Below are positions 1 through 64,000 of a DNA stretch of 64,000 bases, piece after piece. The first letter of the stretch is position 1; every line of letters starts with the position of its first letter. The notes under the pieces are model-generated. The model did no database searches, had not been told where the DNA came from, and was given only the letters and a program-made list of their open reading frames with translations. The translations under genes were made by a program, and so were the position numbers. Source of the DNA: Hyphomonadaceae bacterium (GTDB lineage: Bacteria; Pseudomonadota; Alphaproteobacteria; Rhizobiales; Hyphomicrobiaceae); assembly GCA_019747815.1 (NCBI GenBank), contig JAIEQJ010000022.1, forward strand, positions 1-64,000, written 5' to 3'.

Positions 1-386
1 ATGCAGATATCGTCTCGCCTCATGACCGCAAACTGACTGATTGGCGGCCGCATGGGAATCATCTGTCAGGTGTGGAACACTAGCTGAGGTCGCCAAGGCA
101 ACTCGCCTGCATCCTGATGACCGCAAGACGGTATACCGCATTGTAGGAGGCTGGGTGTACGTCGGGCCATGCAAGGGTCGCGAACAGCATTTGCCGCGCA
201 ACCGCCCGGATGCACTCGGTTTTGTCCTCTCGGTCGGTATGTCGGACCCAATGGGCGCCGCTACGCTGGGGATGATAGCAATACTCGGCCGCGAAAATCT
301 AGGAAGGGAGCCGCCCGCAGCGGTATGCAAGTTTGCGCTAGAGCTGGCGTGGACGCCGTGACGGTCTTGTGCCAATGGTTGTCCGT
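1..386. other. No supported gene; interior edge of integrated element
   Basis: Open frames of 61 to 106 codons exist on both strands here. None has a convincing ribosome binding site, recognisable domain or plausible hydropathy. The stretch lies downstream of the minus-strand membrane protein gene and continues the element to the left, out of the window. I see no second copy of the tRNA-Pro 3' end here, so the far attachment site must lie outside the window. Confidence 0.5.
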
Positions 387-1514
387 TCAAGCTGCAAGCC
401 GCACGTCGATGCAGTAGACCTTGCCGCCCTTTTCACGCATGCGAATGTGCACTCGCTGGCACAAGGGCTCGAACTGCTCCCAAAACGCCGGGATCGGCAG
501 TGGCTCGGTGCGCGGCTCTTGCTGGTCGCACCACCGCAAATACCGCTTATAGACGGCGCCGCGCGTGACCCTCTCGCCCTGCGCTCGTGGAAGGCACGCG
601 AGCATGAAGCGCGCCACACTGCTGGCCTCGGGCGAGGGCAAAGCAGCCGCGGAAGGCGGCGCGGCATCCAAGATCACGGCAGCATTGGCGTGCAGCTTCT
701 CGTCAGTGCCAGGCGCTAGCTTCGGAGCAAGCAGTTCCCAGGCGATCAGCGCGAATGCGATCAACAACTCCACAACAACCACCATCGCGATCTGCTGCGC
801 AGTCGCGGCCGTGTCCGCCGATAGTGAGAAGATGCGACCCAGGGTATCCGCTAGCGGATTGACGTTTGCCACCGGCTCGGCCTTGCCTAGGCGCGCACGC
901 ACTACGGCGGCTTTGCTTTCCAGCGAGGCAGCCTGATCGGTCGCTGCCTTGGCGGCCGTTACCGCGGCGAGCTTGGCGTTCGCGTCACTCTCGGTTGCCT
1001 CATACGCCCGGCAGTTCCGGCCGCGCTGTTTCGGATCGCCGTTGTCACACTCGGCCTCACGCGCCCGCGTTGCCGCGTCGGCGGTACGCTTCGCGGCATG
1101 CACGGCAGCAGCGTCCATCGGCGCGAGTGCTGGCATGGCTTCTCGCTCGCGCGTGAGACGCGCAAGCTCGGCGCGATCATCCTTGCGGGCGTCCGCGGTC
1201 TGCTGCCGCTGGGCAATGGTCTTGTCAGAGCGCCCGGCGATGGCGCCCAGGCTATTGCTCAGGTTCACCGCAAGGGCAGCGACGGCGACTAGCCCGGCAA
1301 CGACGCCCCACAGGCGGGCCCAGCCGTGCGTTGTGCGAAACAGATGCACAGCAACGGCTGGGCCGCCAATTCCACCAATGGCGATAGCTGCGAAGAAGAA
1401 TGCAGCCATGGCGCCGTCAATCGGCGTGTCCAATGAGACATAGGCATAGCGACCGACCATCATGGTCACGATAGCCCCTGCAGCCAGGCCGAAGATGCCG
1501 AGTGCGCTACGCAT
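387..1514 (-). CDS. Membrane protein of integrated element, coiled coil and C-terminal helical domain
   Basis: This is a 375-residue protein I cannot name. Three hydrophobic helices lie in about the first 95 residues. A long Ala/Lys/Asp/Glu-rich region likely to form a coiled coil follows. A further membrane helix comes next (core QIAMVVVVELLIAFALIAWE), then a soluble C-terminus. That C-terminus (VARFMLACLPR to the end, with LRWCDQQ in the middle) resembles the small winged-helix modules at the ends of plasmid and phage primases, which is only an impression. I chose the ATG at 1514 over the one at 1559 because it overlaps the upstream stop (ATGCGTAG) and follows GGGGAAG. It is the third gene of a parA operon. 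A link between replicon or partition machinery and the membrane is inference. Confidence 0.7.
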   Translation of the reverse strand: MRSALGIFGLAAGAIVTMMVGRYAYVSLDTPIDGAMAAFFFAAIAIGGIGGPAVAVHLFRTTHGWARLWGVVAGLVAVAALAVNLSNSLGAIAGRSDKTIAQRQQTADARKDDRAELARLTREREAMPALAPMDAAAVHAAKRTADAATRAREAECDNGDPKQRGRNCRAYEATESDANAKLAAVTAAKAATDQAASLESKAAVVRARLGKAEPVANVNPLADTLGRIFSLSADTAATAQQIAMVVVVELLIAFALIAWELLAPKLAPGTDEKLHANAAVILDAAPPSAAALPSPEASSVARFMLACLPRAQGERVTRGAVYKRYLRWCDQQEPRTEPLPIPAFWEQFEPLCQRVHIRMREKGGKVYCIDVRLAA

Positions 1515-1815
1515 GGCGCTTCCCCAAGTCCGCCAGCCAGAGCTGAAACGCGCGCTCAAGCGCTTCCGTTTGTGAGATGCGGTGCCGTTTGCACGCTGCC
1601 GCCACCTGATCCTTGAGCGCGCGGCGCATTTTCAGGTTGAACTGCACGCGGTCGCCCTTGCCCTTGGCCCGCCGTCCATCGCCGTAGGGAGAACGCATTT
1701 GCCGCTCGCGCTTGCCACGGTCGCGTGCTTCGCGTTCTGGTGTGATGGCGGGACCGTGGGTGGCATTGAATGCCGCCTCGAAATCGTCCTCGCTGAGCAG
1801 ATCAGTGCGGCTCAT
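1507..1815 (-). CDS. Small basic ribbon-helix-helix-like partner of ParA
   Basis: This is a 102-residue basic protein. The first half is charged and probably disordered. The second half reads as a beta strand (VQFNLKM) followed by two helices, the second starting at ISQTEALERAF, which is the layout of ribbon-helix-helix (RHH) DNA-binding proteins. Its ATG overlaps the parA stop by four bases (ATGA), so the two are translationally coupled. In type Ib partition systems a small centromere-binding protein directly follows ParA. By position and fold this is the likely ParB analogue, and the CTAG repeats upstream of parA are its likely target. The role is inference; the fold assignment is moderate. 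Confidence 0.65.
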   Translation of the reverse strand: MSRTDLLSEDDFEAAFNATHGPAITPEREARDRGKRERQMRSPYGDGRRAKGKGDRVQFNLKMRRALKDQVAAACKRHRISQTEALERAFQLWLADLGKRHA

Positions 1816-2471
1816 TTCGCCCTCACAGCGGCCGATGCCATTTTACGGATAGTTGTCCACACGGCGCCGATTTCATCGGCCGCGCCCTTAGCTTCCTTCG
1901 TGTCTCGGGCTTCGGGGCCCGTCTTTCCCGCCGTGATGGCTGATGCGTAAACGGTGCGATGGCGAATACTCTTCGGCACTACGGGGCCGAGCTTCTTGAG
2001 CATGGCGATTGCAGACTGAATGCCCTTCTTCCACTTCGGATCGGTCGCGTTGAGGACAAAGGCAAATGGCTCGCCGTGCAGCTTGCAGAAGCCGACGACC
2101 GCCCGCGCAGCCACGAGGTCGAATGCGGATACTCGGGTTGGGATGATTACGAGGTCTGCGGCCTCTATGGCGCGTTCGATGTGCTCGACCATGGCGGGCA
2201 CCGTGTCGATGAAAATCCACTGGTAGCCCTCGGCCTTGAGTGCATCGGCATCTTCGACCGGATCGCCAGAGTAGGCATGCAAGAACGGATTGCCGGGCTT
2301 GCCTCTGAGGGACCACCAAAGGGTCAGTGACTTCTGAGGCTCCGCATCGACGAGCGCGACGCGAGCGCCATCCTTCATTGCGCGCACAGCTAGGCTGGCC
2401 GTCAGACTGGTTTTGCCGCTGCCGCCTTTCGAGGCTGCGAGCACAATCACGCGAGGTTTCGGAGCGAGCAT
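1812..2471 (-). CDS. parA: ParA family partition ATPase
   Basis: This is a 219-residue ATPase of the MinD/ParA superfamily. The deviant Walker A motif KGGSGKTS lies near residues 15-22, with its signature lysine. A Walker A'-like VDAEPQKS and a Walker B-like IFIDTVPA follow. The short length, with no N-terminal DNA-binding domain, matches the small type Ib ParA proteins of plasmids and integrative elements. It is first in an operon with the small basic gene and the membrane protein gene. The upstream region to 2607 is packed with CTAG repeats, a plausible autoregulatory and partition site. ParA dimers bind DNA nonspecifically with ATP and position replicons. Here it most likely stabilises an integrated or excised mobile element. 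Confidence 0.92.
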   Translation of the reverse strand: MLAPKPRVIVLAASKGGSGKTSLTASLAVRAMKDGARVALVDAEPQKSLTLWWSLRGKPGNPFLHAYSGDPVEDADALKAEGYQWIFIDTVPAMVEHIERAIEAADLVIIPTRVSAFDLVAARAVVGFCKLHGEPFAFVLNATDPKWKKGIQSAIAMLKKLGPVVPKSIRHRTVYASAITAGKTGPEARDTKEAKGAADEIGAVWTTIRKMASAAVRAK

Positions 2472-2484
2472 TGATCGTCCCTTT

Positions 2485-2573
2485 CGACTAGCTGCTAGAC
2501 GCGCTAGCGCCTAGATCGGCTAGCTGCGATACCGACTAGCTGCTAGTCGATAGATCGAGATAGCAGCTAGTCG
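2485..2573. repeat. CTAG-rich repeat cluster, candidate partition site or operator
   Basis: Eight CTAG tetramers fall within 83 bp (2488-2570). CGACTAGCTGCTAG occurs as direct copies at 2485-2498 and 2533-2546, and a 13-bp inverted copy lies at 2561-2573. CTAG is normally scarce in proteobacterial DNA, so the density is striking. The cluster lies just upstream of parA, where type Ib systems keep their centromere and operator. The sequence is seen directly; the function is inferred. Confidence 0.7.
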
Positions 2574-2607
2574 GCATTGTTTTGGAAACGCATTGAACTT
2601 CCGCGAT

Positions 2608-3021
2608 TTAGACGGCGGCACGCATGTCGATACCGGCTACCATCGGCACCAATCGACAGAGCGCGTGGTACGCCTTTGGAGAGTGCCAGCCGACCATGCC
2701 GAGCAAGAGCACGTCGTCGAGGTTGGGGCGCACCTTTGCCTTGAGCCGAGTAGAGATGTCTTCGGCCAACGTTTCCAGCGCGGCGCGTTTGGCCCGCGCT
2801 GCATCGCCCAGGGCTCGCGTCTCTGCGCTGATGGCTAGGTCCAGGCCCTTGCCCCAGCGTTTGCCGTGGTCGCGCCGACCTGCAGCTTCGTAAGCCTCCT
2901 CAGCGGCCCCGCATTCGAGGTGCGCCTGCAGGAACGTGCGAGATTGCCTGTTCAACTTGAACGGCGAGCGAGACTTGTAGGCAGCGGCAACATTCTTTAC
3001 GGGACGGGTAGCTTTGGCCAT
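2608..3021 (-). CDS. Hypothetical protein of integrated element
   Basis: This is a 137-residue basic protein of no family I recognise. The N-terminus is Lys/Arg-rich and disordered-looking. The middle is rich in Ala and Glu helices (AAEEAYEAAGRR). The C-terminal part (LDDVLLLGMVGWHSPKAYHA) looks like a compact helical domain. The ATG at 3021 was chosen over the upstream codon at 3135 because AAAGGAGAT stands 5-6 bases before it. The longer frame would also read through the promoter described at 3104-3132. The gene diverges from the small RHH gene and stands apart from the parA operon, with the CTAG cluster between them. Confidence 0.6.
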   Translation of the reverse strand: MAKATRPVKNVAAAYKSRSPFKLNRQSRTFLQAHLECGAAEEAYEAAGRRDHGKRWGKGLDLAISAETRALGDAARAKRAALETLAEDISTRLKAKVRPNLDDVLLLGMVGWHSPKAYHALCRLVPMVAGIDMRAAV

Positions 3022-3082
3022 TGGGTATCTCCTTTCGGCCGGGTTAGGCCCTGCTCGGTGTTGACGCGCCGCGCAGGGCCGC

Positions 3083-3111
3083 TTGCATTTCACAACGTAT
3101 GTCAGTATAGT
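3083..3111 (+). promoter_or_regulatory. Opposed promoter for the RHH gene, sharing the -10
   Basis: On the plus strand, TTGCAT (3083-3088) and TATAGT (3106-3111) are separated by 17 bp. The -10 overlaps the -10 of the leftward promoter, so polymerase could occupy only one at a time. The transcript would begin near 3118 and reach the ATG at 3147. Confidence 0.55.
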
Positions 3112-3132
3112 GACTAGACACAATTTTGTCAA
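3104..3132 (-). promoter_or_regulatory. Strong sigma-70-type promoter for the leftward gene
   Basis: On the minus strand, a perfect -35 TTGACA (3132-3127) and -10 TATACT (3109-3104) are separated by exactly 17 bp. Transcription would start near 3097 and run to the gene starting at 3021. One GACTAGACA repeat lies inside the spacer. Confidence 0.75.
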
Positions 3133-3147
3133 CACAGAGACTAGACA
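3112..3147 (+). promoter_or_regulatory. Twin GACTAGACA operators
   Basis: Two identical 9-bp direct repeats, GACTAGACA, lie at 3112-3120 and 3139-3147, 27 bp apart. The first is in the spacer of the leftward promoter and the second touches the RHH start codon. They share the GACTAG core with the repeats at 2485-2573, which suggests one related family of binding sites in this element. Confidence 0.6.
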
Positions 3148-3341
3148 TGAGCCCAGCGAAGCCCAACCGCACGAAAACGGCGCAGCTCAATTTCTATGTG
3201 AGTGAGGAGCTGAAAGACGCGGCTGTGGCTGCCGCAGAAGCGGACCAGCGGTCGCTGACATCGCTGTGCGAAAAGCTGTTGACCGACTATTGCCGCGCGG
3301 AAGGCTTCCTGCCGCGCCAGGCGAAGCCCAAAGGGAAATAG
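3147..3341 (+). CDS. Small ribbon-helix-helix regulator
   Basis: This is a 64-residue basic protein. A strand (TAQLNFYVS) is followed by two helices (ELKDAAVAAAEAD, then SLTSLCEKLLTDYCR), the CopG/Arc ribbon-helix-helix pattern. These dimers bind short repeated operators, and the twin GACTAGACA sites overlapping its own start are the obvious targets. I used the ATG at 3147; a TTG at 3126 in the same frame has no ribosome binding site. It is the last gene of the element before the tRNA. It is probably an autoregulator, or the control gene of the opposed-promoter switch. Family confidence is moderate because such proteins are very short. Confidence 0.65.
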   Translation: MSPAKPNRTKTAQLNFYVSEELKDAAVAAAEADQRSLTSLCEKLLTDYCRAEGFLPRQAKPKGK

Positions 3342-3355
3342 GGCAGGTGTCAATC

Positions 3356-3394
3356 GTTCCGCTGGCGTTCCCCTGCGCCTTGGGTGCGGAACGT
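3356..3394. other. Interrupted inverted repeat beside tRNA-Pro
   Basis: CGTTCCGC (3356-3363) pairs with GCGGAACG (3387-3394), and an inner GGCG/CGCC pair lies between them. There is no T-run, so it is not a classical intrinsic terminator. It may weakly end the RHH transcript. Lying between the element and the tRNA 3' end, it could also belong to the attachment region. Confidence 0.35.
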
Positions 3395-3421
3395 GATAGA
3401 GCCGCAAGCTATTGATTTTAT

Positions 3422-3499
3422 TGGTCGGAGCGGGGAGATTTGAACTCCCGACCCCCAGTCCCCCAGACTGGTGCGCTAACCAGGCTGCGCTACGCTCCG
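3422..3499 (-). tRNA. tRNA-Pro(GGG)
   Basis: The minus strand folds as a full cloverleaf of 78 bases including an encoded CCA. The acceptor stem is CGGAGCG/CGCTCCG, the D arm has GCGC pairs, the anticodon stem is CCAGT/ACTGG and the T arm loop is TTCAAAT. The anticodon loop CTGGGGG gives GGG, proline. Its 3' end faces the parA element on the left. That is the usual geometry for an element integrated by recombination into a tRNA 3' end. Confidence 0.97.
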
Positions 3500-3534
3500 G
3501 ACCGGCGCTGTTGTGCCTTGCCGGCCGCTCGCGG

Positions 3535-4314
3535 TCAACTGGCAGGCGCCAGCCCGCCGGTCGGTCCCGGCCGCGCCAAGAGCCGCAGGACCCCGGCAGC
3601 CTCCGCCGGGAACGGGCGCGCGTGCCCGGGGCGAGCGCCGCGCGCTGCGCCGACGGCGCCGTAAAGGCCGGACGGCAGCGTCAGGTCGTGAACGGTGATC
3701 CCGGCGGCGTGCGCAAGCTGCCGCGCTCCGGCTTCGGTATCCGCAGGCGAGAGCCGGCGTAGACCTCTGCCGCGCACGCCGACGTCGGTCAGCGTCCGGG
3801 CGACGCCTCGTCCGCGCGCCTTGGCGAAGGCCTCCAGGCGGGCCCACGCCTGGAGGAAGGTCTGCTCGGCGCCGAGGGCGGGCAGAGGCTGGTCGCCCAA
3901 CCCGGCGCCGATCGCCGAGATTTCCTCCAGGCGGTGAGGGGCCAGTCTTGCAGGCCGCATCCTCTCCAGATCGACGCCGAGCGGCCCAGCGCGCGACACG
4001 CCGATCAAAGCCAGGCCGTCGATGTGGGACAGGCTGAACTCGACGCCGCCGCCGTCCAGACGGGGCTTCCCACCCGCGGGGCGCACCAGCCGGCAGCCCC
4101 GCACGCCGGGGCCCGCGACCCGCTCGAGCAGGAGTCTCAGAGCGGCATAGGCGGTCAAGCGCTGGCGCCGCTCGCGCGGCTGGCCGATCCGATCGGCGTA
4201 GGCGCGGTCTTCCGCCGTCAAGCGCTGGGTGTCGCGCTCCAGCAGATCGAGCGTCTTGGCGCACGTCTCGAGATCTACGAGCCAGAGCTCGATACTGGAA
4301 GCGGGTTGCGTCAT
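3535..4314 (-). CDS. Sfp-type 4'-phosphopantetheinyl transferase
   Basis: This 259-residue enzyme moves the phosphopantetheine arm of CoA onto a carrier-protein serine. The Mg-binding motif GVDLERMRP lies mid-protein after the conserved FSLSHIDG. The second signature reads FLQAWARLEAFAKARGRG; the common WxxKEA lysine is leucine here, as I believe occurs in other alphaproteobacterial members. I chose the ATG at 4314 because the protein then begins MTQPASSIELW and has normal family length. It sits between MerR and tRNA-Pro, and no polyketide or peptide synthase is in the window. It could serve the fatty acid carrier protein or a synthase elsewhere. Confidence 0.8.
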   Translation of the reverse strand: MTQPASSIELWLVDLETCAKTLDLLERDTQRLTAEDRAYADRIGQPRERRQRLTAYAALRLLLERVAGPGVRGCRLVRPAGGKPRLDGGGVEFSLSHIDGLALIGVSRAGPLGVDLERMRPARLAPHRLEEISAIGAGLGDQPLPALGAEQTFLQAWARLEAFAKARGRGVARTLTDVGVRGRGLRRLSPADTEAGARQLAHAAGITVHDLTLPSGLYGAVGAARGARPGHARPFPAEAAGVLRLLARPGPTGGLAPAS

Positions 4315-4453
4315 GGCATGCGGCTGCAGGCCGAGCGCTGCGGACAGGGATGCCCGGCACTTGGCTTGCACCATAGGCCCGGCAGTGAGGGAAGACCATC
4401 CGCTGCCGCCGCATCCTGCCCGTGACGCGCGCGGGCGGACGTGCCCTGGGGCC

Positions 4454-4942
4454 TCAACTGCGCGCAGCGGCGCGCTTGGGGCGCCGGCCAGCCTGGTCGC
4501 CCTGCTGCGCTCGATGGCCGCCGTCCAACATGGCTTTGACAGCATCGAGCTCGGCCACGATGGTGCGCAGCGCGCCGATCTCGGCTGCGCTGAGCTGCCT
4601 TGGAGCGTCCATCGGCACGGGCGGGGTGGGCGGCGGCCGCACCCGGCTCTTGTCATCATGGCCAGCGTCCGGACCGCAGCCCAGCCGCTTGACGTCCTCC
4701 ACGCCACCCTCGCGGAGGATCTTCTGCACGCCCTTGATGGTGTAGCCAGCGGTCTGCAGCAGATGCCTGATGCCGCGCAGCAGTTGCACATCGGCAGGTC
4801 TGTAGTAGCGCCGGCCGCCGCCGCGCTTCATCGGCTTCAGCTGAGGGAACCTGGCTTCCCAAAAGCGCAGCACATGCTTTCTGACGCCGAGCTCGACCGA
4901 CACCTCGCCGATATTACGAAATGCTTCCGTTGCCTTTGGCAA
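4454..4942 (-). CDS. MerR family transcriptional regulator
   Basis: This is a 162-residue protein. The N-terminal winged helix-turn-helix ([22 protein letters not shown], residues about 9-30) continues through [15 protein letters not shown], the standard MerR DNA-binding domain. No metal-binding cysteines are present; the C-terminal half is a Pro-rich linker and a helix. The gene lies 37 bases behind ihfA in the same direction. I know this ihfA-merR order as conserved in alphaproteobacteria, which suggests a housekeeping regulator and not a metal-resistance one. The signal it senses is unknown. Confidence 0.88.
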
Positions 4943-4979
4943 GGCACCACCCCGCTGCCAGCGCTGAGCCTGCGATCTG

Positions 4980-5297
4980 CTATTCCGCCGCCCGACGCCG
5001 TCCCAAGCCGGCGTTGATGCGTTCCTTCATGATATTGCTGGGCCGGAAGACGAGAACGCGGCGCGGCGTGATCGGAACCTCCTGCCCCGTCTTGGGGTTG
5101 CGGCCCACCCGTTCGCCCTTCTGGCGAATGTTGAAGGAGCCAAACGACGACAGTTTGACGGGCTCGCCTTCGGCCAAGCTCTCGGAAAGAACCTTGATGA
5201 CGAGCTCAACCAATTCCTGCGACTCGTTGCGCGGCAAGCCAATTTTCTGGACTACCGACTCTGCCAAGTCCGCACGCGTGAGTGTTTTGCCACCCAT
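4980..5297 (-). CDS. ihfA: Integration host factor subunit alpha
   Basis: This is a 105-residue HU/IHF family protein, the alpha half of a heterodimer that bends DNA sharply and assists recombination, replication and sigma-54 promoters. The conserved opening ([11 protein letters not shown]), the core [13 protein letters not shown] and the DNA-wrapping arm [12 protein letters not shown] with its intercalating proline are all visible. It has its own promoter upstream at 5334-5362. GGGGAGGGG precedes the ATG. It lies between fabH and merR, its usual alphaproteobacterial place. Confidence 0.96.
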
Positions 5298-5333
5298 TGG
5301 ATTACTGCCCCTCCCCTACTCGCAACGCCACTG

Positions 5334-5362
5334 ATGCTAGCCAGATGCCTTCCGAGGGTCAA
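5334..5362 (-). promoter_or_regulatory. Sigma-70-type promoter for ihfA
   Basis: On the minus strand, TTGACC (5362-5357) and TAGCAT (5339-5334) are separated by 17 bp, about 37 bases before the ihfA start. It lies in the 111-bp gap after fabH, so ihfA can be transcribed independently of the plsX-fabH pair. Confidence 0.65.
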
Positions 5363-5408
5363 CAACAAGAGGCTGAAATTGCACACATAACTTGATCGTC
5401 CTGTGGCA

Positions 5409-6386
5409 TTACCAGCGCGCGAGGACGGCGCCCCAGGTGAAGCCTCCGCCCATGGCCTCCATCAGAACGAGGCCGCCTTCCCTGAGGCGATGCTCCTCGA
5501 AGGCCTGATTGAGCGCAAGCGGAACAGAAGCTGCCGATGTGTTGCCGTGCTTGGCGAGCGTGATCATCACCTTGCTGGGCGGAATGCCGAGCTTCCTGCC
5601 GATGCCGTCCAGGATTCGCTTGTTGGCTTGATGGGGGACGTAGAGATCGATCTCGGTCGGGGCGTAGCCGGTGGTGACCAGGGTCTCCTCGATGACGCTC
5701 GAGATCTTCTGCACGGCGTGGCGGAAGACCTCGCGTCCGTTCATCCGCAGGTGCCCGGTGGTTTTGGTGGACCCCGGTCCGCCGTCGACATAGAGCAGCT
5801 CCTCAAAGCGTCCGTCCGAGCGGATGCGCGTGGCCAGGATGCCGCGATCGTCCCGCGTGCCGAGCTGCGACTGGGCTTCGAGCACGACCGCGCCGGCGCC
5901 GTCGCCGAACAGCACGCAGGTGCCGCGGTCCTTCCAATCCAGAATGCGCGAGAACGTCTCGGCCCCGACCACAAGGGCGCGCTTGGACTGGCCGGTCTTG
6001 ATGAAGTTGTCAGCGATGTTGAGGCCATAGATGAAGCCGGAGCAGACGGCCTGCACGTCGAACGCGGCCCCCTTGGTGATGCCGAGGCCGGCCTGGATCT
6101 TCACGGCGGTCGCGGGGAAGGTGCGGTCAGGCGTGGCCGTCGCGCAGACGACGAGATCGATGTCGACGGGGTCGATGCCCGACCGGACAAGCGCCTGGTG
6201 GGAGGCCGCGATGCCGAGGTCGGATGTCAGCTCCCCATCCGCGGCAATGTGGCGCTGCTCGATGCCGGTGCGCTCCTGGATCCATTCATCGGTCGTATCG
6301 ACGAGACGGGCCAAGTCGTCGTTGGTCATGACGCGTTTGGGAAGATAGGCACCCACACCGCGGATCACCGATCTGATGATTGCCAC
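5409..6386 (-). CDS. fabH: 3-oxoacyl-ACP synthase III
   Basis: This 325-residue thiolase-fold enzyme condenses acetyl-CoA with malonyl-ACP to start fatty acid synthesis. The catalytic triad is present: Cys115 in [10 protein letters not shown], His in VPHQANKR, and Asn in GNTSAAS. The N-terminus ([16 protein letters not shown]) and the C-terminus [11 protein letters not shown] are full-length. It lies 41 bases after plsX in the same direction, the standard PlsX-FabH arrangement linking phospholipid and fatty acid initiation. Confidence 0.97.
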
Positions 6387-6427
6387 GTCTCACCTCGTCC
6401 TGACAGGCCGCGTCGAACGTTCACGCT

Positions 6428-7483
6428 TCATGCCTGTTTCGCTTCCGGAGGCCTGGTTTCGCCGAGCTTGCCGTGCAGCGACTGAAGGTCCGCCGTCAAG
6501 CGCACGATCAGGTTGCTTTCGGCCATGTCGTACCCGACCCCGATGGCGCTGGCGAAGCCGAAAGCGTCGGTCCCCCCGTGACTCTTGATCACAATGCCAT
6601 TGAGCCCGAGAAACGGCCCGCCGTTCAGGCGCCGCGGGTCCATGCGGTCTTTCAGCGCGCGCAGGCCCCGCTCGGCCAGCAGCGCTCCGAGCTTGGCCGC
6701 GAGCGAGCTGGTGAGGGCCTCGCGCACATAGGCGGCCATCTGCTTGGCCGTGCCCTCCGCGGTCTTGAGCGCGATATTGCCCGCATATCCCTCGACCACC
6801 ACCACATCAACAATGCCCTGGCCGATCTGGTCGCCTTCGACAAAGCCGCGGTAGTCGATGGGCAGCTCGTTCTCCTTGAGCCAGGCGTGCGCCTGCCTGA
6901 CCTCCTCGATGCCCTTGATCTCCTCCACGCCGATATTGAGGAGGCCCACCCGCGGCCGCTCGATGCCGAACAAGGCGCGTGCCATGGCCGCGCCCATGAG
7001 GGCAAAGTCTGCGAGCTGGCGCGCCGACGCGCCGATGTTGGCCCCCAGGTCGAGCACGATGCTGTTGTGTCCGACGGTCGGCCACTGACCGGCGATCACT
7101 GGCCGCTCGATACCCGGCATGGTGCGCAGCACCAGCTTGGCCATGGCCATGAGGGCACCGGTGTTGCCGGCCGAGACGGCGACCTCGGCCTCTCCCTTCT
7201 GCACCGCCTCCAGCGCGAGCCACATGCTGGAGCCGCGGCCGCGCCGCACGGCCTGGCTCGGCTTGTCCTGCATCTCGATGGCGATATCGGTGTGCACGAT
7301 GCGGGAGCGCGCCTCGAGCGCGGGATGCTGCTCCAGATGCGGCTGAATGCGGGCCTGGTCGCCAACCAGAATGAAGTTGACGTCCGGGTGCCGCACGAGC
7401 GCCAGTGCCGCTCCCGGAACGACGATCGCGGGTCCTTGATCACCGCCCATAGCGTCGAGCGATATCGTGCGCGGCGCTGCCAT
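6428..7483 (-). CDS. plsX: Phosphate acyltransferase PlsX
   Basis: This 351-residue enzyme makes acyl-phosphate from acyl-ACP for the PlsX/PlsY route to phosphatidic acid. It begins with [13 protein letters not shown], the family signature. [21 protein letters not shown] and [14 protein letters not shown] follow in order. An upstream in-frame start at 7642 would add 53 residues unlike the family, so the ATG at 7483 is preferred, although its ribosome binding site (CAGGGCGA) is weak. It heads the plsX-fabH unit and lies downstream of DUF177, a common arrangement. Confidence 0.95.
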
Positions 7484-7657
7484 GGCGTTTTCGCCCTGCG
7501 TAACTTGCCAGTGGGTGAGCCGGTCCATCATGCCCCGCGCCCACGCATGCCCCCGAAAAACGCCCGACCATAGCCGGTCGTACGGGTGACACAACCAGAT
7601 TTTCTGCGCCGCGCCAAGCCGCGGCCAATAGCCGTGGCGCACACCGCCGCAGGCCGC

Positions 7658-8203
7658 TCAGCGCTTGCCCTTGACCTTCGCCAGCGCCGCGAACGGACCA
7701 TCGGATTTGCTGGCCCCGCCCTGGTCGGGCGGTGATTGCGGTGCCTCGAACGTTACCCCGGGTTTTCTGGGGAACAGATCGATGGCGTTCGCCAGGGATT
7801 CGAAGATCACGCGCCCGACCTTGATCCGGCCCGCCACGATGGGCTCCAGATCAGGCTCGTCGTGCACATCGACAACGCCGCCGCTCGGGGCCGGTATTTC
7901 CGTCTCCGGCCAGTAGTCCACACTGAAGCTCTCGGCGATCTCGCTGGTCAGCGGTTCCAGGGTCACCACGCAGGACTGCTCGATGAGCGCCTTGAGCGTG
8001 CCGGTGAGGCGGAAGTGCCCTTCGCCGCGGGGCGAAAGGGTATAGCGGGCCGTCAAGCTGGAGCACGCCAGGAGGTCCAGAGCGCGAGCTATGCCTTCGC
8101 GCTCCTCCGGGGAGGCTGCCCGCTCCACCTGCAGCCCTGTCTCGGGGATATCCTGAATGGCATGGTCCCAGCCGAACTCTTCGGTCACGGTTGCCTCCAT
8201 CAA
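7658..8203 (-). CDS. DUF177 family protein (YceD-like)
   Basis: This is a 181-residue acidic protein. The region from LTARYTLSPRGEGHFRLTGTLKA to ESFSVDYWPE, followed by DEPDLEPIVAGRIKVGRV, is the DUF177 pattern. In many bacteria the gene lies just before rpmF-plsX. Here rpmF is absent and plsX follows directly. E. coli YceD and its plant relative are linked to 23S rRNA accumulation. Only one conserved cysteine position is occupied (QSCVVTLEPL), so zinc binding is doubtful. It probably shares a transcript with the chaperone gene 21 bases upstream. Confidence 0.85.
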   Translation of the reverse strand: MMEATVTEEFGWDHAIQDIPETGLQVERAASPEEREGIARALDLLACSSLTARYTLSPRGEGHFRLTGTLKALIEQSCVVTLEPLTSEIAESFSVDYWPETEIPAPSGGVVDVHDEPDLEPIVAGRIKVGRVIFESLANAIDLFPRKPGVTFEAPQSPPDQGGASKSDGPFAALAKVKGKR

Positions 8204-8224
8204 CCCGCAACGATCAGATCACCT

Positions 8225-8758
8225 CTACGGCATGCGGATCTGCGGCCATTCGAGGTCCCCGCCAAGTATGCGGACGCCGGGCTGAAGCTCAAGCGCGCGT
8301 GCGGTCTGTGTTATGTACGCGCAGATCTCGGCAACGTCCAAGCCCCCGGCTCCGCTCAAGGTTGCTAGTCGGGCCTCGACGGCTGCCGGCAGCAGCTCGT
8401 TCTGCTGCAAAGCACGGCCGTAGGTCGAATACCGGTCGTGCAGGGCTGCAACGGCATGCTTGACGTGGCGGGGCACGGCCAGGTCACCAACGGTCATCTC
8501 GCGCAGCGTATCATCAAGGTCCACGACAAAGACCTCCGTCAAGGCCTGTCCGAGCGCGGCCCCCTGGTCACCCTCCAGGGCCAGGCGGCGCAGGATGAGG
8601 ACCAAGTGCAAGGCGATGATCTCAAACCGCCCTTCCGGGGTATCGGGGACGCCCCAGCCCGCATACAGGCCCGGGCTCCGGGCCTGTGTCACAATCGAGC
8701 CATAAAGGGAGCGTGCTGTCCGGCGCCGATGCGCCCGTTGCCTTAGCCAAGCCAACAT
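8225..8758 (-). CDS. Ubiquinol-cytochrome c chaperone (CBP3/UQCC1 family)
   Basis: This is a 177-residue protein of the family that helps cytochrome b assembly in the bc1 complex. The opening LYGSIVTQARSPGLYAGWGVPDTPEGRFE is the family signature, followed by LHLVLILRRL and VFVVDLDDTLREMTVGDLAVPRHVK. The ATG at 8758 has GGAAGAC before it. It diverges from bamE across 142 bp and is followed closely by DUF177, the arrangement expected in Hyphomicrobiales. Confidence 0.93.
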   Translation of the reverse strand: MLAWLRQRAHRRRTARSLYGSIVTQARSPGLYAGWGVPDTPEGRFEIIALHLVLILRRLALEGDQGAALGQALTEVFVVDLDDTLREMTVGDLAVPRHVKHAVAALHDRYSTYGRALQQNELLPAAVEARLATLSGAGGLDVAEICAYITQTARALELQPGVRILGGDLEWPQIRMP

Positions 8759-8900
8759 CGTTGTCTTCCAATGCTAAGCTCAACCGGGCCGTGAGGGCCG
8801 AGGGTGGAGGTGGCCGGGTGCTGGATTGCAAATCGTCCGATGCTGCGATAGCCGGTGAACAAAGGACGGCTCCGGCCGATTCTCCGGGGGAGTCTTGAAT

Positions 8901-9413
8901 ATGCGCTTGTGGTCCGGCATGCGTCGCAGGGGGAATGGGAGCGTGACAGAACGCAGGCTTTCTGTGCCGGCGCGGCCGATCCGCGGGTTGTGCGCCGTGG
9001 CGTTGGCCGGCGCGATGCTGGCTGCCTGCTCAGAGACGGTAACAAGGCACGGCCACCATTTCCAGGACAGTGAGGTGCAACAGGTCTCATCCGGCATGAG
9101 CCAGGACCAGGTGAGGACCACGCTCGGTACGCCGACCACAACGGCGACCGTCGGCTCGGGCACGGCCTTCTACTACATTTCCAGCACCTCCGGGCAGACC
9201 TCTTTCTTCAAGCCGGTCGAAAAAGACCGCAAGGTTCTGGCGGTCTACTTCAATCCGCTTGGCTCCGTCGATCGCGTCGCCCAGTACGGACTGAAGGACG
9301 GCAAGGTGTTCGATTACGTGAAGCAGCAGACGGCGTCTGCACCGGCGCGAGACGAGGGCGTCCTGAAAGCGCTGTTCCGCAATCTCGGAACCAAGCAATT
9401 CGGCCTAGACTGA
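8901..9413 (+). CDS. bamE: Outer membrane assembly lipoprotein BamE (SmpA/OmlA family)
   Basis: This is a 170-residue lipoprotein of the outer membrane beta-barrel assembly (BAM) complex. The signal peptide ends in the lipobox LAGAMLAAC, so the mature protein starts at that cysteine. The conserved module SGMSQDQVRTTLGTPTT and the strands GTAFYYISS and VLAVYFNPLGSVDRVAQYGL follow. GGGGGAG stands 8 bases before the ATG at 8901; an in-frame TTG six bases earlier is less likely. It is convergent with hppA, with a shared hairpin terminator between them. Confidence 0.93.
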   Translation: MRLWSGMRRRGNGSVTERRLSVPARPIRGLCAVALAGAMLAACSETVTRHGHHFQDSEVQQVSSGMSQDQVRTTLGTPTTTATVGSGTAFYYISSTSGQTSFFKPVEKDRKVLAVYFNPLGSVDRVAQYGLKDGKVFDYVKQQTASAPARDEGVLKALFRNLGTKQFGLD

Positions 9414-9425
9414 TCCGGCCTTGAT

Positions 9426-9453
9426 TGATCCGGCCTTGAAAAAGGCCGGATCA
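9426..9453. terminator. Hairpin terminator between bamE and hppA
   Basis: A perfect 12-bp stem (TGATCCGGCCTT, 9426-9437, with AAGGCCGGATCA, 9442-9453) closes on a GAAA tetraloop. It lies between two convergent genes and could end both transcripts. There is no strong T-run. A third partial copy of GATCCGGCC lies at 9414-9420. Confidence 0.7.
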
Positions 9454-9471
9454 GAGCATTGCCGTGCTCGT

Positions 9472-11595
<2,124 letters not shown>

Positions 11596-11760
11596 GGTCG
11601 TCCCCTCATTTTGGCGGTGCCACGCCGCAAGCACAAATATGCGCCGGCTGGAATGCCCACCAGTCGCGCCTCAACCCGCACCCGAGTGCCGGATTCGCGG
11701 CCGGACCATGCCAAATGTCCGAAGTCGTTGCAACACGAGCGAGCATAACCGAATGCCGCA

Positions 11761-12780
11761 TCAGAAGTGGTCCCACCCGGTGCGTTCCGGCAGGGCCAAA
11801 GGCCCGCCGCTCGGGCCTGCAATGGAGAGCACCGGCGGTCCCGGCAGCATGCCGCCGATCTCGGTCACGGCGATTCCCGCGGCCTTTGCTGCGGCTGCGA
11901 ACAGGCGGGCCTTGTCCTGCGGAACCGTGGCCAGCACCTCGTAGTCGTCTCCAGCGGTCAGCAACTCTGCGAGGCGCTCCGGAGCCCGTGCCATGACCCT
12001 GCGGGCCGGGTTGGACAGGGGCACGTCGGCAGCGACCAGGCGGCTTGCAACGCCCGAAGCTCGTCCCATCCGCTCCAGGTCCTTGATAAGGCCATCCGAT
12101 ATGTCCATGGCCGCCGACGCGTATTGGCGCAGCGCCGCAGCCAGCCCCAGCCGCGGCTGGGGGCGCCGGTAGCGTTGGCGCAGATAGCTGGCCTCGGCGT
12201 CGGACAGCCCCCACGCCGTCTCCAGGGCCGCGGTCTTGGCGAGCTGCAGGCCGAGCCCCGCATCACCGATGGTGCCGGAGACGAACAGCGCGTCCCCGGC
12301 CTGGGCCGTTGTGCGCGGCACCATCCGGCCCCGTGGCACCGAGCCGATGGCGGTGATGGCAATCGTCAGCGGCCCCGGCCGGCGATCCGTGTCGCCGCCC
12401 ATGAGGTGGCAGCCAAACCAGGTCTGCGCCGCCTGCAGCCCTTCGACAAAGCCCGTCATCCAGCCGACGGTGGGCGCTGCGGGAAACGACACGGCCATCA
12501 GGTAGCCAAGCGGGGCCGCCCCCTTGGCGGCAAGGTCCGACACGTTGACGGCCAGCGCCTTCCAGGCGACGTCCTGCGGCGAATCGCCGGGCAGGAAGTG
12601 GATGCCCTCGGCGACCGGATCGGTCTTGAGCACAAGCTCGGTGTCTGGGGGCGGCGCCAGCAGCGCGCAGTCGTCCTTGAGGCCAAAGGCGCCGGGGCTG
12701 CCCTGCGTCAGCGGCGCCAGCAAGGCAATGATCGCCTCCTCGCCGGACACGACCGCATCTGGTGGAGCTCTTCTATCCAT
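11761..12780 (-). CDS. thiL: Thiamine-monophosphate kinase
   Basis: This 339-residue ATP-grasp-unrelated kinase of the PurM-like fold phosphorylates thiamine phosphate to thiamine diphosphate. Visible motifs are GLKDDCALL near the N-terminus, LKTDPVAEGIHF, ALAVNVSDLAAKGA, the GGDT of the Mg site, and AMDISDGLIKDLERM. It lies 63 bases downstream of nusB in the same direction. The nusB-thiL order with the riboflavin genes is common in proteobacteria. Confidence 0.95.
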   Translation of the reverse strand: MDRRAPPDAVVSGEEAIIALLAPLTQGSPGAFGLKDDCALLAPPPDTELVLKTDPVAEGIHFLPGDSPQDVAWKALAVNVSDLAAKGAAPLGYLMAVSFPAAPTVGWMTGFVEGLQAAQTWFGCHLMGGDTDRRPGPLTIAITAIGSVPRGRMVPRTTAQAGDALFVSGTIGDAGLGLQLAKTAALETAWGLSDAEASYLRQRYRRPQPRLGLAAALRQYASAAMDISDGLIKDLERMGRASGVASRLVAADVPLSNPARRVMARAPERLAELLTAGDDYEVLATVPQDKARLFAAAAKAAGIAVTEIGGMLPGPPVLSIAGPSGGPLALPERTGWDHF

Positions 12781-12843
12781 GGCTGTGGGGCCTCATCTGC
12801 CGGTCCGGCGCGACCCGAAATGTGTTGCGCTTGCCTGGCGCCG

Positions 12844-13335
12844 TCACGCGCGCTCGGGAAGCTCGCCCGGCCTCAGCTTGCGCGCCATCTGATCGAGGAC
12901 GCCGTTGACCACCCGGGGCTCCTCGCTTTCGAAGAAGGCGCGCGCGACGTCGATATACTCGCTGATGACAACGCGGGCGGGAATGTCCGACAGCTCCAGC
13001 AGCTCGAAGCCGCCGGCGCGGAGAATGGCGCGGAGAATGGCGTCCACGCGCACCAGCCTCCAGCCCGTGGCGAGCTGCTGATCGATCATGGGGTCCAGCT
13101 CGAGCTGACGCTTCACGACGCCGTTGAGCACCTGGGCAAAGTGCTCAGCATCGGCACCGGCAACAGCATCGTCGTCGGCGTCAGTGCATAGCCGATGCGT
13201 CTTGAACTCGTCGATCACCTCGTTGAGATCGGTCTCGGCCATGTCCATCTGGTACAGCGCCTGGACGGCGGCAAGCCGTGCCCGGCTGCGCGAGAGGCCG
13301 TTGTTGGCGCGGGCGGCGCGCGATGTCTTGCTCAT
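12844..13335 (-). CDS. nusB: Transcription antitermination factor NusB
   Basis: This is a 163-residue RNA-binding helical protein that joins NusE (S10) on boxA RNA in rRNA antitermination. The RSRARLAAVQALYQMDM opening and the later ILRAILRAGGFELL and VVISEYIDVARAFF match the family. The ATG at 13335 overlaps the ribH stop by four bases (ATGA), which decides the start over the upstream codon at 13383. It is coupled to riboflavin synthesis, as in many bacteria. Confidence 0.95.
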   Translation of the reverse strand: MSKTSRAARANNGLSRSRARLAAVQALYQMDMAETDLNEVIDEFKTHRLCTDADDDAVAGADAEHFAQVLNGVVKRQLELDPMIDQQLATGWRLVRVDAILRAILRAGGFELLELSDIPARVVISEYIDVARAFFESEEPRVVNGVLDQMARKLRPGELPERA

Positions 13336-13844
13336 ACCCTGTCCTTGGTGAAGGCGCGGGCATGCTCGATCAGCGCCAGGCACGCGCGCACGGCATCGGC
13401 GCCCTTGCCCTGCCGGCCGCCGCGTGCGCGCTCCAGTGCCTGGGCCTCGGTTTCCACCGTCAGGATCGCATTGCCGAGCGGAATGGCGTGGCGGGTGGCG
13501 ATGTCCATCAGCCAGTGATTGGTGTTGGTGCAGACCGTATCGTAGTGCGTGGTCGCGCCGCGGATGACGCAGCCCAGCGCGACGCAGCCGTCAAAGCCGG
13601 TCCTGTGCGAGCCGCGGGGAATGCGCCCGGCGGCCACCGCCTGCGCAAGGGCCAGCGGGATCTCCAGTGCGCCCGGCACGACCACGTGCTCGGCCGTGGC
13701 GCCGGCCGCATCCACCTCCGCCATCGCGCCGGCCAGCAGCTCGCCGGAGATGTGCGCATAGTACGGCGCATCGATGATGAGGATGCGCGCCCCCGCCCCC
13801 TGCCGGGGAGGGGCCTGCGATGCTTGCTGTCCCCGGCCAGCCAT
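13332..13844 (-). CDS. ribH: 6,7-dimethyl-8-ribityllumazine synthase
   Basis: This 170-residue enzyme joins the 3,4-dihydroxy-2-butanone 4-phosphate made by RibB to the aminouracil intermediate, giving the last precursor of riboflavin. The core VPGALEIPLALAQAV, the catalytic-loop sequence ALGCVIRGATTHYD and GNAILTVETEAQALERA are present. The N-terminus has a Gln/Ala-rich extension of about 19 residues before ILIIDAPYY. The start at 13844 lies 4 bases from the ribBA stop, and its own stop overlaps nusB. Confidence 0.95.
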   Translation of the reverse strand: MAGRGQQASQAPPRQGAGARILIIDAPYYAHISGELLAGAMAEVDAAGATAEHVVVPGALEIPLALAQAVAAGRIPRGSHRTGFDGCVALGCVIRGATTHYDTVCTNTNHWLMDIATRHAIPLGNAILTVETEAQALERARGGRQGKGADAVRACLALIEHARAFTKDRV

Positions 13845-13848
13845 CGCC

Positions 13849-15003
13849 CTATCCGATCTTGCGCTGGCCGACGATGCGCAGCCCGAACGCCTCCAGGCCC
13901 ACATAGCGCGAGGGCGGCGCATTCGACAGCAGCACCATGTCGCTGACGCCCAGGTCGCGCAGGATCTGCGAGCCGATGCCGATCTCGACCTGGCGACGCT
14001 CGTTGTCGGCCTTGCGCGGACGCTTGCGTTCTGCACTTTGCGCCAGCCACTCCGACACGGACTTGGGGCGCAAGTCGCGGATCAGGACGATGACGCCCCG
14101 CCCCTCCTGGGCGATGGCGCGCATCGACTTCTCGATCAGAGACCCCTTGGCGCCTTCGCCGCCCATCGCCAGCAGATCCGCAAGCGCGTTCACCGCATGC
14201 ACGCGCACCAGGACCGGACCGGGGGCCTCAAGATCACCCATCACCAAGGCTAGGTGCTCGACCGGCTCGACCGTCGTCTCGTACACATGCAGATCGAACC
14301 GACCGCCGAAGGCGCTGTCGAGGGTCGATTTGGCAACGCGGCGCACGATGCGGTCGTGCTTGAGCCGGTAGCCGATCAGATCCTCGATGGTGCCGATCTT
14401 GAGCGCGTGCCGCTGGGCGAAGGCGACGAGATCGGGCATGCGCGCCATGGTGCCGTCGTCGTTCATGATCTCGCAGATCACGCCGGCGGGGTAGAGGCCG
14501 GCCAGCCGCGCCAGATCGACGCTCGCCTCCGTGTGTCCGGCGCGGACCAGCACGCCGCCCTCGCGCGCGATCAGCGGGAACACGTGGCCGGGCGAGACGA
14601 TGTCGCTGAAGTCCTTGGTCGGGTCGATGGCGGTGGCGATGGTGCGCGCCCGGTCGTGGGCGGAAATCCCCGTCGCCACGCCCTCGCGCGCCTCGATCGA
14701 GACGGTAAAGGCGGTGCGCTTGCGCGCCTCGTTCTGACGGGCCATGTACTCCAGCCGCAACTGGTCGGCACGCTGGCGCGTCAGCGACAGGCAGATGAGG
14801 CCGCGCCCGTGCTTGGCCATGAAATTGATGGCGTCGGGGGTCGCCATCTGCGCCGGCACCACAAGGTCACCCTCATTCTCGCGATCCTCAGCGTCGACCA
14901 GGATGATCATGCGCCCGTTGCGCAGGTCCTCCAGAATCTCGTCGATCGGGGAAAGAAAGCCCTTCCCCTCGGCATAGGCCACCCGCTGCAGGTTCGTGTT
15001 CAC
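13849..15003 (-). CDS. ribB: RibB with degenerate GTP cyclohydrolase II domain (RibBX type)
   Basis: This is a 384-residue two-domain protein. The N-terminal 200 residues are an intact 3,4-dihydroxy-2-butanone 4-phosphate synthase, with [12 protein letters not shown] and [17 protein letters not shown]. The C-terminal half has the length of RibA but not its chemistry. Where RibA keeps its zinc cysteines (the SLRCDCG region), this protein reads [17 protein letters not shown], with no cysteine at all. It therefore should not hydrolyse GTP. Such RibBX proteins are known from Hyphomicrobiales, so RibA must be encoded elsewhere. It starts with GTG and overlaps the ribE stop. Confidence 0.92.
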
Positions 15004-15593
15004 CGCCGCAACTCCAGCTGGCGCGCCACGTAGCGCGCAAGGATATCCACTTCGAGGTTGACCCTGTCGCCGGGCTTTTTGGCTGCCAGGGTCGTGTGGG
15101 TCAAGGTGTGAGGCACAATATTGATTCCAAATAAAGTTTCCTTCACTTCGTTGACCGTCAGCGAGATGCCGTCAAGGGTGATCGAGCCCTTGGGCGCAAT
15201 GTAGGGGGCAAGCTCGGCGGGGACCTCGACCGTGCAGCGGCGAGACGGGCCGTCGGGCCTGATGTCGACGACCCGGCCCACACCGTCCACATGCCCGGCC
15301 ACGATATGGCCGCCCAGCTCATCGCCCGCCTTCAGGGCGCGCTCCAGGTTGATGCGCCGGCCCGGCCGCCAGTCATCGAGCGTGGTCCTGGCGAGCGTCT
15401 CATTGGAGACGTCGACGGCAAAGGTGCTGCCGGCACCGGACGGGTCGACACGGGTGGCCGTCAGACAGGCGCCGTCACAGGCAATCGAGGCGCCGATGGC
15501 GATGCCGTCTGCCGCATAGCCGCAGCGGATGACAAACCGCCCGCCCTCCCGCGCGGCCACCTCGCCGACGTCCGTGATGATGCCTGTGAACAT
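15000..15593 (-). CDS. ribE: Riboflavin synthase alpha chain
   Basis: This 197-residue enzyme dismutates two lumazine molecules to riboflavin. It has two repeated beta-barrel halves. The first begins MFTGIITDVGEV and has IACDGACLTAT. The second begins at ELGGHIVAGHVDGVGRV and has ITLDGISLTVNEV. The ATG at 15593 is clear from the MFTGI start. It is the first gene of ribE-ribBA-ribH-nusB-thiL on this strand. The 181-bp region before it, shared with the divergent deacetylase gene, shows no FMN riboswitch. Confidence 0.95.
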   Translation of the reverse strand: MFTGIITDVGEVAAREGGRFVIRCGYAADGIAIGASIACDGACLTATRVDPSGAGSTFAVDVSNETLARTTLDDWRPGRRINLERALKAGDELGGHIVAGHVDGVGRVVDIRPDGPSRRCTVEVPAELAPYIAPKGSITLDGISLTVNEVKETLFGINIVPHTLTHTTLAAKKPGDRVNLEVDILARYVARQLELRR

Positions 15594-15774
15594 GACGGAC
15601 AGGATACCACGCCGGGTTGCCCCGCCGGAAGTCGCCGGGCGCTCACCTGCCATCCGCCGCAGCCCATCGAGCCCCGTCGATGGCAGCCAACAAAATCCTT
15701 GCACCGAGGGCGCCGCCGCCCACACATGGCGGGTGGACACGCCGGACCCATCTGCCGGATCCACGGGACGAGCC

Positions 15775-16827
15775 ATGAAGCTGTTCTTCACCGCGACGCA
15801 GCTCGCGCATAGCCCCAAGCAGTACATGGTGCACGGCCGCATCGTCGATCCGTTCGAGACCCCCGATCGCGCAACGACGCTGATCGCCGCGCTGGAGAGC
15901 GTGGGGCTGGAGCGTGCCGAGCCCGGGGACCATGGCCGTGCGCCGATCCTGAAGGTGCACGCCGGGCACTACATTGCTTTCCTCGAGGAAGCCTACGCGC
16001 GGTTCATGGAGCTGCCCAACCACGGGCCCGAGGTGCTGCCCAACGTGCATCCCTACCGCGGGGCCTCGCTCGCCTACGCCGACCGCGGCCCACCGCGCGT
16101 CACCGGCATCATCGGGCGTGCGGGCTGGTATATGGGCGATATGTCGTGCGCGACCATGGAGGGCACCTTTCCTGCCGCGTATGCCTCGGCCCAGACGGCC
16201 ATTGCGGGAGCCAGGGATGTTCTTGCGGGCGCCGCGGCGGCCTTCTCGCTGTGCCGCCCGCCGGGGCATCATGCCTATGCCGACCGCTGCTCGGGCTTCT
16301 GCTACCTCAACAACGCCGCCGTTGCGGCCGAGGTGCTGGCGCCAAAGTTCCCGCGCATCGCCATCATCGACTTCGACACCCATCACGGCGACGGCACCCA
16401 GGCGATCTTCTACGCCCGCGGCGACGTGTTCTACGGCTCCGTGCACACCGACCCGTCGGCCTACTATCCCCACTTTGCCGGCTATGCCGACGAGACGGGC
16501 ACGGGAGCGGGCGAAGGCGCGAATATGAACCTGCCGCTGCCGTTCGGGGCGGACGACGCGGCGTTCATGGCCGCCAACGTCAGGCTGTGCGAGAGAGCCC
16601 GGTCGTTCGGGGCAGATGCGCTCATCCTCTCCGCCGGCTGGGATGCGCACCGCGATGATCCGCTATCGAAGCTGGCGGTGACCACCGATGCCTACGCCCG
16701 CATCGGCGAGCTCTACGGCCGGCTCGGGCTGCCGACGCTGATCGTCCAGGAAGGCGGCTACTCGCTGCCGGCGGTGGCCGCCGCCTCGCACGCCTTCACC
16801 CGCGCGTTCCGCAACGCGCACGGCTAA
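15775..16827 (+). CDS. Histone deacetylase family / acetylpolyamine amidohydrolase
   Basis: This is a 350-residue zinc amidohydrolase of the arginase/deacetylase fold. The His pair CRPPGHHA (His165-His166), the zinc ligands in DFDTHHGDGTQ (Asp201 and His203), the later AGWDAHRDDP and the C-terminal QEGGY are all intact. The insertion ADRCSGFCYLNN and an N-terminus MKLFFTATQLAHSP are typical of acetylpolyamine amidohydrolases, which remove acetyl groups from acetylputrescine or acetylcadaverine. A substrate other than a polyamine is possible. It diverges from ribE, with no evident operon partner. Confidence 0.9.
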   Translation: MKLFFTATQLAHSPKQYMVHGRIVDPFETPDRATTLIAALESVGLERAEPGDHGRAPILKVHAGHYIAFLEEAYARFMELPNHGPEVLPNVHPYRGASLAYADRGPPRVTGIIGRAGWYMGDMSCATMEGTFPAAYASAQTAIAGARDVLAGAAAAFSLCRPPGHHAYADRCSGFCYLNNAAVAAEVLAPKFPRIAIIDFDTHHGDGTQAIFYARGDVFYGSVHTDPSAYYPHFAGYADETGTGAGEGANMNLPLPFGADDAAFMAANVRLCERARSFGADALILSAGWDAHRDDPLSKLAVTTDAYARIGELYGRLGLPTLIVQEGGYSLPAVAAASHAFTRAFRNAHG

Positions 16828-16828
16828 A

Positions 16829-17023
16829 GTCCTTCCGGTTGAGGCTGCCTCGCGGACGGTTTCGCCGACCCCGTGGTGAGCCCTGAGCCTGCCGAAGGGT
16901 CGAACCACGAACGTTGGTGGGCGCAGCCCGTCCTTCGACGAGCTCAGGACGAGGGTGGAGGATGCGGCTCAGGACGAGGGCGAGCCCGCGGCTTGGTCGT
17001 TCCACCGAGGACGGAAGGGCTCC
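16829..17023 (+). repeat. Dispersed intergenic repeat, copy 1
   Basis: This block of about 195 bp recurs, inverted and about 85 percent identical by eye, at 22339-22509. It contains two palindromic cores, GCCCTGAGCCTGCCGAAGGG and CGTCCTTCGACGAGCTCAGG. This copy also repeats its CTCAGGACGAGGG segment, which makes it about 25 bp longer. It fills the gap between the deacetylase and alkB. Confidence 0.85.
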
Positions 17024-17062
17024 AGCCAGTCGCGCCGGCGCAAGGGGCAAGAGGCGCACCGC

Positions 17063-17665
17063 CTACGGCAGCCTCACCCGCCGCAGCGTGAGATTGAAGC
17101 GGCCGCCTTCCGGCAGAAGGTCGCAGGTGCCGGCGTGAATGCGGTCGATGCCGTGATAGGCAAGACGGGCCGCGCCGCCCAGAACGAACACATCGCCGGA
17201 CTTGAGGACGAGCCGCTGCTTGGGGTCGCTGCGCCGCAAGCCGCCCACGTGGAACATCGCATCATCGCCCAGCGAGATGGAAACGACCGGCGCCGCCTTG
17301 TCGGCCTCGTCCTCGTCCCGATGGGAGCCCATTTTGGCTGTCGGGGCATAGTAGTTGACGAGACAAGCCTCGGGATGGGCGGCATAGCCGGCAACATCGT
17401 CCCATAACCTGACCAGCGCACTCGGCATTGGCGGCCAGGGCCGCCCCGTAACCGGGTGCGTCGCCTGATAGCGGTAGCCGCCCACCGCATCGGACACCCA
17501 GCCGAGCGTGCCGCAGTTGGTCATGCGGACGGAAAAGGGCCTGCCGGTGCGGGGCATGGCAGGCGGAAACAGAGGAGCGCCGGCAATGATCGTCCTGATA
17601 TCGGACACCAGCGCGGCCTGCTGATCGGCGCTCAAGAAGCCGGCCAAATGCCGCCAGTTGGACAT
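17063..17665 (-). CDS. alkB: AlkB family Fe(II)/2-oxoglutarate DNA dealkylase
   Basis: This is a 200-residue dioxygenase that oxidatively removes methyl groups from N1-methyladenine and N3-methylcytosine. The iron ligands are in GSHRDEDE and YHGIDRI. The 2-oxoglutarate arginines are in RFNLTLRRV near the end. MTNCGTLGWVSD and CLVNYYAPTAKMG are typical of the family. The ATG at 17665 gives the family length; a TTG 13 codons upstream is possible, and neither has a strong ribosome binding site. It is divergent from dnaK, so both are possibly stress-linked. Confidence 0.93.
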   Translation of the reverse strand: MSNWRHLAGFLSADQQAALVSDIRTIIAGAPLFPPAMPRTGRPFSVRMTNCGTLGWVSDAVGGYRYQATHPVTGRPWPPMPSALVRLWDDVAGYAAHPEACLVNYYAPTAKMGSHRDEDEADKAAPVVSISLGDDAMFHVGGLRRSDPKQRLVLKSGDVFVLGGAARLAYHGIDRIHAGTCDLLPEGGRFNLTLRRVRLP

Positions 17666-17743
17666 GCAGCAAACTCTTTGCGGCTGTTGCGCCGTGATCA
17701 ACAACTTCCGTCAGAATTGCGTCCTAGACTTGGATTCGGCCGG

Positions 17744-17772
17744 TTGCAGCCCTCCGGACCCCCTACTATATA
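17744..17772 (+). promoter_or_regulatory. Candidate dnaK promoter
   Basis: TTGCAG (17744-17749) and TATATA (17767-17772) are spaced 17 bp apart, about 128 bases before the dnaK ATG. The same stretch can be read as a heat-shock sigma-32-type site: GTTG, 18 bp, then ACTATATAAC, compared with the alphaproteobacterial CTTG/CYTATNT form. Both readings are from the sequence; which sigma factor acts is not decided. Confidence 0.45.
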
Positions 17773-17899
17773 ACGCCAGACAACCACAGCAGCTCTAGGG
17801 GACCGTTTCCCGAGCAGGTCATGGGGGCCTTCGAGGGAACGCCGGGCGCCGATTCAATTGGGTCCGGACGGTCTGCCGCAAGAGAGAGGATACAAACGC

Positions 17900-19843
<1,944 letters not shown>

Positions 19844-19998
19844 GCATATTCCTAGGGGGAAGGTGCTCGATCATGCAGGCCCTCGACCAACCGGCAGAGG
19901 CTTCCAATATTCTGCTGAGCCGGTAGGCGAGGGCCGCATCATGTCCGCGGGCAACACGCGGCCACCCCGCGGCAGGACTTAAGACTGGACCTAGGCTC

Positions 19999-21129
19999 AT
20001 GGCCAAGCGCTGCTATTACGAAGTCCTGGGGCTCACCAGGGGGGTGAACGAGCAGGCGATCAAGTCGGCCTTCCGCCGGCTCGCTAAGGACTGCCATCCC
20101 GACGCCAACGGCGGCGACAAGACCGCCGAGCACAAGTTCAAGGAGCTGAACGAGGCCTACGAGGTTCTCAAGGACCCGCAGAAGCGCGCCGCCTACGACC
20201 ATATGGGCCATGCCGCGTTCGAGGGCGGCGGCCGCGGTCACGGCTTCGGGCCTGATTTCGCCTCGTCCATGTCGGACATCTTCGATGATCTGTTCGGCGA
20301 GTTCATGGGGGGGCGGCGCGGGCGTCAGCGCTCGGGGCGCGAGCGCGGTGCCGATCTGCGCTACAACATGGACATCACCCTGCCGGAGGCCTATGCGGGC
20401 AAGACGGCGCAGATCCGCGTGCCCACCAGCGTGACCTGCACGACGTGCACAGGCACCGGCGCCAAGGGCGGCACGCGGCCCAGCGCATGTCCGACCTGCG
20501 GCGGCCACGGCAAGGTGCGCGCAACGCAGGGATTCTTCACCATCGAGCGCACCTGCCCGGGATGCCAGGGCCGCGGCGAGATCATCAACGACCCCTGCGA
20601 GCCCTGCCATGGCGCCGGCCGGGTGATGAAGGAGCGCACGCTGTCGGTGAACATTCCCGCCGGCGTGGAGGACGGCACCAAGATCAGGCTCGCCGGCGAA
20701 GGCGAGGCCGGCCTGCGCGGCGGCCCGGCCGGCGATCTCTACATCTTCCTGTCGATCAAGCCGCACGAGTTCTTCCAGCGCGACGGCGCCGACATCTTCT
20801 GCCGCGTGCCGATCTCGATGACGACGGCGGCGCTGGGCGGGCAGCTCGACGTGCCGACCATTGATGGGGAGATGACGCGCGTGAAGGTGCCGGAAGGCAC
20901 CGAAAGCGGCAAGCAGTTCCGCCTCAAGGGCAAGGGCATGCCGGTGCTCCGCTCCAAGGTCACGGGCGACATGTACATCCAGGTCGAGGTGGAGACGCCC
21001 AAGAACCTCACACGCAAGCAGCGCGAACTGCTGGAATCCTTCGAGCGCGAGAGCAACGGCGAGACCTCGCCCCAGTCCGCGGGCTTCTTCACGAGGGTGA
21101 AGGAGTTCTTCGAGGGCAAGGCACCCTGA
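19999..21129 (+). CDS. dnaJ: Molecular chaperone DnaJ (Hsp40)
   Basis: This is a 376-residue type I J-protein. The J domain (residues 1-70) holds the HPD tripeptide near 33-35. A Gly/Phe-rich linker, then four zinc repeats of CxxCxGxG form follow: [24 protein letters not shown] and CEPCHGAG. The C-terminal substrate-binding domains are complete. It stimulates DnaK ATPase and delivers clients. It directly follows dnaK on the same strand, and the downstream 280 bp holds no gene. Confidence 0.98.
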
Positions 21130-21358
21130 CCGGCGTCTTATCCAGCGTCTTATGACGGCGCCGGCTGCGTCGCGCCGCGAGGCTTTTTGGCGAGCCGTCT
21201 GCGGCGGCCCGGGCCGGCGCCTGCTCTATCAACAGCCTCAATCTTTCGCCGCGACAGCCGCCGCAATTTCGGGCGTCGTGATGGCCGCGATGGCGGCCCG
21301 GTCGCCTGGGTGGGGCGGGATATCGGGTCGTGAGCGCGGGCGGCGTTGCCCGCCCAGG

Positions 21359-21406
21359 TCTTGAGAGCGGCAAATCTTGAGAGCGGCAAATCTTGCGAGG
21401 GGCAAA
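21359..21406 (+). repeat. Three tandem 16-bp repeats
   Basis: TCTTGAGAGCGGCAAA occurs twice exactly (21359-21374 and 21375-21390), followed by a third copy with three or fewer changes (TCTTGCGAGGGGCAAA, 21391-21406). The array ends four bases before the ATG at 21411, so it occupies the promoter-proximal or leader position of the secreted-protein gene. Confidence 0.85.
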
Positions 21407-21410
21407 TCGT

Positions 21411-21809
21411 ATGCGGCGTAGCCGGTCCAGGCGCGAGCCCACACACAAGGCCAGGCACGGGCGATGTGCCGTCTTGGCGAGCATGATCGTGCTGGCGGCG
21501 GCGACAGCACCGGGCGCGGCGAGCGTCAGATGGGACACGCGCGGCACCTTCGAAGCGTGCCTCGAGCAGCGGCTGAACGACTGGATCAACGCCAAGGCGG
21601 CGCTGGTGCTGAACGAGGACCCGGCGGCCGCAGAGATCGACGACATGGACGTGGCGCTGTGGGCCGTGGCCGCGCTGCAGGGCTGCGAGGAGGAGGTCGG
21701 CCGCGGCAACCAGACCTCCGAGCAGCGCTTCTCGCAGCACATGGCGCATTGGCGCGAGCATATCTACAGCGTCGCGCAGTCCGTGCGGCAGCGGGTGCGC
21801 GCGGATTGA
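21411..21809 (+). CDS. Secreted protein of unknown function, paralogue 1
   Basis: This is a 132-residue protein of no family I recognise. A basic N-terminus and the hydrophobic stretch CAVLASMIVLAAATAPGAA form a signal peptide. The mature part has FEACLEQRLNDWINAKAALVLNEDP, then DDMDVALWAVAALQGCEEEV and RFSQHMAHWREHIYSVAQSV. Two cysteines are kept, perhaps as a disulfide. The next gene encodes a clear paralogue with the same layout, so the two arose by tandem duplication. The three 16-bp repeats sit just before it. A small periplasmic helical protein is likely; its role is unknown. Confidence 0.7.
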   Translation: MRRSRSRREPTHKARHGRCAVLASMIVLAAATAPGAASVRWDTRGTFEACLEQRLNDWINAKAALVLNEDPAAAEIDDMDVALWAVAALQGCEEEVGRGNQTSEQRFSQHMAHWREHIYSVAQSVRQRVRAD

Positions 21810-21964
21810 TCCGGTCGGGCGCAATCCGGGCCGACGCCGATTGCGCCGCTGCCGTGGCCGGCAGGCCGCACTGACCATCCGCCGCACGGCGGCGGCGTCC
21901 TGCATCACTATAGTGCGCGCCAGAGTCGTGCCCCTTGCGGGGCGTCCACGCCAGACGAGAGATC

Positions 21965-22339
21965 ATGATGCGCGTCGTCTGCCGGCGCCCGCGGAGCGTC
22001 CTCTTCACCTGTGCGGCGCTCTTCACGGCCATGGTGGCATCGGTGAGCGCGGCGTCGATCTTCGAGCGCGCCACCCCGTTCCAGGCCTGCCTCGACGGCC
22101 GGCTCGAGACATGGGTCAACGCGCGGGCGGCGCTCGTCGTCAACGAGGATCCGGCGGCCGGCGATATCGACGATGCCGCCGTGGCCAGGTGGGCGATCGA
22201 GGCGCTGGAGGCCTGCCGCACCCAGGCCGGCGGCGCAGACGAGGCATCGCAGGCGCGATTCACCAAGCACGTCGCCCACTGGCGCCAGCACATCTACGAC
22301 CGCGTGCAGGCCATTCGCGAGCGCACCCGGCCGGATTAG
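21965..22339 (+). CDS. Secreted protein of unknown function, paralogue 2
   Basis: This is a 124-residue protein with a signal peptide (VLFTCAALFTAMVASVSA). It shares with the preceding gene the pattern F-ACL--RL--W-NARAAL-VNEDPAA, then IDD--VA-WA-EALEAC and RF-KHVAHWR-HIYD. The two kept cysteines match. Two adjacent ATGs (21965 and 21968) are both possible. The stop codon touches the inverted copy of the dispersed repeat. Conservation between the paralogues at W, H and C positions argues for a real folded domain. Function is unknown. Confidence 0.7.
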   Translation: MMRVVCRRPRSVLFTCAALFTAMVASVSAASIFERATPFQACLDGRLETWVNARAALVVNEDPAAGDIDDAAVARWAIEALEACRTQAGGADEASQARFTKHVAHWRQHIYDRVQAIRERTRPD

Positions 22340-22509
22340 GATCCTTCCCGTCCTTGGTGGACTGACCGAACCGCGGGCTCGCCCACGTCCTGAGCTTGTC
22401 GAAGGACGGGCTGCGCCCACCAAAATCGTGCTTCGACCCTTCGGCAGGCTCAGGGCTCAGCACGGGGTTGGCGAAGCCTCCGCGAGGCAGCCTCAACCGG
22501 AAAGACTCC
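22339..22509 (-). repeat. Dispersed intergenic repeat, copy 2 (inverted)
   Basis: Read on the minus strand this matches the block at 16829-17023 along its whole length, apart from about 25 bp that are extra in copy 1. Shared anchors include CCGGTTGAGGCTGCCTCGCG, GGTGGGCGCAGCCCGTCCTT and GGGCGAGCCCGCGG. It starts within the stop codon region of paralogue 2. The remaining bases to 22652 hold no gene. Confidence 0.85.
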
Positions 22510-22652
22510 AGAGCAGGATCGCTTCGGATTGAAGCATCTTGCCACAAGAGCGAGGGCCTCGGCCGAAGCGTGGCTCCTGCTCTGCATCAGTTGCTGAGAG
22601 TGCGATTCACGTTGCAATGGGAAGCTGCGCTTCCATATGCAACGATCGCGCT

Positions 22653-23204
22653 CTAAGCGCGGCTCGGCGGCGATCCAAGCTTTCTGCCGGATGGCGTTGC
22701 GGCGATGTGAAGACCGCGCGCCGCACCGAGATCGGCGCGCTGCTCGTCCACGATCCGGAACCCCGCAGCCTGCAGGAACCCGGTGCAGCGCGCCGCCAGC
22801 TGCTCGATCTGCGCTGGTGATGGCGGCTCGTAGAAGAGATGCAGTCGTCCGCGCGGCGCAAGCACGCGCCGGACCGCCGCCAGCGCCGGCGCCGGCTGCA
22901 GCCAGAAGACGTTCACGTTGATGGCAAAGATCTTGTCGAAGGGACCATCGAGCGGCGCATCGGCAAGCGCGGCGTGGAGCAGGCGGGCGCGTCCCGATCG
23001 CGTGTGCGCCGCATTTGCCCTTTGCGCGGCGGCGATGGCGATGTGGGACCGGTCGAGGCCAGTCACCTGGCCGGTGCGCAGACGGGTGGCGACGAGGCTG
23101 ATTGCCAGGCCCCTGCCGCAGCCGATCTCGAGGATCAGATCCGTCGTGGCGACCGCCAATGCATCGACGGCCCATGTCGCACGTTGAGGGATTGCGGATC
23201 GCAT
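22653..23204 (-). CDS. Class I SAM-dependent methyltransferase
   Basis: This is a 183-residue Rossmann-fold methyltransferase. Motif I is LEIGCGRGLA, the acidic ribose-binding residue follows in TGLDRSHIAIAAA, and KIFAINVNVFW with a post-motif VRRVLAPRGRLHLFY completes the fold. The substrate is not evident. The ATG at 23204 gives RSAIPQRATWAVDALAV, a compact start; the longer frame upstream looks like non-coding Arg-rich sequence. It is divergent from pyrF with about 220 bp between. Confidence 0.82.
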   Translation of the reverse strand: MRSAIPQRATWAVDALAVATTDLILEIGCGRGLAISLVATRLRTGQVTGLDRSHIAIAAAQRANAAHTRSGRARLLHAALADAPLDGPFDKIFAINVNVFWLQPAPALAAVRRVLAPRGRLHLFYEPPSPAQIEQLAARCTGFLQAAGFRIVDEQRADLGAARGLHIAATPSGRKLGSPPSRA

Positions 23205-23425
23205 GTGTGGCGCGATTGTCGTCTGATTGCGTGCAGAGAGGCAAGAGCGGCCGCCGGCATGAGCGCGCCCATCGCTTCCCGGGACGCCGGATGGCCGGCA
23301 TCGGCAACTCTTTTCAACGCGCGAATCGGGGCCGCGCAGGGGATTTTCATGCCCGAGCCAAAATGCGGCTTGACGCCGTCTCCGACGCGGCCGAAACCTC
23401 GCGCCAGGAACCCTGGAGAGGCCGC

Positions 23426-24157
23426 TTGGCGAGCATCCCCGCACGCGACCGGCTGATTGTGGCGCTCGACCTGCCGAGCGTGGCGGCGGCGCGCGCCTTC
23501 GTGGCGAAGGCCGGGCCGGCGGTGACCTTCTACAAGATCGGGCTGGAGCTCGTCATGACCGGCGGGCTCGAGCTGGCGCGCGAGCTTGCCGGACAGGGCA
23601 AGCAGGTCTTCCTCGACATGAAGCTGCTCGATATCGGCAACACCGTCGAGCGGGCCACGCGCAGCGCCGCCGGCACCGGCGCGACGTTCCTGACCGTGCA
23701 TGGACACGACAGCAAGACGCTCGGCGCGGCGGTGGCGGGCAAGGCGGGAACGGGCCTCAAGATCCTGGCCGTCACCGTGCTGACCAACCTCGATGCCGGC
23801 GATCTGGCCGAGCAGGGACAGGCGGGTGGCGTGGAGGACCTGGTTGCCCGCCGCGCCAAGATCGCGCGGGCGGCGGGCTGCGACGGCGTGGTCGCCTCGG
23901 GCCTGGAAGCGGCGCAGGTGCGCGATGCCGTGGGCCCCGGCATCGCCATCGTCACGCCGGGCATCCGCTTGCCGACGGACGCCGCCGGCGACCAGTCGCG
24001 CATTGCCACGCCGCAGGTCGCCATCGCCGCCGGCGCCGATTTCATCGTGGTCGGCCGGCCCATCACCTCGGCGCCCGACCCCGGCAAGGCGGCGGAGGAC
24101 TTCGTGCAGGCCATCGAGGAGGCGCTGGCCATGCGGTCGCTGGGGCCGCCGGGCTGA
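23426..24157 (+). CDS. pyrF: Orotidine 5'-phosphate decarboxylase
   Basis: This 243-residue TIM-barrel enzyme makes UMP, the last step of pyrimidine synthesis. DRLIVALDLPS opens the barrel. KQVFLDMKLLDIGNTV has the Asp-Lys-x-x-Asp catalytic group, and VTPGIRLP and DFIVVGRPITSAPDP bind phosphate. The start is unusual: TTG at 23426, with GGAGAGG seven to eleven bases ahead, gives the normal length. An ATG at 23363 would add 21 residues and has no binding site. Confidence 0.95.
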   Translation: MASIPARDRLIVALDLPSVAAARAFVAKAGPAVTFYKIGLELVMTGGLELARELAGQGKQVFLDMKLLDIGNTVERATRSAAGTGATFLTVHGHDSKTLGAAVAGKAGTGLKILAVTVLTNLDAGDLAEQGQAGGVEDLVARRAKIARAAGCDGVVASGLEAAQVRDAVGPGIAIVTPGIRLPTDAAGDQSRIATPQVAIAAGADFIVVGRPITSAPDPGKAAEDFVQAIEEALAMRSLGPPG

Positions 24158-24235
24158 TCAGCCCCTGCTCGCCTATTTACCAAGTCTGTGCGCGGCCGGC
24201 TCCAAGGCCCGGAGAGCACACCGTAAAATTTAATC

Positions 24236-24272
24236 CGGCAAAGGTCTTTATAGACCGGCCGGCTGCCTTTTT
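24236..24272 (+). terminator. Possible terminator after pyrF
   Basis: GGCA pairs with TGCC around an inner GGTCT/AGACC hairpin and is followed by five T residues. It lies 80-115 bases after the pyrF stop. The interrupted stem makes it a weak call. The remaining bases to 24370 are presumably the leader of the eptA-like gene. Confidence 0.4.
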
Positions 24273-24370
24273 CCCGACACGGATACCCCGACTATAGACG
24301 GGCGCAGCCGAGCTCAAGGCACGTCGTTGATGCCCTGCCGCGTGGATCAACCGGCACCCGTCTCACGGCC

Positions 24371-26008
24371 ATGACATCGAAAACATCGATCCGCTCCGAG
24401 ATCGCCATCGTGTGCGTGTCGGTGTTCTTCCTCGTGGCCTTCAACGCCGCGTTCTGGCACCAATTCGTGAGCGCTCTGGCGCCGCTGGATACCCATGAGC
24501 GGCTGTTCATCGCAGCGATGGCGATCGTCGGCTTCGGTCTGCTGGCGCTGTTCTTCAGCCTCTTCACGCCCCGCTATCTGCTGAAGCCGGGGATCACCGT
24601 GCTTCTGCTGCTGAGCGCGGCGGCCGCCTATTTCATCAACGAGTACGGCATTGTCATCGATGCCGACATGATCAGGAACGTCACCAACACCAACCCCGGC
24701 GAGACGTACGATCTGCTCACGGGCAAGCTTATCCTCTACATCGTCGGTCTCGGCGTCCTGCCGGCGCTTCTGCTGTGGGCGTTGCCGATATCGTATCGCC
24801 CGTTCTGGCAGGATGTGTGGTTCAAGACCAAGGCCGCGGCGGTGCTCGTCGCGCTGATCGTGCTGGTGCTGCTGCCGTTTACCGGCACCGCCATGTCGTT
24901 CTTCCGGGAAAACCGCGTGCTGATGCGCATCTTCACGCCGCTGAACTATGTGTCTGCGATCATCAGCTACAGCCGCGGCACGCTGGAGGCGAAGGCGAGG
25001 GCGCCGCGCCCGTACGGCCAGGATGCGCACAAGGCTGAGGTCTGGGCGGAGCGCAAGAGGAAGACGCTCACGGTCCTCGTCATCGGCGAGACGGCGCGCG
25101 CCAAGAACTTCTCGCTGAACGGCTACGCGCGTGAAACCAACCCGCTGCTGAGCAAGATGCCCGGGCTCATCTACTACACGCAGGCGCACTCCTGCGGGAC
25201 GGCGACGGCGCAGTCGGTGCCGTGCATGTTTTCCGGCCAGGGCCGTGCCGGATACCGGCAGGCGGCCGGACAGGAGGGCCTGCTGCACATCCTCCAGCGC
25301 GCCGGATTTTCGGTGTTGTGGCGCGAGAACCAGGGCGGCTGCGCGGGAGTCTGCAAGGGCATAGCCACGGAGGCCGTCGGCGGCGCCACGCGCAAACTGT
25401 TCGAGCTCGCAGAGTCGCCCGACGAGAACCTGCTGGCCGGCCTGCAGGACAGGATCGACGCCATGCCGGGCGACGGGGTTATCGTTCTGCACATGATGGG
25501 GAGCCACGGCCCGGCCTACTACAAGCGCTATCCGGCGGCCTTCGAGCGCTTCCGGCCCGCCTGCAAGGAAAGCCAGTTCAGCCGCTGCCAGGACGCGGAG
25601 ATCGTCAATAGCTACGACAACACCATCGTCTATACCGACTATGTGCTGGCGCAGCTCATTGCGCTGCTGGCGGAACGGGACCGGCAGGGCCTGCCCACGG
25701 CCATGATGTATTTCTCCGACCACGGCGAATCCCTGGGCGAGGGCAATGTCTATCTGCACGGCCTTCCCTATGCGTTCGCGCCGGATGTGCAGAAGCACGT
25801 GCCCTTCCTGATGTGGCTGTCGCCGAAGCTGCAGGCGGACCTGCGCGTCAACGCATCGTGCCTGGAGCGCCGCCGGCACGAGCCGGTGAGCCACGACAAC
25901 TTCTTCCACTCGGTGCTCGGTCTGCTCGACGTGAAAACCAGCGCCTACGAGCCCGGCCTGGACCTCTTTGCCGCCTGCCGCAGCGCGCCCGCTCCTGTTG
26001 ACGACTGA
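24371..26008 (+). CDS. eptA: Lipid A phosphoethanolamine transferase (EptA-like)
   Basis: This 545-residue inner-membrane enzyme adds phosphoethanolamine to lipid A. Five N-terminal membrane helices (to about residue 175) precede a periplasmic alkaline-phosphatase-like domain. Visible are the metal-binding GETARAKNFSLNGY (Glu240), the nucleophile motif CGTATAQSVPCMFS (Thr277 or Thr279), MMGSHGPAYY and FSDHGESLGE. Paired cysteines (QGGCAGVC, ACKESQFSRC) match the family's disulfides. Such enzymes reduce surface charge and give resistance to polymyxin-type peptides. No two-component regulator lies next to it. Confidence 0.93.
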   Translation: MTSKTSIRSEIAIVCVSVFFLVAFNAAFWHQFVSALAPLDTHERLFIAAMAIVGFGLLALFFSLFTPRYLLKPGITVLLLLSAAAAYFINEYGIVIDADMIRNVTNTNPGETYDLLTGKLILYIVGLGVLPALLLWALPISYRPFWQDVWFKTKAAAVLVALIVLVLLPFTGTAMSFFRENRVLMRIFTPLNYVSAIISYSRGTLEAKARAPRPYGQDAHKAEVWAERKRKTLTVLVIGETARAKNFSLNGYARETNPLLSKMPGLIYYTQAHSCGTATAQSVPCMFSGQGRAGYRQAAGQEGLLHILQRAGFSVLWRENQGGCAGVCKGIATEAVGGATRKLFELAESPDENLLAGLQDRIDAMPGDGVIVLHMMGSHGPAYYKRYPAAFERFRPACKESQFSRCQDAEIVNSYDNTIVYTDYVLAQLIALLAERDRQGLPTAMMYFSDHGESLGEGNVYLHGLPYAFAPDVQKHVPFLMWLSPKLQADLRVNASCLERRRHEPVSHDNFFHSVLGLLDVKTSAYEPGLDLFAACRSAPAPVDD

Positions 26009-26185
26009 GCGGCCGCCGCAAGAGGGCGCCGGAGTGGAGACCGTCGGCGGGATGTCGCGACCATCGATCCCTGGTCGGCGCCGCAGCCGGCCGACGCCGT
26101 ATCGCATACGATCAACTTCCAAATCTGCCGCTTCTGTGATCTTGCTACCTGCCTTGCATCAGCGCATCCCACCCAGGAGAACAGC

Positions 26186-26473
26186 ATGCCCAAAGCCTAT
26201 GTCATCGCACGCGCCAACGTCACCAATCCGGCGGCGTGGGCCGAGTATGCGGCCAAGGCCAGCGAGGCCATCAAGCAGTACGGCGGCACCCCGCTCGTGC
26301 GCGGCGGCCGCATCGAGGTGGCCGAGGGAGAGGGCCGTGCGCGCAACGTGGTGATCGAGTTCGCCAGCTTCGAGGCCGCGCGCGCCTATGCGCATTCGCC
26401 CGAGTATGCGGCGGCGCGCAAGCTGCGCCAGGGCGCCGGCGTCATCGACATCGTGATCGTCGAGGGCGCCTGA
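26186..26473 (+). CDS. DUF1330 family protein
   Basis: This is a 95-residue ferredoxin-like, dimeric alpha/beta-barrel protein. KAYVIARANVTNPAAWAEYAAKA, then GGRIEVAEGEGRARNVVIEFASFEAARAYAHSPEY, is the family pattern. Function is unknown in general. CCACCCAGGAGAACAGC supplies a strong AGGAGA ahead of the ATG. A palindrome CGTATCGCATACG at 26098-26110 lies in the leader and could be an operator. Nothing else in the 177-bp gap after eptA looks coding. Confidence 0.88.
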   Translation: MPKAYVIARANVTNPAAWAEYAAKASEAIKQYGGTPLVRGGRIEVAEGEGRARNVVIEFASFEAARAYAHSPEYAAARKLRQGAGVIDIVIVEGA

Positions 26474-26541
26474 GGCTCTCGCTGCGCGTGCAAGGTGCGA
26501 TCCACAACGCAAGCGCGCGAATCGCATTACACTTCAGCCCA

Positions 26542-26654
26542 CAGAGCCGAAAGGCTCTGACAATGAGGGCTCCGTGCTTCCGTCACAGAGGACGGAGTCC
26601 GTCTCCACCACTAGGACCTTCGTTCTCTCCCCTACGGGAACGAAGGTCCTTTTT
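26542..26654 (+). ncRNA. Candidate small RNA with three hairpins
   Basis: Three stems follow each other. CAGAGCC-GAAA-GGCTCTG lies at 26542-26559. A 9-bp stem pairs GGGCTCCGT (26567-26575) with ACGGAGTCC (26592-26600), with one G-U pair. A perfect 12-bp terminator stem lies at 26614-26649 and is followed by TTTTT. The region carries no credible open frame. It could be an independent small RNA or a processed 3' end of the DUF1330 message. The unpaired TCTCCCCTA in the last loop is pyrimidine-rich and could bind ribosome binding sites. I see no clear promoter. Confidence 0.5.
26614..26654 (+). terminator. Strong intrinsic terminator
   Basis: GGACCTTCGTTC (26614-26625) pairs perfectly with GAACGAAGGTCC (26638-26649) and is followed by five T residues. 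It acts only rightward, because the left side has no A-run. This is the clearest intrinsic terminator in the window. Confidence 0.85.
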
Positions 26655-26725
26655 AGTGCCCGCCGGCCCTTCGGACCGGTGTGGGGCGCGTCGCGCCCGT
26701 AGCCCCTGGGTCCCGGCTCTGCGCT

Positions 26726-26777
26726 GCGCTTCGGCCGGGATGACACCGAGGGGTGAGCGCTTCGGCCGGGATGACAC
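26726..26777 (+). repeat. Pair of 21-bp REP-like direct repeats
   Basis: An identical 21-bp sequence (starting GCGCTTCGGCC and ending GGGATGACAC) occurs at 26726-26746 and 26757-26777. The GCCGGGATGAC end recurs near 27346, 42103 and 48320, mostly next to GATCGCGGG. This is one interspersed repeat family of the genome, here between the small RNA candidate and the decarboxylase-like gene. Confidence 0.75.
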
Positions 26778-26798
26778 ACCTTCGATAGCCTGAAAGGC

Positions 26799-27182
26799 TC
26801 AGACCTGCTGTGCCTGGCGCAGGACGTCGGCGGCGATGCGGTGCGCCTCATTGGCGGCGGGAATGCCGCAGTACAGGGCGACGAGCAGGAGGATCTCCTG
26901 GATTTCCTCGCCGCTGCAGCCGTTCTTCACGGCACCCTGCACATGCACGCGCAGCTCGTTGGAATGGCCGGTTGCCGCCATCATGGCGATCAGAGCGAGC
27001 GACTTGGTGGCCAGCGGAAGGGCCGGCCGGCTCCAGACATCGCCATAGGCATAAGCATTGACGATATGCTGCAGGGGTTTGCCAAAATCGCCGAGCGCGC
27101 TCATCCGCTGGTCCACGGTCTCGCGTCCGAACAACTCGACACGCAGCTTCAGTCCGCGGTCATGCAGCTCTTGCACATCCAT
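26799..27182 (-). CDS. Carboxymuconolactone decarboxylase family protein
   Basis: This is a 127-residue helical protein of the AhpD-like/CMD fold. Near the N-terminus is the sequence GLKLRVELFGRETVDQRM. NAYAYGDVWSRPALPLATKSL and HVQGAVKNGCSGEEIQEILLLVALYCGIPAANEA match the gamma-carboxymuconolactone decarboxylase (PcaC) branch. The two cysteines are not in a CxxC pair, so peroxidase-linked AhpD chemistry is unlikely. It lies 181 bases after the Bug-type binding protein gene on the same strand. A catabolic role is plausible; the true substrate is unknown. Confidence 0.85.
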   Translation of the reverse strand: MDVQELHDRGLKLRVELFGRETVDQRMSALGDFGKPLQHIVNAYAYGDVWSRPALPLATKSLALIAMMAATGHSNELRVHVQGAVKNGCSGEEIQEILLLVALYCGIPAANEAHRIAADVLRQAQQV

Positions 27183-27225
27183 CCTTCATCTCCCATGCGC
27201 TTGTTTTGCCAACGGCCTTCACCCC

Positions 27226-27363
27226 GTCATCCCCCAAGAATGGCGCCCCGGTCCGGGGGCCGGGCAGGCTGCGCAATCTCCCGGACCCGGCGCCACACGC
27301 GATCGCGGGTCAAGTCTTGGCCCTGGCAGCTCGCGCTGCGCCCGAGGCCGGGATGACAGCCTG
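27226..27363. repeat. REP-family element between two minus-strand genes
   Basis: The segment begins GTCATCCCCC and ends GGCCGGGATGAC, with GATCGCGGGTCAA inside. These are the same edges as the repeats at 42103 and 48287. It fills most of the gap upstream of the CMD-family gene. Confidence 0.55.
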
Positions 27364-28338
27364 TCATCGCTGCTCGATGCCGGCCGTCTCGCGCACGGCG
27401 TTCCAGCGGGCGAACTCGGCCGCCATGAATGCGCCGAACGCCTCGGCGGTGGAGCCCTGCACGACGACGCCCGCGCTGCCGAGGCGCTGGCGGACCGGAG
27501 CTTCCGCCAGGATGTCGAGCAGCGTCTTGTTGAGCTTGGCAATGACGGAGGGCGGGGTGCCGCGCGGCGCGAACACGCCATACCACGTCGTCACGTCGTA
27601 GCCCGGCAGCAACCCGGATTCGATGGCCGTCGGCACATTGGGCATCACCGGAAACCGGTCCTTGCCGGTCACGGCCAGCGCCTTCAGCTCGCCGGATTGC
27701 ACCTGCCCGATCAAGGCCGAGACCGTGTCGAACAGCACGTCCACCTGCCTGCCGAGAACCGCCGAGATCGCCTCGGGGGAATTGCGGAAGGGCACGTGCA
27801 CCATCTTCACGCCGGCGATCTGCATGAAGAGCTCGGCCGAGAAATGCTGGGTCGCGCCGAAGCCGGCGCTGGCAAACACGATCCTGCCCGGGTCGGACTT
27901 GGCGGCGGCGATCAGGTCCTTGACGGTGCCGGCCGGAAAATCCGGCCGTGCCACGATCAGCAGGCTTGCCGTCGCCACCAGCGATACGGGATCGAAATCC
28001 GCCAGCGTGTCGTAGCGCGGCGATTTCTTCATCGTGGCGGCGATGATCTGCCCGGCGGTCATCATGCCGAGGGTGTAGCCGTCCTTGTCGGCCCGGGCGA
28101 CGAGCTCGTTGCCGAGCGTGCCGCCGGCACCCGGCCGGTTCTCGATGACCACGGGTTGCCCCAGCCGTTCCTGCATCGTCTGCCCGAGAATGCGGCTGAT
28201 GATGTCGGCGCCGCCGCCGGCACCAAACGAGACGATGATGCGGATCGGCCTTTGCGGCCAGTCCTGGGCGGGCGCGGGGGCGGCAAATGCCGTGATGCAG
28301 ACAACGCCGGCGGCCAGGGCCCAGATCGCCGTGTTCAT
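27364..28338 (-). CDS. Bug/TctC-type periplasmic solute-binding protein
   Basis: This is a 324-residue periplasmic binding protein of the tripartite tricarboxylate transporter family. A signal peptide (MNTAIWALAAGVVCITAFAAPAPA) precedes WPQRPIRIIVSFGAGGGADIISR, the Bug signature. VIENRPGAGGTLGNELVARA, IVFASAGFGATQHFSAE and VPFRNSPEAISAVLGRQVDVLFD follow. The membrane partners TctA and TctB are not in the window, as is common for these expanded families. The ATG at 28338 begins the signal peptide; the longer frame is not plausible. Ligands are usually organic acids. Confidence 0.92.
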   Translation of the reverse strand: MNTAIWALAAGVVCITAFAAPAPAQDWPQRPIRIIVSFGAGGGADIISRILGQTMQERLGQPVVIENRPGAGGTLGNELVARADKDGYTLGMMTAGQIIAATMKKSPRYDTLADFDPVSLVATASLLIVARPDFPAGTVKDLIAAAKSDPGRIVFASAGFGATQHFSAELFMQIAGVKMVHVPFRNSPEAISAVLGRQVDVLFDTVSALIGQVQSGELKALAVTGKDRFPVMPNVPTAIESGLLPGYDVTTWYGVFAPRGTPPSVIAKLNKTLLDILAEAPVRQRLGSAGVVVQGSTAEAFGAFMAAEFARWNAVRETAGIEQR

Positions 28339-28734
28339 GGCTCGTCCTCGTGCGCACAGTTGCCGGTCCGGGCTCCAATGCCGCCGCTTGGCCTCACCGT
28401 GCCGGCGGTTGGAATTTTTCGCGCGGCATGCCCGCGCGGCGGCACTCAAGGCGCAGGCCTCGCCCGTGCCCTGGCCGCGCCGGCCGGCGGGCGGTCTTGC
28501 GACCGAGCATCGGCCGCTGAATGGGCCTGAGAGCAGTTGCATGAACGCCCCTCGTCAGCTCTGCAGGCTGGCCTGCAGACTGGCTCAGCCGCGCAGCGCT
28601 TGTCAGAAAGCCGCAATGCGCGCGCGGCTCCCGGCTGCGTGGAAGCGCCATGCTATGAGATGTTCTGTCATCGAACAAGTTCGCCGTCCAAGCCCGAGGC
28701 GGATCAGGGGATTTGCATGCCAGCCGGCGTGACA

Positions 28735-28795
28735 AATCAGGATGACGGGTGGCCAGGATGACGGTGGCCAGGATGACGGTGGCATGACGGGCCAT
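28735..28795 (+). repeat. Short tandem repeat, about 15-bp unit
   Basis: CAGGATGACGGTGGC occurs twice in tandem, with a flanking variant copy on each side (TCAGGATGACGGGTGGC before, and GGCATGACGGGCC after). It lies in the leader of the class II aldolase gene. The 400 bp upstream, from 28339, holds no gene I can support. Confidence 0.75.
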
Positions 28796-28889
28796 TCCTT
28801 CGCCATTGCCCGGGCCGCGGCGAGTGACGCCGGCGGACGGACCGGGCTAGGATGGCCCGCAGCAATCCGCCATGCCGGAAGGAAGCGCC

Positions 28890-29675
28890 ATGGGTGTGCC
28901 CAAGATCGCGATCGACTACGGCCCCGCCAGGCTCAAGAGCGTGAGCCGCGAGGAATGGGAAGCGCGCGTGCTGCTGGCGGCGTGCTACCGCGTGTTCGCC
29001 CATCTCGGCTGGACGGAGCTGATCTACAACCACATCACGCTCAGGGTGCCGGGGCCCGATAAGCACCTGCTCATCAATCCGTTCGGCCTGCACTACACCG
29101 AGATCACCGCCTCCAACCTCGTGAAGATCGATCTCGACGGCACCATCCTCTCCGACAGCCGATGGCCGATCAATCCGGCGGGGCTGGCGCCGCACGCCAC
29201 CGTGCACAGGACCATCGACAGCGCCCATTGCGTCATGCACACGCACACCACCGCGGGCCTCGCCGTGGCGTGCACCAAGGGCGGGCTGTCGATGACCAAC
29301 TTCTATTCCGCCCAGCTCCACGGCAAGGTCGCCTATCACGATTTCGAAGGCATCACGGTGGAGGCCGACGAGGGCCCGCGCATGCTGAAAAGCATGGGCG
29401 GCAAGCCGATCCTGGTGCTGCGCAATCACGGCCTGCTGGCCTGGGGCGAGACGCTGCCGCAGGCGTTTGCGCATCTGTGGACCATCCAGCGCGCGTGCGA
29501 GATCCAGGTGGCGGCCAGGGCCATGGGCGATGCGCTGATCGAGATTCCAACGCTGGTGCTGGAGCAGGCCACCGCCAAGTCGCTGCAGTTCGATCCCCAG
29601 TATGGCGCCGGCGTCGATATGTTCAACGCGCTGATCCGCCAGATCGACCGCATCGATCAGTCCTACAAGAGTTGA
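28890..29675 (+). CDS. Class II aldolase/adducin family protein
   Basis: This is a 261-residue zinc-dependent aldolase-fold protein. NHITLRVPGPDKHLLINPFG, the zinc ligands in VMHTHTTAG, and LRNHGLLAWGETLPQAF with a third histidine are present. Members act as aldolases or decarboxylases on phosphorylated or free sugars and acids, so the substrate is open. The start at 28890 is chosen because GGAAGG stands seven bases before it; an ATG at 28872 precedes that site. The panE-like gene follows 12 bases later on the same strand, so the pair probably shares a transcript. Confidence 0.9.
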   Translation: MGVPKIAIDYGPARLKSVSREEWEARVLLAACYRVFAHLGWTELIYNHITLRVPGPDKHLLINPFGLHYTEITASNLVKIDLDGTILSDSRWPINPAGLAPHATVHRTIDSAHCVMHTHTTAGLAVACTKGGLSMTNFYSAQLHGKVAYHDFEGITVEADEGPRMLKSMGGKPILVLRNHGLLAWGETLPQAFAHLWTIQRACEIQVAARAMGDALIEIPTLVLEQATAKSLQFDPQYGAGVDMFNALIRQIDRIDQSYKS

Positions 29676-29687
29676 GGCGTGCCGCGC

Positions 29688-30650
29688 ATGCGCGTGATGG
29701 TGATCGGGGCCGGTGCGATCGGCGGGTGGCTCGCGGCCACGCTGGCAAGGGGCGGCGCGGACGTGGCGGTGGTCGCACGGGGTGCCACGCTGCAGCACAT
29801 TCGCGACCACGGCCTGACCCTCATCACCGGTGACCGGCGCGAAACCTATTCCGTACCGGCAGCCATGCGGGCACAGGAGCTGCCGAGGCCGGATGCCGTG
29901 GTGCTGGCCGTCAAGACGCACGCATTCGCCCACGCCGTGACCGAGGCTTCGCCCGCGCTGGCACATGCGCCCCTTCTCGTCACGGCCATGAACGGTCTGC
30001 CCTGGTGGTTCCTGGACGGCCTTGCAGGGCCGCTGACGGACCGGCGCCTGGAGAGCCTGGATCCCGGCGGCAGGGCCGCGGCGATGCTGACGCACGTGCA
30101 CCCGATCGGTGGCGTCGTGCATGCCTCCACGCGGGCCGAGGCCCCCGGCGTCATCCGCGTCGCGGCGGTGGACCGCCTGATTCTGGGGGAGCCGGGCGGC
30201 ATTGTTTCACGTGAAACAATGAAGCTTGGTCAATTGATTAGTGGCGGCGGCGTAGAAATCACCTTAACCAAGGACATCCGCCGCGAGATCTGGGCCAAGC
30301 TGTGGGGCAACATGAACATGAACCCCGTCAGCGCCCTCACCCGGCGCACCACCGGCGGCATCCTGGCCGAGCCGCGCCTCTTTGCGCTGGTGCGCGAGAT
30401 GATGGCGGAGTTCGTGCGCGTGGGCGAGCGGCTGGGCCTCACGCTGCCGATGTCGGTCGATGAGCGGCTGGAGGTGATGCGGCGCCTCGGCGATTTCCGC
30501 ACCTCCATGCTGAACGACGTGGAGGCCGGCCGGGCGTTGGAGGTGGAGGGCCTGCTGGGCGTGGTGGTCGAGCTGGCGGACAAGCTGGGCGAGCCCATTC
30601 CGGCGAGCCGCGCGGTCTATGCGCTCGCCCGCGGCCTCAACCGCGGCTGA
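29688..30650 (+). CDS. 2-dehydropantoate 2-reductase family protein
   Basis: This is a 320-residue NADPH-dependent reductase of the ApbA/PanE fold. MVIGAGAIGGWLAATLARGG is the nucleotide loop. AVKTHAF, the catalytic lysine region KLWGNMNMNPVSALT, and DVEAGRALEVEGLLG with the conserved Asp/Glu follow. Many members outside pantothenate synthesis reduce other 2-oxoacids. Pairing with a class II aldolase gene suggests such a catabolic or salvage role. The ATG at 29688 has GAGG ten bases ahead; the GTG at 29679 is too close to it. Confidence 0.85.
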   Translation: MRVMVIGAGAIGGWLAATLARGGADVAVVARGATLQHIRDHGLTLITGDRRETYSVPAAMRAQELPRPDAVVLAVKTHAFAHAVTEASPALAHAPLLVTAMNGLPWWFLDGLAGPLTDRRLESLDPGGRAAAMLTHVHPIGGVVHASTRAEAPGVIRVAAVDRLILGEPGGIVSRETMKLGQLISGGGVEITLTKDIRREIWAKLWGNMNMNPVSALTRRTTGGILAEPRLFALVREMMAEFVRVGERLGLTLPMSVDERLEVMRRLGDFRTSMLNDVEAGRALEVEGLLGVVVELADKLGEPIPASRAVYALARGLNRG

Positions 30651-30773
30651 CCCCTGGGGCTCATCCACCGCCATCTTTCAGGCCGTGGCGCCGCGCACCG
30701 GCGGCTGGCTTGCTCCCGTGCGGCGCGCATGTGAAGAAGGCACCATATCCGACGTCGCAAGGGAGCCTTTGGC

Positions 30774-31499
30774 TTGGCTGCGCCAGCGCAATCGCACATC
30801 CCGCCCTGGCGGGCGACCGTGGTGACGCTGTTTCCGGAGCTGTTTCCGGGACCGCTCGCCGCATCGCTCGCCGGCGAGGCCCTGAAGCAGGGACTGTGGG
30901 CGCTCGACAGCATCGCCCTCCGCGATTTCGGCCTCGGCCGGCACCGGACGGTGGACGACACGCCCGCCGGCGGCGGCGCCGGCATGGTCATGCGCGCCGA
31001 TGTTCTGGGCCCCGCGCTCGATAAGGCCATCGCCGCCCACCCCGCCGCAGCGCGCATCTATCTCTCCCCGCGCGGCGCACCCCTCACGCAGGTCGCGGCG
31101 CGCGAGCTCGCCGCTGCCCCCGGTGCGATCCTGCTCGCCGGCCGCTTCGAGGGCATCGATCAGCGCGTCATCGAGGCCCGGCGGCTGCGCGAGGTCTCGA
31201 TCGGCGACTACGTGCTCTCCGGCGGCGAGCTGGCGGCGATGGTGCTGATCGACGCCGTGGTGCGGCTGCTGCCCGGCGTCGTCGGCGCCGCCGCCTCGCT
31301 CAGCGAGGAAAGCTTCGAGGCCGGGCTGCTCGAATACCCGCACTACACGCGCCCGCGCGACTGGGAGGGCCTGGCGATCCCCGAGGTGCTGCTGTCGGGC
31401 GACCACAAGCGCATCGAGGCCTGGCGCCGCGCGGAAGCCGAGCGCCTCACGCGCGAGCGGCGCCCCGATTTATGGGCGCGGAAGAAGGAGGAGCCGTAG
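30774..31499 (+). CDS. trmD: tRNA (guanine-37-N1) methyltransferase
   Basis: This 241-residue enzyme methylates G37 next to the anticodon and prevents frameshifting. The SPOUT trefoil knot is visible as [28 protein letters not shown] and EYPHYTRP. The substrate-recognition GGGAGMVM and the C-terminal [17 protein letters not shown] are complete. The start is TTG at 30774 behind AAGGGAG. It is normally next to rpsP, rimM and rplS, but none of these flanks it here, so the operon has been split. Confidence 0.96.
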
Positions 31500-31517
31500 C
31501 CGTCCCCGCGGAACGCC

Positions 31518-32327
31518 TCAGCGCCGCACCGCCGGCGTCTCGATGGGAAGGCCCCTGGCCCGCGCCGCCAGGTAGAGCTCGAGTGCCACCAGCTCCGGGC
31601 TGCCCGCGGCGAAGGGCTCCGCCCGCACGCCCTGGAAGCACGCCCGCAGGCGCCGGTGCAGGGAGCCCGTGGTCTGCCATTCCAGGCGATAGGTGGGAAA
31701 CCCGTTGGGCTGGCCCTGGCTGATGCGCTCGGCGCGCAGCCGCTTGCCCCAGTTGTCGTCGTGGCACTGGGCGCAGGAGATGCTGAGCTGGCCCTGCTGG
31801 GTGAAGAACATGGCGCGGCCGGCGGCGAGGAAGGGCCGCGCCGGTCCCTTCGTCGCCACGTTCAGCGGCAGGCCGCGCGACTGATGAGCAACGAGAGCGG
31901 TGAGGGCCAGCAGCGCCTGCGATTCGTAAGGCAGCGGCGCGGCACGCTGGTGCTCGAGGCGGCAATTCTGGATGCGGCCCTCGAGGTTGAGCAGCCGCTG
32001 CAAGCGGGCATCGTAGGCTGGATAGCGCGCGGCCACGCCCTTCAAGGCGGACGGATCGCCGTGGCAGCTCGCGCACGCCTTGGCCCCAGCCCCCGCGGCC
32101 TCCCGCCAGAGCTTCTCGCCCTGCTCCACCCACAGCATGCCGGGGTTGATGCTGAGATCATCCTGCTGCGCCCGCGTCTCCGGCGCCAGGAAGTCCCGGC
32201 CCGATTTCCTATCGCCTGCGGCGATGCCGGGTTCCGTTGCCGTTTGCCCCGCCGCCGGCAGCGCGGCCAAGAGCATGAGGCTCGCGCCCGCCGCCCCGAG
32301 GGCTGCCCGTCGCCCGCGCCGCGCCAT
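31518..32327 (-). CDS. soxA: Diheme c-type cytochrome SoxA
   Basis: This is a 269-residue periplasmic subunit of the SoxAX thiosulfate-oxidising cytochrome. The signal peptide runs through AALGAAGASLMLLAALPAAG. Two heme sites CASCH and CAQCH are present, so it is the diheme type. The active-site cysteine lies in ACFQGVRAEPF. SoxAX couples thiosulfate to the SoxY carrier cysteine. The ATG overlaps the soxZ stop by one base (TGATG). It ends the operon and faces trmD 18 bases away. Confidence 0.93.
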   Translation of the reverse strand: MARRGRRAALGAAGASLMLLAALPAAGQTATEPGIAAGDRKSGRDFLAPETRAQQDDLSINPGMLWVEQGEKLWREAAGAGAKACASCHGDPSALKGVAARYPAYDARLQRLLNLEGRIQNCRLEHQRAAPLPYESQALLALTALVAHQSRGLPLNVATKGPARPFLAAGRAMFFTQQGQLSISCAQCHDDNWGKRLRAERISQGQPNGFPTYRLEWQTTGSLHRRLRACFQGVRAEPFAAGSPELVALELYLAARARGLPIETPAVRR

Positions 32328-32647
32328 CAGACGACGACAAGCCGCCGCTGCTCCCTGGTGACGGTGCCGTGCTGATCGGTCCACTCGAACACCACCTCGC
32401 CGGTCTCGGTCGCAAGGGTGGTGAAGCCGACGAACGGGTTGGCCGCCACGCCGGTGAAGAGGTCCATGCGGAACACCTCCTCGCCGGCATACGTGCAGGT
32501 GAAGCGCGTGATGATGTCGCGCGCAATGGCCAGGCCCACATGATCGCGGCGATAGCCGGTTTCCATCGGGTGGGTGATGATGGTCTTGATCTCCACCACC
32601 TCGCCCTTCCTGGCGCGGGCCGGCAGCACGATGCGGGTTGCGGGCAT
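32327..32647 (-). CDS. soxZ: Sulfur carrier complex subunit SoxZ
   Basis: This is a 106-residue immunoglobulin-like protein that pairs with SoxY. RIVLPARARKGEVVEIKTIITHPMETGYR opens it, and FTCTYAGEEVFRMDLFTGVAANPFVGFTT and the Tyr/Phe-rich strands continue. It ends EWTDQHGTVTREQRR. It starts ten bases after soxY. It has no cofactor or signal peptide of its own and should be exported with SoxY. Confidence 0.95.
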   Translation of the reverse strand: MPATRIVLPARARKGEVVEIKTIITHPMETGYRRDHVGLAIARDIITRFTCTYAGEEVFRMDLFTGVAANPFVGFTTLATETGEVVFEWTDQHGTVTREQRRLVVV

Positions 32648-32657
32648 GGGCCTCTCC

Positions 32658-33128
32658 TCACGTATCGTCGATGCAGGCCGCCTGGGTCACGACCACGTTG
32701 GCCGCGCTCGACCACAGCGAGCCGTCGCTCATCCGGGCGACCACGGTGATGTGCTGCGTGCCGGCGAGCCGGATGCTGGTCATCACCTGGGCCCGGCCGG
32801 AGCGGGGCCCCAGATGAAAGCGCACGACATTGGAGACCGGGTTCCTCTCCGAGAAGACATAGATGGTGTCGACGTGATCGGCCGCCGTCATCGGGCTTTC
32901 GACGCTGATGCGCAGCGGCACCGAGTTGCCGTTCTCCGCCAGCTCGGGCAGCACGAGCTTCACCCGGCCGGACTTCGGCGCGGCGCCGGCGCCCAGCGCC
33001 TCGCCCATGGCCTCTGCCATGTTTTCGGGCGTGGCGTGCGCTTGGTGTCCCGTCAACGGCAGGACGACAATGCCGATGGCCCCGGCCAACACTTTGCGCC
33101 GCGACGGGTTGCTGTCCCCTGGCTGCAT
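32658..33128 (-). CDS. soxY: SoxY-like sulfur carrier with atypical C-terminus
   Basis: This is a 156-residue periplasmic carrier. A twin-arginine signal (SRRKVLAGAIGIVVLPLTG) matches SoxY export. The body (VKLVLPELAENGNSVPLRISVESPM, then DTIYVFSERNPVSNV) is typical. Known SoxY proteins end in GGCGG, whose cysteine carries the sulfur chain. This one ends VVTQAACIDDT: one cysteine five residues from the end, but without the flexible glycines. Either it still works as a swinging arm or it has a changed substrate. The ATG at 33128, behind GAGGTGA, is preferred to the GTG at 33134. Confidence 0.88.
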   Translation of the reverse strand: MQPGDSNPSRRKVLAGAIGIVVLPLTGHQAHATPENMAEAMGEALGAGAAPKSGRVKLVLPELAENGNSVPLRISVESPMTAADHVDTIYVFSERNPVSNVVRFHLGPRSGRAQVMTSIRLAGTQHITVVARMSDGSLWSSAANVVVTQAACIDDT

Positions 33129-33130
33129 GC

Positions 33131-33619
33131 TCACCTCGTCCCGTTGTCCTGGCGGAGAGTGGCGAGGAACGCGACGATGTCCTCGATCTCATCCGCCGTC
33201 AGTGCCGGCTTGCCGGCATAGGCCGCCGCAACCCGCTTCAGCCCGTCCACGCGATAGTAGGAGGGCATGATGCTGCGGGGGTTTACGCGCCGCTGGTCGG
33301 CAACCCGCAAGCGTATCTGGCCCTCGCTCAGGCGATCGGCAATGCCTTTGAGGCTCGGGCCGACGTTGCCGTGCAGGCCTTCGTCCGGGGCGGGGATCAC
33401 GTGGCAGATCGCACAGTTGCCCCGCTCGCGGCTCAAGGCAATGGCGCGGCCGCGCGCTGCATCTGCGGGCTTGCCCGTCAGGGAGCGCATGATGGCATCG
33501 CCCTCGATCCGCATGACATCGCTCGGCCCTTCCGCCGCCCGGCCCGCGGGCGCCCGCAGCAGGTGAGCGCCCGCAACCAGCAGCGCGGCAGCGGCGAGAA
33601 GGGCCGCTCCCCGCCGCAT
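33131..33619 (-). CDS. soxX: Monoheme c-type cytochrome SoxX
   Basis: This is a 162-residue periplasmic cytochrome that forms SoxAX with SoxA. A signal peptide (ALLAAAALLVAGAHLL) precedes one heme motif, CAICH, and an axial methionine in NPRSIMPSYYRVDG, both typical of SoxX. VGPSLKGIADR lies between them. It follows the large molybdenum subunit after one base and ends two bases before soxY, so transcription and translation are tightly coupled. Confidence 0.93.
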   Translation of the reverse strand: MRRGAALLAAAALLVAGAHLLRAPAGRAAEGPSDVMRIEGDAIMRSLTGKPADAARGRAIALSRERGNCAICHVIPAPDEGLHGNVGPSLKGIADRLSEGQIRLRVADQRRVNPRSIMPSYYRVDGLKRVAAAYAGKPALTADEIEDIVAFLATLRQDNGTR

Positions 33620-33620
33620 G

Positions 33621-35831
33621 TCACGCCCGCTGCAGCCGCACGTTCTTCAGCGGCAGCGTGTAGATGCCCTGCCCGGTGGCGGCGTAGATGGCGTTGAGCA
33701 CCGCCGGCGCTGCGACGCAGATGGTGGGCTCGCCGACACCGCCCCAGAAGCCGCCGGACGGCGCCAGGATGGTTTCGATCTTGGGGAAGTCCTCCATCAG
33801 CATCATCGGATAGCTGTCGAAGTTCTCCTCCACCATGCGGCCGCCGCTCACCGTGCATTCCTGGTAGAGCATGGCCCCAAGGCCGTAGGCGACCGAGCCC
33901 TCGACCTGCGCGATCACCTGCTGCGGGTTGACCACGTGGCCGCAGTCGGTCGACATCACCAGGCGCTCGATCTTCACCCGGCCGCGGTCGCTCAGGCGCA
34001 CCTCGGCTGCCGCGGCGACGTAGCTGCCGTAGCCCATGTGCTGGGCGATGCCGCGGGTGAGGCCCGCCGGCGGCGGCGTGCCCCAGCCGATCTTGTCGGC
34101 CACGGCATTGAGCACGGCCAGATGCTTGGGGTGATTGCCCATGAGCTTGCGGCGGAACTCGAGCGGGTCCTTGCCGGCGGCCTTGGCCACCTCGTCGAGA
34201 AAGCACTCGAGCCAGATCGCGTTCTGGTTGTTGTTGACGCCGCGCCAGAAGCCCGGAGGAACATGCGTGTTGCGCATCGCATGGTCGATCAGGAGATTGG
34301 GCACGGTGTAGCCGAGCTGGCCTTCGGGGCCCTGCGGATTGAGGCCCTGGAAGGCGATCGAATCGCGCCCGTTCGCGTCCAGGCGCGCCGGGGCGACGGC
34401 TGCCAGGATCGACGGCGCAGAGATGCGCATGGCGAGGCCCACGAGCTCGCCCTTGTCGTCCAGTCCCGCCGACATCCGGCATATCCCGACCGGGCGGAAG
34501 CGGCCCTGGCGCATGTCCTCCTCGCGGCTCCAGATCACCTTGATCGGCACGCCCGGGATCTGCTTGGCAACCAGCACGGCCTTGGTGGTGTAGTCCTGGA
34601 AGCCGCGCCGGCCGAAGCCGCCGCCCAGGTGGTACTTGTAGACCTCGCACTTGGAGGGCGGCAGGCCTGCCGCCTCCGCGCAGGCGGCGAGCGAGGCCTC
34701 GCCGTTCTGCGACGCCACCCAAACCTCGCACCGGTCGGCGGTCCACTTCGCCACGCAGTTCATCGGCTCCATGGTCGCGTGGTTCTGGTAGGGCGAGAAG
34801 TAGACGGCCTCCAGCTTGCGCGCGGCGCCGGCAATGGCCTGCCCGGCATCGCCCACCGTGTTGCCGACGAAGACGCCCTCGGTCGCATCCAGGCCCTGCT
34901 TGAGGAACTCGGCAATCGACTGGCTCGAGACCTTGTCGTTGGCGCCCTCCTCCCAGGCGATGTTGAGAACCTTGAGCGCCGCGTTGGCCTGCCACCAGGT
35001 GTCGGCGACCACGGCGACGGCCGTATCTCCCACCTTCACGACATGGCGCACGCCGGGCATGGCCCGGGCCTTGGCCTCCTCGTAGCTCTTCACCTTGGCC
35101 CCGAACACGGGCGCATCCATGATCGAGGCGTTGAGCATGCCGGGCAGCTTCACGTCGATGGCAAACACCTGCTTGCCGGTGAGCTTGTCGGCCGTATCCA
35201 GGCGCTTCTCGCTCCTGCCGGCAATCTTCCAGCTCTTGGGGTCCTTGAGCGTGATGGCCTTGGAATCCGGCACCGGCAGCTTGGCGGCGGCGGCGGCAAC
35301 CTTGCCATAGGTCAGCCGGCGATTGGTTGCGGCATGGGTGATGACGCCGTTCGCCACTTTCACCTCTGCCACCGGCACTTTCCACTGATCGGCGGCGGCC
35401 TGCAGCAGCATCATGCGCGCCGCCGCGCCGCCCTTGCGCACATACTCCTGGGACTGGCGAATGCCCCGGCTGCCGCCGGTCGACATGTCGCCCCACAGGC
35501 GGTTGCGTGCGAGGTTCTGCCCGGGCGTGGGATATTCCGTCCTCACCTTCTTCCAGTCGCATTCCAGCTCCTCGGCGACGAGTTGGGCCAATCCCGTCAG
35601 CGTGCCTTGCCCCATCTCCGAGCGTGCGATGCGGACGACGACCTCGTCGTTGGGCCGGATGAACACCCAGGCGCCCACCTCGTTGCCGGTGGTGCCCAGC
35701 ACCGATTGCGCGAGCGCCTCCTTCAGGCCGCCCACATGCAAGCCGAGGGCAAGGCCGCCGCCCGTGGCGGCGCCGGAGATCAGGAAAGTGCGGCGGGACA
35801 GTCGGGTGGCAGTGGCTGTGCGAGCTGTCAT
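33621..35831 (-). CDS. Molybdenum hydroxylase large subunit (IorB/xanthine dehydrogenase family)
   Basis: This is a 736-residue aldehyde/xanthine oxidase family protein. A Tat signal (SRRTFLISGAATGGGLALG) exports it folded to the periplasm. FGRRGFQDYTTKA, GFWRGVNNNQNAIW and the catalytic glutamate in GGVGEPTI are visible. The layout matches the beta subunit of isoquinoline 1-oxidoreductase, without the fused cytochrome domains many relatives carry. The partner iron-sulfur gene precedes it by 11 bases and soxX follows after one base. A dedicated electron acceptor could therefore be SoxAX or another cytochrome. The substrate is unknown. Confidence 0.92.
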   Translation of the reverse strand: MTARTATATRLSRRTFLISGAATGGGLALGLHVGGLKEALAQSVLGTTGNEVGAWVFIRPNDEVVVRIARSEMGQGTLTGLAQLVAEELECDWKKVRTEYPTPGQNLARNRLWGDMSTGGSRGIRQSQEYVRKGGAAARMMLLQAAADQWKVPVAEVKVANGVITHAATNRRLTYGKVAAAAAKLPVPDSKAITLKDPKSWKIAGRSEKRLDTADKLTGKQVFAIDVKLPGMLNASIMDAPVFGAKVKSYEEAKARAMPGVRHVVKVGDTAVAVVADTWWQANAALKVLNIAWEEGANDKVSSQSIAEFLKQGLDATEGVFVGNTVGDAGQAIAGAARKLEAVYFSPYQNHATMEPMNCVAKWTADRCEVWVASQNGEASLAACAEAAGLPPSKCEVYKYHLGGGFGRRGFQDYTTKAVLVAKQIPGVPIKVIWSREEDMRQGRFRPVGICRMSAGLDDKGELVGLAMRISAPSILAAVAPARLDANGRDSIAFQGLNPQGPEGQLGYTVPNLLIDHAMRNTHVPPGFWRGVNNNQNAIWLECFLDEVAKAAGKDPLEFRRKLMGNHPKHLAVLNAVADKIGWGTPPPAGLTRGIAQHMGYGSYVAAAAEVRLSDRGRVKIERLVMSTDCGHVVNPQQVIAQVEGSVAYGLGAMLYQECTVSGGRMVEENFDSYPMMLMEDFPKIETILAPSGGFWGGVGEPTICVAAPAVLNAIYAATGQGIYTLPLKNVRLQRA

Positions 35832-35842
35832 GGCGCGTCTCC

Positions 35843-36325
35843 TCAAGCCTTCTTGCCGGCGGCAGAGGCCGAGGTATTGCCCGCGGCCGTGTGGATCGCA
35901 GCGCGGATGCGGCTGTAGGTGCCGCAGCGGCAGATGTTGGTCATCGCCGCATCGATATCCGCGTCGGTGGGCTTGGGCTTGCTCTTGAGCAGGGCCGCCG
36001 CCGCCATGATCTGGCCGGTCTGGCAATAGCCGCACTGCGGCACGTCGAGCGCCAGCCAGGCCCGCTGCACGGGATGATCGCCCCTGGCGGAGAGGCCCTC
36101 GATGGTGACGATGCGGTCGGTCGCCTTCACCGAGCTCAACGGGATGGAGCAGGAGCGCTGCAACGCGCCGTTGATGTGCACCGAGCAGGCGCCGCATTGG
36201 GCGATGCCGCAGCCGTACTTGGTGCCGGTGAGGCCGATCTGCTCGCGCAGCACCCACAGCAGCGGGGTGTCGGGAGCGGCCTCCACCTCACGGGTTCTGC
36301 CATTGACGTTGAGCCTTGCCATCAT
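35843..36325 (-). CDS. 2Fe-2S subunit of molybdenum hydroxylase (IorA-like)
   Basis: This is a 160-residue iron-sulfur protein with two [2Fe-2S] clusters. The plant-type site is [21 protein letters not shown], followed by the helical domain site [10 protein letters not shown] and CRCGTY. It begins [15 protein letters not shown] and has no signal, so it should cross the membrane with the Tat-targeted large subunit. GGAGGAGGG precedes the two possible ATGs (36325 and 36322). It heads the six-gene operon with SoxXYZA. Confidence 0.93.
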
Positions 36326-36872
36326 TCCCTCCTCCAGGTGCGATCCGGTTGATCCGGCTTCTATGCCCAGTGCTCGGGCAAAGTGTCTCGAAGGGGCAAG
36401 CACTGCAGCTCGGCGCAGACCGGCGCGCGTGATTACTCAGGGGCATGATTATAGCGGTGCGCACTGAACGGCGGCAAGCCTCGCCGCGCGGCGCACGCCG
36501 GCGGCGCGTCCATGCAGAAGAGGTCTATGCAGACGTGCATGACACGCGCGGCCGGTTCCGTGCTGCACCAAACGCCCGCGCGCGGCAGAAGCTTCGCGAG
36601 CGCGCGCGGCTTATGCCGGTGCCGCCCAGCCGCCGATCACTTGGCGTAGCGCATGCCAGCAACAGCGGTGTGGCCAGAACGTCGATGAGCCGGTTGGCTT
36701 TGGCGCCTGAGACGGCCGGCGTGCAGGCCGGTTCCTTGCAGGTGTGCGCCAAGCTCGGCAAAATCGCAGCGGTGGTCCGATGAAGCCATCCCCTGGAGCT
36801 GCCGTTGCTCGTCTGCCCCGATGGCGGCGGAGCGTCGCATCGTCCCAGCGCCGCCGCCAGGGTGGCAGTCTG
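36326..36872. other. 547 bp without a supported gene
   Basis: Both strands have short Arg/Ala-rich frames with no ribosome binding sites or domains. The region upstream of the molybdenum hydroxylase operon must hold its promoter, but I found no convincing -35/-10 pair. The right end leads into the tRNA-Phe promoter. Confidence 0.5.
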
Positions 36873-36902
36873 CTGGACAGACCCCGGTCCAACCCCTATA
36901 AA
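36873..36902 (+). promoter_or_regulatory. Promoter of tRNA-Phe
   Basis: CTGGAC (36873-36878) and TATAAA (36897-36902) are spaced 18 bp apart. They end about 34 bases before the mature tRNA, a normal distance for a stable RNA promoter. Confidence 0.55.
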
Positions 36903-36936
36903 ACGCCCGCCTCGCGCGCCTTGCGCCCGCCGGCAT

Positions 36937-37012
36937 GCCCAGGTAGCTCAGTTGGTAGAGCACATGACTGAAAATCATGGTGTCGGCAGTTCAATTCTGC
37001 CCCTGGGCACCA
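36937..37012 (+). tRNA. tRNA-Phe(GAA)
   Basis: A complete 76-base cloverleaf with encoded CCA. The acceptor stem is GCCCAGG/CCTGGGC, the D arm is GCTCAGTTGGTAGAGC, and the anticodon loop is CTGAAAA between CATGA and TCATG, which gives GAA. The T loop is TTCAATT. The sequence just downstream looks foreign and holds a lone large gene, so this tRNA may mark an insertion site. Confidence 0.97.
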
Positions 37013-37381
37013 TGCCGCTGCTTCTCCACTGACGCCTTGGCTTCTCGTCTCTGAACGACCCATCGATTCACCGAGCACGGGGGCGGCCTTTCATTCCCTG
37101 TCTGGACGCGTCGCCTGAAGCGCTTTCGTGCAACGCTTGCGGGCAGCTTGCGTGCGCGTGAGCCCATCCAAAGAGGCGCATGAGCCGGCGAGCCGTGGCG
37201 CCGGCTCGGCCGCAAAGCGCGGCGCCGTCTGCCGAGCCGCTTTCAAGCCCTGCTACGCCGACCCCGATGATCCAGCGGCGCTGGGCGCTATCGGACGTGG
37301 GTGAGGCCCGGCCCAAGCGCATAGCTCAAGACCACCGCCTCGTCATGCGGGGACGCGCCCGTCACGGGCAAGCTGTCATGG
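37013..37381. other. Gene-free stretch between tRNA-Phe and the minisatellite
   Basis: I see no recognisable gene or integrase remnant in these 369 bases. Frames on both strands are compositionally ordinary and unsupported. No repeat of the tRNA-Phe 3' end was found nearby, so any attachment-site partner is unproven. Confidence 0.45.
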
Positions 37382-37531
37382 GAGTCGAGAAGGGGAAGGA
37401 GTCGAGAAGGGGAAGGAGTCAAGAAGGGGAAGGAGTCAAGAAGGGGAAGGAGTCAAGAAGGGGAAGGAGTCAAGAAGGGGAAGGAGTCGAGAAGGGGAAG
37501 GAGTCGAGAAGGGGAAGGAGTCGAGAAGGGA
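37382..37531 (+). repeat. 17-bp minisatellite, 8 full copies and one partial
   Basis: GAGTCGAGAAGGGGAAG repeats head to tail at 37382, 37399, 37416, 37433, 37450, 37467, 37484 and 37501, with a truncated ninth at 37518. Copies 3-6 read GAGTCAAG; the outer ones read GAGTCGAG. All are purine-only on this strand apart from TC. The unit is not a multiple of three, so the long frame through it (37180-37704) is probably accidental. Confidence 0.95.
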
Positions 37532-37808
37532 AACCGGAGCCGGGAGGAGAGTCGAGAGGCCACTTCAGCAGCGCACAAGGAATCGCGCACTCAAGCGCAC
37601 ACGCGCTGACCGCCGGAAACCATTCCCAATACGTCTGCTCTTTCTACGGCTTATGCAATGACAGGCTTAGCCACAGGACGGGCGATGACTGGCTTGGAGG
37701 CTGAAAGAAGGGGAGCAAACGTCATGGCTAACCCTCTGAGGTCGAGCAATATGGGAACTCTTATGGCAGCACTGTTGTTCCACTGTCAACGCCCATCTGG
37801 GCGCCCGC
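37532..37808. other. Downstream flank of the phosphoesterase-RelA gene
   Basis: No gene is evident in these 277 bases. The sequence is less GC-rich than the surrounding core genes. A short palindrome CGCCCA-GA-TGGGCG lies near 37790, but its two-base loop makes it unlikely as a hairpin terminator. Confidence 0.4.
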
Positions 37809-40592
37809 TCACGACTTTGCAAGAGTGGTGCTAATTATGTCTTGAGCATACGCGAGAGCGTCTTTTTGGTCATTGTTCAAATACTGGAGCATGGCGACCG
37901 TCCAGGCAAAGCTGCCCACGTCCTCGGGCAGCGATGATTCCGGATGCTGCAGCAACACGATGCTCTTCAGGCTTTCGCGAACGCCCAAGGCATAGGACCG
38001 CATCTCCTGAAGATTTCCTAAGTATTTGTAACATCTCTGGAGGGTATCTACAGATTCGTAGCCGCCATCTTTGCGCGGCATTTGCCCGCGCAGCTCGTCT
38101 GTCATCTTGCGAAAGCTCTCATCCGACAACGTTTTTTCATTGAACTTCGTGCGCTCTTCCCAACTATAATAGAGAAGATCATTGAGTGCGCGTCCTCGCG
38201 TCTGGGGGTCGTTCGGATTCTCCCACACTTCCTTGGCCAGGCTGAGCGCTGAAGCCAGGGCAATGCGTTGTTCGTGTTTGGGTATCTTGTCCTCGTCGGA
38301 CAGGCGCCAGTGGGTCAGCGCCAGCGAGAGACGAATGTCGTCGACGATCTTGTGCTTGGGGTGCACACGCCCGTCCCGGCTGTTGCGTATGATCTCGACC
38401 GCCTTGGACAGGTGCTGCCGCGAGAGCTCCAGCTCGCCTTGCCGGCGCCGCGCCTGCCCCAGCCTGAAATGCGCGGTCGCGTTCTCGGCGTCCTCGGCCA
38501 GGATCTCCTCGTACAGACTTACGGAGGTCGCCAGGTCGGTCTTGTCGCCTGTGTACATCAGCAGGTAGGCCTGCTCCGCCTTGGCCAGGAAGCGAAACTG
38601 CTTGGCGAGCGGGGCGTCCTCGATGGGTTTGTCGGCGAACTCCACCAGGAGCGATGCAAAGGCGTCGGCGGCCTGCCGGAACAGGCCGGGGTCGCCGCCG
38701 GTGGAGCTGGACGCATCCGCCCGCTTCCACAAGACATAGGCGGCGGACAGCCGATCCAGGATCTCGGCCGGAAGCCCGCTCAACCGCTCAAGCTGCGTCG
38801 CCGGCTGCTCGACCGAGCGTGCCGCTTTGATCTCGGGTGGCGGCGTGAGCTGGTCTTCCTCGGACTGCCGCTTGATCTCATCGACATACTGCAGGAGGCC
38901 GTCGACCAGCGCCTTCAAGATATTGAGGTGGCGCTGCCACGTGACGCCCGTCTTGCCCCGCTCCGATCCGTAGCGAAGCCGATGATCGATCGCCCCCCAC
39001 AATTCCTCCAGGGCGCTGCGGATCTGAAACTCCACGCGCATGTCCTGGACGCCGTGGTCGCCGCTGGTCACCACCCACACGATCAAATGCACCGAGGAAT
39101 AGCCGGTGCGATGCGAGCGTTCATGGACGTCGATCTTCAGCGGATAGCGCGCCGCAACCTCGCGCACGTCCTTGCTGATGGACAGAGGATCGTTCTCGTG
39201 CCTGGAAGAATGAATTCGAACCTCGATCGGCTTGTCCCGCCTGAAAAAGTTGGGCAAGCGATAGCCTTTGTCGATCTCCCCCAGCATCTCGGAGAGAACG
39301 AGTGCGATTTCGCTCGGGAAATGGGTGACAAGCCGGATGCCGCAGATGTCAACGAGCTCCTCGGGTCCGGGCAGTCTGTTGACCTCCATCTTCTCGAGTA
39401 TTCTGTCCTTGCCCTTGACCCGGCTCGCCTGCGCGTAGCAAACGCCCTTGATGCTCTCGGCCGCCGCCAGAAAGCCCATGAGCTGGTCGCGAACGAGCGA
39501 GGCCGCCTCGCGGTACTTGTACACTTGCAGCTCGGTCAGGTCCCGGCTGATCTGCTTCTTTGAGGCAGTCGTTGCAACGTCACGATCAGCGTCGGCGGCC
39601 TGTTGTCCGGCGCTCGATTTCGGCTTTGCCGAGGAACGACGCTTTTTCGGGGAGTGGGGCATCCGGATGAGAGGGATGTTCATCACCACGGTCCGAGACC
39701 TTTCCGCCTCGAAGATCCATTCCCCGGCATTTCTGGAATAGCTGTAGGCTCGCGTCCTCAGCTCACGACGGTTGAAGTCGATCTCGTAGAAGGCAAATCC
39801 GTGCGGCCAGCTGGAGCCCTGATACGCCGCGCCCGCCCCCAGGATGCCGAGGCGCGCTCCGGTGCTGGCCGCCTGAAATCGTCCCATCTGATCGTGCAAA
39901 TGCCCATGAAAGAAGAGATGGGCTCCTGTTTCCTGCGACAACGTGCGCTCGACCTCCTCTCTGTTCCAGTGGGCGAGCTGCTCCAGGGGATGATGCGCAA
40001 CGGCGATGACGAGACCGGGGTGGTCTTTGCATTTTCGCAGCGAGTCGTTGATCAGCTTCACATCGAGGCACAGCTTGCCGGGGTCCTCGTCGTTGCAGGA
40101 GAAGAGCGCCGAATTCAAGCCAATGATGTGAACGGGAATGCTCTCGACGGTGAGCTTGGAGTGGTATCCCAGCGGCGTTTCCCACACGCCCTTCAGCGGC
40201 AGCCGGGTGGAGGCGGCGGCGTGCCAATCGAGGAAGCCAGCCAGATGGCCGATGCCGGGCTCCTCCCTCCAGTCATGATAGCTTTCGGGTCCCGAGGCGA
40301 TCGACCGCAGCAATGCCGGCTTGGCCTTTCTTCGGTCGACGTCGTGGTTGCCCGGCACCACAAAGAGGCTGGTCTTCTTCCAGGGTGCGAGCAGCGCCGT
40401 GAGCCAGTCCTCTCCTCTGGTAAACTGCCTGGCATCCCCGCTTTGAGCGAGATCACCCGAAAAGATGCAAACATCAGGCGTCGATCCATCGCCGTGCGCC
40501 GCCTCGATCAGCGCATCGGCAATCCGGTTCTGATCCCCGAGTTTGTCACCGAACCCAAAGTGAACATCGGATACATGCAGAACACGAAGCAT
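37809..40592 (-). CDS. Metallophosphoesterase-RelA/SpoT synthetase-TPR fusion protein
   Basis: This 927-residue three-part protein has no name I know. Residues 1-300 are a calcineurin-like phosphoesterase with all metal motifs: DVH (9-11), GD (46-47), GNHD (81-84), HH (200-201) and GHLH (230-233). Residues about 355-575 are a RelA/SpoT nucleotide synthetase with SRVKGKDRILEKM, DICGIRLV, GYSSVH, VEFQIR (Glu521) and IDHRLRYG, so it looks active. A basic linker (about 310-350) joins them. The rest, from about 600, is helical TPR-like repeat sequence. There is no HD hydrolase, TGS or ACT domain. The ATG at 40592 has GGAG seven bases ahead. It is a lone gene beside tRNA-Phe, less GC-rich than its neighbours. 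An alarmone-based defence or stress role is inference. Confidence 0.85.
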   Translation of the reverse strand: MLRVLHVSDVHFGFGDKLGDQNRIADALIEAAHGDGSTPDVCIFSGDLAQSGDARQFTRGEDWLTALLAPWKKTSLFVVPGNHDVDRRKAKPALLRSIASGPESYHDWREEPGIGHLAGFLDWHAAASTRLPLKGVWETPLGYHSKLTVESIPVHIIGLNSALFSCNDEDPGKLCLDVKLINDSLRKCKDHPGLVIAVAHHPLEQLAHWNREEVERTLSQETGAHLFFHGHLHDQMGRFQAASTGARLGILGAGAAYQGSSWPHGFAFYEIDFNRRELRTRAYSYSRNAGEWIFEAERSRTVVMNIPLIRMPHSPKKRRSSAKPKSSAGQQAADADRDVATTASKKQISRDLTELQVYKYREAASLVRDQLMGFLAAAESIKGVCYAQASRVKGKDRILEKMEVNRLPGPEELVDICGIRLVTHFPSEIALVLSEMLGEIDKGYRLPNFFRRDKPIEVRIHSSRHENDPLSISKDVREVAARYPLKIDVHERSHRTGYSSVHLIVWVVTSGDHGVQDMRVEFQIRSALEELWGAIDHRLRYGSERGKTGVTWQRHLNILKALVDGLLQYVDEIKRQSEEDQLTPPPEIKAARSVEQPATQLERLSGLPAEILDRLSAAYVLWKRADASSSTGGDPGLFRQAADAFASLLVEFADKPIEDAPLAKQFRFLAKAEQAYLLMYTGDKTDLATSVSLYEEILAEDAENATAHFRLGQARRRQGELELSRQHLSKAVEIIRNSRDGRVHPKHKIVDDIRLSLALTHWRLSDEDKIPKHEQRIALASALSLAKEVWENPNDPQTRGRALNDLLYYSWEERTKFNEKTLSDESFRKMTDELRGQMPRKDGGYESVDTLQRCYKYLGNLQEMRSYALGVRESLKSIVLLQHPESSLPEDVGSFAWTVAMLQYLNNDQKDALAYAQDIISTTLAKS

Positions 40593-40950
40593 CACTGAAC
40601 TCCGCAATGCAAACTTTTAAAAAAGGCAGTCATACCGTGCACAGATCGCGGCCGCAACAGGAACGCAAGCTCGGTTGTGCGGTGCGGCACGTGTGTGCGG
40701 GACGCGCTTGGGCATGTCGGCTTGAAAGCAGCTTTGCGCGCACGGTGCTCCCTGCAGCAGCCCTGCAGGACCGCTGCATCGTCTGCCCTGCAGCGCCATG
40801 ACCGATATCGGCTTTCTGTGCCGCCGGTTGGCCGAAGCACCGCAGGATGGAGGCGCCGGTTCGCGGTCTGCCCGCCCCCAGGGTCTTTCGCCTTGCGCCT
40901 GTTCGCGGCTAGGGTGCTAGCAACGTTCACCACGCGGGCTCGGACCGGCA
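40593..40950. other. 358 bp between divergent genes
   Basis: This gap separates the phosphoesterase-RelA gene from the divergent amidohydrolase gene. It contains an AT-rich stretch, AACTTTTAAAAAAGG near 40613, in the leader of the former and no supported open frame. Promoters for both genes must lie here, but no pair fits well enough to call. Confidence 0.5.
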
Positions 40951-42099
40951 ATGACCTACGATCTCATTTTGCGCGGCGGGCGGGTGATCGACCCTTCGCA
41001 GAGGCTCGACGCGGTGGCCGATGTCGCCTTTTCGGGCGGCAAGGTCGCCCGTGTGGGCTCCAAGCTCGAGCCCGGCCCCGGCACCGTCGTGCGCGACGTG
41101 TCGGGCTTCTTCGTCACGCCCGGCCTCATCGATCTGCACACCCATGTCTACTGGGGCGGCACGTCGCTCGGTATCGATGCGGAGCACTTCTGCCGCATCT
41201 CCGGCGTCACCACCGCGGTCGATACGGGCAGCGCCGGCCCCGGCAATTTCGCCGGCTTCCGCAAGCACGTGATCGAGCCCTGCCAGGTGCGCATCCTCGC
41301 CTACCTGCACGTGTCGCACGCGGGCATCTACGCCTTCTCCAACCGCGTCATGGTCGGCGAGAGCGAAGAGCTGCGGCTGATGGATCCGATCAGCGCCGTG
41401 GAGGTGGCCGATGCCAACCGCGACGTGATCGTCGGCATCAAGGTGCGGGTCGGGCGCGGGGCGTCGGGCAACTCGGGCACGGTGCCCCTCGATATTGCGC
41501 TGCAGGTAGCGAACGAGGCCGGCATGCCGCTCATGTGCCACATCGATCATCCGCCGCCGAGCTACGAGGAGGTGCTCGAGCGGCTGCGGCCGGGCGATGT
41601 TCTCACGCATGCGTTCCGGCCGTTCCCCAACGCGCCGGCGACGCAGCAGGGCACCGTCAAGCAGGAGGTGCTGGCGGCGCGGCAGCGCGGCGTCAAGTTC
41701 GACATCGGCCACGGCAAGGCCTCCTTCGCCTTCAAGACGGCGCGCGCCATGCTGGCCAACGGCTTCCTGCCGGACACGATCTCCTCCGACGTGCACGCGC
41801 TGTGCATCGACGGGCCGGCCTTCGACCAGGTCACGACCCTGTCGAAATTCCTCTGCATGGGCATGCCGCTCGGCGATGTGATCGCCGCGTCCACCATCAA
41901 CGCGGCCATGGCGCTCAAGCGCCCGGAGCTCGGCAGCCTGAAGCCCGGGAGCGTCGGCGACGCCACCGTGCTGGCGATCGAGGAAGGACGCTTCGACTAT
42001 GTCGATGTGGTCGGCGAGCGCATGGCCGGCGATCGCAGAATTGTCTCGGAGGGCGTCGTCATCGCCGGCCGCTGGTGGCATCCGCAGCCGGACGCCTAG
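40951..42099 (+). CDS. Amidohydrolase/deacetylase family metallohydrolase
   Basis: This is a 382-residue TIM-barrel metallohydrolase of the amidohydrolase superfamily. The first metal pair is LIDLHTHVYWGG. The bridging lysine is probably the one in VGIKVRVGRG. Later metal ligands lie in MCHIDHPPPS, FDIGHGKASF and TISSDVHALCI. The beta-sandwich flanks (YDLILRGGRVIDPSQ and VVIAGRWWHP) are complete. It resembles the dihydroorotase/deacetylase branch; the substrate is unknown. It diverges from the phosphoesterase-RelA gene. A REP block follows it. Confidence 0.9.
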   Translation: MTYDLILRGGRVIDPSQRLDAVADVAFSGGKVARVGSKLEPGPGTVVRDVSGFFVTPGLIDLHTHVYWGGTSLGIDAEHFCRISGVTTAVDTGSAGPGNFAGFRKHVIEPCQVRILAYLHVSHAGIYAFSNRVMVGESEELRLMDPISAVEVADANRDVIVGIKVRVGRGASGNSGTVPLDIALQVANEAGMPLMCHIDHPPPSYEEVLERLRPGDVLTHAFRPFPNAPATQQGTVKQEVLAARQRGVKFDIGHGKASFAFKTARAMLANGFLPDTISSDVHALCIDGPAFDQVTTLSKFLCMGMPLGDVIAASTINAAMALKRPELGSLKPGSVGDATVLAIEEGRFDYVDVVGERMAGDRRIVSEGVVIAGRWWHPQPDA

Positions 42100-42101
42100 C
42101 T

Positions 42102-42270
42102 GTCATCCCGGAATTGCGCGAAGCGCAATCTCCAGGATGCAGGGCCGCAGGCGATCGCGGGCAATCCTGGACCCTGGGTGCCGGCTCTCGGCCTGCCGGC
42201 CTCGGCCGGCACGACAGGCGGTGTGTCCTCCCGGAACGCGCTCCGCTGTCATCCCGGACCGCGCGGACCG
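42102..42270. repeat. REP-family block after amidohydrolase
   Basis: TGTCATCCCGGAATTGCGCG, then AAGCGCAAT, opens the block; GATCGCGGGCAATCCTGGA follows, and CTGTCATCCCGGACC occurs again near 42248. The first hairpin pairs ATTGCGC with GCGCAAT. The same arrangement is at 48287. It is intergenic between convergent genes. Confidence 0.75.
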
Positions 42271-42313
42271 CGCATGTCCCCGCCCCAGGGGCCGGTGGCG
42301 CCGCGCATCGCCC

Positions 42314-43228
42314 TCATGCAGCGGCGCGATAGCCGCTGGGCGACAGGCCGAACTCGGTGCGGAAGCTGCGCACGAAGTTGGAGAGGTCCTCAAACCCGAC
42401 ATCGAGCGCGATGTCTGTGATGCGTTCGCGGCTGGCAACCAGCCGCAGCGCCGCCGCCCGCAGGCGCGCCCGCAGCAGCCATTGATGCGGCGTCACGCCC
42501 GTCACCATCTTGAACGTGCGCAGGAAGTGATAGGGGCTGATGCAGGCCGTGCGCGCCAGATCGGAGACGGGGTGCGGCTCTGCAAGCCTCGCTTCCAGCC
42601 GCCGCAGCACCCGCGTCACGCGCGCATGATGCCGCGTTGCGGACCAAGGCGCACTGCAACGCTGCGCGCCGGCGGCGCGGACGGCGGCGCCGGCCAGTGC
42701 GTAGGCGACATCTTCGAGCTCATCGGGCTGCTGCATCGCCGCCTGGGCGCGGGCCGTCAGCGGCGCCAGGGCACGCATTGGCGGCAGCGCGTTGCGATCA
42801 AAGGACGGACCGCTTCCACCCGCGTCGTGAGCCAACTGTGCGAATGCCGCTGGCTCGAATTGAAACGACAGGCAGCGATCACCCTCGCCGTGGCCATGCG
42901 AGCATTCATAGGCTCGGTCCACGCTGCCGAGGAACAGCGAGCCGGGCGACAGCAGTGATACGCCGTGAGAACTGTTGCACACGAATGTGCCGGACAGCAC
43001 CAGCGACACGGATGCAAAGGCGTGCCGCTCCTCGAATGTAGGGTCTCGTGGACCGCAGGTGCAGACGCAGTCGACCGCCCGCCAGCCCTCGCCGGAGGCC
43101 AGCAGCCTGCCCGTCAGCATGCCCGCATGGCCCATCTTGGCCTTGTGCGCCAGCGCTGAAGCAAGCGGATCAGGACAACGTTCGGGCACCATGATCGCGA
43201 ATCTCGGGCTGCACCCAGGAATAACCAT
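42314..43228 (-). CDS. AraC family transcriptional regulator
   Basis: This is a 304-residue regulator. The N-terminal part is a cupin-like sensor (VSLVLSGTFVCNSSHGVSLLSPGSLFLG). The C-terminal about 100 residues hold two helix-turn-helix motifs: VSDLARTACISPYHFLRTFKMVTG and ITDIALDVGFEDLSNFVRSFRTEFG. It starts at 43228 or, with internal Met13, at 43192. It diverges from the CGNR-type gene across a gap as small as 29 bp, so the two promoters overlap and mutual control is likely. The ligand is unknown. Confidence 0.92.
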   Translation of the reverse strand: MVIPGCSPRFAIMVPERCPDPLASALAHKAKMGHAGMLTGRLLASGEGWRAVDCVCTCGPRDPTFEERHAFASVSLVLSGTFVCNSSHGVSLLSPGSLFLGSVDRAYECSHGHGEGDRCLSFQFEPAAFAQLAHDAGGSGPSFDRNALPPMRALAPLTARAQAAMQQPDELEDVAYALAGAAVRAAGAQRCSAPWSATRHHARVTRVLRRLEARLAEPHPVSDLARTACISPYHFLRTFKMVTGVTPHQWLLRARLRAAALRLVASRERITDIALDVGFEDLSNFVRSFRTEFGLSPSGYRAAA

Positions 43229-43257
43229 CTTGCTGGTTAGAAACGCTAGGCTGCTGT

Positions 43258-43932
43258 ATGCTGCCTGTCAATCCGCACGAGGGTTGGACACCGCTCGTTC
43301 CTGACACGATGCCGAACGGATCGCCGGACATGCTGATTTCGCCGCTGCGCCCGGACCTTTGCCTGAGCTATGCCAACACGCTGTCCTGGCGCGGCACCCG
43401 GGCGCCTGCGGAAAGCCTGCGCGATTTTGCAGGCTTGCTCGGCTGGCTCGAGCGAGCCGCCGGCATGGACGCGGCAGCCATGCGCGAGGTTGCCCGTTGG
43501 TCGGACCGGCAGCCAAGGAGAGCCGCCCGGGTCTTCGCCGAGGCGATCGGGCTGCGGGAAGCGCTCTATCGCGTCTTGAGCAGGCTTGCGGCCGGCACGC
43601 CGAGGCGGCGGGACCTCGCCATGTTGCAGCAGGCACTGGCCGATGCGCCTGTGCGGCGCCACCTGGTTGAGATGCGCTCGGCCTATGCCTGGCGGATCGA
43701 CACGTCGCGCCCCTCCGTGCCGCATCTGCTCGCCCCCGTCCTGTGGTCGGCGGGCGATCTGCTGGCCGCCGGTGACCGGCGTCGCCTGCGCCAGTGCGCC
43801 AACGATGCCTGCCGATGGCTCTTCATCGACGCCAGCAGGAATGCCACGCGGCGGTGGTGCGACATGGCCTCGTGCGGCAACCGCGCCAAGGCGCGACGCC
43901 ATTACCTCAAAGCCAAGGGTGGGCTGATCTAA
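43258..43932 (+). CDS. CGNR zinc finger / ABATE domain protein
   Basis: This is a 224-residue putative regulator. An N-terminal ABATE-type stress-sensing domain (LCLSYANTLSWRG, then GWLERAAG and REALYRVLSRLA) precedes a C-terminal CGNR zinc finger. The finger CANDACRWLFIDASRNATRRWC ends in DMASCGNRAKARRHY and should bind DNA. The start is uncertain, with ATGs at 43258, 43309 and 43330 in frame. Its stop codon overlaps the stop of the convergent DUF2891 gene. Confidence 0.88.
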   Translation: MLPVNPHEGWTPLVPDTMPNGSPDMLISPLRPDLCLSYANTLSWRGTRAPAESLRDFAGLLGWLERAAGMDAAAMREVARWSDRQPRRAARVFAEAIGLREALYRVLSRLAAGTPRRRDLAMLQQALADAPVRRHLVEMRSAYAWRIDTSRPSVPHLLAPVLWSAGDLLAAGDRRRLRQCANDACRWLFIDASRNATRRWCDMASCGNRAKARRHYLKAKGGLI

Positions 43933-44864
43933 GCCACCGGCACCGGATCGGTGTCGAACAGAGGCTGCAGCGCGAGCATTCCGAACTGCGGCACCCAGTG
44001 GCCAACGCCCTTGTAGCTGCCGCACCACAACTCGGGCTCATCGTAGGTGGCACGGAAGTGCGCGGCGTAGGCGGCGAGATAGGCGGCCTTGGCGCTGGCC
44101 GATCCGCTGGCCGCCTGCAGCCCCCACAAGCCCCAGGCCCGGCTGAAATTCAGCCCGTGATGGTGCCAGGTGACGGGCTGCGTCACCGGCTGAGGCAGCC
44201 CGGGCTCGGCGAAGAACGCCTGCGCCCAGCGGTCGAATGCGTCCTGTTCCAAGACCCGGCTCACCAGCCAGGCCCAGTTGGTGGCGACGCCCATGAAGTG
44301 CCCGTGCTCCAAGGTATAGTCGCAGGCGCCGTCATGGGGCACGAAGTGCCTCTCAATCCAGCTGCGCACGGTCTCGAGCGCCGACGCATTCTGCGATCGC
44401 GCGGCATAGTCGTGCATGTTGATGAGCGCCCAGGACGCGCTTTGATAGCTGCCGCTGCGCGGGTCGGGCGCGCGCGCAGCATAGTGGGCGAGCAGGGACG
44501 CCAGCAGGTCGTCCGCCATGGGCTGCAGCTCTGTGCTGCCAAACGTGCGGCCATGCTCCAGTGCCAGGCGCAGGAACCAGGCCCGTCCGTAAGGCATCTC
44601 GAAATCGGGGCGTGATCCCAGGACCGCACGCTCCGCGGCGATCTTGTCGGCGCGCAGAACCTCCGCAACGAGCGGTACATGCTGCCGGTCGCCGGTCATG
44701 CGCGTATAGGCGGTCAGCGCCCAGGTGCCGTGCACCGCCGAATGCCAGTCGATGCAGCCGTGAAACGCCACATGTCCCGTATCGCGGCGGGCAAGCGCCG
44801 CGCGCACGGCGGTGGCCAGGGTTTGTGCGATCTCCGTCTTCCGGTCGGCAATGGCAGCAGGCAT
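43929..44864 (-). CDS. DUF2891 family protein
   Basis: This is a 311-residue soluble protein, probably an alpha/alpha toroid. FHGCIDWHSAVHGTWAL, PYGRAWFLRLALEHG, LEHGHFMGVATNWAWL and the C-terminal CGSYKGVGHWVPQFGMLAL are its landmarks. Conserved His, Asp and Trp residues line such toroids in glycoside-processing enzymes, but this family has no proven activity that I know. The Met at 44864 gives a tidy start; the frame extends to 44900. It overlaps the stop of the CGNR gene. Confidence 0.87.
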   Translation of the reverse strand: MPAAIADRKTEIAQTLATAVRAALARRDTGHVAFHGCIDWHSAVHGTWALTAYTRMTGDRQHVPLVAEVLRADKIAAERAVLGSRPDFEMPYGRAWFLRLALEHGRTFGSTELQPMADDLLASLLAHYAARAPDPRSGSYQSASWALINMHDYAARSQNASALETVRSWIERHFVPHDGACDYTLEHGHFMGVATNWAWLVSRVLEQDAFDRWAQAFFAEPGLPQPVTQPVTWHHHGLNFSRAWGLWGLQAASGSASAKAAYLAAYAAHFRATYDEPELWCGSYKGVGHWVPQFGMLALQPLFDTDPVPVA

Positions 44865-44970
44865 GCAGGTTGTTGCCCTCGTAGCGGTGCCGGCAGCCAA
44901 TCCGGCCGTTTCGTTGCGTGCCCAATGATGCTACATCCAGGCCCACAGGCATTGTCAAAACAAGGCTGCT

Positions 44971-45459
44971 ATGGACCTCGACCCACGCCCAAACGCCAGC
45001 CGCCGGACGGTATTGCGTGCCACCGCTCTCCTCATCCTGGCAGGCAGCCTCGCGCGCCCCGTTGCAGCCATGCGGCGCGAGGCGTTGAAGCTGCATACCG
45101 CGCGCGGCGTGCACGTCATCAAGACCGAGATCACCGAGACGCAGGAGGAAAAGTCGCTCGGCCTGATGTTCCGCACCAGCCTTGCCGATGACGCCGGCAT
45201 GCTGTTCTTCTACGACACGCCGCAGCAAGTCACCATGTGGATGCGCAACACCTACATTCCCCTCGACATGGTGTTCATCCGCGCCGACGGCATCGTGCAC
45301 CGCATTGAGGCCTGGACGCAGCCGTTCTCCGAGACCATCATCTCCTCGGGAGCGAATGTCGTGGCCTGCCTGGAGCTCGCCGGCGGTGCGGCGGAGCGGC
45401 TGGGCCTGAAGCCCGGCGACCGTGTGGAGCACCCGCTGTTCAAGCCGAAGCGGAAGTAG
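44971..45459 (+). CDS. DUF192 family exported protein
   Basis: This is a 162-residue protein. A signal with twin arginines (SRRTVLRATALLILAGSLARPVAA) leads to a small beta-barrel domain. ITETQEEKSLGLMFRTSLADDAGMLF and MWMRNTYIPLDMVFIRADG are the DUF192 signature; the domain ends RLGLKPGDRVEH. The function is unknown. It precedes the FecCD-type permease by 132 bases and may be co-transcribed. Confidence 0.92.
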   Translation: MDLDPRPNASRRTVLRATALLILAGSLARPVAAMRREALKLHTARGVHVIKTEITETQEEKSLGLMFRTSLADDAGMLFFYDTPQQVTMWMRNTYIPLDMVFIRADGIVHRIEAWTQPFSETIISSGANVVACLELAGGAAERLGLKPGDRVEHPLFKPKRK

Positions 45460-45591
45460 GTTGCGCGATTGCGGCCCGCGCGCACGCGCTGGCGGGATGT
45501 CCCGACGCCTTGCGATTGCCGGTGGCGATCGGCGTCCGCGTGCGCCATAGTGAGTCCCGTCAATGCGAGGCCTCGAGAGGCACCTGGTGCC

Positions 45592-46650
45592 GTGAGCGAC
45601 AGCACCCCCATACGGGAAGCTCCGCTGCCTTCGACCGGCTCGATCCTGAGCGGCCGTCTGACCGTTGTCGGCGGTCTGGCGGCGGCACTCGCCGTCCTCG
45701 TGCTGGCCGCATCGCTGGTCGGCGCCTATCCGCTGTCCCTTCCCGAGATGTTGGCGGCCGTCGGGCGCCGACTGGCCGGTGCTCCCGCCCAGGGCCAGAT
45801 CGATACCGTGCTGTTCGAGGTGCGCCTGCCGCGCGTCCTGTCGGCCGTCGTGGTCGGCGCCGCGTTGGCCGCTGCCGGCGCCGCCTACCAGGCGCTATTC
45901 CGCAACCCGCTGGTGTCGCCCGACATCCTCGGTGTCTCCACCGGCGCCGGGCTCGGCGCGGTGCTCGGCATCTTTCTCTCCCTGCCGGTGGCCGGCATCC
46001 AGCTCACCGCCTTCGCCGTGGGGCTCGCCACGGTGGGCCTCGTCTATGCCATCGCCTCCATGGTGCACGGGCGCGAGCCGATCCTGGTGCTGGTGTTGGC
46101 CGGCGTGGTGGTTGGCTCGCTTGCGGGTGCCGCCATCTCGCTCCTCAAGATTCTGGCCGATCCCTATGACCAGCTCCCGGCCATCGTGTTCTGGCTGCTG
46201 GGCAGCCTTGCTGCCGTGCGCAAGGGCGAGGTTTGGGCGGCCGCGCCGCTGGTGCTGCTGGGGCTGGTGCCGCTCGTGCTCCTGCGCTGGCGCATCAACG
46301 TGCTCTCCCTCGGCGACGAGGAGGCGAAGGCGCTGGGCGTGCAGGCCGGGCGGCTGCGGCTGCTGGTGGTTGCCGCTGCCACGCTCATGACCGCCAGCGT
46401 GGTCGCCATCTCCGGCGTGATCGGCTGGGTCGGCCTCGTCATCCCCCATATCGCCCGCATGCTGGTGGGGCCCAGCTTCGACCGGCTGCTGCCGACCGCC
46501 ATGCTGCTGGGTGCGAGCTACCTCCTGCTGGTCGACACGCTGGCCCGCACCATGGCGCGCATCGAGGTGCCGATCGGCATCCTCACCGCCGTCATCGGCG
46601 CCCCGTTCTTCCTGTGGCTGCTGGCACGCGGTCGGGAGGGCTGGTCATGA
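45592..46650 (+). CDS. FecCD family iron-siderophore ABC permease
   Basis: This is a 352-residue permease with about ten helices. ALFRNPLVSPDILGVSTGAG and VFWLLGSLA are family landmarks. SLGDEEAKALGVQAGRLR, the loop that meets the ATPase, and VIGWVGLVIPHIARMLVG follow. It starts with GTG at 45592 behind GAGAGG. The first 25 residues are cytosolic. The ATPase gene overlaps its stop by four bases. There is no periplasmic binding protein or TonB receptor in the window, so the ligand (ferric siderophore, heme or cobalamin) is open. Confidence 0.93.
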   Translation: MSDSTPIREAPLPSTGSILSGRLTVVGGLAAALAVLVLAASLVGAYPLSLPEMLAAVGRRLAGAPAQGQIDTVLFEVRLPRVLSAVVVGAALAAAGAAYQALFRNPLVSPDILGVSTGAGLGAVLGIFLSLPVAGIQLTAFAVGLATVGLVYAIASMVHGREPILVLVLAGVVVGSLAGAAISLLKILADPYDQLPAIVFWLLGSLAAVRKGEVWAAAPLVLLGLVPLVLLRWRINVLSLGDEEAKALGVQAGRLRLLVVAAATLMTASVVAISGVIGWVGLVIPHIARMLVGPSFDRLLPTAMLLGASYLLLVDTLARTMARIEVPIGILTAVIGAPFFLWLLARGREGWS

Positions 46651-47429
46651 GCGTCCCGATGCTGGAAGCCCGCGCGCTCGGCTTCGGCTACGGCGCCAGG
46701 GTGGTCGGGCGCGGTGTGGATCTGGAGGCCCGCCCGCGCGAGGTGCTGTGCCTGCTGGGTCCCAACGGCTCCGGCAAGACCACCCTGTTCAAGACCATGC
46801 TGGGATTGTTGCCGCCGCAGGCAGGTGAAGTCCGTCTCGAGGGAATGGCCCTGGCCCGCCTGACGCGCCCAGAGATTGCCCGCCGCGTCGCCTATGTGCC
46901 GCAGGCGCACGCGGCGCATTTTCCGTTCACCGTCATCGACATGGTCGTCATGGGGCGCACCGCGCACCTGGGGCTGTTCGCGTCTCCCACGCCGGAGGAC
47001 AGACGGCGGGCGCTGGCGGCCCTGGCGACGCTCGGCATCGCCGGGCTGGCGGAGGCTGAATACACCCGCATCAGCGGCGGCCAGCGCCAACTGGCCCTGA
47101 TCGCTCGGGCCCTGGCCCAGGCCGCTCCTGCCATCGTCATGGACGAGCCCACCGCCAGCCTCGATTTCGGCAATCAGGCGATCGTGCTGTCGGAGGTCAA
47201 GCGGCTGGCGACCCAGGGCCTCACCATCGTGCTGTCCACGCATGATCCCGACCATGCGTTCAGCGTCGGCCACCGCGTCGCGCTGCTGGATGGCGGCCGG
47301 CTCGTCGCGCAGGGCACGCCCGGGGAGGTGCTGACCCCGCAGCGGCTGCGTGCGGTCTACGGCGTGCCCGTCGTGGTGGAGCGGCTCTCGCAGGGCCAGA
47401 CCGTCTGTGCGCCGGACTACGGCGCCTGA
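46647..47429 (+). CDS. FecE-type ABC transporter ATPase
   Basis: This is a 260-residue ATPase. Walker A GPNGSGKTT, the Q-loop QAHAAHFPFT, the signature ISGGQRQLALIARAL, Walker B IVMDEPTASLD and the switch histidine STHDPDHAF are all intact. It starts four bases inside the permease gene (ATGA) and therefore acts with it. The Q-loop and C-terminal VYGVPVVVE match iron-chelate importers of the FecE/BtuD group. Confidence 0.95.
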   Translation: MSVPMLEARALGFGYGARVVGRGVDLEARPREVLCLLGPNGSGKTTLFKTMLGLLPPQAGEVRLEGMALARLTRPEIARRVAYVPQAHAAHFPFTVIDMVVMGRTAHLGLFASPTPEDRRRALAALATLGIAGLAEAEYTRISGGQRQLALIARALAQAAPAIVMDEPTASLDFGNQAIVLSEVKRLATQGLTIVLSTHDPDHAFSVGHRVALLDGGRLVAQGTPGEVLTPQRLRAVYGVPVVVERLSQGQTVCAPDYGA

Positions 47430-47699
47430 CAGCTCAGGAGCGGCAGTGCGGTCTTGCCGCCTGCTCCTGCATCGCTGCGCGGCCTCACCCTTTCGCAGCG
47501 GCGCCTTGAGTTTTCCACCGCCGCAAATGCGCGGGAATCCCTTGCAATGTCTGCAGTCCGAGACGGGGCGTCTGCCACATCCCGTTCTGCGCCGGAGCGC
47601 AACCATTATTTAACCGCAATGGCTCCAAATAGTTCTCGCCCGCATGCCAGTGCTCGGGCCTTGCTTCTGCTCCCGCCGACGTCCACAAGGAAATGCCCC

Positions 47700-48266
47700 A
47701 TGCGCCTCAGGCCCCCACTTCGCATGAGCGTGACGAGACGCGGGGAGAAGGAGCAGAGGCTCGGCGAATTCATCGGCGAATATCTCGGCGACGCACACCA
47801 TGCCAGGCCCCAGCCGGGCAGTGAGATCCTGCTCATCGCCCGCTCGGTGGAGAGCCCCGTGGTCAAGGCCATTGCCGCCCAGGCCGCCGAGATCGCCGCC
47901 GCCGGCTACGGCCTGCGCCTGATCGTGGCGCAAACGGATGCCGACAGCATGCCGCGGGGCTGGGCGCTCTCCGACACCGTCGATGTGGACTGCGAGGTGC
48001 GCTGGGCCCGCAAGCCGCGGCTGATCGAGGCGCACGAGCAGCTCGTGCTCGGGCCGCACACGTGCTGGATTGGCGATTCCATGCGCCGCGAACCGGCCAA
48101 GTGCGACGCCTACGAGACCTACATCGACGATTGTGCCAAGACCACGGCGGCCGCCATCCTCTCCTTCGAGCGCTTGTGGCAGACGAGCGAGCCTTTGCTC
48201 GCGCGCACGCCGCTTCCGCCCCGGGATGACGAAGCGGCAAGCTTCAGCCTGGCCCGCCGCCACTAG
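47700..48266 (+). CDS. Conserved hypothetical protein
   Basis: This is a 188-residue soluble protein of no family I recognise. LGEFIGEYLGDAH opens it, followed by a Rossmann-like strand-loop pattern (SEILLIARSVESPVVKAIAAQAAEIAAAGYGLRLIVAQ). VRWARKPRLIEAHEQLVLGPHTCWIGDSMRREP lies in the second half. The ATG at 47700 has AAGGAAA seven bases ahead, and the longer frame upstream is unlikely. It stands 270 bases after the ABC ATPase. The middle section resembles phospholipase-D-like or SIR2-associated small domains only loosely. Confidence 0.6.
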   Translation: MRLRPPLRMSVTRRGEKEQRLGEFIGEYLGDAHHARPQPGSEILLIARSVESPVVKAIAAQAAEIAAAGYGLRLIVAQTDADSMPRGWALSDTVDVDCEVRWARKPRLIEAHEQLVLGPHTCWIGDSMRREPAKCDAYETYIDDCAKTTAAAILSFERLWQTSEPLLARTPLPPRDDEAASFSLARRH

Positions 48267-48286
48267 GCTCGGGTGTGGCCTATCTG

Positions 48287-48400
48287 TCGTCCCGGAATTG
48301 CCCGAAGCGCAATATCCGGGATGACAGATGGTGCCATTTCGGAATCTCGCGAAGCGAGATGTCCGGGACCCAGGCGCCACAACCGATCGCGGGCAATCTT
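48287..48400. repeat. REP-family block before alpha-2-macroglobulin
   Basis: GTCGTCCCGGAATTGCCCG, AAGCGCAATATCCGGGATGA and ATCTCGCGAAGCGAGAT form hairpin arms, followed by GATCGCGGGCAATCTT. The block shares its edges with those at 27226 and 42102. The rest of the gap to 48636 has no supported gene. Confidence 0.75.
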
Positions 48401-48636
48401 CAGCCCTCAGTCCCCGCGTGCACGCCCACGCGCTGGGGCCGGGGCCATGCTGCGTTGCGGTTGCGCCCGGCACCGTTTCGCCCGGCGCCGGCAATCACCG
48501 GAAAGAAGACGTAAGCCGTCGCAAGTGCGGAGAATTGGGCAACGTCCGTCACTGTTCAGTCACGGCCGGCTGCTCCATTTGTCTCAGGCCGGCATGCGCC
48601 GCCGGCCGTTGCTTCACACATGCCAGGGGTCCGCCC

Positions 48637-51600
48637 ATGTCAGCCGTCCTTCGAGTGCTGAGTTGCCTCGTTGCCCTTCTTGCTGCGAACCTTGTGCACG
48701 CGCAGGACGCCCCTTTCACGCACGCGGGGGTACAGGCCGACGCCAAGCGCTACGAAGCCTACCTGAAGGCCAACTGGCAACCCGGCAACAGGCAGGGCCG
48801 CGATCTGCGTGCGGAAGGCAACCGCCTGCTGGCCGCGGGCGCCGATTTCCGCGCCGCATCGCGGGCGTTCGCCCAGGCGGTCGTGTTCGACGCCAACGAT
48901 GCCGAGGCCTGGACCGGCCTCGCCCGCGCGCTCCTCGCCATCCGGCCGGACCAGGGCAGCGAGCGCTACGAGCTGCCGGTCAACGCCTCCGGCGCGGCAT
49001 GGACGGGCTATGCGCGCGCACAGGCTCCCGCCGCCAAGTCGGCGGCGCTGTGGGTTCTGCATGAGGCGTTCAAGCGGCGCTCCTACTGGCGTCCGGCCAT
49101 TGATGCGCTGAAGGCCGGCATCGCCGTCAATCCCACCGCCGAGGCGCAGGAGGCGCTGGAGAAGCTCGTTGCCGAGCATGGGTTCCGCATCGCCGAGTAC
49201 AAGGTCGATACCGACGCCGCGCAACCGCGGCTGTGCATCCAGTTCTCCGAGCGGCTGGCGCCGGGCACCGTCGACTGGGCCCAATACTTCAAGGTCAACG
49301 GCAAGGACCCGCAAGGCGTGAACGCCGAGGCGCGCCAGATCTGCCTCGACGGCTTTGGTCATGGCAAGCGCTACGAGGTGCAGGTGAAGGCTGGCCTGCC
49401 ATCCGCCATCCGGGGCGAGACGCTCATCACGACGGCCGAGCTCGCCGTCTACGTCAAGGACCGCTCCGCCTCGGTGCGCGCCACCGGCCGCGGCTATGTG
49501 CTGCCCAATCGCGGCCAGCAGGGCATTCCGCTCGTCACGGTCAACACGGAGAAGGTTTACGTCGAGGTCTACCGCATCGGCGACCGCAGCATCGCCCAGG
49601 CGCTGCAGAGCGGCGATTTCCAGAAACAGATTTCGTCCTATGACATCAGCACGCTCAAGACCAAGAGCGGCGTGCAGGTCTATGCCGGCGAGATGGCCGT
49701 CGCCTTGCGGCTCAATGAGGACGTGACGACTGCCTTTCCCGTCGCCGAAGCGATCCCGCGCCTGGAGCCCGGCGTCTACGTTCTGGCCGCACATGCATCG
49801 GAAAGACGCGGCGAGGACGACAACGGACGCGGCGCCACGCAGTGGTTCATCGTCTCCGATCTCGGGCTGACGGCCATCAACGGCGACGACGGCATCCACG
49901 GTTTCGTGCGCTCGCTCGCCAGCGCCACGGCCGTGGTCAATGCCAACGTGCGCCTGCTGGCCCGCAACAACGAAGTGCTGGGAACGGCCAAGACCGACAG
50001 CCGCGGCTATGTGCGCTTCGACCCCGGCCTGAGGCGCGGCGAGGGCGGGCAGGCGCCGGCCGTGCTGGTGGCCGAGACCCCCGCCGGCGACTACGCCTTC
50101 CTCGACCTGTCGAGCGCCGCGTTCGACCTGACCGATCGCGGCGTCAAGGGCCGCATCGAGCCCGGTCCGGTCGACGCCTTCGCCTATACCGACCGCGGCG
50201 TCTATCGCCCGGGCGAGAGCGTGCACGTGACGAGCCTGGTGCGCACCCGCACGGGTGCGGCCGCTCCGGTTCCCGTCACCCTCATCGTCTCGCGGCCGGA
50301 CGGAGTTGAGCACTCGCGCCAGGCGCTGACCGATCAGGGTTTCGGCGGACGCGCGATGCGGCTCGCGCTGGCAACCTCGGCCATGACGGGCACCTGGCGC
50401 GTCAAGGTCCACACCGATCCCAAGGCAAGCCCCATCGCCCAGGCCGCGTTCCTGGTGGAGGACTTCGTGCCCGAGCGCCTGGAACTCAAGCTCGAGGCCG
50501 CCGCCAAGGCTCTGAGCCCGCAGGAGCAGGGCGTCATCAAGGTCGCCGGCCGCTATCTCTACGGCCCTCCGGCCGCCGGTCTCAATGTCGAGGGCGAGAT
50601 TTCCGTGCGCCCGTCGGCCCGCGACGTGCCCGGCTTCCCCGGCTTCAGGTTCGGCCTCGCCGACGAGCAGTTGAGCCCGGTGCGCAAGCCGCTGGACAAG
50701 CTTGCCGCCACCAGCGCCGACGGCAAGGCCGACCTCGCTATCGATCTGCCGGCGCTGACGAAGACCAGCCGTCCCCTCGAAGCCGACGTGATCGTGCGGT
50801 TGCGGGAATCCGGCGGGCGCACCATCGAGCGCACCATCTCGCTCCCCGTCGACATGAAGAGTGCCCGCATCGGCATCAAGCCGCTGTTCAAGGACGGCAC
50901 GGTTGGCGAAGGCGACACCGCGAGCTTCGAGACGATCATGCTCGGGCCCGACGGCAAGGCCGTCGAGGCCAAGGGCCTCAAGTGGGAGCTGCTGCGCCTC
51001 GACCAGCGCTGGCAGTGGTACAGCCGCGACGGCGCGTGGGCCTTCGAGCCGGTCACCAGCACGCGCCGCGTCGCCTCCGGTGTGGTGGATGCCATGCCCG
51101 GCACGCCGGCCAAGATCGAGGCGCGCGCCCAGTGGGGCCGCTATCGTCTGGAGGTGAGCGATGCCACGGGGCTGATCTCCAGCATGCTCTTCAACGCGGG
51201 CTACTGGGCCGACGAGGGCGCGGACAGTCCGGAGGTTCTGGACGTGGCGCTCGACAAGCCGAGCTACCGTGTCGGCGACACTGCGCGCATCAGGATCACC
51301 TCGCGCGCTGCGGGACGCGCGCTCATCGCCGTGCTGAACTCCGGCCTCGTCACAGCGCAGGAGGCCGATGTGCCGGCCGGCGGTGGCGAGGTGGCGATCC
51401 GGGTCGGCGAGGGCTGGAATCCCGGCGCCTACATCACCGTGGCCCTCTATCGTCCGATGGACGAGAAGGCCAAGCGTATGCCAAGCCGGGCCATGGGCCT
51501 GCGCTGGCTGGCCGTCGATCAGGCCGCGCGCACGCTGGGCGTCACCCTGGATGTGCCCGAGAAGGTGAAATCAGGCAGCCTGCTCGTCGTGCCGGTCAAG

Positions 51601-53925
51601 CTCACGGGCCTGGCCGCGGGTGAGGCCGCGCGCGTGACGGTGGCTGCCACCGACGTCGGCATCCTCAATCTGACGCGCTTCGAGGTGCCCAAGCCCGACG
51701 CCTGGTTTTTCGGCCAGCGTCGTCTCGGCAGCGAGATCCGCGACCTCTACGGCCGCCTGATCGACGGCATGCGTGCCGAGCGCGGCAGGCTGCGCTCCGG
51801 CGGTGATGGCGGCGGCGGCATGGCGATCGAGGGCAGCCCGCCGGTCGAGGCGACGCTGGCGCTGTTCTCCGGCATCGTTGAGGTCGCTGCCGACGGTACC
51901 GCGAAAGTCGAGTTCCAGCTCCCCGACTTCAACGGCCAGGTGCGCCTGACCGCCGTGGCCTGGAGCGCCGACAAGGTGGGCTCCGGCAGCAAGGATGTGA
52001 TCGTGCGCGATGCCATCGCCTTGACGGTCTCCGCCCCGCGCTTCCTCACGCTCGGCGATGCGGCCCGTCTCGAGCTGACGCTGCACAACGTGGAGGGCGA
52101 GGCCGGCGTCTACACGGTGAACGGCCAGTACGAGTCTGAAGCGGGTGCCCAGACCCAGCCGGGCTTTGAACGCTCCGTCGCCATTGCGGCAGGCGAGCGC
52201 AAGCGCGAGAGCTTCCAGCTCAAGCCCGGCGAGGTGGGATTGACCCGGCTCGCCGTGCGCGTCACGGGTCCGGGCGGCATCGATGTGCGGCGCACGCTCA
52301 CCTTCGACGTGAAGGTGCCGGCGGGCGATATCCGCCGCCTATCGGTCGTCACGCTGGCGCCGAAGGGCGGCAAGCTCACGCTCTCCCGCGATCTGGTGCA
52401 GGACCTCATCCCGCGCCGGACCAGCGTGACGGTCACGGTCGGGCCGCAGGGCGCGCTGGACCTGCCGGGTCTGCTGGCCTCGCTCGACCGCTACCCCTAC
52501 GGTTGCGCCGAGCAGACGACGAGCCGCGCGCTGCCGCTGCTCTATGTCAACGACGTGGCCAAGCGCATCGGCCTCGCCAGCGACACGCAGGTGCGCGAGC
52601 GCATCGACGGCGCCATCGCGCGCGTGCTCGAGATGCAGGATGCCTCCGGCGCCTTCGGCATCTGGGGACCGTCCGACGGCGACATGTGGCTCTCGAGCTA
52701 CGTCACCGACTTCCTCACCCGCGCCAGGGAAGCCGGCTACGCCGTGCGCAAGCAGGCCTTCGATCAGGCTCTCGACCGCCTGGCGAACTACATCAGCTAC
52801 GTGCAGGACTTCGAGAAGGGCGGCGAGGCCAGGGCCTATGCGCTCTATGTGCTGGCGCGCAACGGCCGGGCGCCGATCGGCGAGCTGCGCTACTACGTCG
52901 ACACCAGGCTCGACAACTTCGCCACGCCGCTGGCGCAGGCCCAGCTCGGCGCGGCGCTCGCCATGATGGGCGACAAGCCTCGCGCCGAGCGCGCCCTCAA
53001 GGCGGCCTTCAAGGGCATCACCGGCACCGATGACGGCGACGCGCGGCGCGACTATGGCACGGCCATGCGCGATGGCGCGGCCCTCATCACCCTGGCCTCG
53101 GAGACCGGCCTCGCCAAGGCCGACGTGCCGCGCATGCTCGAGCTGGTGTCCAAGGCCTACGCCTCCAAGGCCTACACATCCACTCAGGAGCAGGCGTGGA
53201 TGGTGCTGGCGGCGCGGTCGCTGGCCGACGAGGCCAAGCGCATGGCGCTCACCCTCAACGGGCAGCCGCACCAGGGCCAGCTCGTCCGCGGCCTCACGCC
53301 GGCCGATCTGCAGCCCGGCAGCCTGACGATCGCCAATGCCGGCGATGCTCCAGCCGGAGCCGTGGTCTCCGTGATCGGCGCCGCGCTTACGCCGGAGCCG
53401 GCCATCGCCAAGGGCTTCACCATCGAGCGCACCTACTACGCGATGGACGGCAGGAAGATCGATCTCAAGAGCGCCGCCGGCGGCCAGGACCAGCTCAAGC
53501 AGAACGAGCGCCTGGTGGTGGTGCTCAAGGTGGAGGCGGCGGAGGCGGGCGGGCGCATCCTGCTCGTGGATCGCCTGCCTGCGGGCCTCGAGATCGAGAA
53601 TCCGCGGCTGGTCGATTCCGGTGACATCAAGAGCCTCGGCTGGCTCAAGACCACGCTGGCCCCCCAGCACACCGAGTTCCGCGACGACCGTTTCGTCGCC
53701 GCCTTCGACTTCTTCGGCAGCTCTGACGGGCGCCGGGGCCGGCGCGGTGGCGACGAGGCCGGTGAGGGCCGGGATCCGGCTTCAAGCGCCATGGTGGCCT
53801 ATATCGTGCGCGCGGTGACGCCAGGCACCTACGTGCATCCCGCCGCCACGGTGGAGGACATGTATCGCGCCGACCGCTTTGCCCGCACGGCGGCCGGACG
53901 GCTGGAGATCGTCGGTCAGCAGTAA
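48637..53925 (+). CDS. Bacterial alpha-2-macroglobulin (YfhM type)
   Basis: This is a 1762-residue periplasmic protease trap. A signal peptide (MSAVLRVLSCLVALLAANLVHA) has no lipobox, so unlike E. coli YfhM it is probably soluble. An N-terminal helical region precedes the macroglobulin beta domains, including YTDRGVYRPGESVHVTSLVR. The thioester motif YGCAEQ (Cys1290 and Gln1293) is intact, followed by the helical TED domain, LNGQPHQGQLV, and the receptor-like end. The pbpC gene follows after 12 bases. The pair is known to be conserved and thought to guard and repair the envelope. Confidence 0.96.
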   Translation: MSAVLRVLSCLVALLAANLVHAQDAPFTHAGVQADAKRYEAYLKANWQPGNRQGRDLRAEGNRLLAAGADFRAASRAFAQAVVFDANDAEAWTGLARALLAIRPDQGSERYELPVNASGAAWTGYARAQAPAAKSAALWVLHEAFKRRSYWRPAIDALKAGIAVNPTAEAQEALEKLVAEHGFRIAEYKVDTDAAQPRLCIQFSERLAPGTVDWAQYFKVNGKDPQGVNAEARQICLDGFGHGKRYEVQVKAGLPSAIRGETLITTAELAVYVKDRSASVRATGRGYVLPNRGQQGIPLVTVNTEKVYVEVYRIGDRSIAQALQSGDFQKQISSYDISTLKTKSGVQVYAGEMAVALRLNEDVTTAFPVAEAIPRLEPGVYVLAAHASERRGEDDNGRGATQWFIVSDLGLTAINGDDGIHGFVRSLASATAVVNANVRLLARNNEVLGTAKTDSRGYVRFDPGLRRGEGGQAPAVLVAETPAGDYAFLDLSSAAFDLTDRGVKGRIEPGPVDAFAYTDRGVYRPGESVHVTSLVRTRTGAAAPVPVTLIVSRPDGVEHSRQALTDQGFGGRAMRLALATSAMTGTWRVKVHTDPKASPIAQAAFLVEDFVPERLELKLEAAAKALSPQEQGVIKVAGRYLYGPPAAGLNVEGEISVRPSARDVPGFPGFRFGLADEQLSPVRKPLDKLAATSADGKADLAIDLPALTKTSRPLEADVIVRLRESGGRTIERTISLPVDMKSARIGIKPLFKDGTVGEGDTASFETIMLGPDGKAVEAKGLKWELLRLDQRWQWYSRDGAWAFEPVTSTRRVASGVVDAMPGTPAKIEARAQWGRYRLEVSDATGLISSMLFNAGYWADEGADSPEVLDVALDKPSYRVGDTARIRITSRAAGRALIAVLNSGLVTAQEADVPAGGGEVAIRVGEGWNPGAYITVALYRPMDEKAKRMPSRAMGLRWLAVDQAARTLGVTLDVPEKVKSGSLLVVPVKLTGLAAGEAARVTVAATDVGILNLTRFEVPKPDAWFFGQRRLGSEIRDLYGRLIDGMRAERGRLRSGGDGGGGMAIEGSPPVEATLALFSGIVEVAADGTAKVEFQLPDFNGQVRLTAVAWSADKVGSGSKDVIVRDAIALTVSAPRFLTLGDAARLELTLHNVEGEAGVYTVNGQYESEAGAQTQPGFERSVAIAAGERKRESFQLKPGEVGLTRLAVRVTGPGGIDVRRTLTFDVKVPAGDIRRLSVVTLAPKGGKLTLSRDLVQDLIPRRTSVTVTVGPQGALDLPGLLASLDRYPYGCAEQTTSRALPLLYVNDVAKRIGLASDTQVRERIDGAIARVLEMQDASGAFGIWGPSDGDMWLSSYVTDFLTRAREAGYAVRKQAFDQALDRLANYISYVQDFEKGGEARAYALYVLARNGRAPIGELRYYVDTRLDNFATPLAQAQLGAALAMMGDKPRAERALKAAFKGITGTDDGDARRDYGTAMRDGAALITLASETGLAKADVPRMLELVSKAYASKAYTSTQEQAWMVLAARSLADEAKRMALTLNGQPHQGQLVRGLTPADLQPGSLTIANAGDAPAGAVVSVIGAALTPEPAIAKGFTIERTYYAMDGRKIDLKSAAGGQDQLKQNERLVVVLKVEAAEAGGRILLVDRLPAGLEIENPRLVDSGDIKSLGWLKTTLAPQHTEFRDDRFVAAFDFFGSSDGRRGRRGGDEAGEGRDPASSAMVAYIVRAVTPGTYVHPAATVEDMYRADRFARTAAGRLEIVGQQ

Positions 53926-53937
53926 CGGCGTCGTGCC

Positions 53938-56061
53938 ATGACAGCGCAGCCAAAGCCGGCTGAGACGCGTCGCGGGGTCCTCGCCAGGGGACTGCGCGGC
54001 GCGCTGATGGCGCTAGGCGCCGTCGCCTGCGGCATGGTCGGGCTCGTGGTGTGGACCTGGGCGCGGCTGGAGCCGTTGTCGCTCGACCGCGCGGAGGCGG
54101 TCTCCGTCACGGTTCTCGACCGCAACGATCGTCTGTTGCGGGCCTACACCTCGCCCGACAGCCGCTGGCGCCTGCCGGCTGAGGTCAGGGACGTTGACCC
54201 GCGCTATCTCGCCATGCTGATCGCGTTCGAGGACAAGCGCTTCCGCCGCCACCATGGCGTCGATCCGCTGGCGGTGGGCCGGGCCGGCTGGCTGCTCGTG
54301 CGCCACCGTCGCCCCCTGTCCGGCGGCTCCACCATCACCATGCAGGTGGCGCGGCTGCTGCTCGGCGTGCACGAGCGCACTTTGGTTGGCAAGATCCGGC
54401 AGGCGCTGCTCGCACTGCAGCTCGACCGGCGCCTCTCCAAGGACGAGATCCTGCGGCTCTACCTGCGGCTGGCGCCATTCGGCGGCAACCTTGAAGGCGT
54501 GCGCGCGGCGTCCTTGGCCTACTTCGGCAAGGAGCCCCGGCGGCTGTCGGTCGCGGAGGCGGCGCTGCTGGTCGCCATTCCCCAGTCGCCCGAGTTGCGC
54601 CGGCCGGATCGCTTTCCCGCAGCTGCACGGCGCGCGCGCAACCATGTGCTCGCGCGCATGCTCGCCACCGGCGTGATCTCGCGCGAGGACGCCGACCGCG
54701 CGATGGCGGAGCGGGTGCCCACGGCGCGGCGGGAGTTTCCCATGCTGGCGCCGCATCTCGCCGATGCGGAGGTCGAGCAGCACAAGGGCCGCACGGTGCA
54801 TCGGCTCACGCTCGACTCCATGGCCCAGGCCAGCATCGAGCAGCTCGTGCGCGACTATGCGGCGACGCTCGGCAGCCGCCTGTCAGCCGCGGTGGTGGTC
54901 GTCGACCACCGCACCGGCGAGGTGATTGTCCAGGTCGGTTCGCCGGGATTGCTGGATGAGGGTCGCTTCGGTGCCGTCGATATGACGAGCGCCATTCGCT
55001 CGCCGGGCTCCACTTTGAAGCCGATCATCTTCGGCCTCGCCTTCGAGCTTGGCCTCGCCCACCCCGAGACGCTGATCGAGGATCGGCCGTCGCGCTTCGG
55101 CATCTATGTGCCCAAGAACTTCGACCACGACTGGCACGGCACGGTCTCCATCCGCACCGCGCTGACCCAGTCGCTCAACATCCCGGCGGTGAAAGTGCTG
55201 GAGGCGCTAGGAGCGGGGCGGCTCTACGCGCGACTGCGGCAGGCCGGCGTGAGCCCCGTGCTGCCCAGGGGCACCGAGCCGTCGCTCGCCATGGCGCTCG
55301 GGGGCGTGGGCCTGCGGCTCACCGATCTCGCCCAGCTCTATGCCAGCCTGGCACACGGCGGCGAGCCCGTCGTGCTCAAGTACCGGCGCGATACCGCCCC
55401 TCCCAAGACCGCCGTTGCCGGCCAGCGGTTGCTCTCCCAGGTGGCAGCCTGGTACGTCGCCGAAATCCTGTGTCAGGCCCTGCCGCCCGCCAATGCCAAG
55501 CCGGGCCTTCTCTGCTACAAGACCGGCACCTCCTACGGCTTCCGCGACGCTTGGTCGGTGGGCTTCGATGGCCGCTATGTCATCGCCGTATGGGTCGGCC
55601 GGCCCGACAGCGCCTCCACCCCGGGGCTCACCGGGCGCACGACGGCCGCGCCGCTGCTGTTCGATGTCTTTGCGCGCATGGCAGCGCGCCGCACGCCGAT
55701 GCCGCCGGCGCCGTCGGGCACGCTCAGGGTCGCCAACGCCGATCTGCCGCCGCCGCTCAAGCGTTTCCGTGAAAGCGTGGCGGAGGACGGCGCCGCCGGC
55801 AGCCATCTGGAACCGGCGGTGAAGATCACCTTCCCGCCGGATCGCGCCGAGATCGAGGTCGAGGAGGGGGAAGGCAGCGGCGTGGTGGTCAAGGCCGAGG
55901 GCGGCGCGCTGCCGCTCACCTGGCTCGTCGACGGCGAGCCGATCGCCTCCGATCCGCAGCGCCGCGAGGTGGAGCTTCCCGCAGCGGGCCGCGGCTTCTT
56001 CAGGCTGTCGGTGATCGATGCCCGAGGCCGCGTCGACCGTGTTACGCTGAGACTGAAATGA
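53938..56061 (+). CDS. pbpC: Penicillin-binding protein 1C
   Basis: This is a 707-residue bifunctional murein synthase. One membrane helix (residues about 20-48) precedes the GT51 transglycosylase with EDKRFRRHHGVD and GGSTITMQVARLL. The transpeptidase has SPGSTLKP, SLN and KTGTS, all intact. A C-terminal PBP1C beta domain (ITFPPDRAEIEVEE) is present. It lies 12 bases after the alpha-2-macroglobulin gene. In Enterobacteria the products of this pair interact, so one transcript is expected. Confidence 0.97.
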   Translation: MTAQPKPAETRRGVLARGLRGALMALGAVACGMVGLVVWTWARLEPLSLDRAEAVSVTVLDRNDRLLRAYTSPDSRWRLPAEVRDVDPRYLAMLIAFEDKRFRRHHGVDPLAVGRAGWLLVRHRRPLSGGSTITMQVARLLLGVHERTLVGKIRQALLALQLDRRLSKDEILRLYLRLAPFGGNLEGVRAASLAYFGKEPRRLSVAEAALLVAIPQSPELRRPDRFPAAARRARNHVLARMLATGVISREDADRAMAERVPTARREFPMLAPHLADAEVEQHKGRTVHRLTLDSMAQASIEQLVRDYAATLGSRLSAAVVVVDHRTGEVIVQVGSPGLLDEGRFGAVDMTSAIRSPGSTLKPIIFGLAFELGLAHPETLIEDRPSRFGIYVPKNFDHDWHGTVSIRTALTQSLNIPAVKVLEALGAGRLYARLRQAGVSPVLPRGTEPSLAMALGGVGLRLTDLAQLYASLAHGGEPVVLKYRRDTAPPKTAVAGQRLLSQVAAWYVAEILCQALPPANAKPGLLCYKTGTSYGFRDAWSVGFDGRYVIAVWVGRPDSASTPGLTGRTTAAPLLFDVFARMAARRTPMPPAPSGTLRVANADLPPPLKRFRESVAEDGAAGSHLEPAVKITFPPDRAEIEVEEGEGSGVVVKAEGGALPLTWLVDGEPIASDPQRREVELPAAGRGFFRLSVIDARGRVDRVTLRLK

Positions 56062-56163
56062 GCGCCGCGCATGCGGGATGCGCCGATCGCCCGCGCAGGC
56101 TCGCTACGATCGGAGTCCAAGCCCAAACGTCGGCGGAAGGAAACGTGTCTCAACCGAGCCTGA

Positions 56164-57117
56164 TCAGCCGGCAATGGCGCGGGCCGGATTGTCCCGAAGC
56201 GTCGCCGTGCGGCGCTGGCTTCCATTGCCGGACTTGCCGCGCGCATCGCGGAACCAGTCGGTCAGAAAATCCAGCAGCATGCGCATGCGCGGCAGCATGT
56301 GCTTGGCACTCGGATAGAGCGCCCACACGGCCACGTTGTCCATGACCTCGTAATCCGGCAGCACCTGCACCAGCTGGCCTGAGTTCAGCTCCGGCAGGAT
56401 CTCGAGCTCGGAGGCTTGGATCAGCCCATTGCCATCGAGCGCGGCCTGGCAGAGCAGCTCGCCGTTGTTCGACCTGAGCGGGCCGCTCACCCGCACCAGG
56501 CTCTCGACGCCGTTGCGGCTGAACGACCACTGTGCGCGGTCGCCCAGGATGAGGCAGCTGTGCTTGCTCAGATCTTCCGCCCGTTGCGGCCGCCCCCACT
56601 TGGCCATGTAGGCCGGCGACGCCGCCACCACATGCCGATCAGGCGCCAGGCGCTTGGCGATGACGGAGGAATCCGACAGCGAGCCGGTGCGGATCGCCAC
56701 GTCGTAGCCGTCCTCTTGCAGATTGACCGGCCGGTCCTGCAGATCAAGCTGTGCCTCGATCTCGGGATAGTCGCGCAGGAATGCGCACAGCGCCGGCGCC
56801 ACGTAGCGCCGCCCGAGGCCGGCAGGTGCGGCGATCTTGAGCTTGCCCTTCGGCTTGCTCACCGTGTCGTCGACGCTCGCCCGTGCCGCTTCGATCTCGG
56901 CCAGAATGCGCTCGACGTGACCCAGGAATGTTGCGCCTTCCTCCGTGATGCGAATCGAGCGGGTTGTGCGATCGAACAATCGGGCCGACAGCTCGCCCTC
57001 AAGAGCCTGAATGCGCTTGGAGATCGTTCCCGGCGTCAAGCCCAGCTCTGTGCCGACCGCGGACAGATTTTGCAGCGCAGCCACGCGCGCAAAGATGCGC
57101 ATATCCTGAATGTCCAT
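56164..57117 (-). CDS. LysR family transcriptional regulator
   Basis: This is a 317-residue regulator. The N-terminal helix-turn-helix (MRIFARVAALQNLSAVGTELGL, then SKRIQALEGELSARLFDR) is followed by the periplasmic-binding-like sensor from KLKIAAPAGLGRRYVAP. GDGYDVAIRTG-type effector residues read EDGYDVAIRTGSLSDSSV. It is in the CrgA/YhaJ branch. The ATG at 57117 has GGGAG ahead. No divergent target gene lies next to it. Confidence 0.93.
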   Translation of the reverse strand: MDIQDMRIFARVAALQNLSAVGTELGLTPGTISKRIQALEGELSARLFDRTTRSIRITEEGATFLGHVERILAEIEAARASVDDTVSKPKGKLKIAAPAGLGRRYVAPALCAFLRDYPEIEAQLDLQDRPVNLQEDGYDVAIRTGSLSDSSVIAKRLAPDRHVVAASPAYMAKWGRPQRAEDLSKHSCLILGDRAQWSFSRNGVESLVRVSGPLRSNNGELLCQAALDGNGLIQASELEILPELNSGQLVQVLPDYEVMDNVAVWALYPSAKHMLPRMRMLLDFLTDWFRDARGKSGNGSQRRTATLRDNPARAIAG

Positions 57118-57382
57118 CCGTGCTCCCACCCCCACGCGCCACTTTGTGGCGTTTGGCGAACCGCGCTTGTTTGCACGCAAAAGCTCGCCGGCACTCTTCT
57201 AGAATATATGCGTTGCATTCGGACTTTATCTGCAAAATTATGCTATTTCAATGGGAAGTGGGACGCTACGTCTCAAGATGGAAAACGCGGTTACCGGCGG
57301 CCCATGCTTTTCGGCGCATGCGTCCGCTTTGCGTCGAGGCGACAGCCTGTTGAGGGGGCCGTAGCGCCGGCAGTCAAGCGCG

Positions 57383-59938
57383 TCAGAAGCGCTTGAGCAA
57401 GCGCTCCAGATATTCGAGCTCGATGGGCGGGCGCGTGGTCTCGCCCAGGCGCCGGCGCAGCTCTTCCAGGATTTCCCGCGCGCGCTGGATATCGATCTCA
57501 TCGGGAACCCTGACGCCGGTCCCCGGATCGGGGCCGTCGGTGCGCTGGGGCGGCCGGCCCATGGGGTCGAGCTCGCCGCGATTGTCGTTGAGCCCGTAGC
57601 GCGAGGGCATCTGGCGCAGCATCTGCTGGGCGAGATCGCGTGCGCCCTGGCGCAGTTGCTCGAGCGCGCGCGTCTCCTGATCGGTCGCGCCGCCGAGATC
57701 GCCGTTGCGGAGCGCCCGCTCGGCCCGTTCCATCGACTCCTCCGCGCCGTTGAGCTGTCCGGGAGACTGCATGCCCAGCTCGCGCATGCCGCGCTGCAGC
57801 CTGCCCAGCCGCTCACGCAGCTCGCGTTGGCGGTCGCTGAGGCCGCCCATCTGCCCCTGCTGGTCGCCGTCCTCGCCTTCGCCCTGGCCCTGTTGCTGGC
57901 CCCGCTGTCCTCGCTGGCCGCGCTGCCCGTCCTGGCGGCCCTGCTGCTGCTTGAAGGTATCGTCGAGCAGTTGCTGCTGCCGGCCGATGATGTCGCCGAA
58001 CTCGTCCATCATCTGGCCGAAGCGCCGGCTTTGGCCCTGGTCGGCCATGCGGCCGGACTGCAGGCGGTCCAGCAGGTCGCGCAACTGGCTCAGCATCTGC
58101 TCGGCCATCTCGCGATTGCCCGAGCGCGCCATGTTCTCCAGGTTGCGCAGCATCTGCTCCAAGTCCTGCTGCGAGAGCATCTGCTGGTTGGGATTGGTGC
58201 CCGGCATGGGCGGCTGGCCCTCGGCCTGCCGGCTCAATTGATCCAGGAATTGCGCCAGCGCCTGTCGCAGCTCCTGCATCAGGCGCTGGATTTCCTCATC
58301 CGAGGCGCCGTCCCGCAGGGCCTGCTGCAAGCGGTCTTGCGCGGCGCGCAGCGCGCGCTCCGCGTCGCTCAGATTGCCGTCCTCGATCCTGAGCGCCACG
58401 TTCCAAAGCTGTGCGACCACACTGTTGCGGCTGGCGCGCGTATCCTCGCGCTGCAGCCGCCAATAGGCCGAGCGCAGGCCGAGGAACACCTGCAGGTCCT
58501 CGATGAAATCCTCCGGCTCCAGGGTCAGGGCATCGATCGCCTTGGCAATCAGCCGCCGGTCGCGCGGGTCTTCCACCAGCTTGCGACGCTGCTCGACAAC
58601 GGCACGTGCCAGCGGCTTGGTGAAGCGCCGCTCGGGAAGCGTGATCTCGATCGTCTCGCTTCTGCCGGTCTGGCCGGCGAGGTCCTTGGCGATGAGCGTC
58701 AGTTCGACCCGCATGCCCGCCCAGGGATGATCGCCGATCTCGTGCAGGCTGTGGCCCTCGGCGGTCTTGGCGTAGGCGCGCGGCAGCCGCAGCGCCAGCG
58801 CCGGAGGACGCTCATAGGGCGGCCGCGCGCCCATCTTCGGCTCGCGCGCCCATGCCGTCGATGACGTGTCGGCCTTCGGCGTCAGGCGGCGGATGCGGGC
58901 TTCAGCCGATACGATGCCGTAGTCGTCCTCGGCCTTGTAGAAGAGCTTGAGGCTGCCGCGCGGCGAGCGCTCCGGCTCCTTCGTCAGCGCGATCTTGGGC
59001 GCGTGATCCGGAATGACGGTGAAGGTCCAGCTCGCCACCTGCATGCCGCTGCTGTGGACGGTGACGGTGCCGGTGCGCCTGACCTCTAACTTCAGCTCCA
59101 GCACATCGCCGGGATGGGCCGGGGCTGGTGCCTCGATCCGCGTCAGCGACCCGTTCTCGCCGGGGACACCGAGGGCAAGGTCGCGCATGCCGGCGCCGCC
59201 GGCGCGCACGATGAGCAGGCTCTTGTCGGGCACTTCGAGCGCGCCCGGCTGTCGCTTCTCCAGCGCGCGAGGGCCGGTTATCCCGCCATCGGCCAGCATG
59301 GTGGGGGGCTTGCCCGTATAGGACGGCGGCGTGATCCAGGCATCCAGGCGCGCCTCGGCACCCTTGGCCAGCGGACTGAAGCGGAAGGCGGACCACAGCC
59401 GGTCGGCGGCGCTGTCGCCGACGACGATCATCAGCGCGAAGACGCCGAGCAGAAGCAGCGCGCGCAGGGCGAAGGGATCATAGCGGTCGGTGCGCGGGGC
59501 GGGGCGGCCGACGCGCAGCCGCGCCAGCAGGGCCGCGAGGCGCTGGCGGTGCGCCCTCCACAAGGCGGCCGTGCGGGCATCCTCCGCCCCAAGGGTGAGC
59601 GTGTCCTCATAGGAGGAGGCCGGGCGATGGCGGATGCCGGAAACGCGCTCCACGCGGTGGATGGCCGCCTGCCGTGTCGGCCAGCGCACGGTCGCGAGGG
59701 CGATCAGCCCGCCCAGGAAGGCCACGCCGAACAGGCCCAGAATGACCTTGTGGGGCAGCTCGGGAAGCCGCGGCCACAGGCCGGCCAGCGAGGCAGCGAT
59801 GAACAGCCCGGCAAGGCCCAGCAGCAGCCAGGCGCGCGGCCAGATCTGCTCGAACAGGAGGGCCCACTTGCTGAGATGCACCTTGCGCTCGAAGGCCGCT
59901 TCCGGGCCTGGGCGCGCTATCTTGTGGCGTGCCGACAT
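57383..59938 (-). CDS. DUF4175 / TIGR02302 family membrane protein
   Basis: This is an 851-residue protein typical of alphaproteobacteria. Two or three N-terminal helices (ARAWLLLGLAGLFIAASLAGLW and a later ALRALLLLGVFALMIVVGD) anchor it. RLDAWITPPSYTGKPP opens a periplasmic beta region. The second half is Gln/Arg/Gly-rich helix and low-complexity sequence (GQRGQRGQRGQQQGQGEGED). Function is unknown; the low-complexity region is the family's hallmark. The next 265 bp before lysR have no gene. Confidence 0.92.
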   Translation of the reverse strand: MSARHKIARPGPEAAFERKVHLSKWALLFEQIWPRAWLLLGLAGLFIAASLAGLWPRLPELPHKVILGLFGVAFLGGLIALATVRWPTRQAAIHRVERVSGIRHRPASSYEDTLTLGAEDARTAALWRAHRQRLAALLARLRVGRPAPRTDRYDPFALRALLLLGVFALMIVVGDSAADRLWSAFRFSPLAKGAEARLDAWITPPSYTGKPPTMLADGGITGPRALEKRQPGALEVPDKSLLIVRAGGAGMRDLALGVPGENGSLTRIEAPAPAHPGDVLELKLEVRRTGTVTVHSSGMQVASWTFTVIPDHAPKIALTKEPERSPRGSLKLFYKAEDDYGIVSAEARIRRLTPKADTSSTAWAREPKMGARPPYERPPALALRLPRAYAKTAEGHSLHEIGDHPWAGMRVELTLIAKDLAGQTGRSETIEITLPERRFTKPLARAVVEQRRKLVEDPRDRRLIAKAIDALTLEPEDFIEDLQVFLGLRSAYWRLQREDTRASRNSVVAQLWNVALRIEDGNLSDAERALRAAQDRLQQALRDGASDEEIQRLMQELRQALAQFLDQLSRQAEGQPPMPGTNPNQQMLSQQDLEQMLRNLENMARSGNREMAEQMLSQLRDLLDRLQSGRMADQGQSRRFGQMMDEFGDIIGRQQQLLDDTFKQQQGRQDGQRGQRGQRGQQQGQGEGEDGDQQGQMGGLSDRQRELRERLGRLQRGMRELGMQSPGQLNGAEESMERAERALRNGDLGGATDQETRALEQLRQGARDLAQQMLRQMPSRYGLNDNRGELDPMGRPPQRTDGPDPGTGVRVPDEIDIQRAREILEELRRRLGETTRPPIELEYLERLLKRF

Positions 59939-60093
59939 TCACCCACTCTATCACGCCGCCTGCCGGGCGGGTTGAGGCTTTGCATGCGCTTCAACGGGTT
60001 TTGACGCCCAAGGTTGCTGCGGCAATGGGGCGGCAACAGGGCACCGGGAGGCGGAAGCCCATCCCAGTCGCGCACGAAGTTCCTATTTTGTTC

Positions 60094-60122
60094 TTGACGC
60101 TCCGTCGGCGTCCCAATAGGGT
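60094..60122 (+). promoter_or_regulatory. Promoter of comM
   Basis: TTGACG (60094-60099) and TAGGGT (60117-60122) are spaced exactly 17 bp apart, with the ATG of the ComM gene 25 bases further on. The rest of the 208-bp gap shows no gene. Confidence 0.6.
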
Positions 60123-60146
60123 TCGGCAACAACGCGGGGGCACGCG

Positions 60147-61676
60147 ATGTACGGACAGATCTCCACCGTTGCATTTGTGGGCATCGAGGCGAAGCCCGTC
60201 GAGGTGCAGGTGCGCATCAGCGGCGGTGGGCACGTGTTTGCCGTGGTCGGCCTGCCTGACAAGGCGGTGGCGGAAAGCCGGGAGCGGGTGCGCAATGCCC
60301 TGCACGCGGTGGGTCTCGGTCTGCCGTTCAAGCATATCACCGTGAATCTGGCGCCGGCCGACCTACCAAAGGAGGGCAGCCATTTCGACCTGCCGATCGC
60401 ACTTGCCATGATGGTGGCGATGGGGGCTGTTTCACCCGATGCCATCGAGGGCTTTGCCGCCATTGGCGAGCTGGCGCTCGATGCCTCGATCCGAGCCGTG
60501 CCGGGGACGCTGCCGGCGGCCATCGGCGCCAACGCCTTGGACAAGGGGCTGATCTGTCCCGCGGCCTGCGGATCGGAAGCTGCCTGGGCCGATGCGGATA
60601 TGACCGTGCTTGCCCCGCCGCATCTGCTGTCGCTCGTCAATCACTTCAAAGGTCTGCAGATCCTGGCGCGGCCGAAGCCGAACGTGGAGATTGAGCAGGG
60701 GCCGCAGCCAGACCTGGCCGATGTCAAAGGCCAGGAGAGCGCCAAGCGCGTGCTGGAGGTCGCCGCGGCCGGAGGCCACAACCTGCTGATGGTCGGTGCG
60801 CCGGGGTCCGGCAAGTCCATGCTGGCCGCATGCCTGCCCTCGATTCTGCCGCCGCTGACGTCGGAAGAAATGCTGGAAGTGTCCATGGTGCATTCGCTGG
60901 CGGGCGAATTGCTCGGCGGCAGGATTGCTACGCAGCGCCCGTTCCGGGCTCCGCATCATTCGGCCAGCATGGCGGCGCTGGTCGGCGGCGGGTCGCGGCC
61001 CCGGCCCGGCGAGGTGTCGCTGGCGCACCTGGGCGTGCTCTTTCTCGACGAACTTCCCGAGTTCCAGCCCAACGTGCTCGATGCCCTGCGCCAGCCGCTG
61101 GAGGCCGGCCAAACGGTGATTGCGCGCGCCAACCATCGCATCGCCTATCCCTCGCGCATCCAGCTCATCGCCGCCATGAACCCGTGCAAGTGCGGCGGCA
61201 GCGCGCCGGGGCTTGCGTGCCGGCGCGGGCCGCGCTGCGCCGATGACTATCAAGCGCGCATCTCAGGGCCCCTGCTCGATCGCATCGATCTGCAGATCGA
61301 GGTGCCGGCCGTCACCGCTGCCGATCTGGTGCTGCCGCCACCCAGCGAGGGCAGTGCCCAAGTGCGCGCCCGCGTCGCCGCCGCGCGTGCCCGGCAGGGC
61401 TCCCGCTTTGCCGCGCTCGGCGCCAAAGGTGTGCGCACCAACGCCGAATGCTCCGGCCGGCTGCTGGAAGAGGTTGCCATGCCGGATGCCGCCGGCGTCG
61501 CCCTGCTGCGCCAGGCATCGGAAGCGCTGCAGCTCTCCGCGCGCGGCTTCCACCGCGTGCTGCGCGTGGCACGCACGCTCGCCGATCTCGACGGCATCGA
61601 TGCGGTCGGCCGCGCGCATGTCGCCGAGGCGCTGAGCTATCGCGGGGAGACACTGAGACGGGCGAGGGCGGCGTGA
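60147..61676 (+). CDS. comM: ComM/YifB family AAA+ ATPase (Mg chelatase-like)
   Basis: This is a 509-residue hexameric helicase-like AAA+ protein that promotes branch migration in natural transformation and homologous recombination. An N-terminal Lon-like domain (VQVRISGGGHVFAVVGLPDKAVAESRERV) precedes Walker A GAPGSGKS and Walker B LFLDELPEF. AAMNPCKCG with a cysteine-rich insert and LDRIDLQIEVP follow. The C-terminal Mg chelatase domain ends in LSYRGE. GGGGG stands ahead of the ATG. Confidence 0.96.
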   Translation: MYGQISTVAFVGIEAKPVEVQVRISGGGHVFAVVGLPDKAVAESRERVRNALHAVGLGLPFKHITVNLAPADLPKEGSHFDLPIALAMMVAMGAVSPDAIEGFAAIGELALDASIRAVPGTLPAAIGANALDKGLICPAACGSEAAWADADMTVLAPPHLLSLVNHFKGLQILARPKPNVEIEQGPQPDLADVKGQESAKRVLEVAAAGGHNLLMVGAPGSGKSMLAACLPSILPPLTSEEMLEVSMVHSLAGELLGGRIATQRPFRAPHHSASMAALVGGGSRPRPGEVSLAHLGVLFLDELPEFQPNVLDALRQPLEAGQTVIARANHRIAYPSRIQLIAAMNPCKCGGSAPGLACRRGPRCADDYQARISGPLLDRIDLQIEVPAVTAADLVLPPPSEGSAQVRARVAAARARQGSRFAALGAKGVRTNAECSGRLLEEVAMPDAAGVALLRQASEALQLSARGFHRVLRVARTLADLDGIDAVGRAHVAEALSYRGETLRRARAA

Positions 61677-61705
61677 GCATCAAAACTGTCGGTCCACGAT
61701 GGGTG

Positions 61706-62017
61706 TCACTCCCGCGAGCGCCACGGCCAGCTCTCGTGGTAGCGACGGAGACGGTCGCCGCCTTGGCCGTAGACGCACGAGCTGATCTCGCTGCGCGAGA
61801 TGCCGATGTCGCGCAGCGTGCGCTCGTCGAGGGAGCACAGGATGAGGACAGTTGCCCGCCGGGCCTGCCGTTCCCAGTAGGCGCGCCAACCCCGGCGGGC
61901 AATGGCGGCGGCCCTCGCCCGCAGTGTGGGCGGGTCGTGGAGGACAGTCGAGCCAAGGGGCCGGGTGCGGGTGTGGGCAGAAGAGTTCATGCAGGTGGTC
62001 ATGGGGCTGGCAGTCAT
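61706..62017 (-). CDS. DUF1127 domain protein
   Basis: This is a 103-residue protein. The C-terminal 50 residues (WRAYWERQARRATVLILCSLDERTLRDIGISRSEI) are the DUF1127 (YjiS-like) domain, an Arg-rich small protein found in alphaproteobacteria and sometimes tied to RNA turnover and phosphate or nutrient stress. The first half is Pro/Thr-rich and disordered. The ATG at 62017 is chosen because AGGAG stands nine bases before it. It faces the WYL regulator across a shared two-palindrome operator. Confidence 0.87.
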   Translation of the reverse strand: MTASPMTTCMNSSAHTRTRPLGSTVLHDPPTLRARAAAIARRGWRAYWERQARRATVLILCSLDERTLRDIGISRSEISSCVYGQGGDRLRRYHESWPWRSRE

Positions 62018-62062
62018 GAGGTAAGTCTCCTGGTTTGCGGGACGGACCATGTCCTCCCGCCC

Positions 62063-62113
62063 CTGACAACTTGCTGTCAGCAGCCTGACACACTCCTGAC
62101 ACCGTGTTGTCAG
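62063..62113. promoter_or_regulatory. Paired CTGACA-N6-TGTCAG operator
   Basis: Two perfect palindromes, CTGACA-N6-TGTCAG, lie at 62063-62080 and 62096-62113. Their centres are 33 bp apart, about three turns of the helix. A single half-site CTGACA sits between at 62085-62090. The region lies between the divergent DUF1127 and WYL-regulator genes. It is probably bound by the latter. Confidence 0.85.
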
Positions 62114-62163
62114 GAGGGGTAAACTAGGGTCCGGCCCGCCTGCCGAAACCAAGGGTGAGACGC

Positions 62164-62895
62164 GTGCGCCGCGCCGACCGACTGTTCGAGATCATCCAGT
62201 TCATGCGCCGCAAGGATCTGACCCGCGCGCGTGATCTGAGCGACGTGCTGGAGGTGTCCGAGCGTACCATCTATCGCGATATTCAGGACCTGATCGCCAG
62301 CGGCGTGCCGATCGAGGGCGAGGCCGGTGTGGGCTATGTCCTCAAGGCCGGCTTCGATCTGCCGCCGCTCATGTTCAAGGAGCAGGAGATCGAGGCGCTG
62401 GTGCTGGGCGCCCGCATCGTCGAATCGTGGGCCGACCCCGAGCTTGCCGCGGCCGCCAGCAACGTCATCGCCAAGGTGCAGGCCGTCATTCCCGACCGGC
62501 TGCGCGACTACATGGCCAACACGGCGCTGGTCGCTCCGCCCCACCACTACATGGAGCCCATCACGTTCGACATGGCTGAGCTGCGCCGCGCGCTGCGCAG
62601 CCGGCTCAAGGTGCATTTCCGCTATCGCGACGCGCTGGCGGAGGCCTCCGAGCGCACGGTGCGGCCGCTGTGCCTGGCCTATTTCGGCCCCGTCTGGCTG
62701 CTCTCGGCCTGGTGCGAGCTGCGCGATGATTTCCGCACCTTCCGCCTCGACCGCATCGACGGCTTTGCGGTGCCGGGCGACCGCTTCCGGTCGGAGCCCG
62801 GCAAGACCCTGCACGACTTCCTCAAACGCGACCAGACTTGGACGCGCGGGCGCACCAACGGCGGCGGCAACGGCAAGAGCGATTGCGGCGCGTAG
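62164..62895 (+). CDS. HTH and WYL domain transcriptional regulator (YafY family)
   Basis: This is a 243-residue regulator. RADRLFEIIQFMRRK and LSDVLEVSERTIYRDIQDL form an N-terminal winged HTH of the DeoR/YafY type. The WYL domain follows, with LRSRLKVHFRYRDALAEAS, RPLCLAYFGPVWLLSAWCE and DFRTFRLDRIDGFAV. WYL domains sense small ligands or nucleic acids in many stress and defence regulators. The GTG at 62164 is preferred, with AAGG nine bases ahead; a GTG at 62155 is too close. It is likely autoregulated through the adjacent palindromes. Confidence 0.92.
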   Translation: MRRADRLFEIIQFMRRKDLTRARDLSDVLEVSERTIYRDIQDLIASGVPIEGEAGVGYVLKAGFDLPPLMFKEQEIEALVLGARIVESWADPELAAAASNVIAKVQAVIPDRLRDYMANTALVAPPHHYMEPITFDMAELRRALRSRLKVHFRYRDALAEASERTVRPLCLAYFGPVWLLSAWCELRDDFRTFRLDRIDGFAVPGDRFRSEPGKTLHDFLKRDQTWTRGRTNGGGNGKSDCGA

Positions 62896-62978
62896 GCTGC
62901 AGTTGACCTCTCTCGTCGTGCCCCCGAGAGTGGATGCATCATTCTCCGTGCTCTTCATTCTTTCGAGATCCCATCGCC

Positions 62979-63887
62979 ATGCCGCCCGCCGCGCCGCACG
63001 CGCCCAACCGGACGCTGGCAGGCATCCTATTCATGCTGGCGGCCAGCTCGCTGTTTCCCGTCATGAACGGGCTCGTTCAGATCCTGAGCGCGCGTTACGG
63101 CACCGAGCAGATCGTGTGGGCGCGCGCGGCTTCGCACCTGGTGTTCATCGCCGCGCTGTTTGCCCCGCGCTTCGGCGTTGCGCTCGTTCGCACGGCAGCG
63201 CCGAAATGGCAGATCGTCCGCTCCATGGTGCATCTCGCATCGATGATCTGCTTCTTCACCGGCGTGAAGTACCTGCCGCTTGCCAATGCCGCCTCCATCA
63301 GCTTCACGGCACCTTTCTTCGTCGCCCTGCTGGCCTGGCCCATGCTGGGCGAGCGCATCACACCCAGGCGCCTGCTGGCGATCGTCGTCGCCTTCCTTGG
63401 CGTGCTGATCGTGATCCGGCCGGGCAGCGCGGTCTTCCAATGGGCGTCGCTCTATATGCTGGGCAGCGCCATCTGCTACGCGCTCTATCAAATCCTGACG
63501 CGCAGGGTCGCCCAGCACGATGCAGCGGAGACTTCGGCGGTCTACAGCGCACTGGTCGGCACGGTGGTGATGGGCATTCTCGCCCCCTTCGTGTGGACAC
63601 CGATCGCGTCATGGAGCGACGCTTGCCTGCTGTTCTCGCTCGGCATCCTCGGTGGATTGGGTCACTACTTCGTCGCGCGGGCGATGGTGTACGCGCAGGC
63701 CAGCATCATCGCGCCGTTCGGATATTGGCAGCTCATCGGCTCCGTGTTCGTCGGCTACCTGATCTCGGGCCATTTGCCGGACCAGTTCACCTGGATCGGC
63801 GCCGGCATCATCGTGTGTGCAGGCGTCTACATCGCCTGGTGTGAGACCCGCGAGCGGCCCGCGGCGGTGGGCGTGCAGCGGGCGTAG
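62979..63887 (+). CDS. EamA/DMT family transporter
   Basis: This is a 302-residue membrane transporter with ten helices in two EamA halves. LAGILFMLAASSLFPVMNGL opens helix 1. The first half ends LLAIVVAFLGVLIVIRPG, a signature position, and the second begins ASLYMLGSAICYALYQILTR. PFGYWQLIGSVFVGYLISGHLPD and the last helix complete it. It is probably a metabolite exporter; the substrate is unknown. The ATG at 62979 is used. It lies 83 bases after the WYL regulator. Confidence 0.92.
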   Translation: MPPAAPHAPNRTLAGILFMLAASSLFPVMNGLVQILSARYGTEQIVWARAASHLVFIAALFAPRFGVALVRTAAPKWQIVRSMVHLASMICFFTGVKYLPLANAASISFTAPFFVALLAWPMLGERITPRRLLAIVVAFLGVLIVIRPGSAVFQWASLYMLGSAICYALYQILTRRVAQHDAAETSAVYSALVGTVVMGILAPFVWTPIASWSDACLLFSLGILGGLGHYFVARAMVYAQASIIAPFGYWQLIGSVFVGYLISGHLPDQFTWIGAGIIVCAGVYIAWCETRERPAAVGVQRA

Positions 63888-63991
63888 CGTGTCGGGACGA
63901 CGAGGAATTGCCGCTGCCCGATGCGGTCCCGTTTCACTCTCTGCACCCTCTCTTGTGCTATGAGCCGTCGGCTGGAGGATGGAGGTGCCGC

Positions 63992-64000
63992 ATGTTTCTC
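63992..64000 (+). CDS. Possible start of a gene running off the window
   Basis: GGATGGAGGTG precedes an ATG at 63992 with about six bases of spacing, a strong ribosome binding site. Only three codons are in view, so the product cannot be named. Confidence 0.4.

Follow-up and report, generated by a model that had tools for sequence, protein, structure and literature searches.

What would a single bacterial protein gain by joining a metallophosphoesterase to an alarmone synthetase, and could such a protein be a mobile defence gene? The question is raised by one gene in a Hyphomonadaceae bacterium, lying in a 64,000-nucleotide stretch of contig JAIEQJ010000022.1 (assembly GCA_019747815.1) that was analysed as a whole and is called the window here. 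The gene occupies positions 37809..40592 on the minus strand, stop codon included, and encodes 927 amino acids in an intact reading frame that starts with ATG at 40592, with GGAG 7 nt upstream of the start. Residues 1-310 (39663..40592, minus strand) form a calcineurin-like metallophosphoesterase (MPE) of the DS-8/DS-9/GASH effector type, defined by Pfam (Metallophos at residues 2-234, 1.9e-15), NCBIfam, AlphaFold and conservation. Residues 311-375 (39468..39662, minus strand) comprise a linker and the start of a long helix leading into the next domain; the end of the MPE model is of low confidence here, and residues 311-350 are only 11% identical to the full-length orthologue described below. 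A small alarmone synthetase (SAS) domain without an HD hydrolase follows at residues 376-585 (38838..39467, minus strand), identified by Pfam (RelA_SpoT at residues 390-543, 2.8e-11, 44.1 bits against a cut-off of 27) and by structural matches to RelP/RelQ. The remainder, residues 586-927 (37812..38837, minus strand), is an all-helical TPR tail, presumed to be regulatory or sensory; its Pfam TPR match at about residues 686-737 (3.8e-5) falls under the cut-off, and the TPR assignment is supported by the all-helical AlphaFold model and by structural matches. Pfam gave no match to HD, TGS or ACT domains, which sets the protein apart from long RSH proteins (RelA/SpoT/Rel).

AlphaFold2 models were built separately for residues 1-345 and 335-927, and both catalytic folds were confirmed by the predictions. 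The first model adopts a calcineurin-like fold (pLDDT 76, pTM 0.80) and matches Rv0805 (Z of about 20-21), SMPDL3A (Z 19) and GpdQ; its top Foldseek match is an integrative model of YYDD-YYDB (9a6c). In the second (pLDDT 82, pTM 0.55) a SAS fold precedes a tail of purely helical repeats, with RelP/RelQ as the best matches for the SAS domain and TPR superhelices also matched; because of the pTM of 0.55, the mutual placement of the two parts is unreliable. The MPE carries the DxH, GD, GNHD, H and GHxH metal-ligand motifs on a class III phosphodiesterase fold, as in calcineurin-like enzymes, and its metal-site residues D9, H11, D47, N82, H83, H201, H231 and H233 are identical in all nine relatives compared. 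Likewise, the RxK, K, D, R, Y and ExQxR residues of small alarmone synthetases are present, and R391, K393, K401, D415, R420, Y498, E521, Q523 and R525 are identical in 16/16 relatives. Motif mapping provides counterparts in this domain for R64, K66, K74, D90, R95, Y128, E145 and Q147 of FaRel2 (PMC11782079). At the position of FaRel2 S70 the window protein has Arg and the orthologue Ser, and Lys predominates in the family. The classical PKxNGYxS loop lacks its PK both in the window protein and in the family consensus. A preliminary description of this DNA, based on the letters alone, had proposed the three-part architecture, the lack of the usual HD hydrolase and regulatory domains, and full integrity of both motif sets. 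The architecture, the missing domains and the intact metal site were confirmed, while for the synthetase the claim holds for the nine core residues but not for the S70 position or the PK pair.

The gene is isolated; its nearest features are an amidohydrolase gene, divergently oriented and 358 bp upstream, and a tRNA-Phe(GAA) gene at 36937..37012 on the plus strand, which faces the 3′ end of the gene from about 0.8 kb away. Between the tRNA and the gene, about nine head-to-tail copies of a 17-bp unit extend over 37381..37530 (no strand assigned). With a GC content of 0.607, where the remainder of the window has 0.676, the fusion gene is the GC-poorest of the window genes of at least 150 amino acids, and the earlier picture of a lone, GC-poorer gene beside a tRNA is thus accurate. 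No defence genes were noticed elsewhere in the window, whose genes were viewed short of a full defence-library scan. A search of six congeners and 60 relatives returned no full-length match, only short MPE-type matches in other genera; syntenic orthologues in all relatives, the pattern that would speak against mobility, were looked for and did not occur. In two congeners (G004 and G005) tRNA-Phe directly follows a conserved block ending at window position 31480, whereas about 5.4 kb separates the two in the window, and in G004 the amidohydrolase that adjoins the fusion gene in the window lies on a different contig from tRNA-Phe; the DNA on both sides of the tRNA is therefore variable. The segment at 31481-36871, which carries a SoxY gene, a molybdopterin-binding oxidoreductase gene and others, is missing at that place in the two congeners.

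The case for the tRNA as an integration site is less firm. A search of the window for a second copy of the tRNA-Phe 3′ end, which would mark an att site, found none, and no integrase gene was noticed. A tRNA lies within 4 kb at 6/21 family loci compared with 3/30 control loci of DsRel-like genes (Fisher p = 0.09), which is no more than suggestive of tRNA proximity as a family trait. The proposal of a defence-type mobile gene with a TPR regulatory tail keeps its support from the lack of a match in congeners, the AT-richness, the scattered distribution, the MPE family and some defence islands among relatives, while its tRNA-integration component stands weakly.

The MPE domain belongs to a family with established links to defence. 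It matches the NCBIfam models DS8_antiphage (5e-31) and DS9 (7e-11) and the PADLOC model PDC-S60 (6e-30), although the protein is not itself a DS-8: the score of 107 bits compares with an NCBIfam cut-off of 790, the match is confined to the MPE, and no NTPase domain was found. Phage defence by DS-8 and DS-9 requires the predicted MPE catalytic residues and is abolished when they are mutated; the natural substrate or activator of DS-8-type MPE effectors is described as unknown (PMC13092281). DS-8, a single-gene MPE-NACHT system recovered with DefensePredictor (PMC13092281), has in common with the fusion a homologous N-terminal MPE in effector position, its metal site and its place in one large protein, but the fusion lacks NACHT, the place of which is taken by SAS and TPR. 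Relatives of the domain occupy the effector position in DS-8-like MPE-NTPase, MPE-AAA-TPR and MPE-GAAD proteins and in plasmid MPE-GASH operons, an arrangement predicted to mark conflict effectors (PMC7159879, PMC8195603). The GASH/GTPase-centred systems (PMC7159879), found on plasmids of Klebsiella, Pantoea, Aliivibrio and Agrobacterium, have a homologous MPE effector; unlike the fusion, they are multi-gene, with GASH and usually GTPase genes, and no synthetase was seen there. MPE genes beside or near GASH genes were observed at four such plasmid loci (L156, L157, L159 and L160). Apart from the two fusions, the closest MPE found (32% identity, clade 97/98) is encoded on a viral contig (L147, IMGVR_UViG_2900317408_000004) and differs from the fusion in being a standalone protein of 330 amino acids without SAS. 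On that contig (5986-7714) the MPE gene is followed by a 242-aa gene without an NCBIfam match, and the pair is a possible prophage defence cassette.

The C-terminal half, in turn, belongs to a rare and scattered family of SAS-TPR proteins of 565-673 amino acids that otherwise lack an MPE, found in Pseudomonadota, Bacteroidota, Planctomycetota and Thermodesulfobacteriota. The window SAS-TPR half and the standalone proteins form one clade (100/97) apart from DsRel-like proteins, and this long clade lies outside two DsRel-like groups in a tree built without published DsRel reference sequences. The DsRel protein Tde-SAS of Treponema denticola has the same order of SAS then TPR, and experiments show its TPR domain to act as a brake, lowering synthesis many-fold; DsRel proteins differ in length (about 370-410 aa), in forming a separate clade in the tree described here, in lacking an MPE and in having no defence link reported in that study (PMC10434055). 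CapRel and other toxSAS (PMC9712102, PMC11782079) offer a second comparison, with a toxic SAS-type domain and, in CapRel, in-cis control that a phage trigger releases; CapRel control lies in a pseudo-zinc-finger domain rather than in TPR, and CapRel has no MPE. No CapRel-named match was obtained with the PADLOC models, which may not include CapRel, and the C-terminal part of the fusion models as helical repeats.

In 20/20 loci, that of the second fusion among them, the SAS-TPR gene has a higher AT content than its flanks. At L039 an Avs3a gene (1e-185) lies one gene away; at L063 a type I restriction operon precedes the SAS-TPR gene by about 110 bp; and at L061, a Bradyrhizobium island, LmuA/LmuB-like genes occur together with a GTPase-MPE fusion. 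Clear defence islands thus account for 3/20 loci, in a hand count that covered part of the loci and had no random-locus background; about 17/20 have no recognised defence neighbour, and their surroundings are mostly housekeeping-like by eye. No neighbouring family recurs widely as a possible antitoxin across the 18 loci compared, and the window locus lacks the adjacent cognate antitoxin gene that characterises toxSAS. Relatives were found by an alignment-based scan, but not by single-protein pattern scans of genome and viral contigs; at E 1e-20 a SAS-TPR profile had no match among 385 genomes belonging to the class, a set without a positive control. Phage records yielded no match at E 1e-5. 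Our literature search found no report of activity, toxicity or phage protection for members of the long SAS-TPR family.

Among 397 genomes of the same order, one further full-length fusion was detected, at a different locus (G903:C1:2903303-2906170). It is 33% identical to the window protein over residues 3-921 (MPE 41%, SAS 33%, TPR 28%) and retains all 17 metal-site and core SAS residues, with alterations in the SAS domain at G497, S500 and H537. The gene lies next to transposase genes of the IS630 and IS110 types, and its GC content of 0.450 makes it AT-rich relative to its flanks (0.573). Each domain tree places the two fusions together, with firm support in the MPE tree (98/92) and weak support in the SAS-TPR tree (86/64), which is compatible with a single fusion event.

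Taken at about an even chance (probability near 0.5), our favoured explanation is that the gene has spread horizontally and on its own encodes a defence protein of the abortive-infection type, in which the TPR tail would restrain the SAS domain and the MPE effector would sit on the same switch. By analogy with Tde-SAS, the tail may hold the synthetase in a low-activity state until a phage-dependent signal binds the TPR part and releases it. The SAS domain, with its predicted fold and conserved catalytic residues, would then use ATP to pyrophosphorylate a purine nucleotide or tRNA and stop growth; as a second effector, the N-terminal MPE, with its conserved metal site, could attack nucleotides or nucleic acids. 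Since SAS-TPR proteins without MPE and MPE proteins without SAS both exist, each module appears self-sufficient, and a fusion that places the MPE effector under the control by which TPR gates SAS would be the simplest reading. Because most loci are housekeeping-like, we infer the defence function from the MPE family, the mobility and the three islands. Against it count the majority of loci, which have no recognised defence neighbour, the lack of any noticed near the window gene, and the fact that the best-studied SAS-TPR protein, Tde-SAS, is mainly a ppGpp synthetase of the stress response. As for the two-effector arrangement, the catalytic halves could be coupled otherwise, and only two fusions were found.

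One such coupling, which we regard as doubtful though possible, is an in-cis signalling pair in which the SAS product, a pyrophosphorylated nucleotide or tRNA-CCA-PP, activates the MPE or serves as its substrate; a possible example is an ATP-burning futile cycle with the MPE regenerating the acceptor. Activation of the MPE by the SAS product was among the roles suggested in the preliminary description. Conflict systems repeatedly combine nucleotide-making and nucleotide-cleaving domains (PMC7159879), the MPE fold is close to the nucleotide-acting Rv0805-type and SMPDL3A phosphodiesterases, and SAS-TPR and GTPase-MPE genes lie no more than about 6 kb apart in the Bradyrhizobium island. That island is a single case, however, and both modules are found alone in many genomes, so neither depends on the product of the other. 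The island itself (L061 777-17007, Bradyrhizobium acaciae) holds the GTPase-MPE fusion, LmuA-like, LmuB-like and SAS-TPR genes inside about 16 kb.

It is unlikely that the protein is instead a DsRel-type alarmone synthetase for stress or starvation with an accessory phosphoesterase and no role in defence. The precedent is Tde-SAS, likewise a SAS-TPR protein, which synthesises ppGpp and lets an E. coli relA spoT mutant grow again (PMC10434055); the scattered distribution, the lack of a match in six congeners, the AT-richness, the defence-island neighbours of some relatives and the separation from the sampled DsRel-like proteins argue against this role. The genome also encodes a separate 791-aa frame with a RelA_SpoT domain, the size of a long Rel, so the housekeeping alarmone supply is probably covered.

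The MPE was also put forward in the preliminary description as a counter-enzyme, that is, a built-in antidote removing the alarmone until infection, which we disfavour and consider quite improbable. To our knowledge, the antidote hydrolases of toxSAS are of the HD type. The idea gains from the lack of a separate adjacent antitoxin gene and from known modules in which small alarmone hydrolases pair with toxSAS (PMC10434055), but standalone SAS-TPR relatives cope without a fused MPE, and in DS-8/DS-9 the MPE is an effector needed for defence (PMC13092281). Finally, it is very improbable that the fusion is a product of decay or chance whose halves have no function together, since the small number of copies and the altered SAS positions of the orthologue are set against two open frames that, though 33% identical, both retain all eight metal ligands and all nine core residues of the SAS domain and cluster in both domain trees.

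The favoured reading, a TPR-gated defence protein with two effectors, would be new in its combination. NCBIfam and PADLOC models cover parts of the fusion and not the whole, and no published description of an MPE-SAS fusion was found in a literature search, most subscription journals being outside its reach; the novelty is that known effector modules are joined in a way not described in the sources searched. Because it joins such an effector to an alarmone synthetase, whose type of catalytic chemistry is known, the natural fusion suggests where the DS-8/DS-9 target could be sought, namely among nucleotides, alarmones and tRNA ends; if the in-cis circuit were true, it would show what DS-8-type MPE effectors naturally act on or are activated by. 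The scattered long SAS-TPR family would likewise supply defence candidates with regulation, sensing and effector in one chain.

Individual family loci carry further features. One standalone SAS-TPR gene (L172, 8895-10724) is AT-rich (GC 0.48 against 0.68) and lies between genes resembling those for alanine racemase and radA; its protein clusters with the two fusions (100/99). Two distant SAS-TPR genes (L067, 8590-9801, and L074, 4918-6108) are located near homologous tyrosyl-tRNA synthetase-like genes, possibly a common insertion spot.
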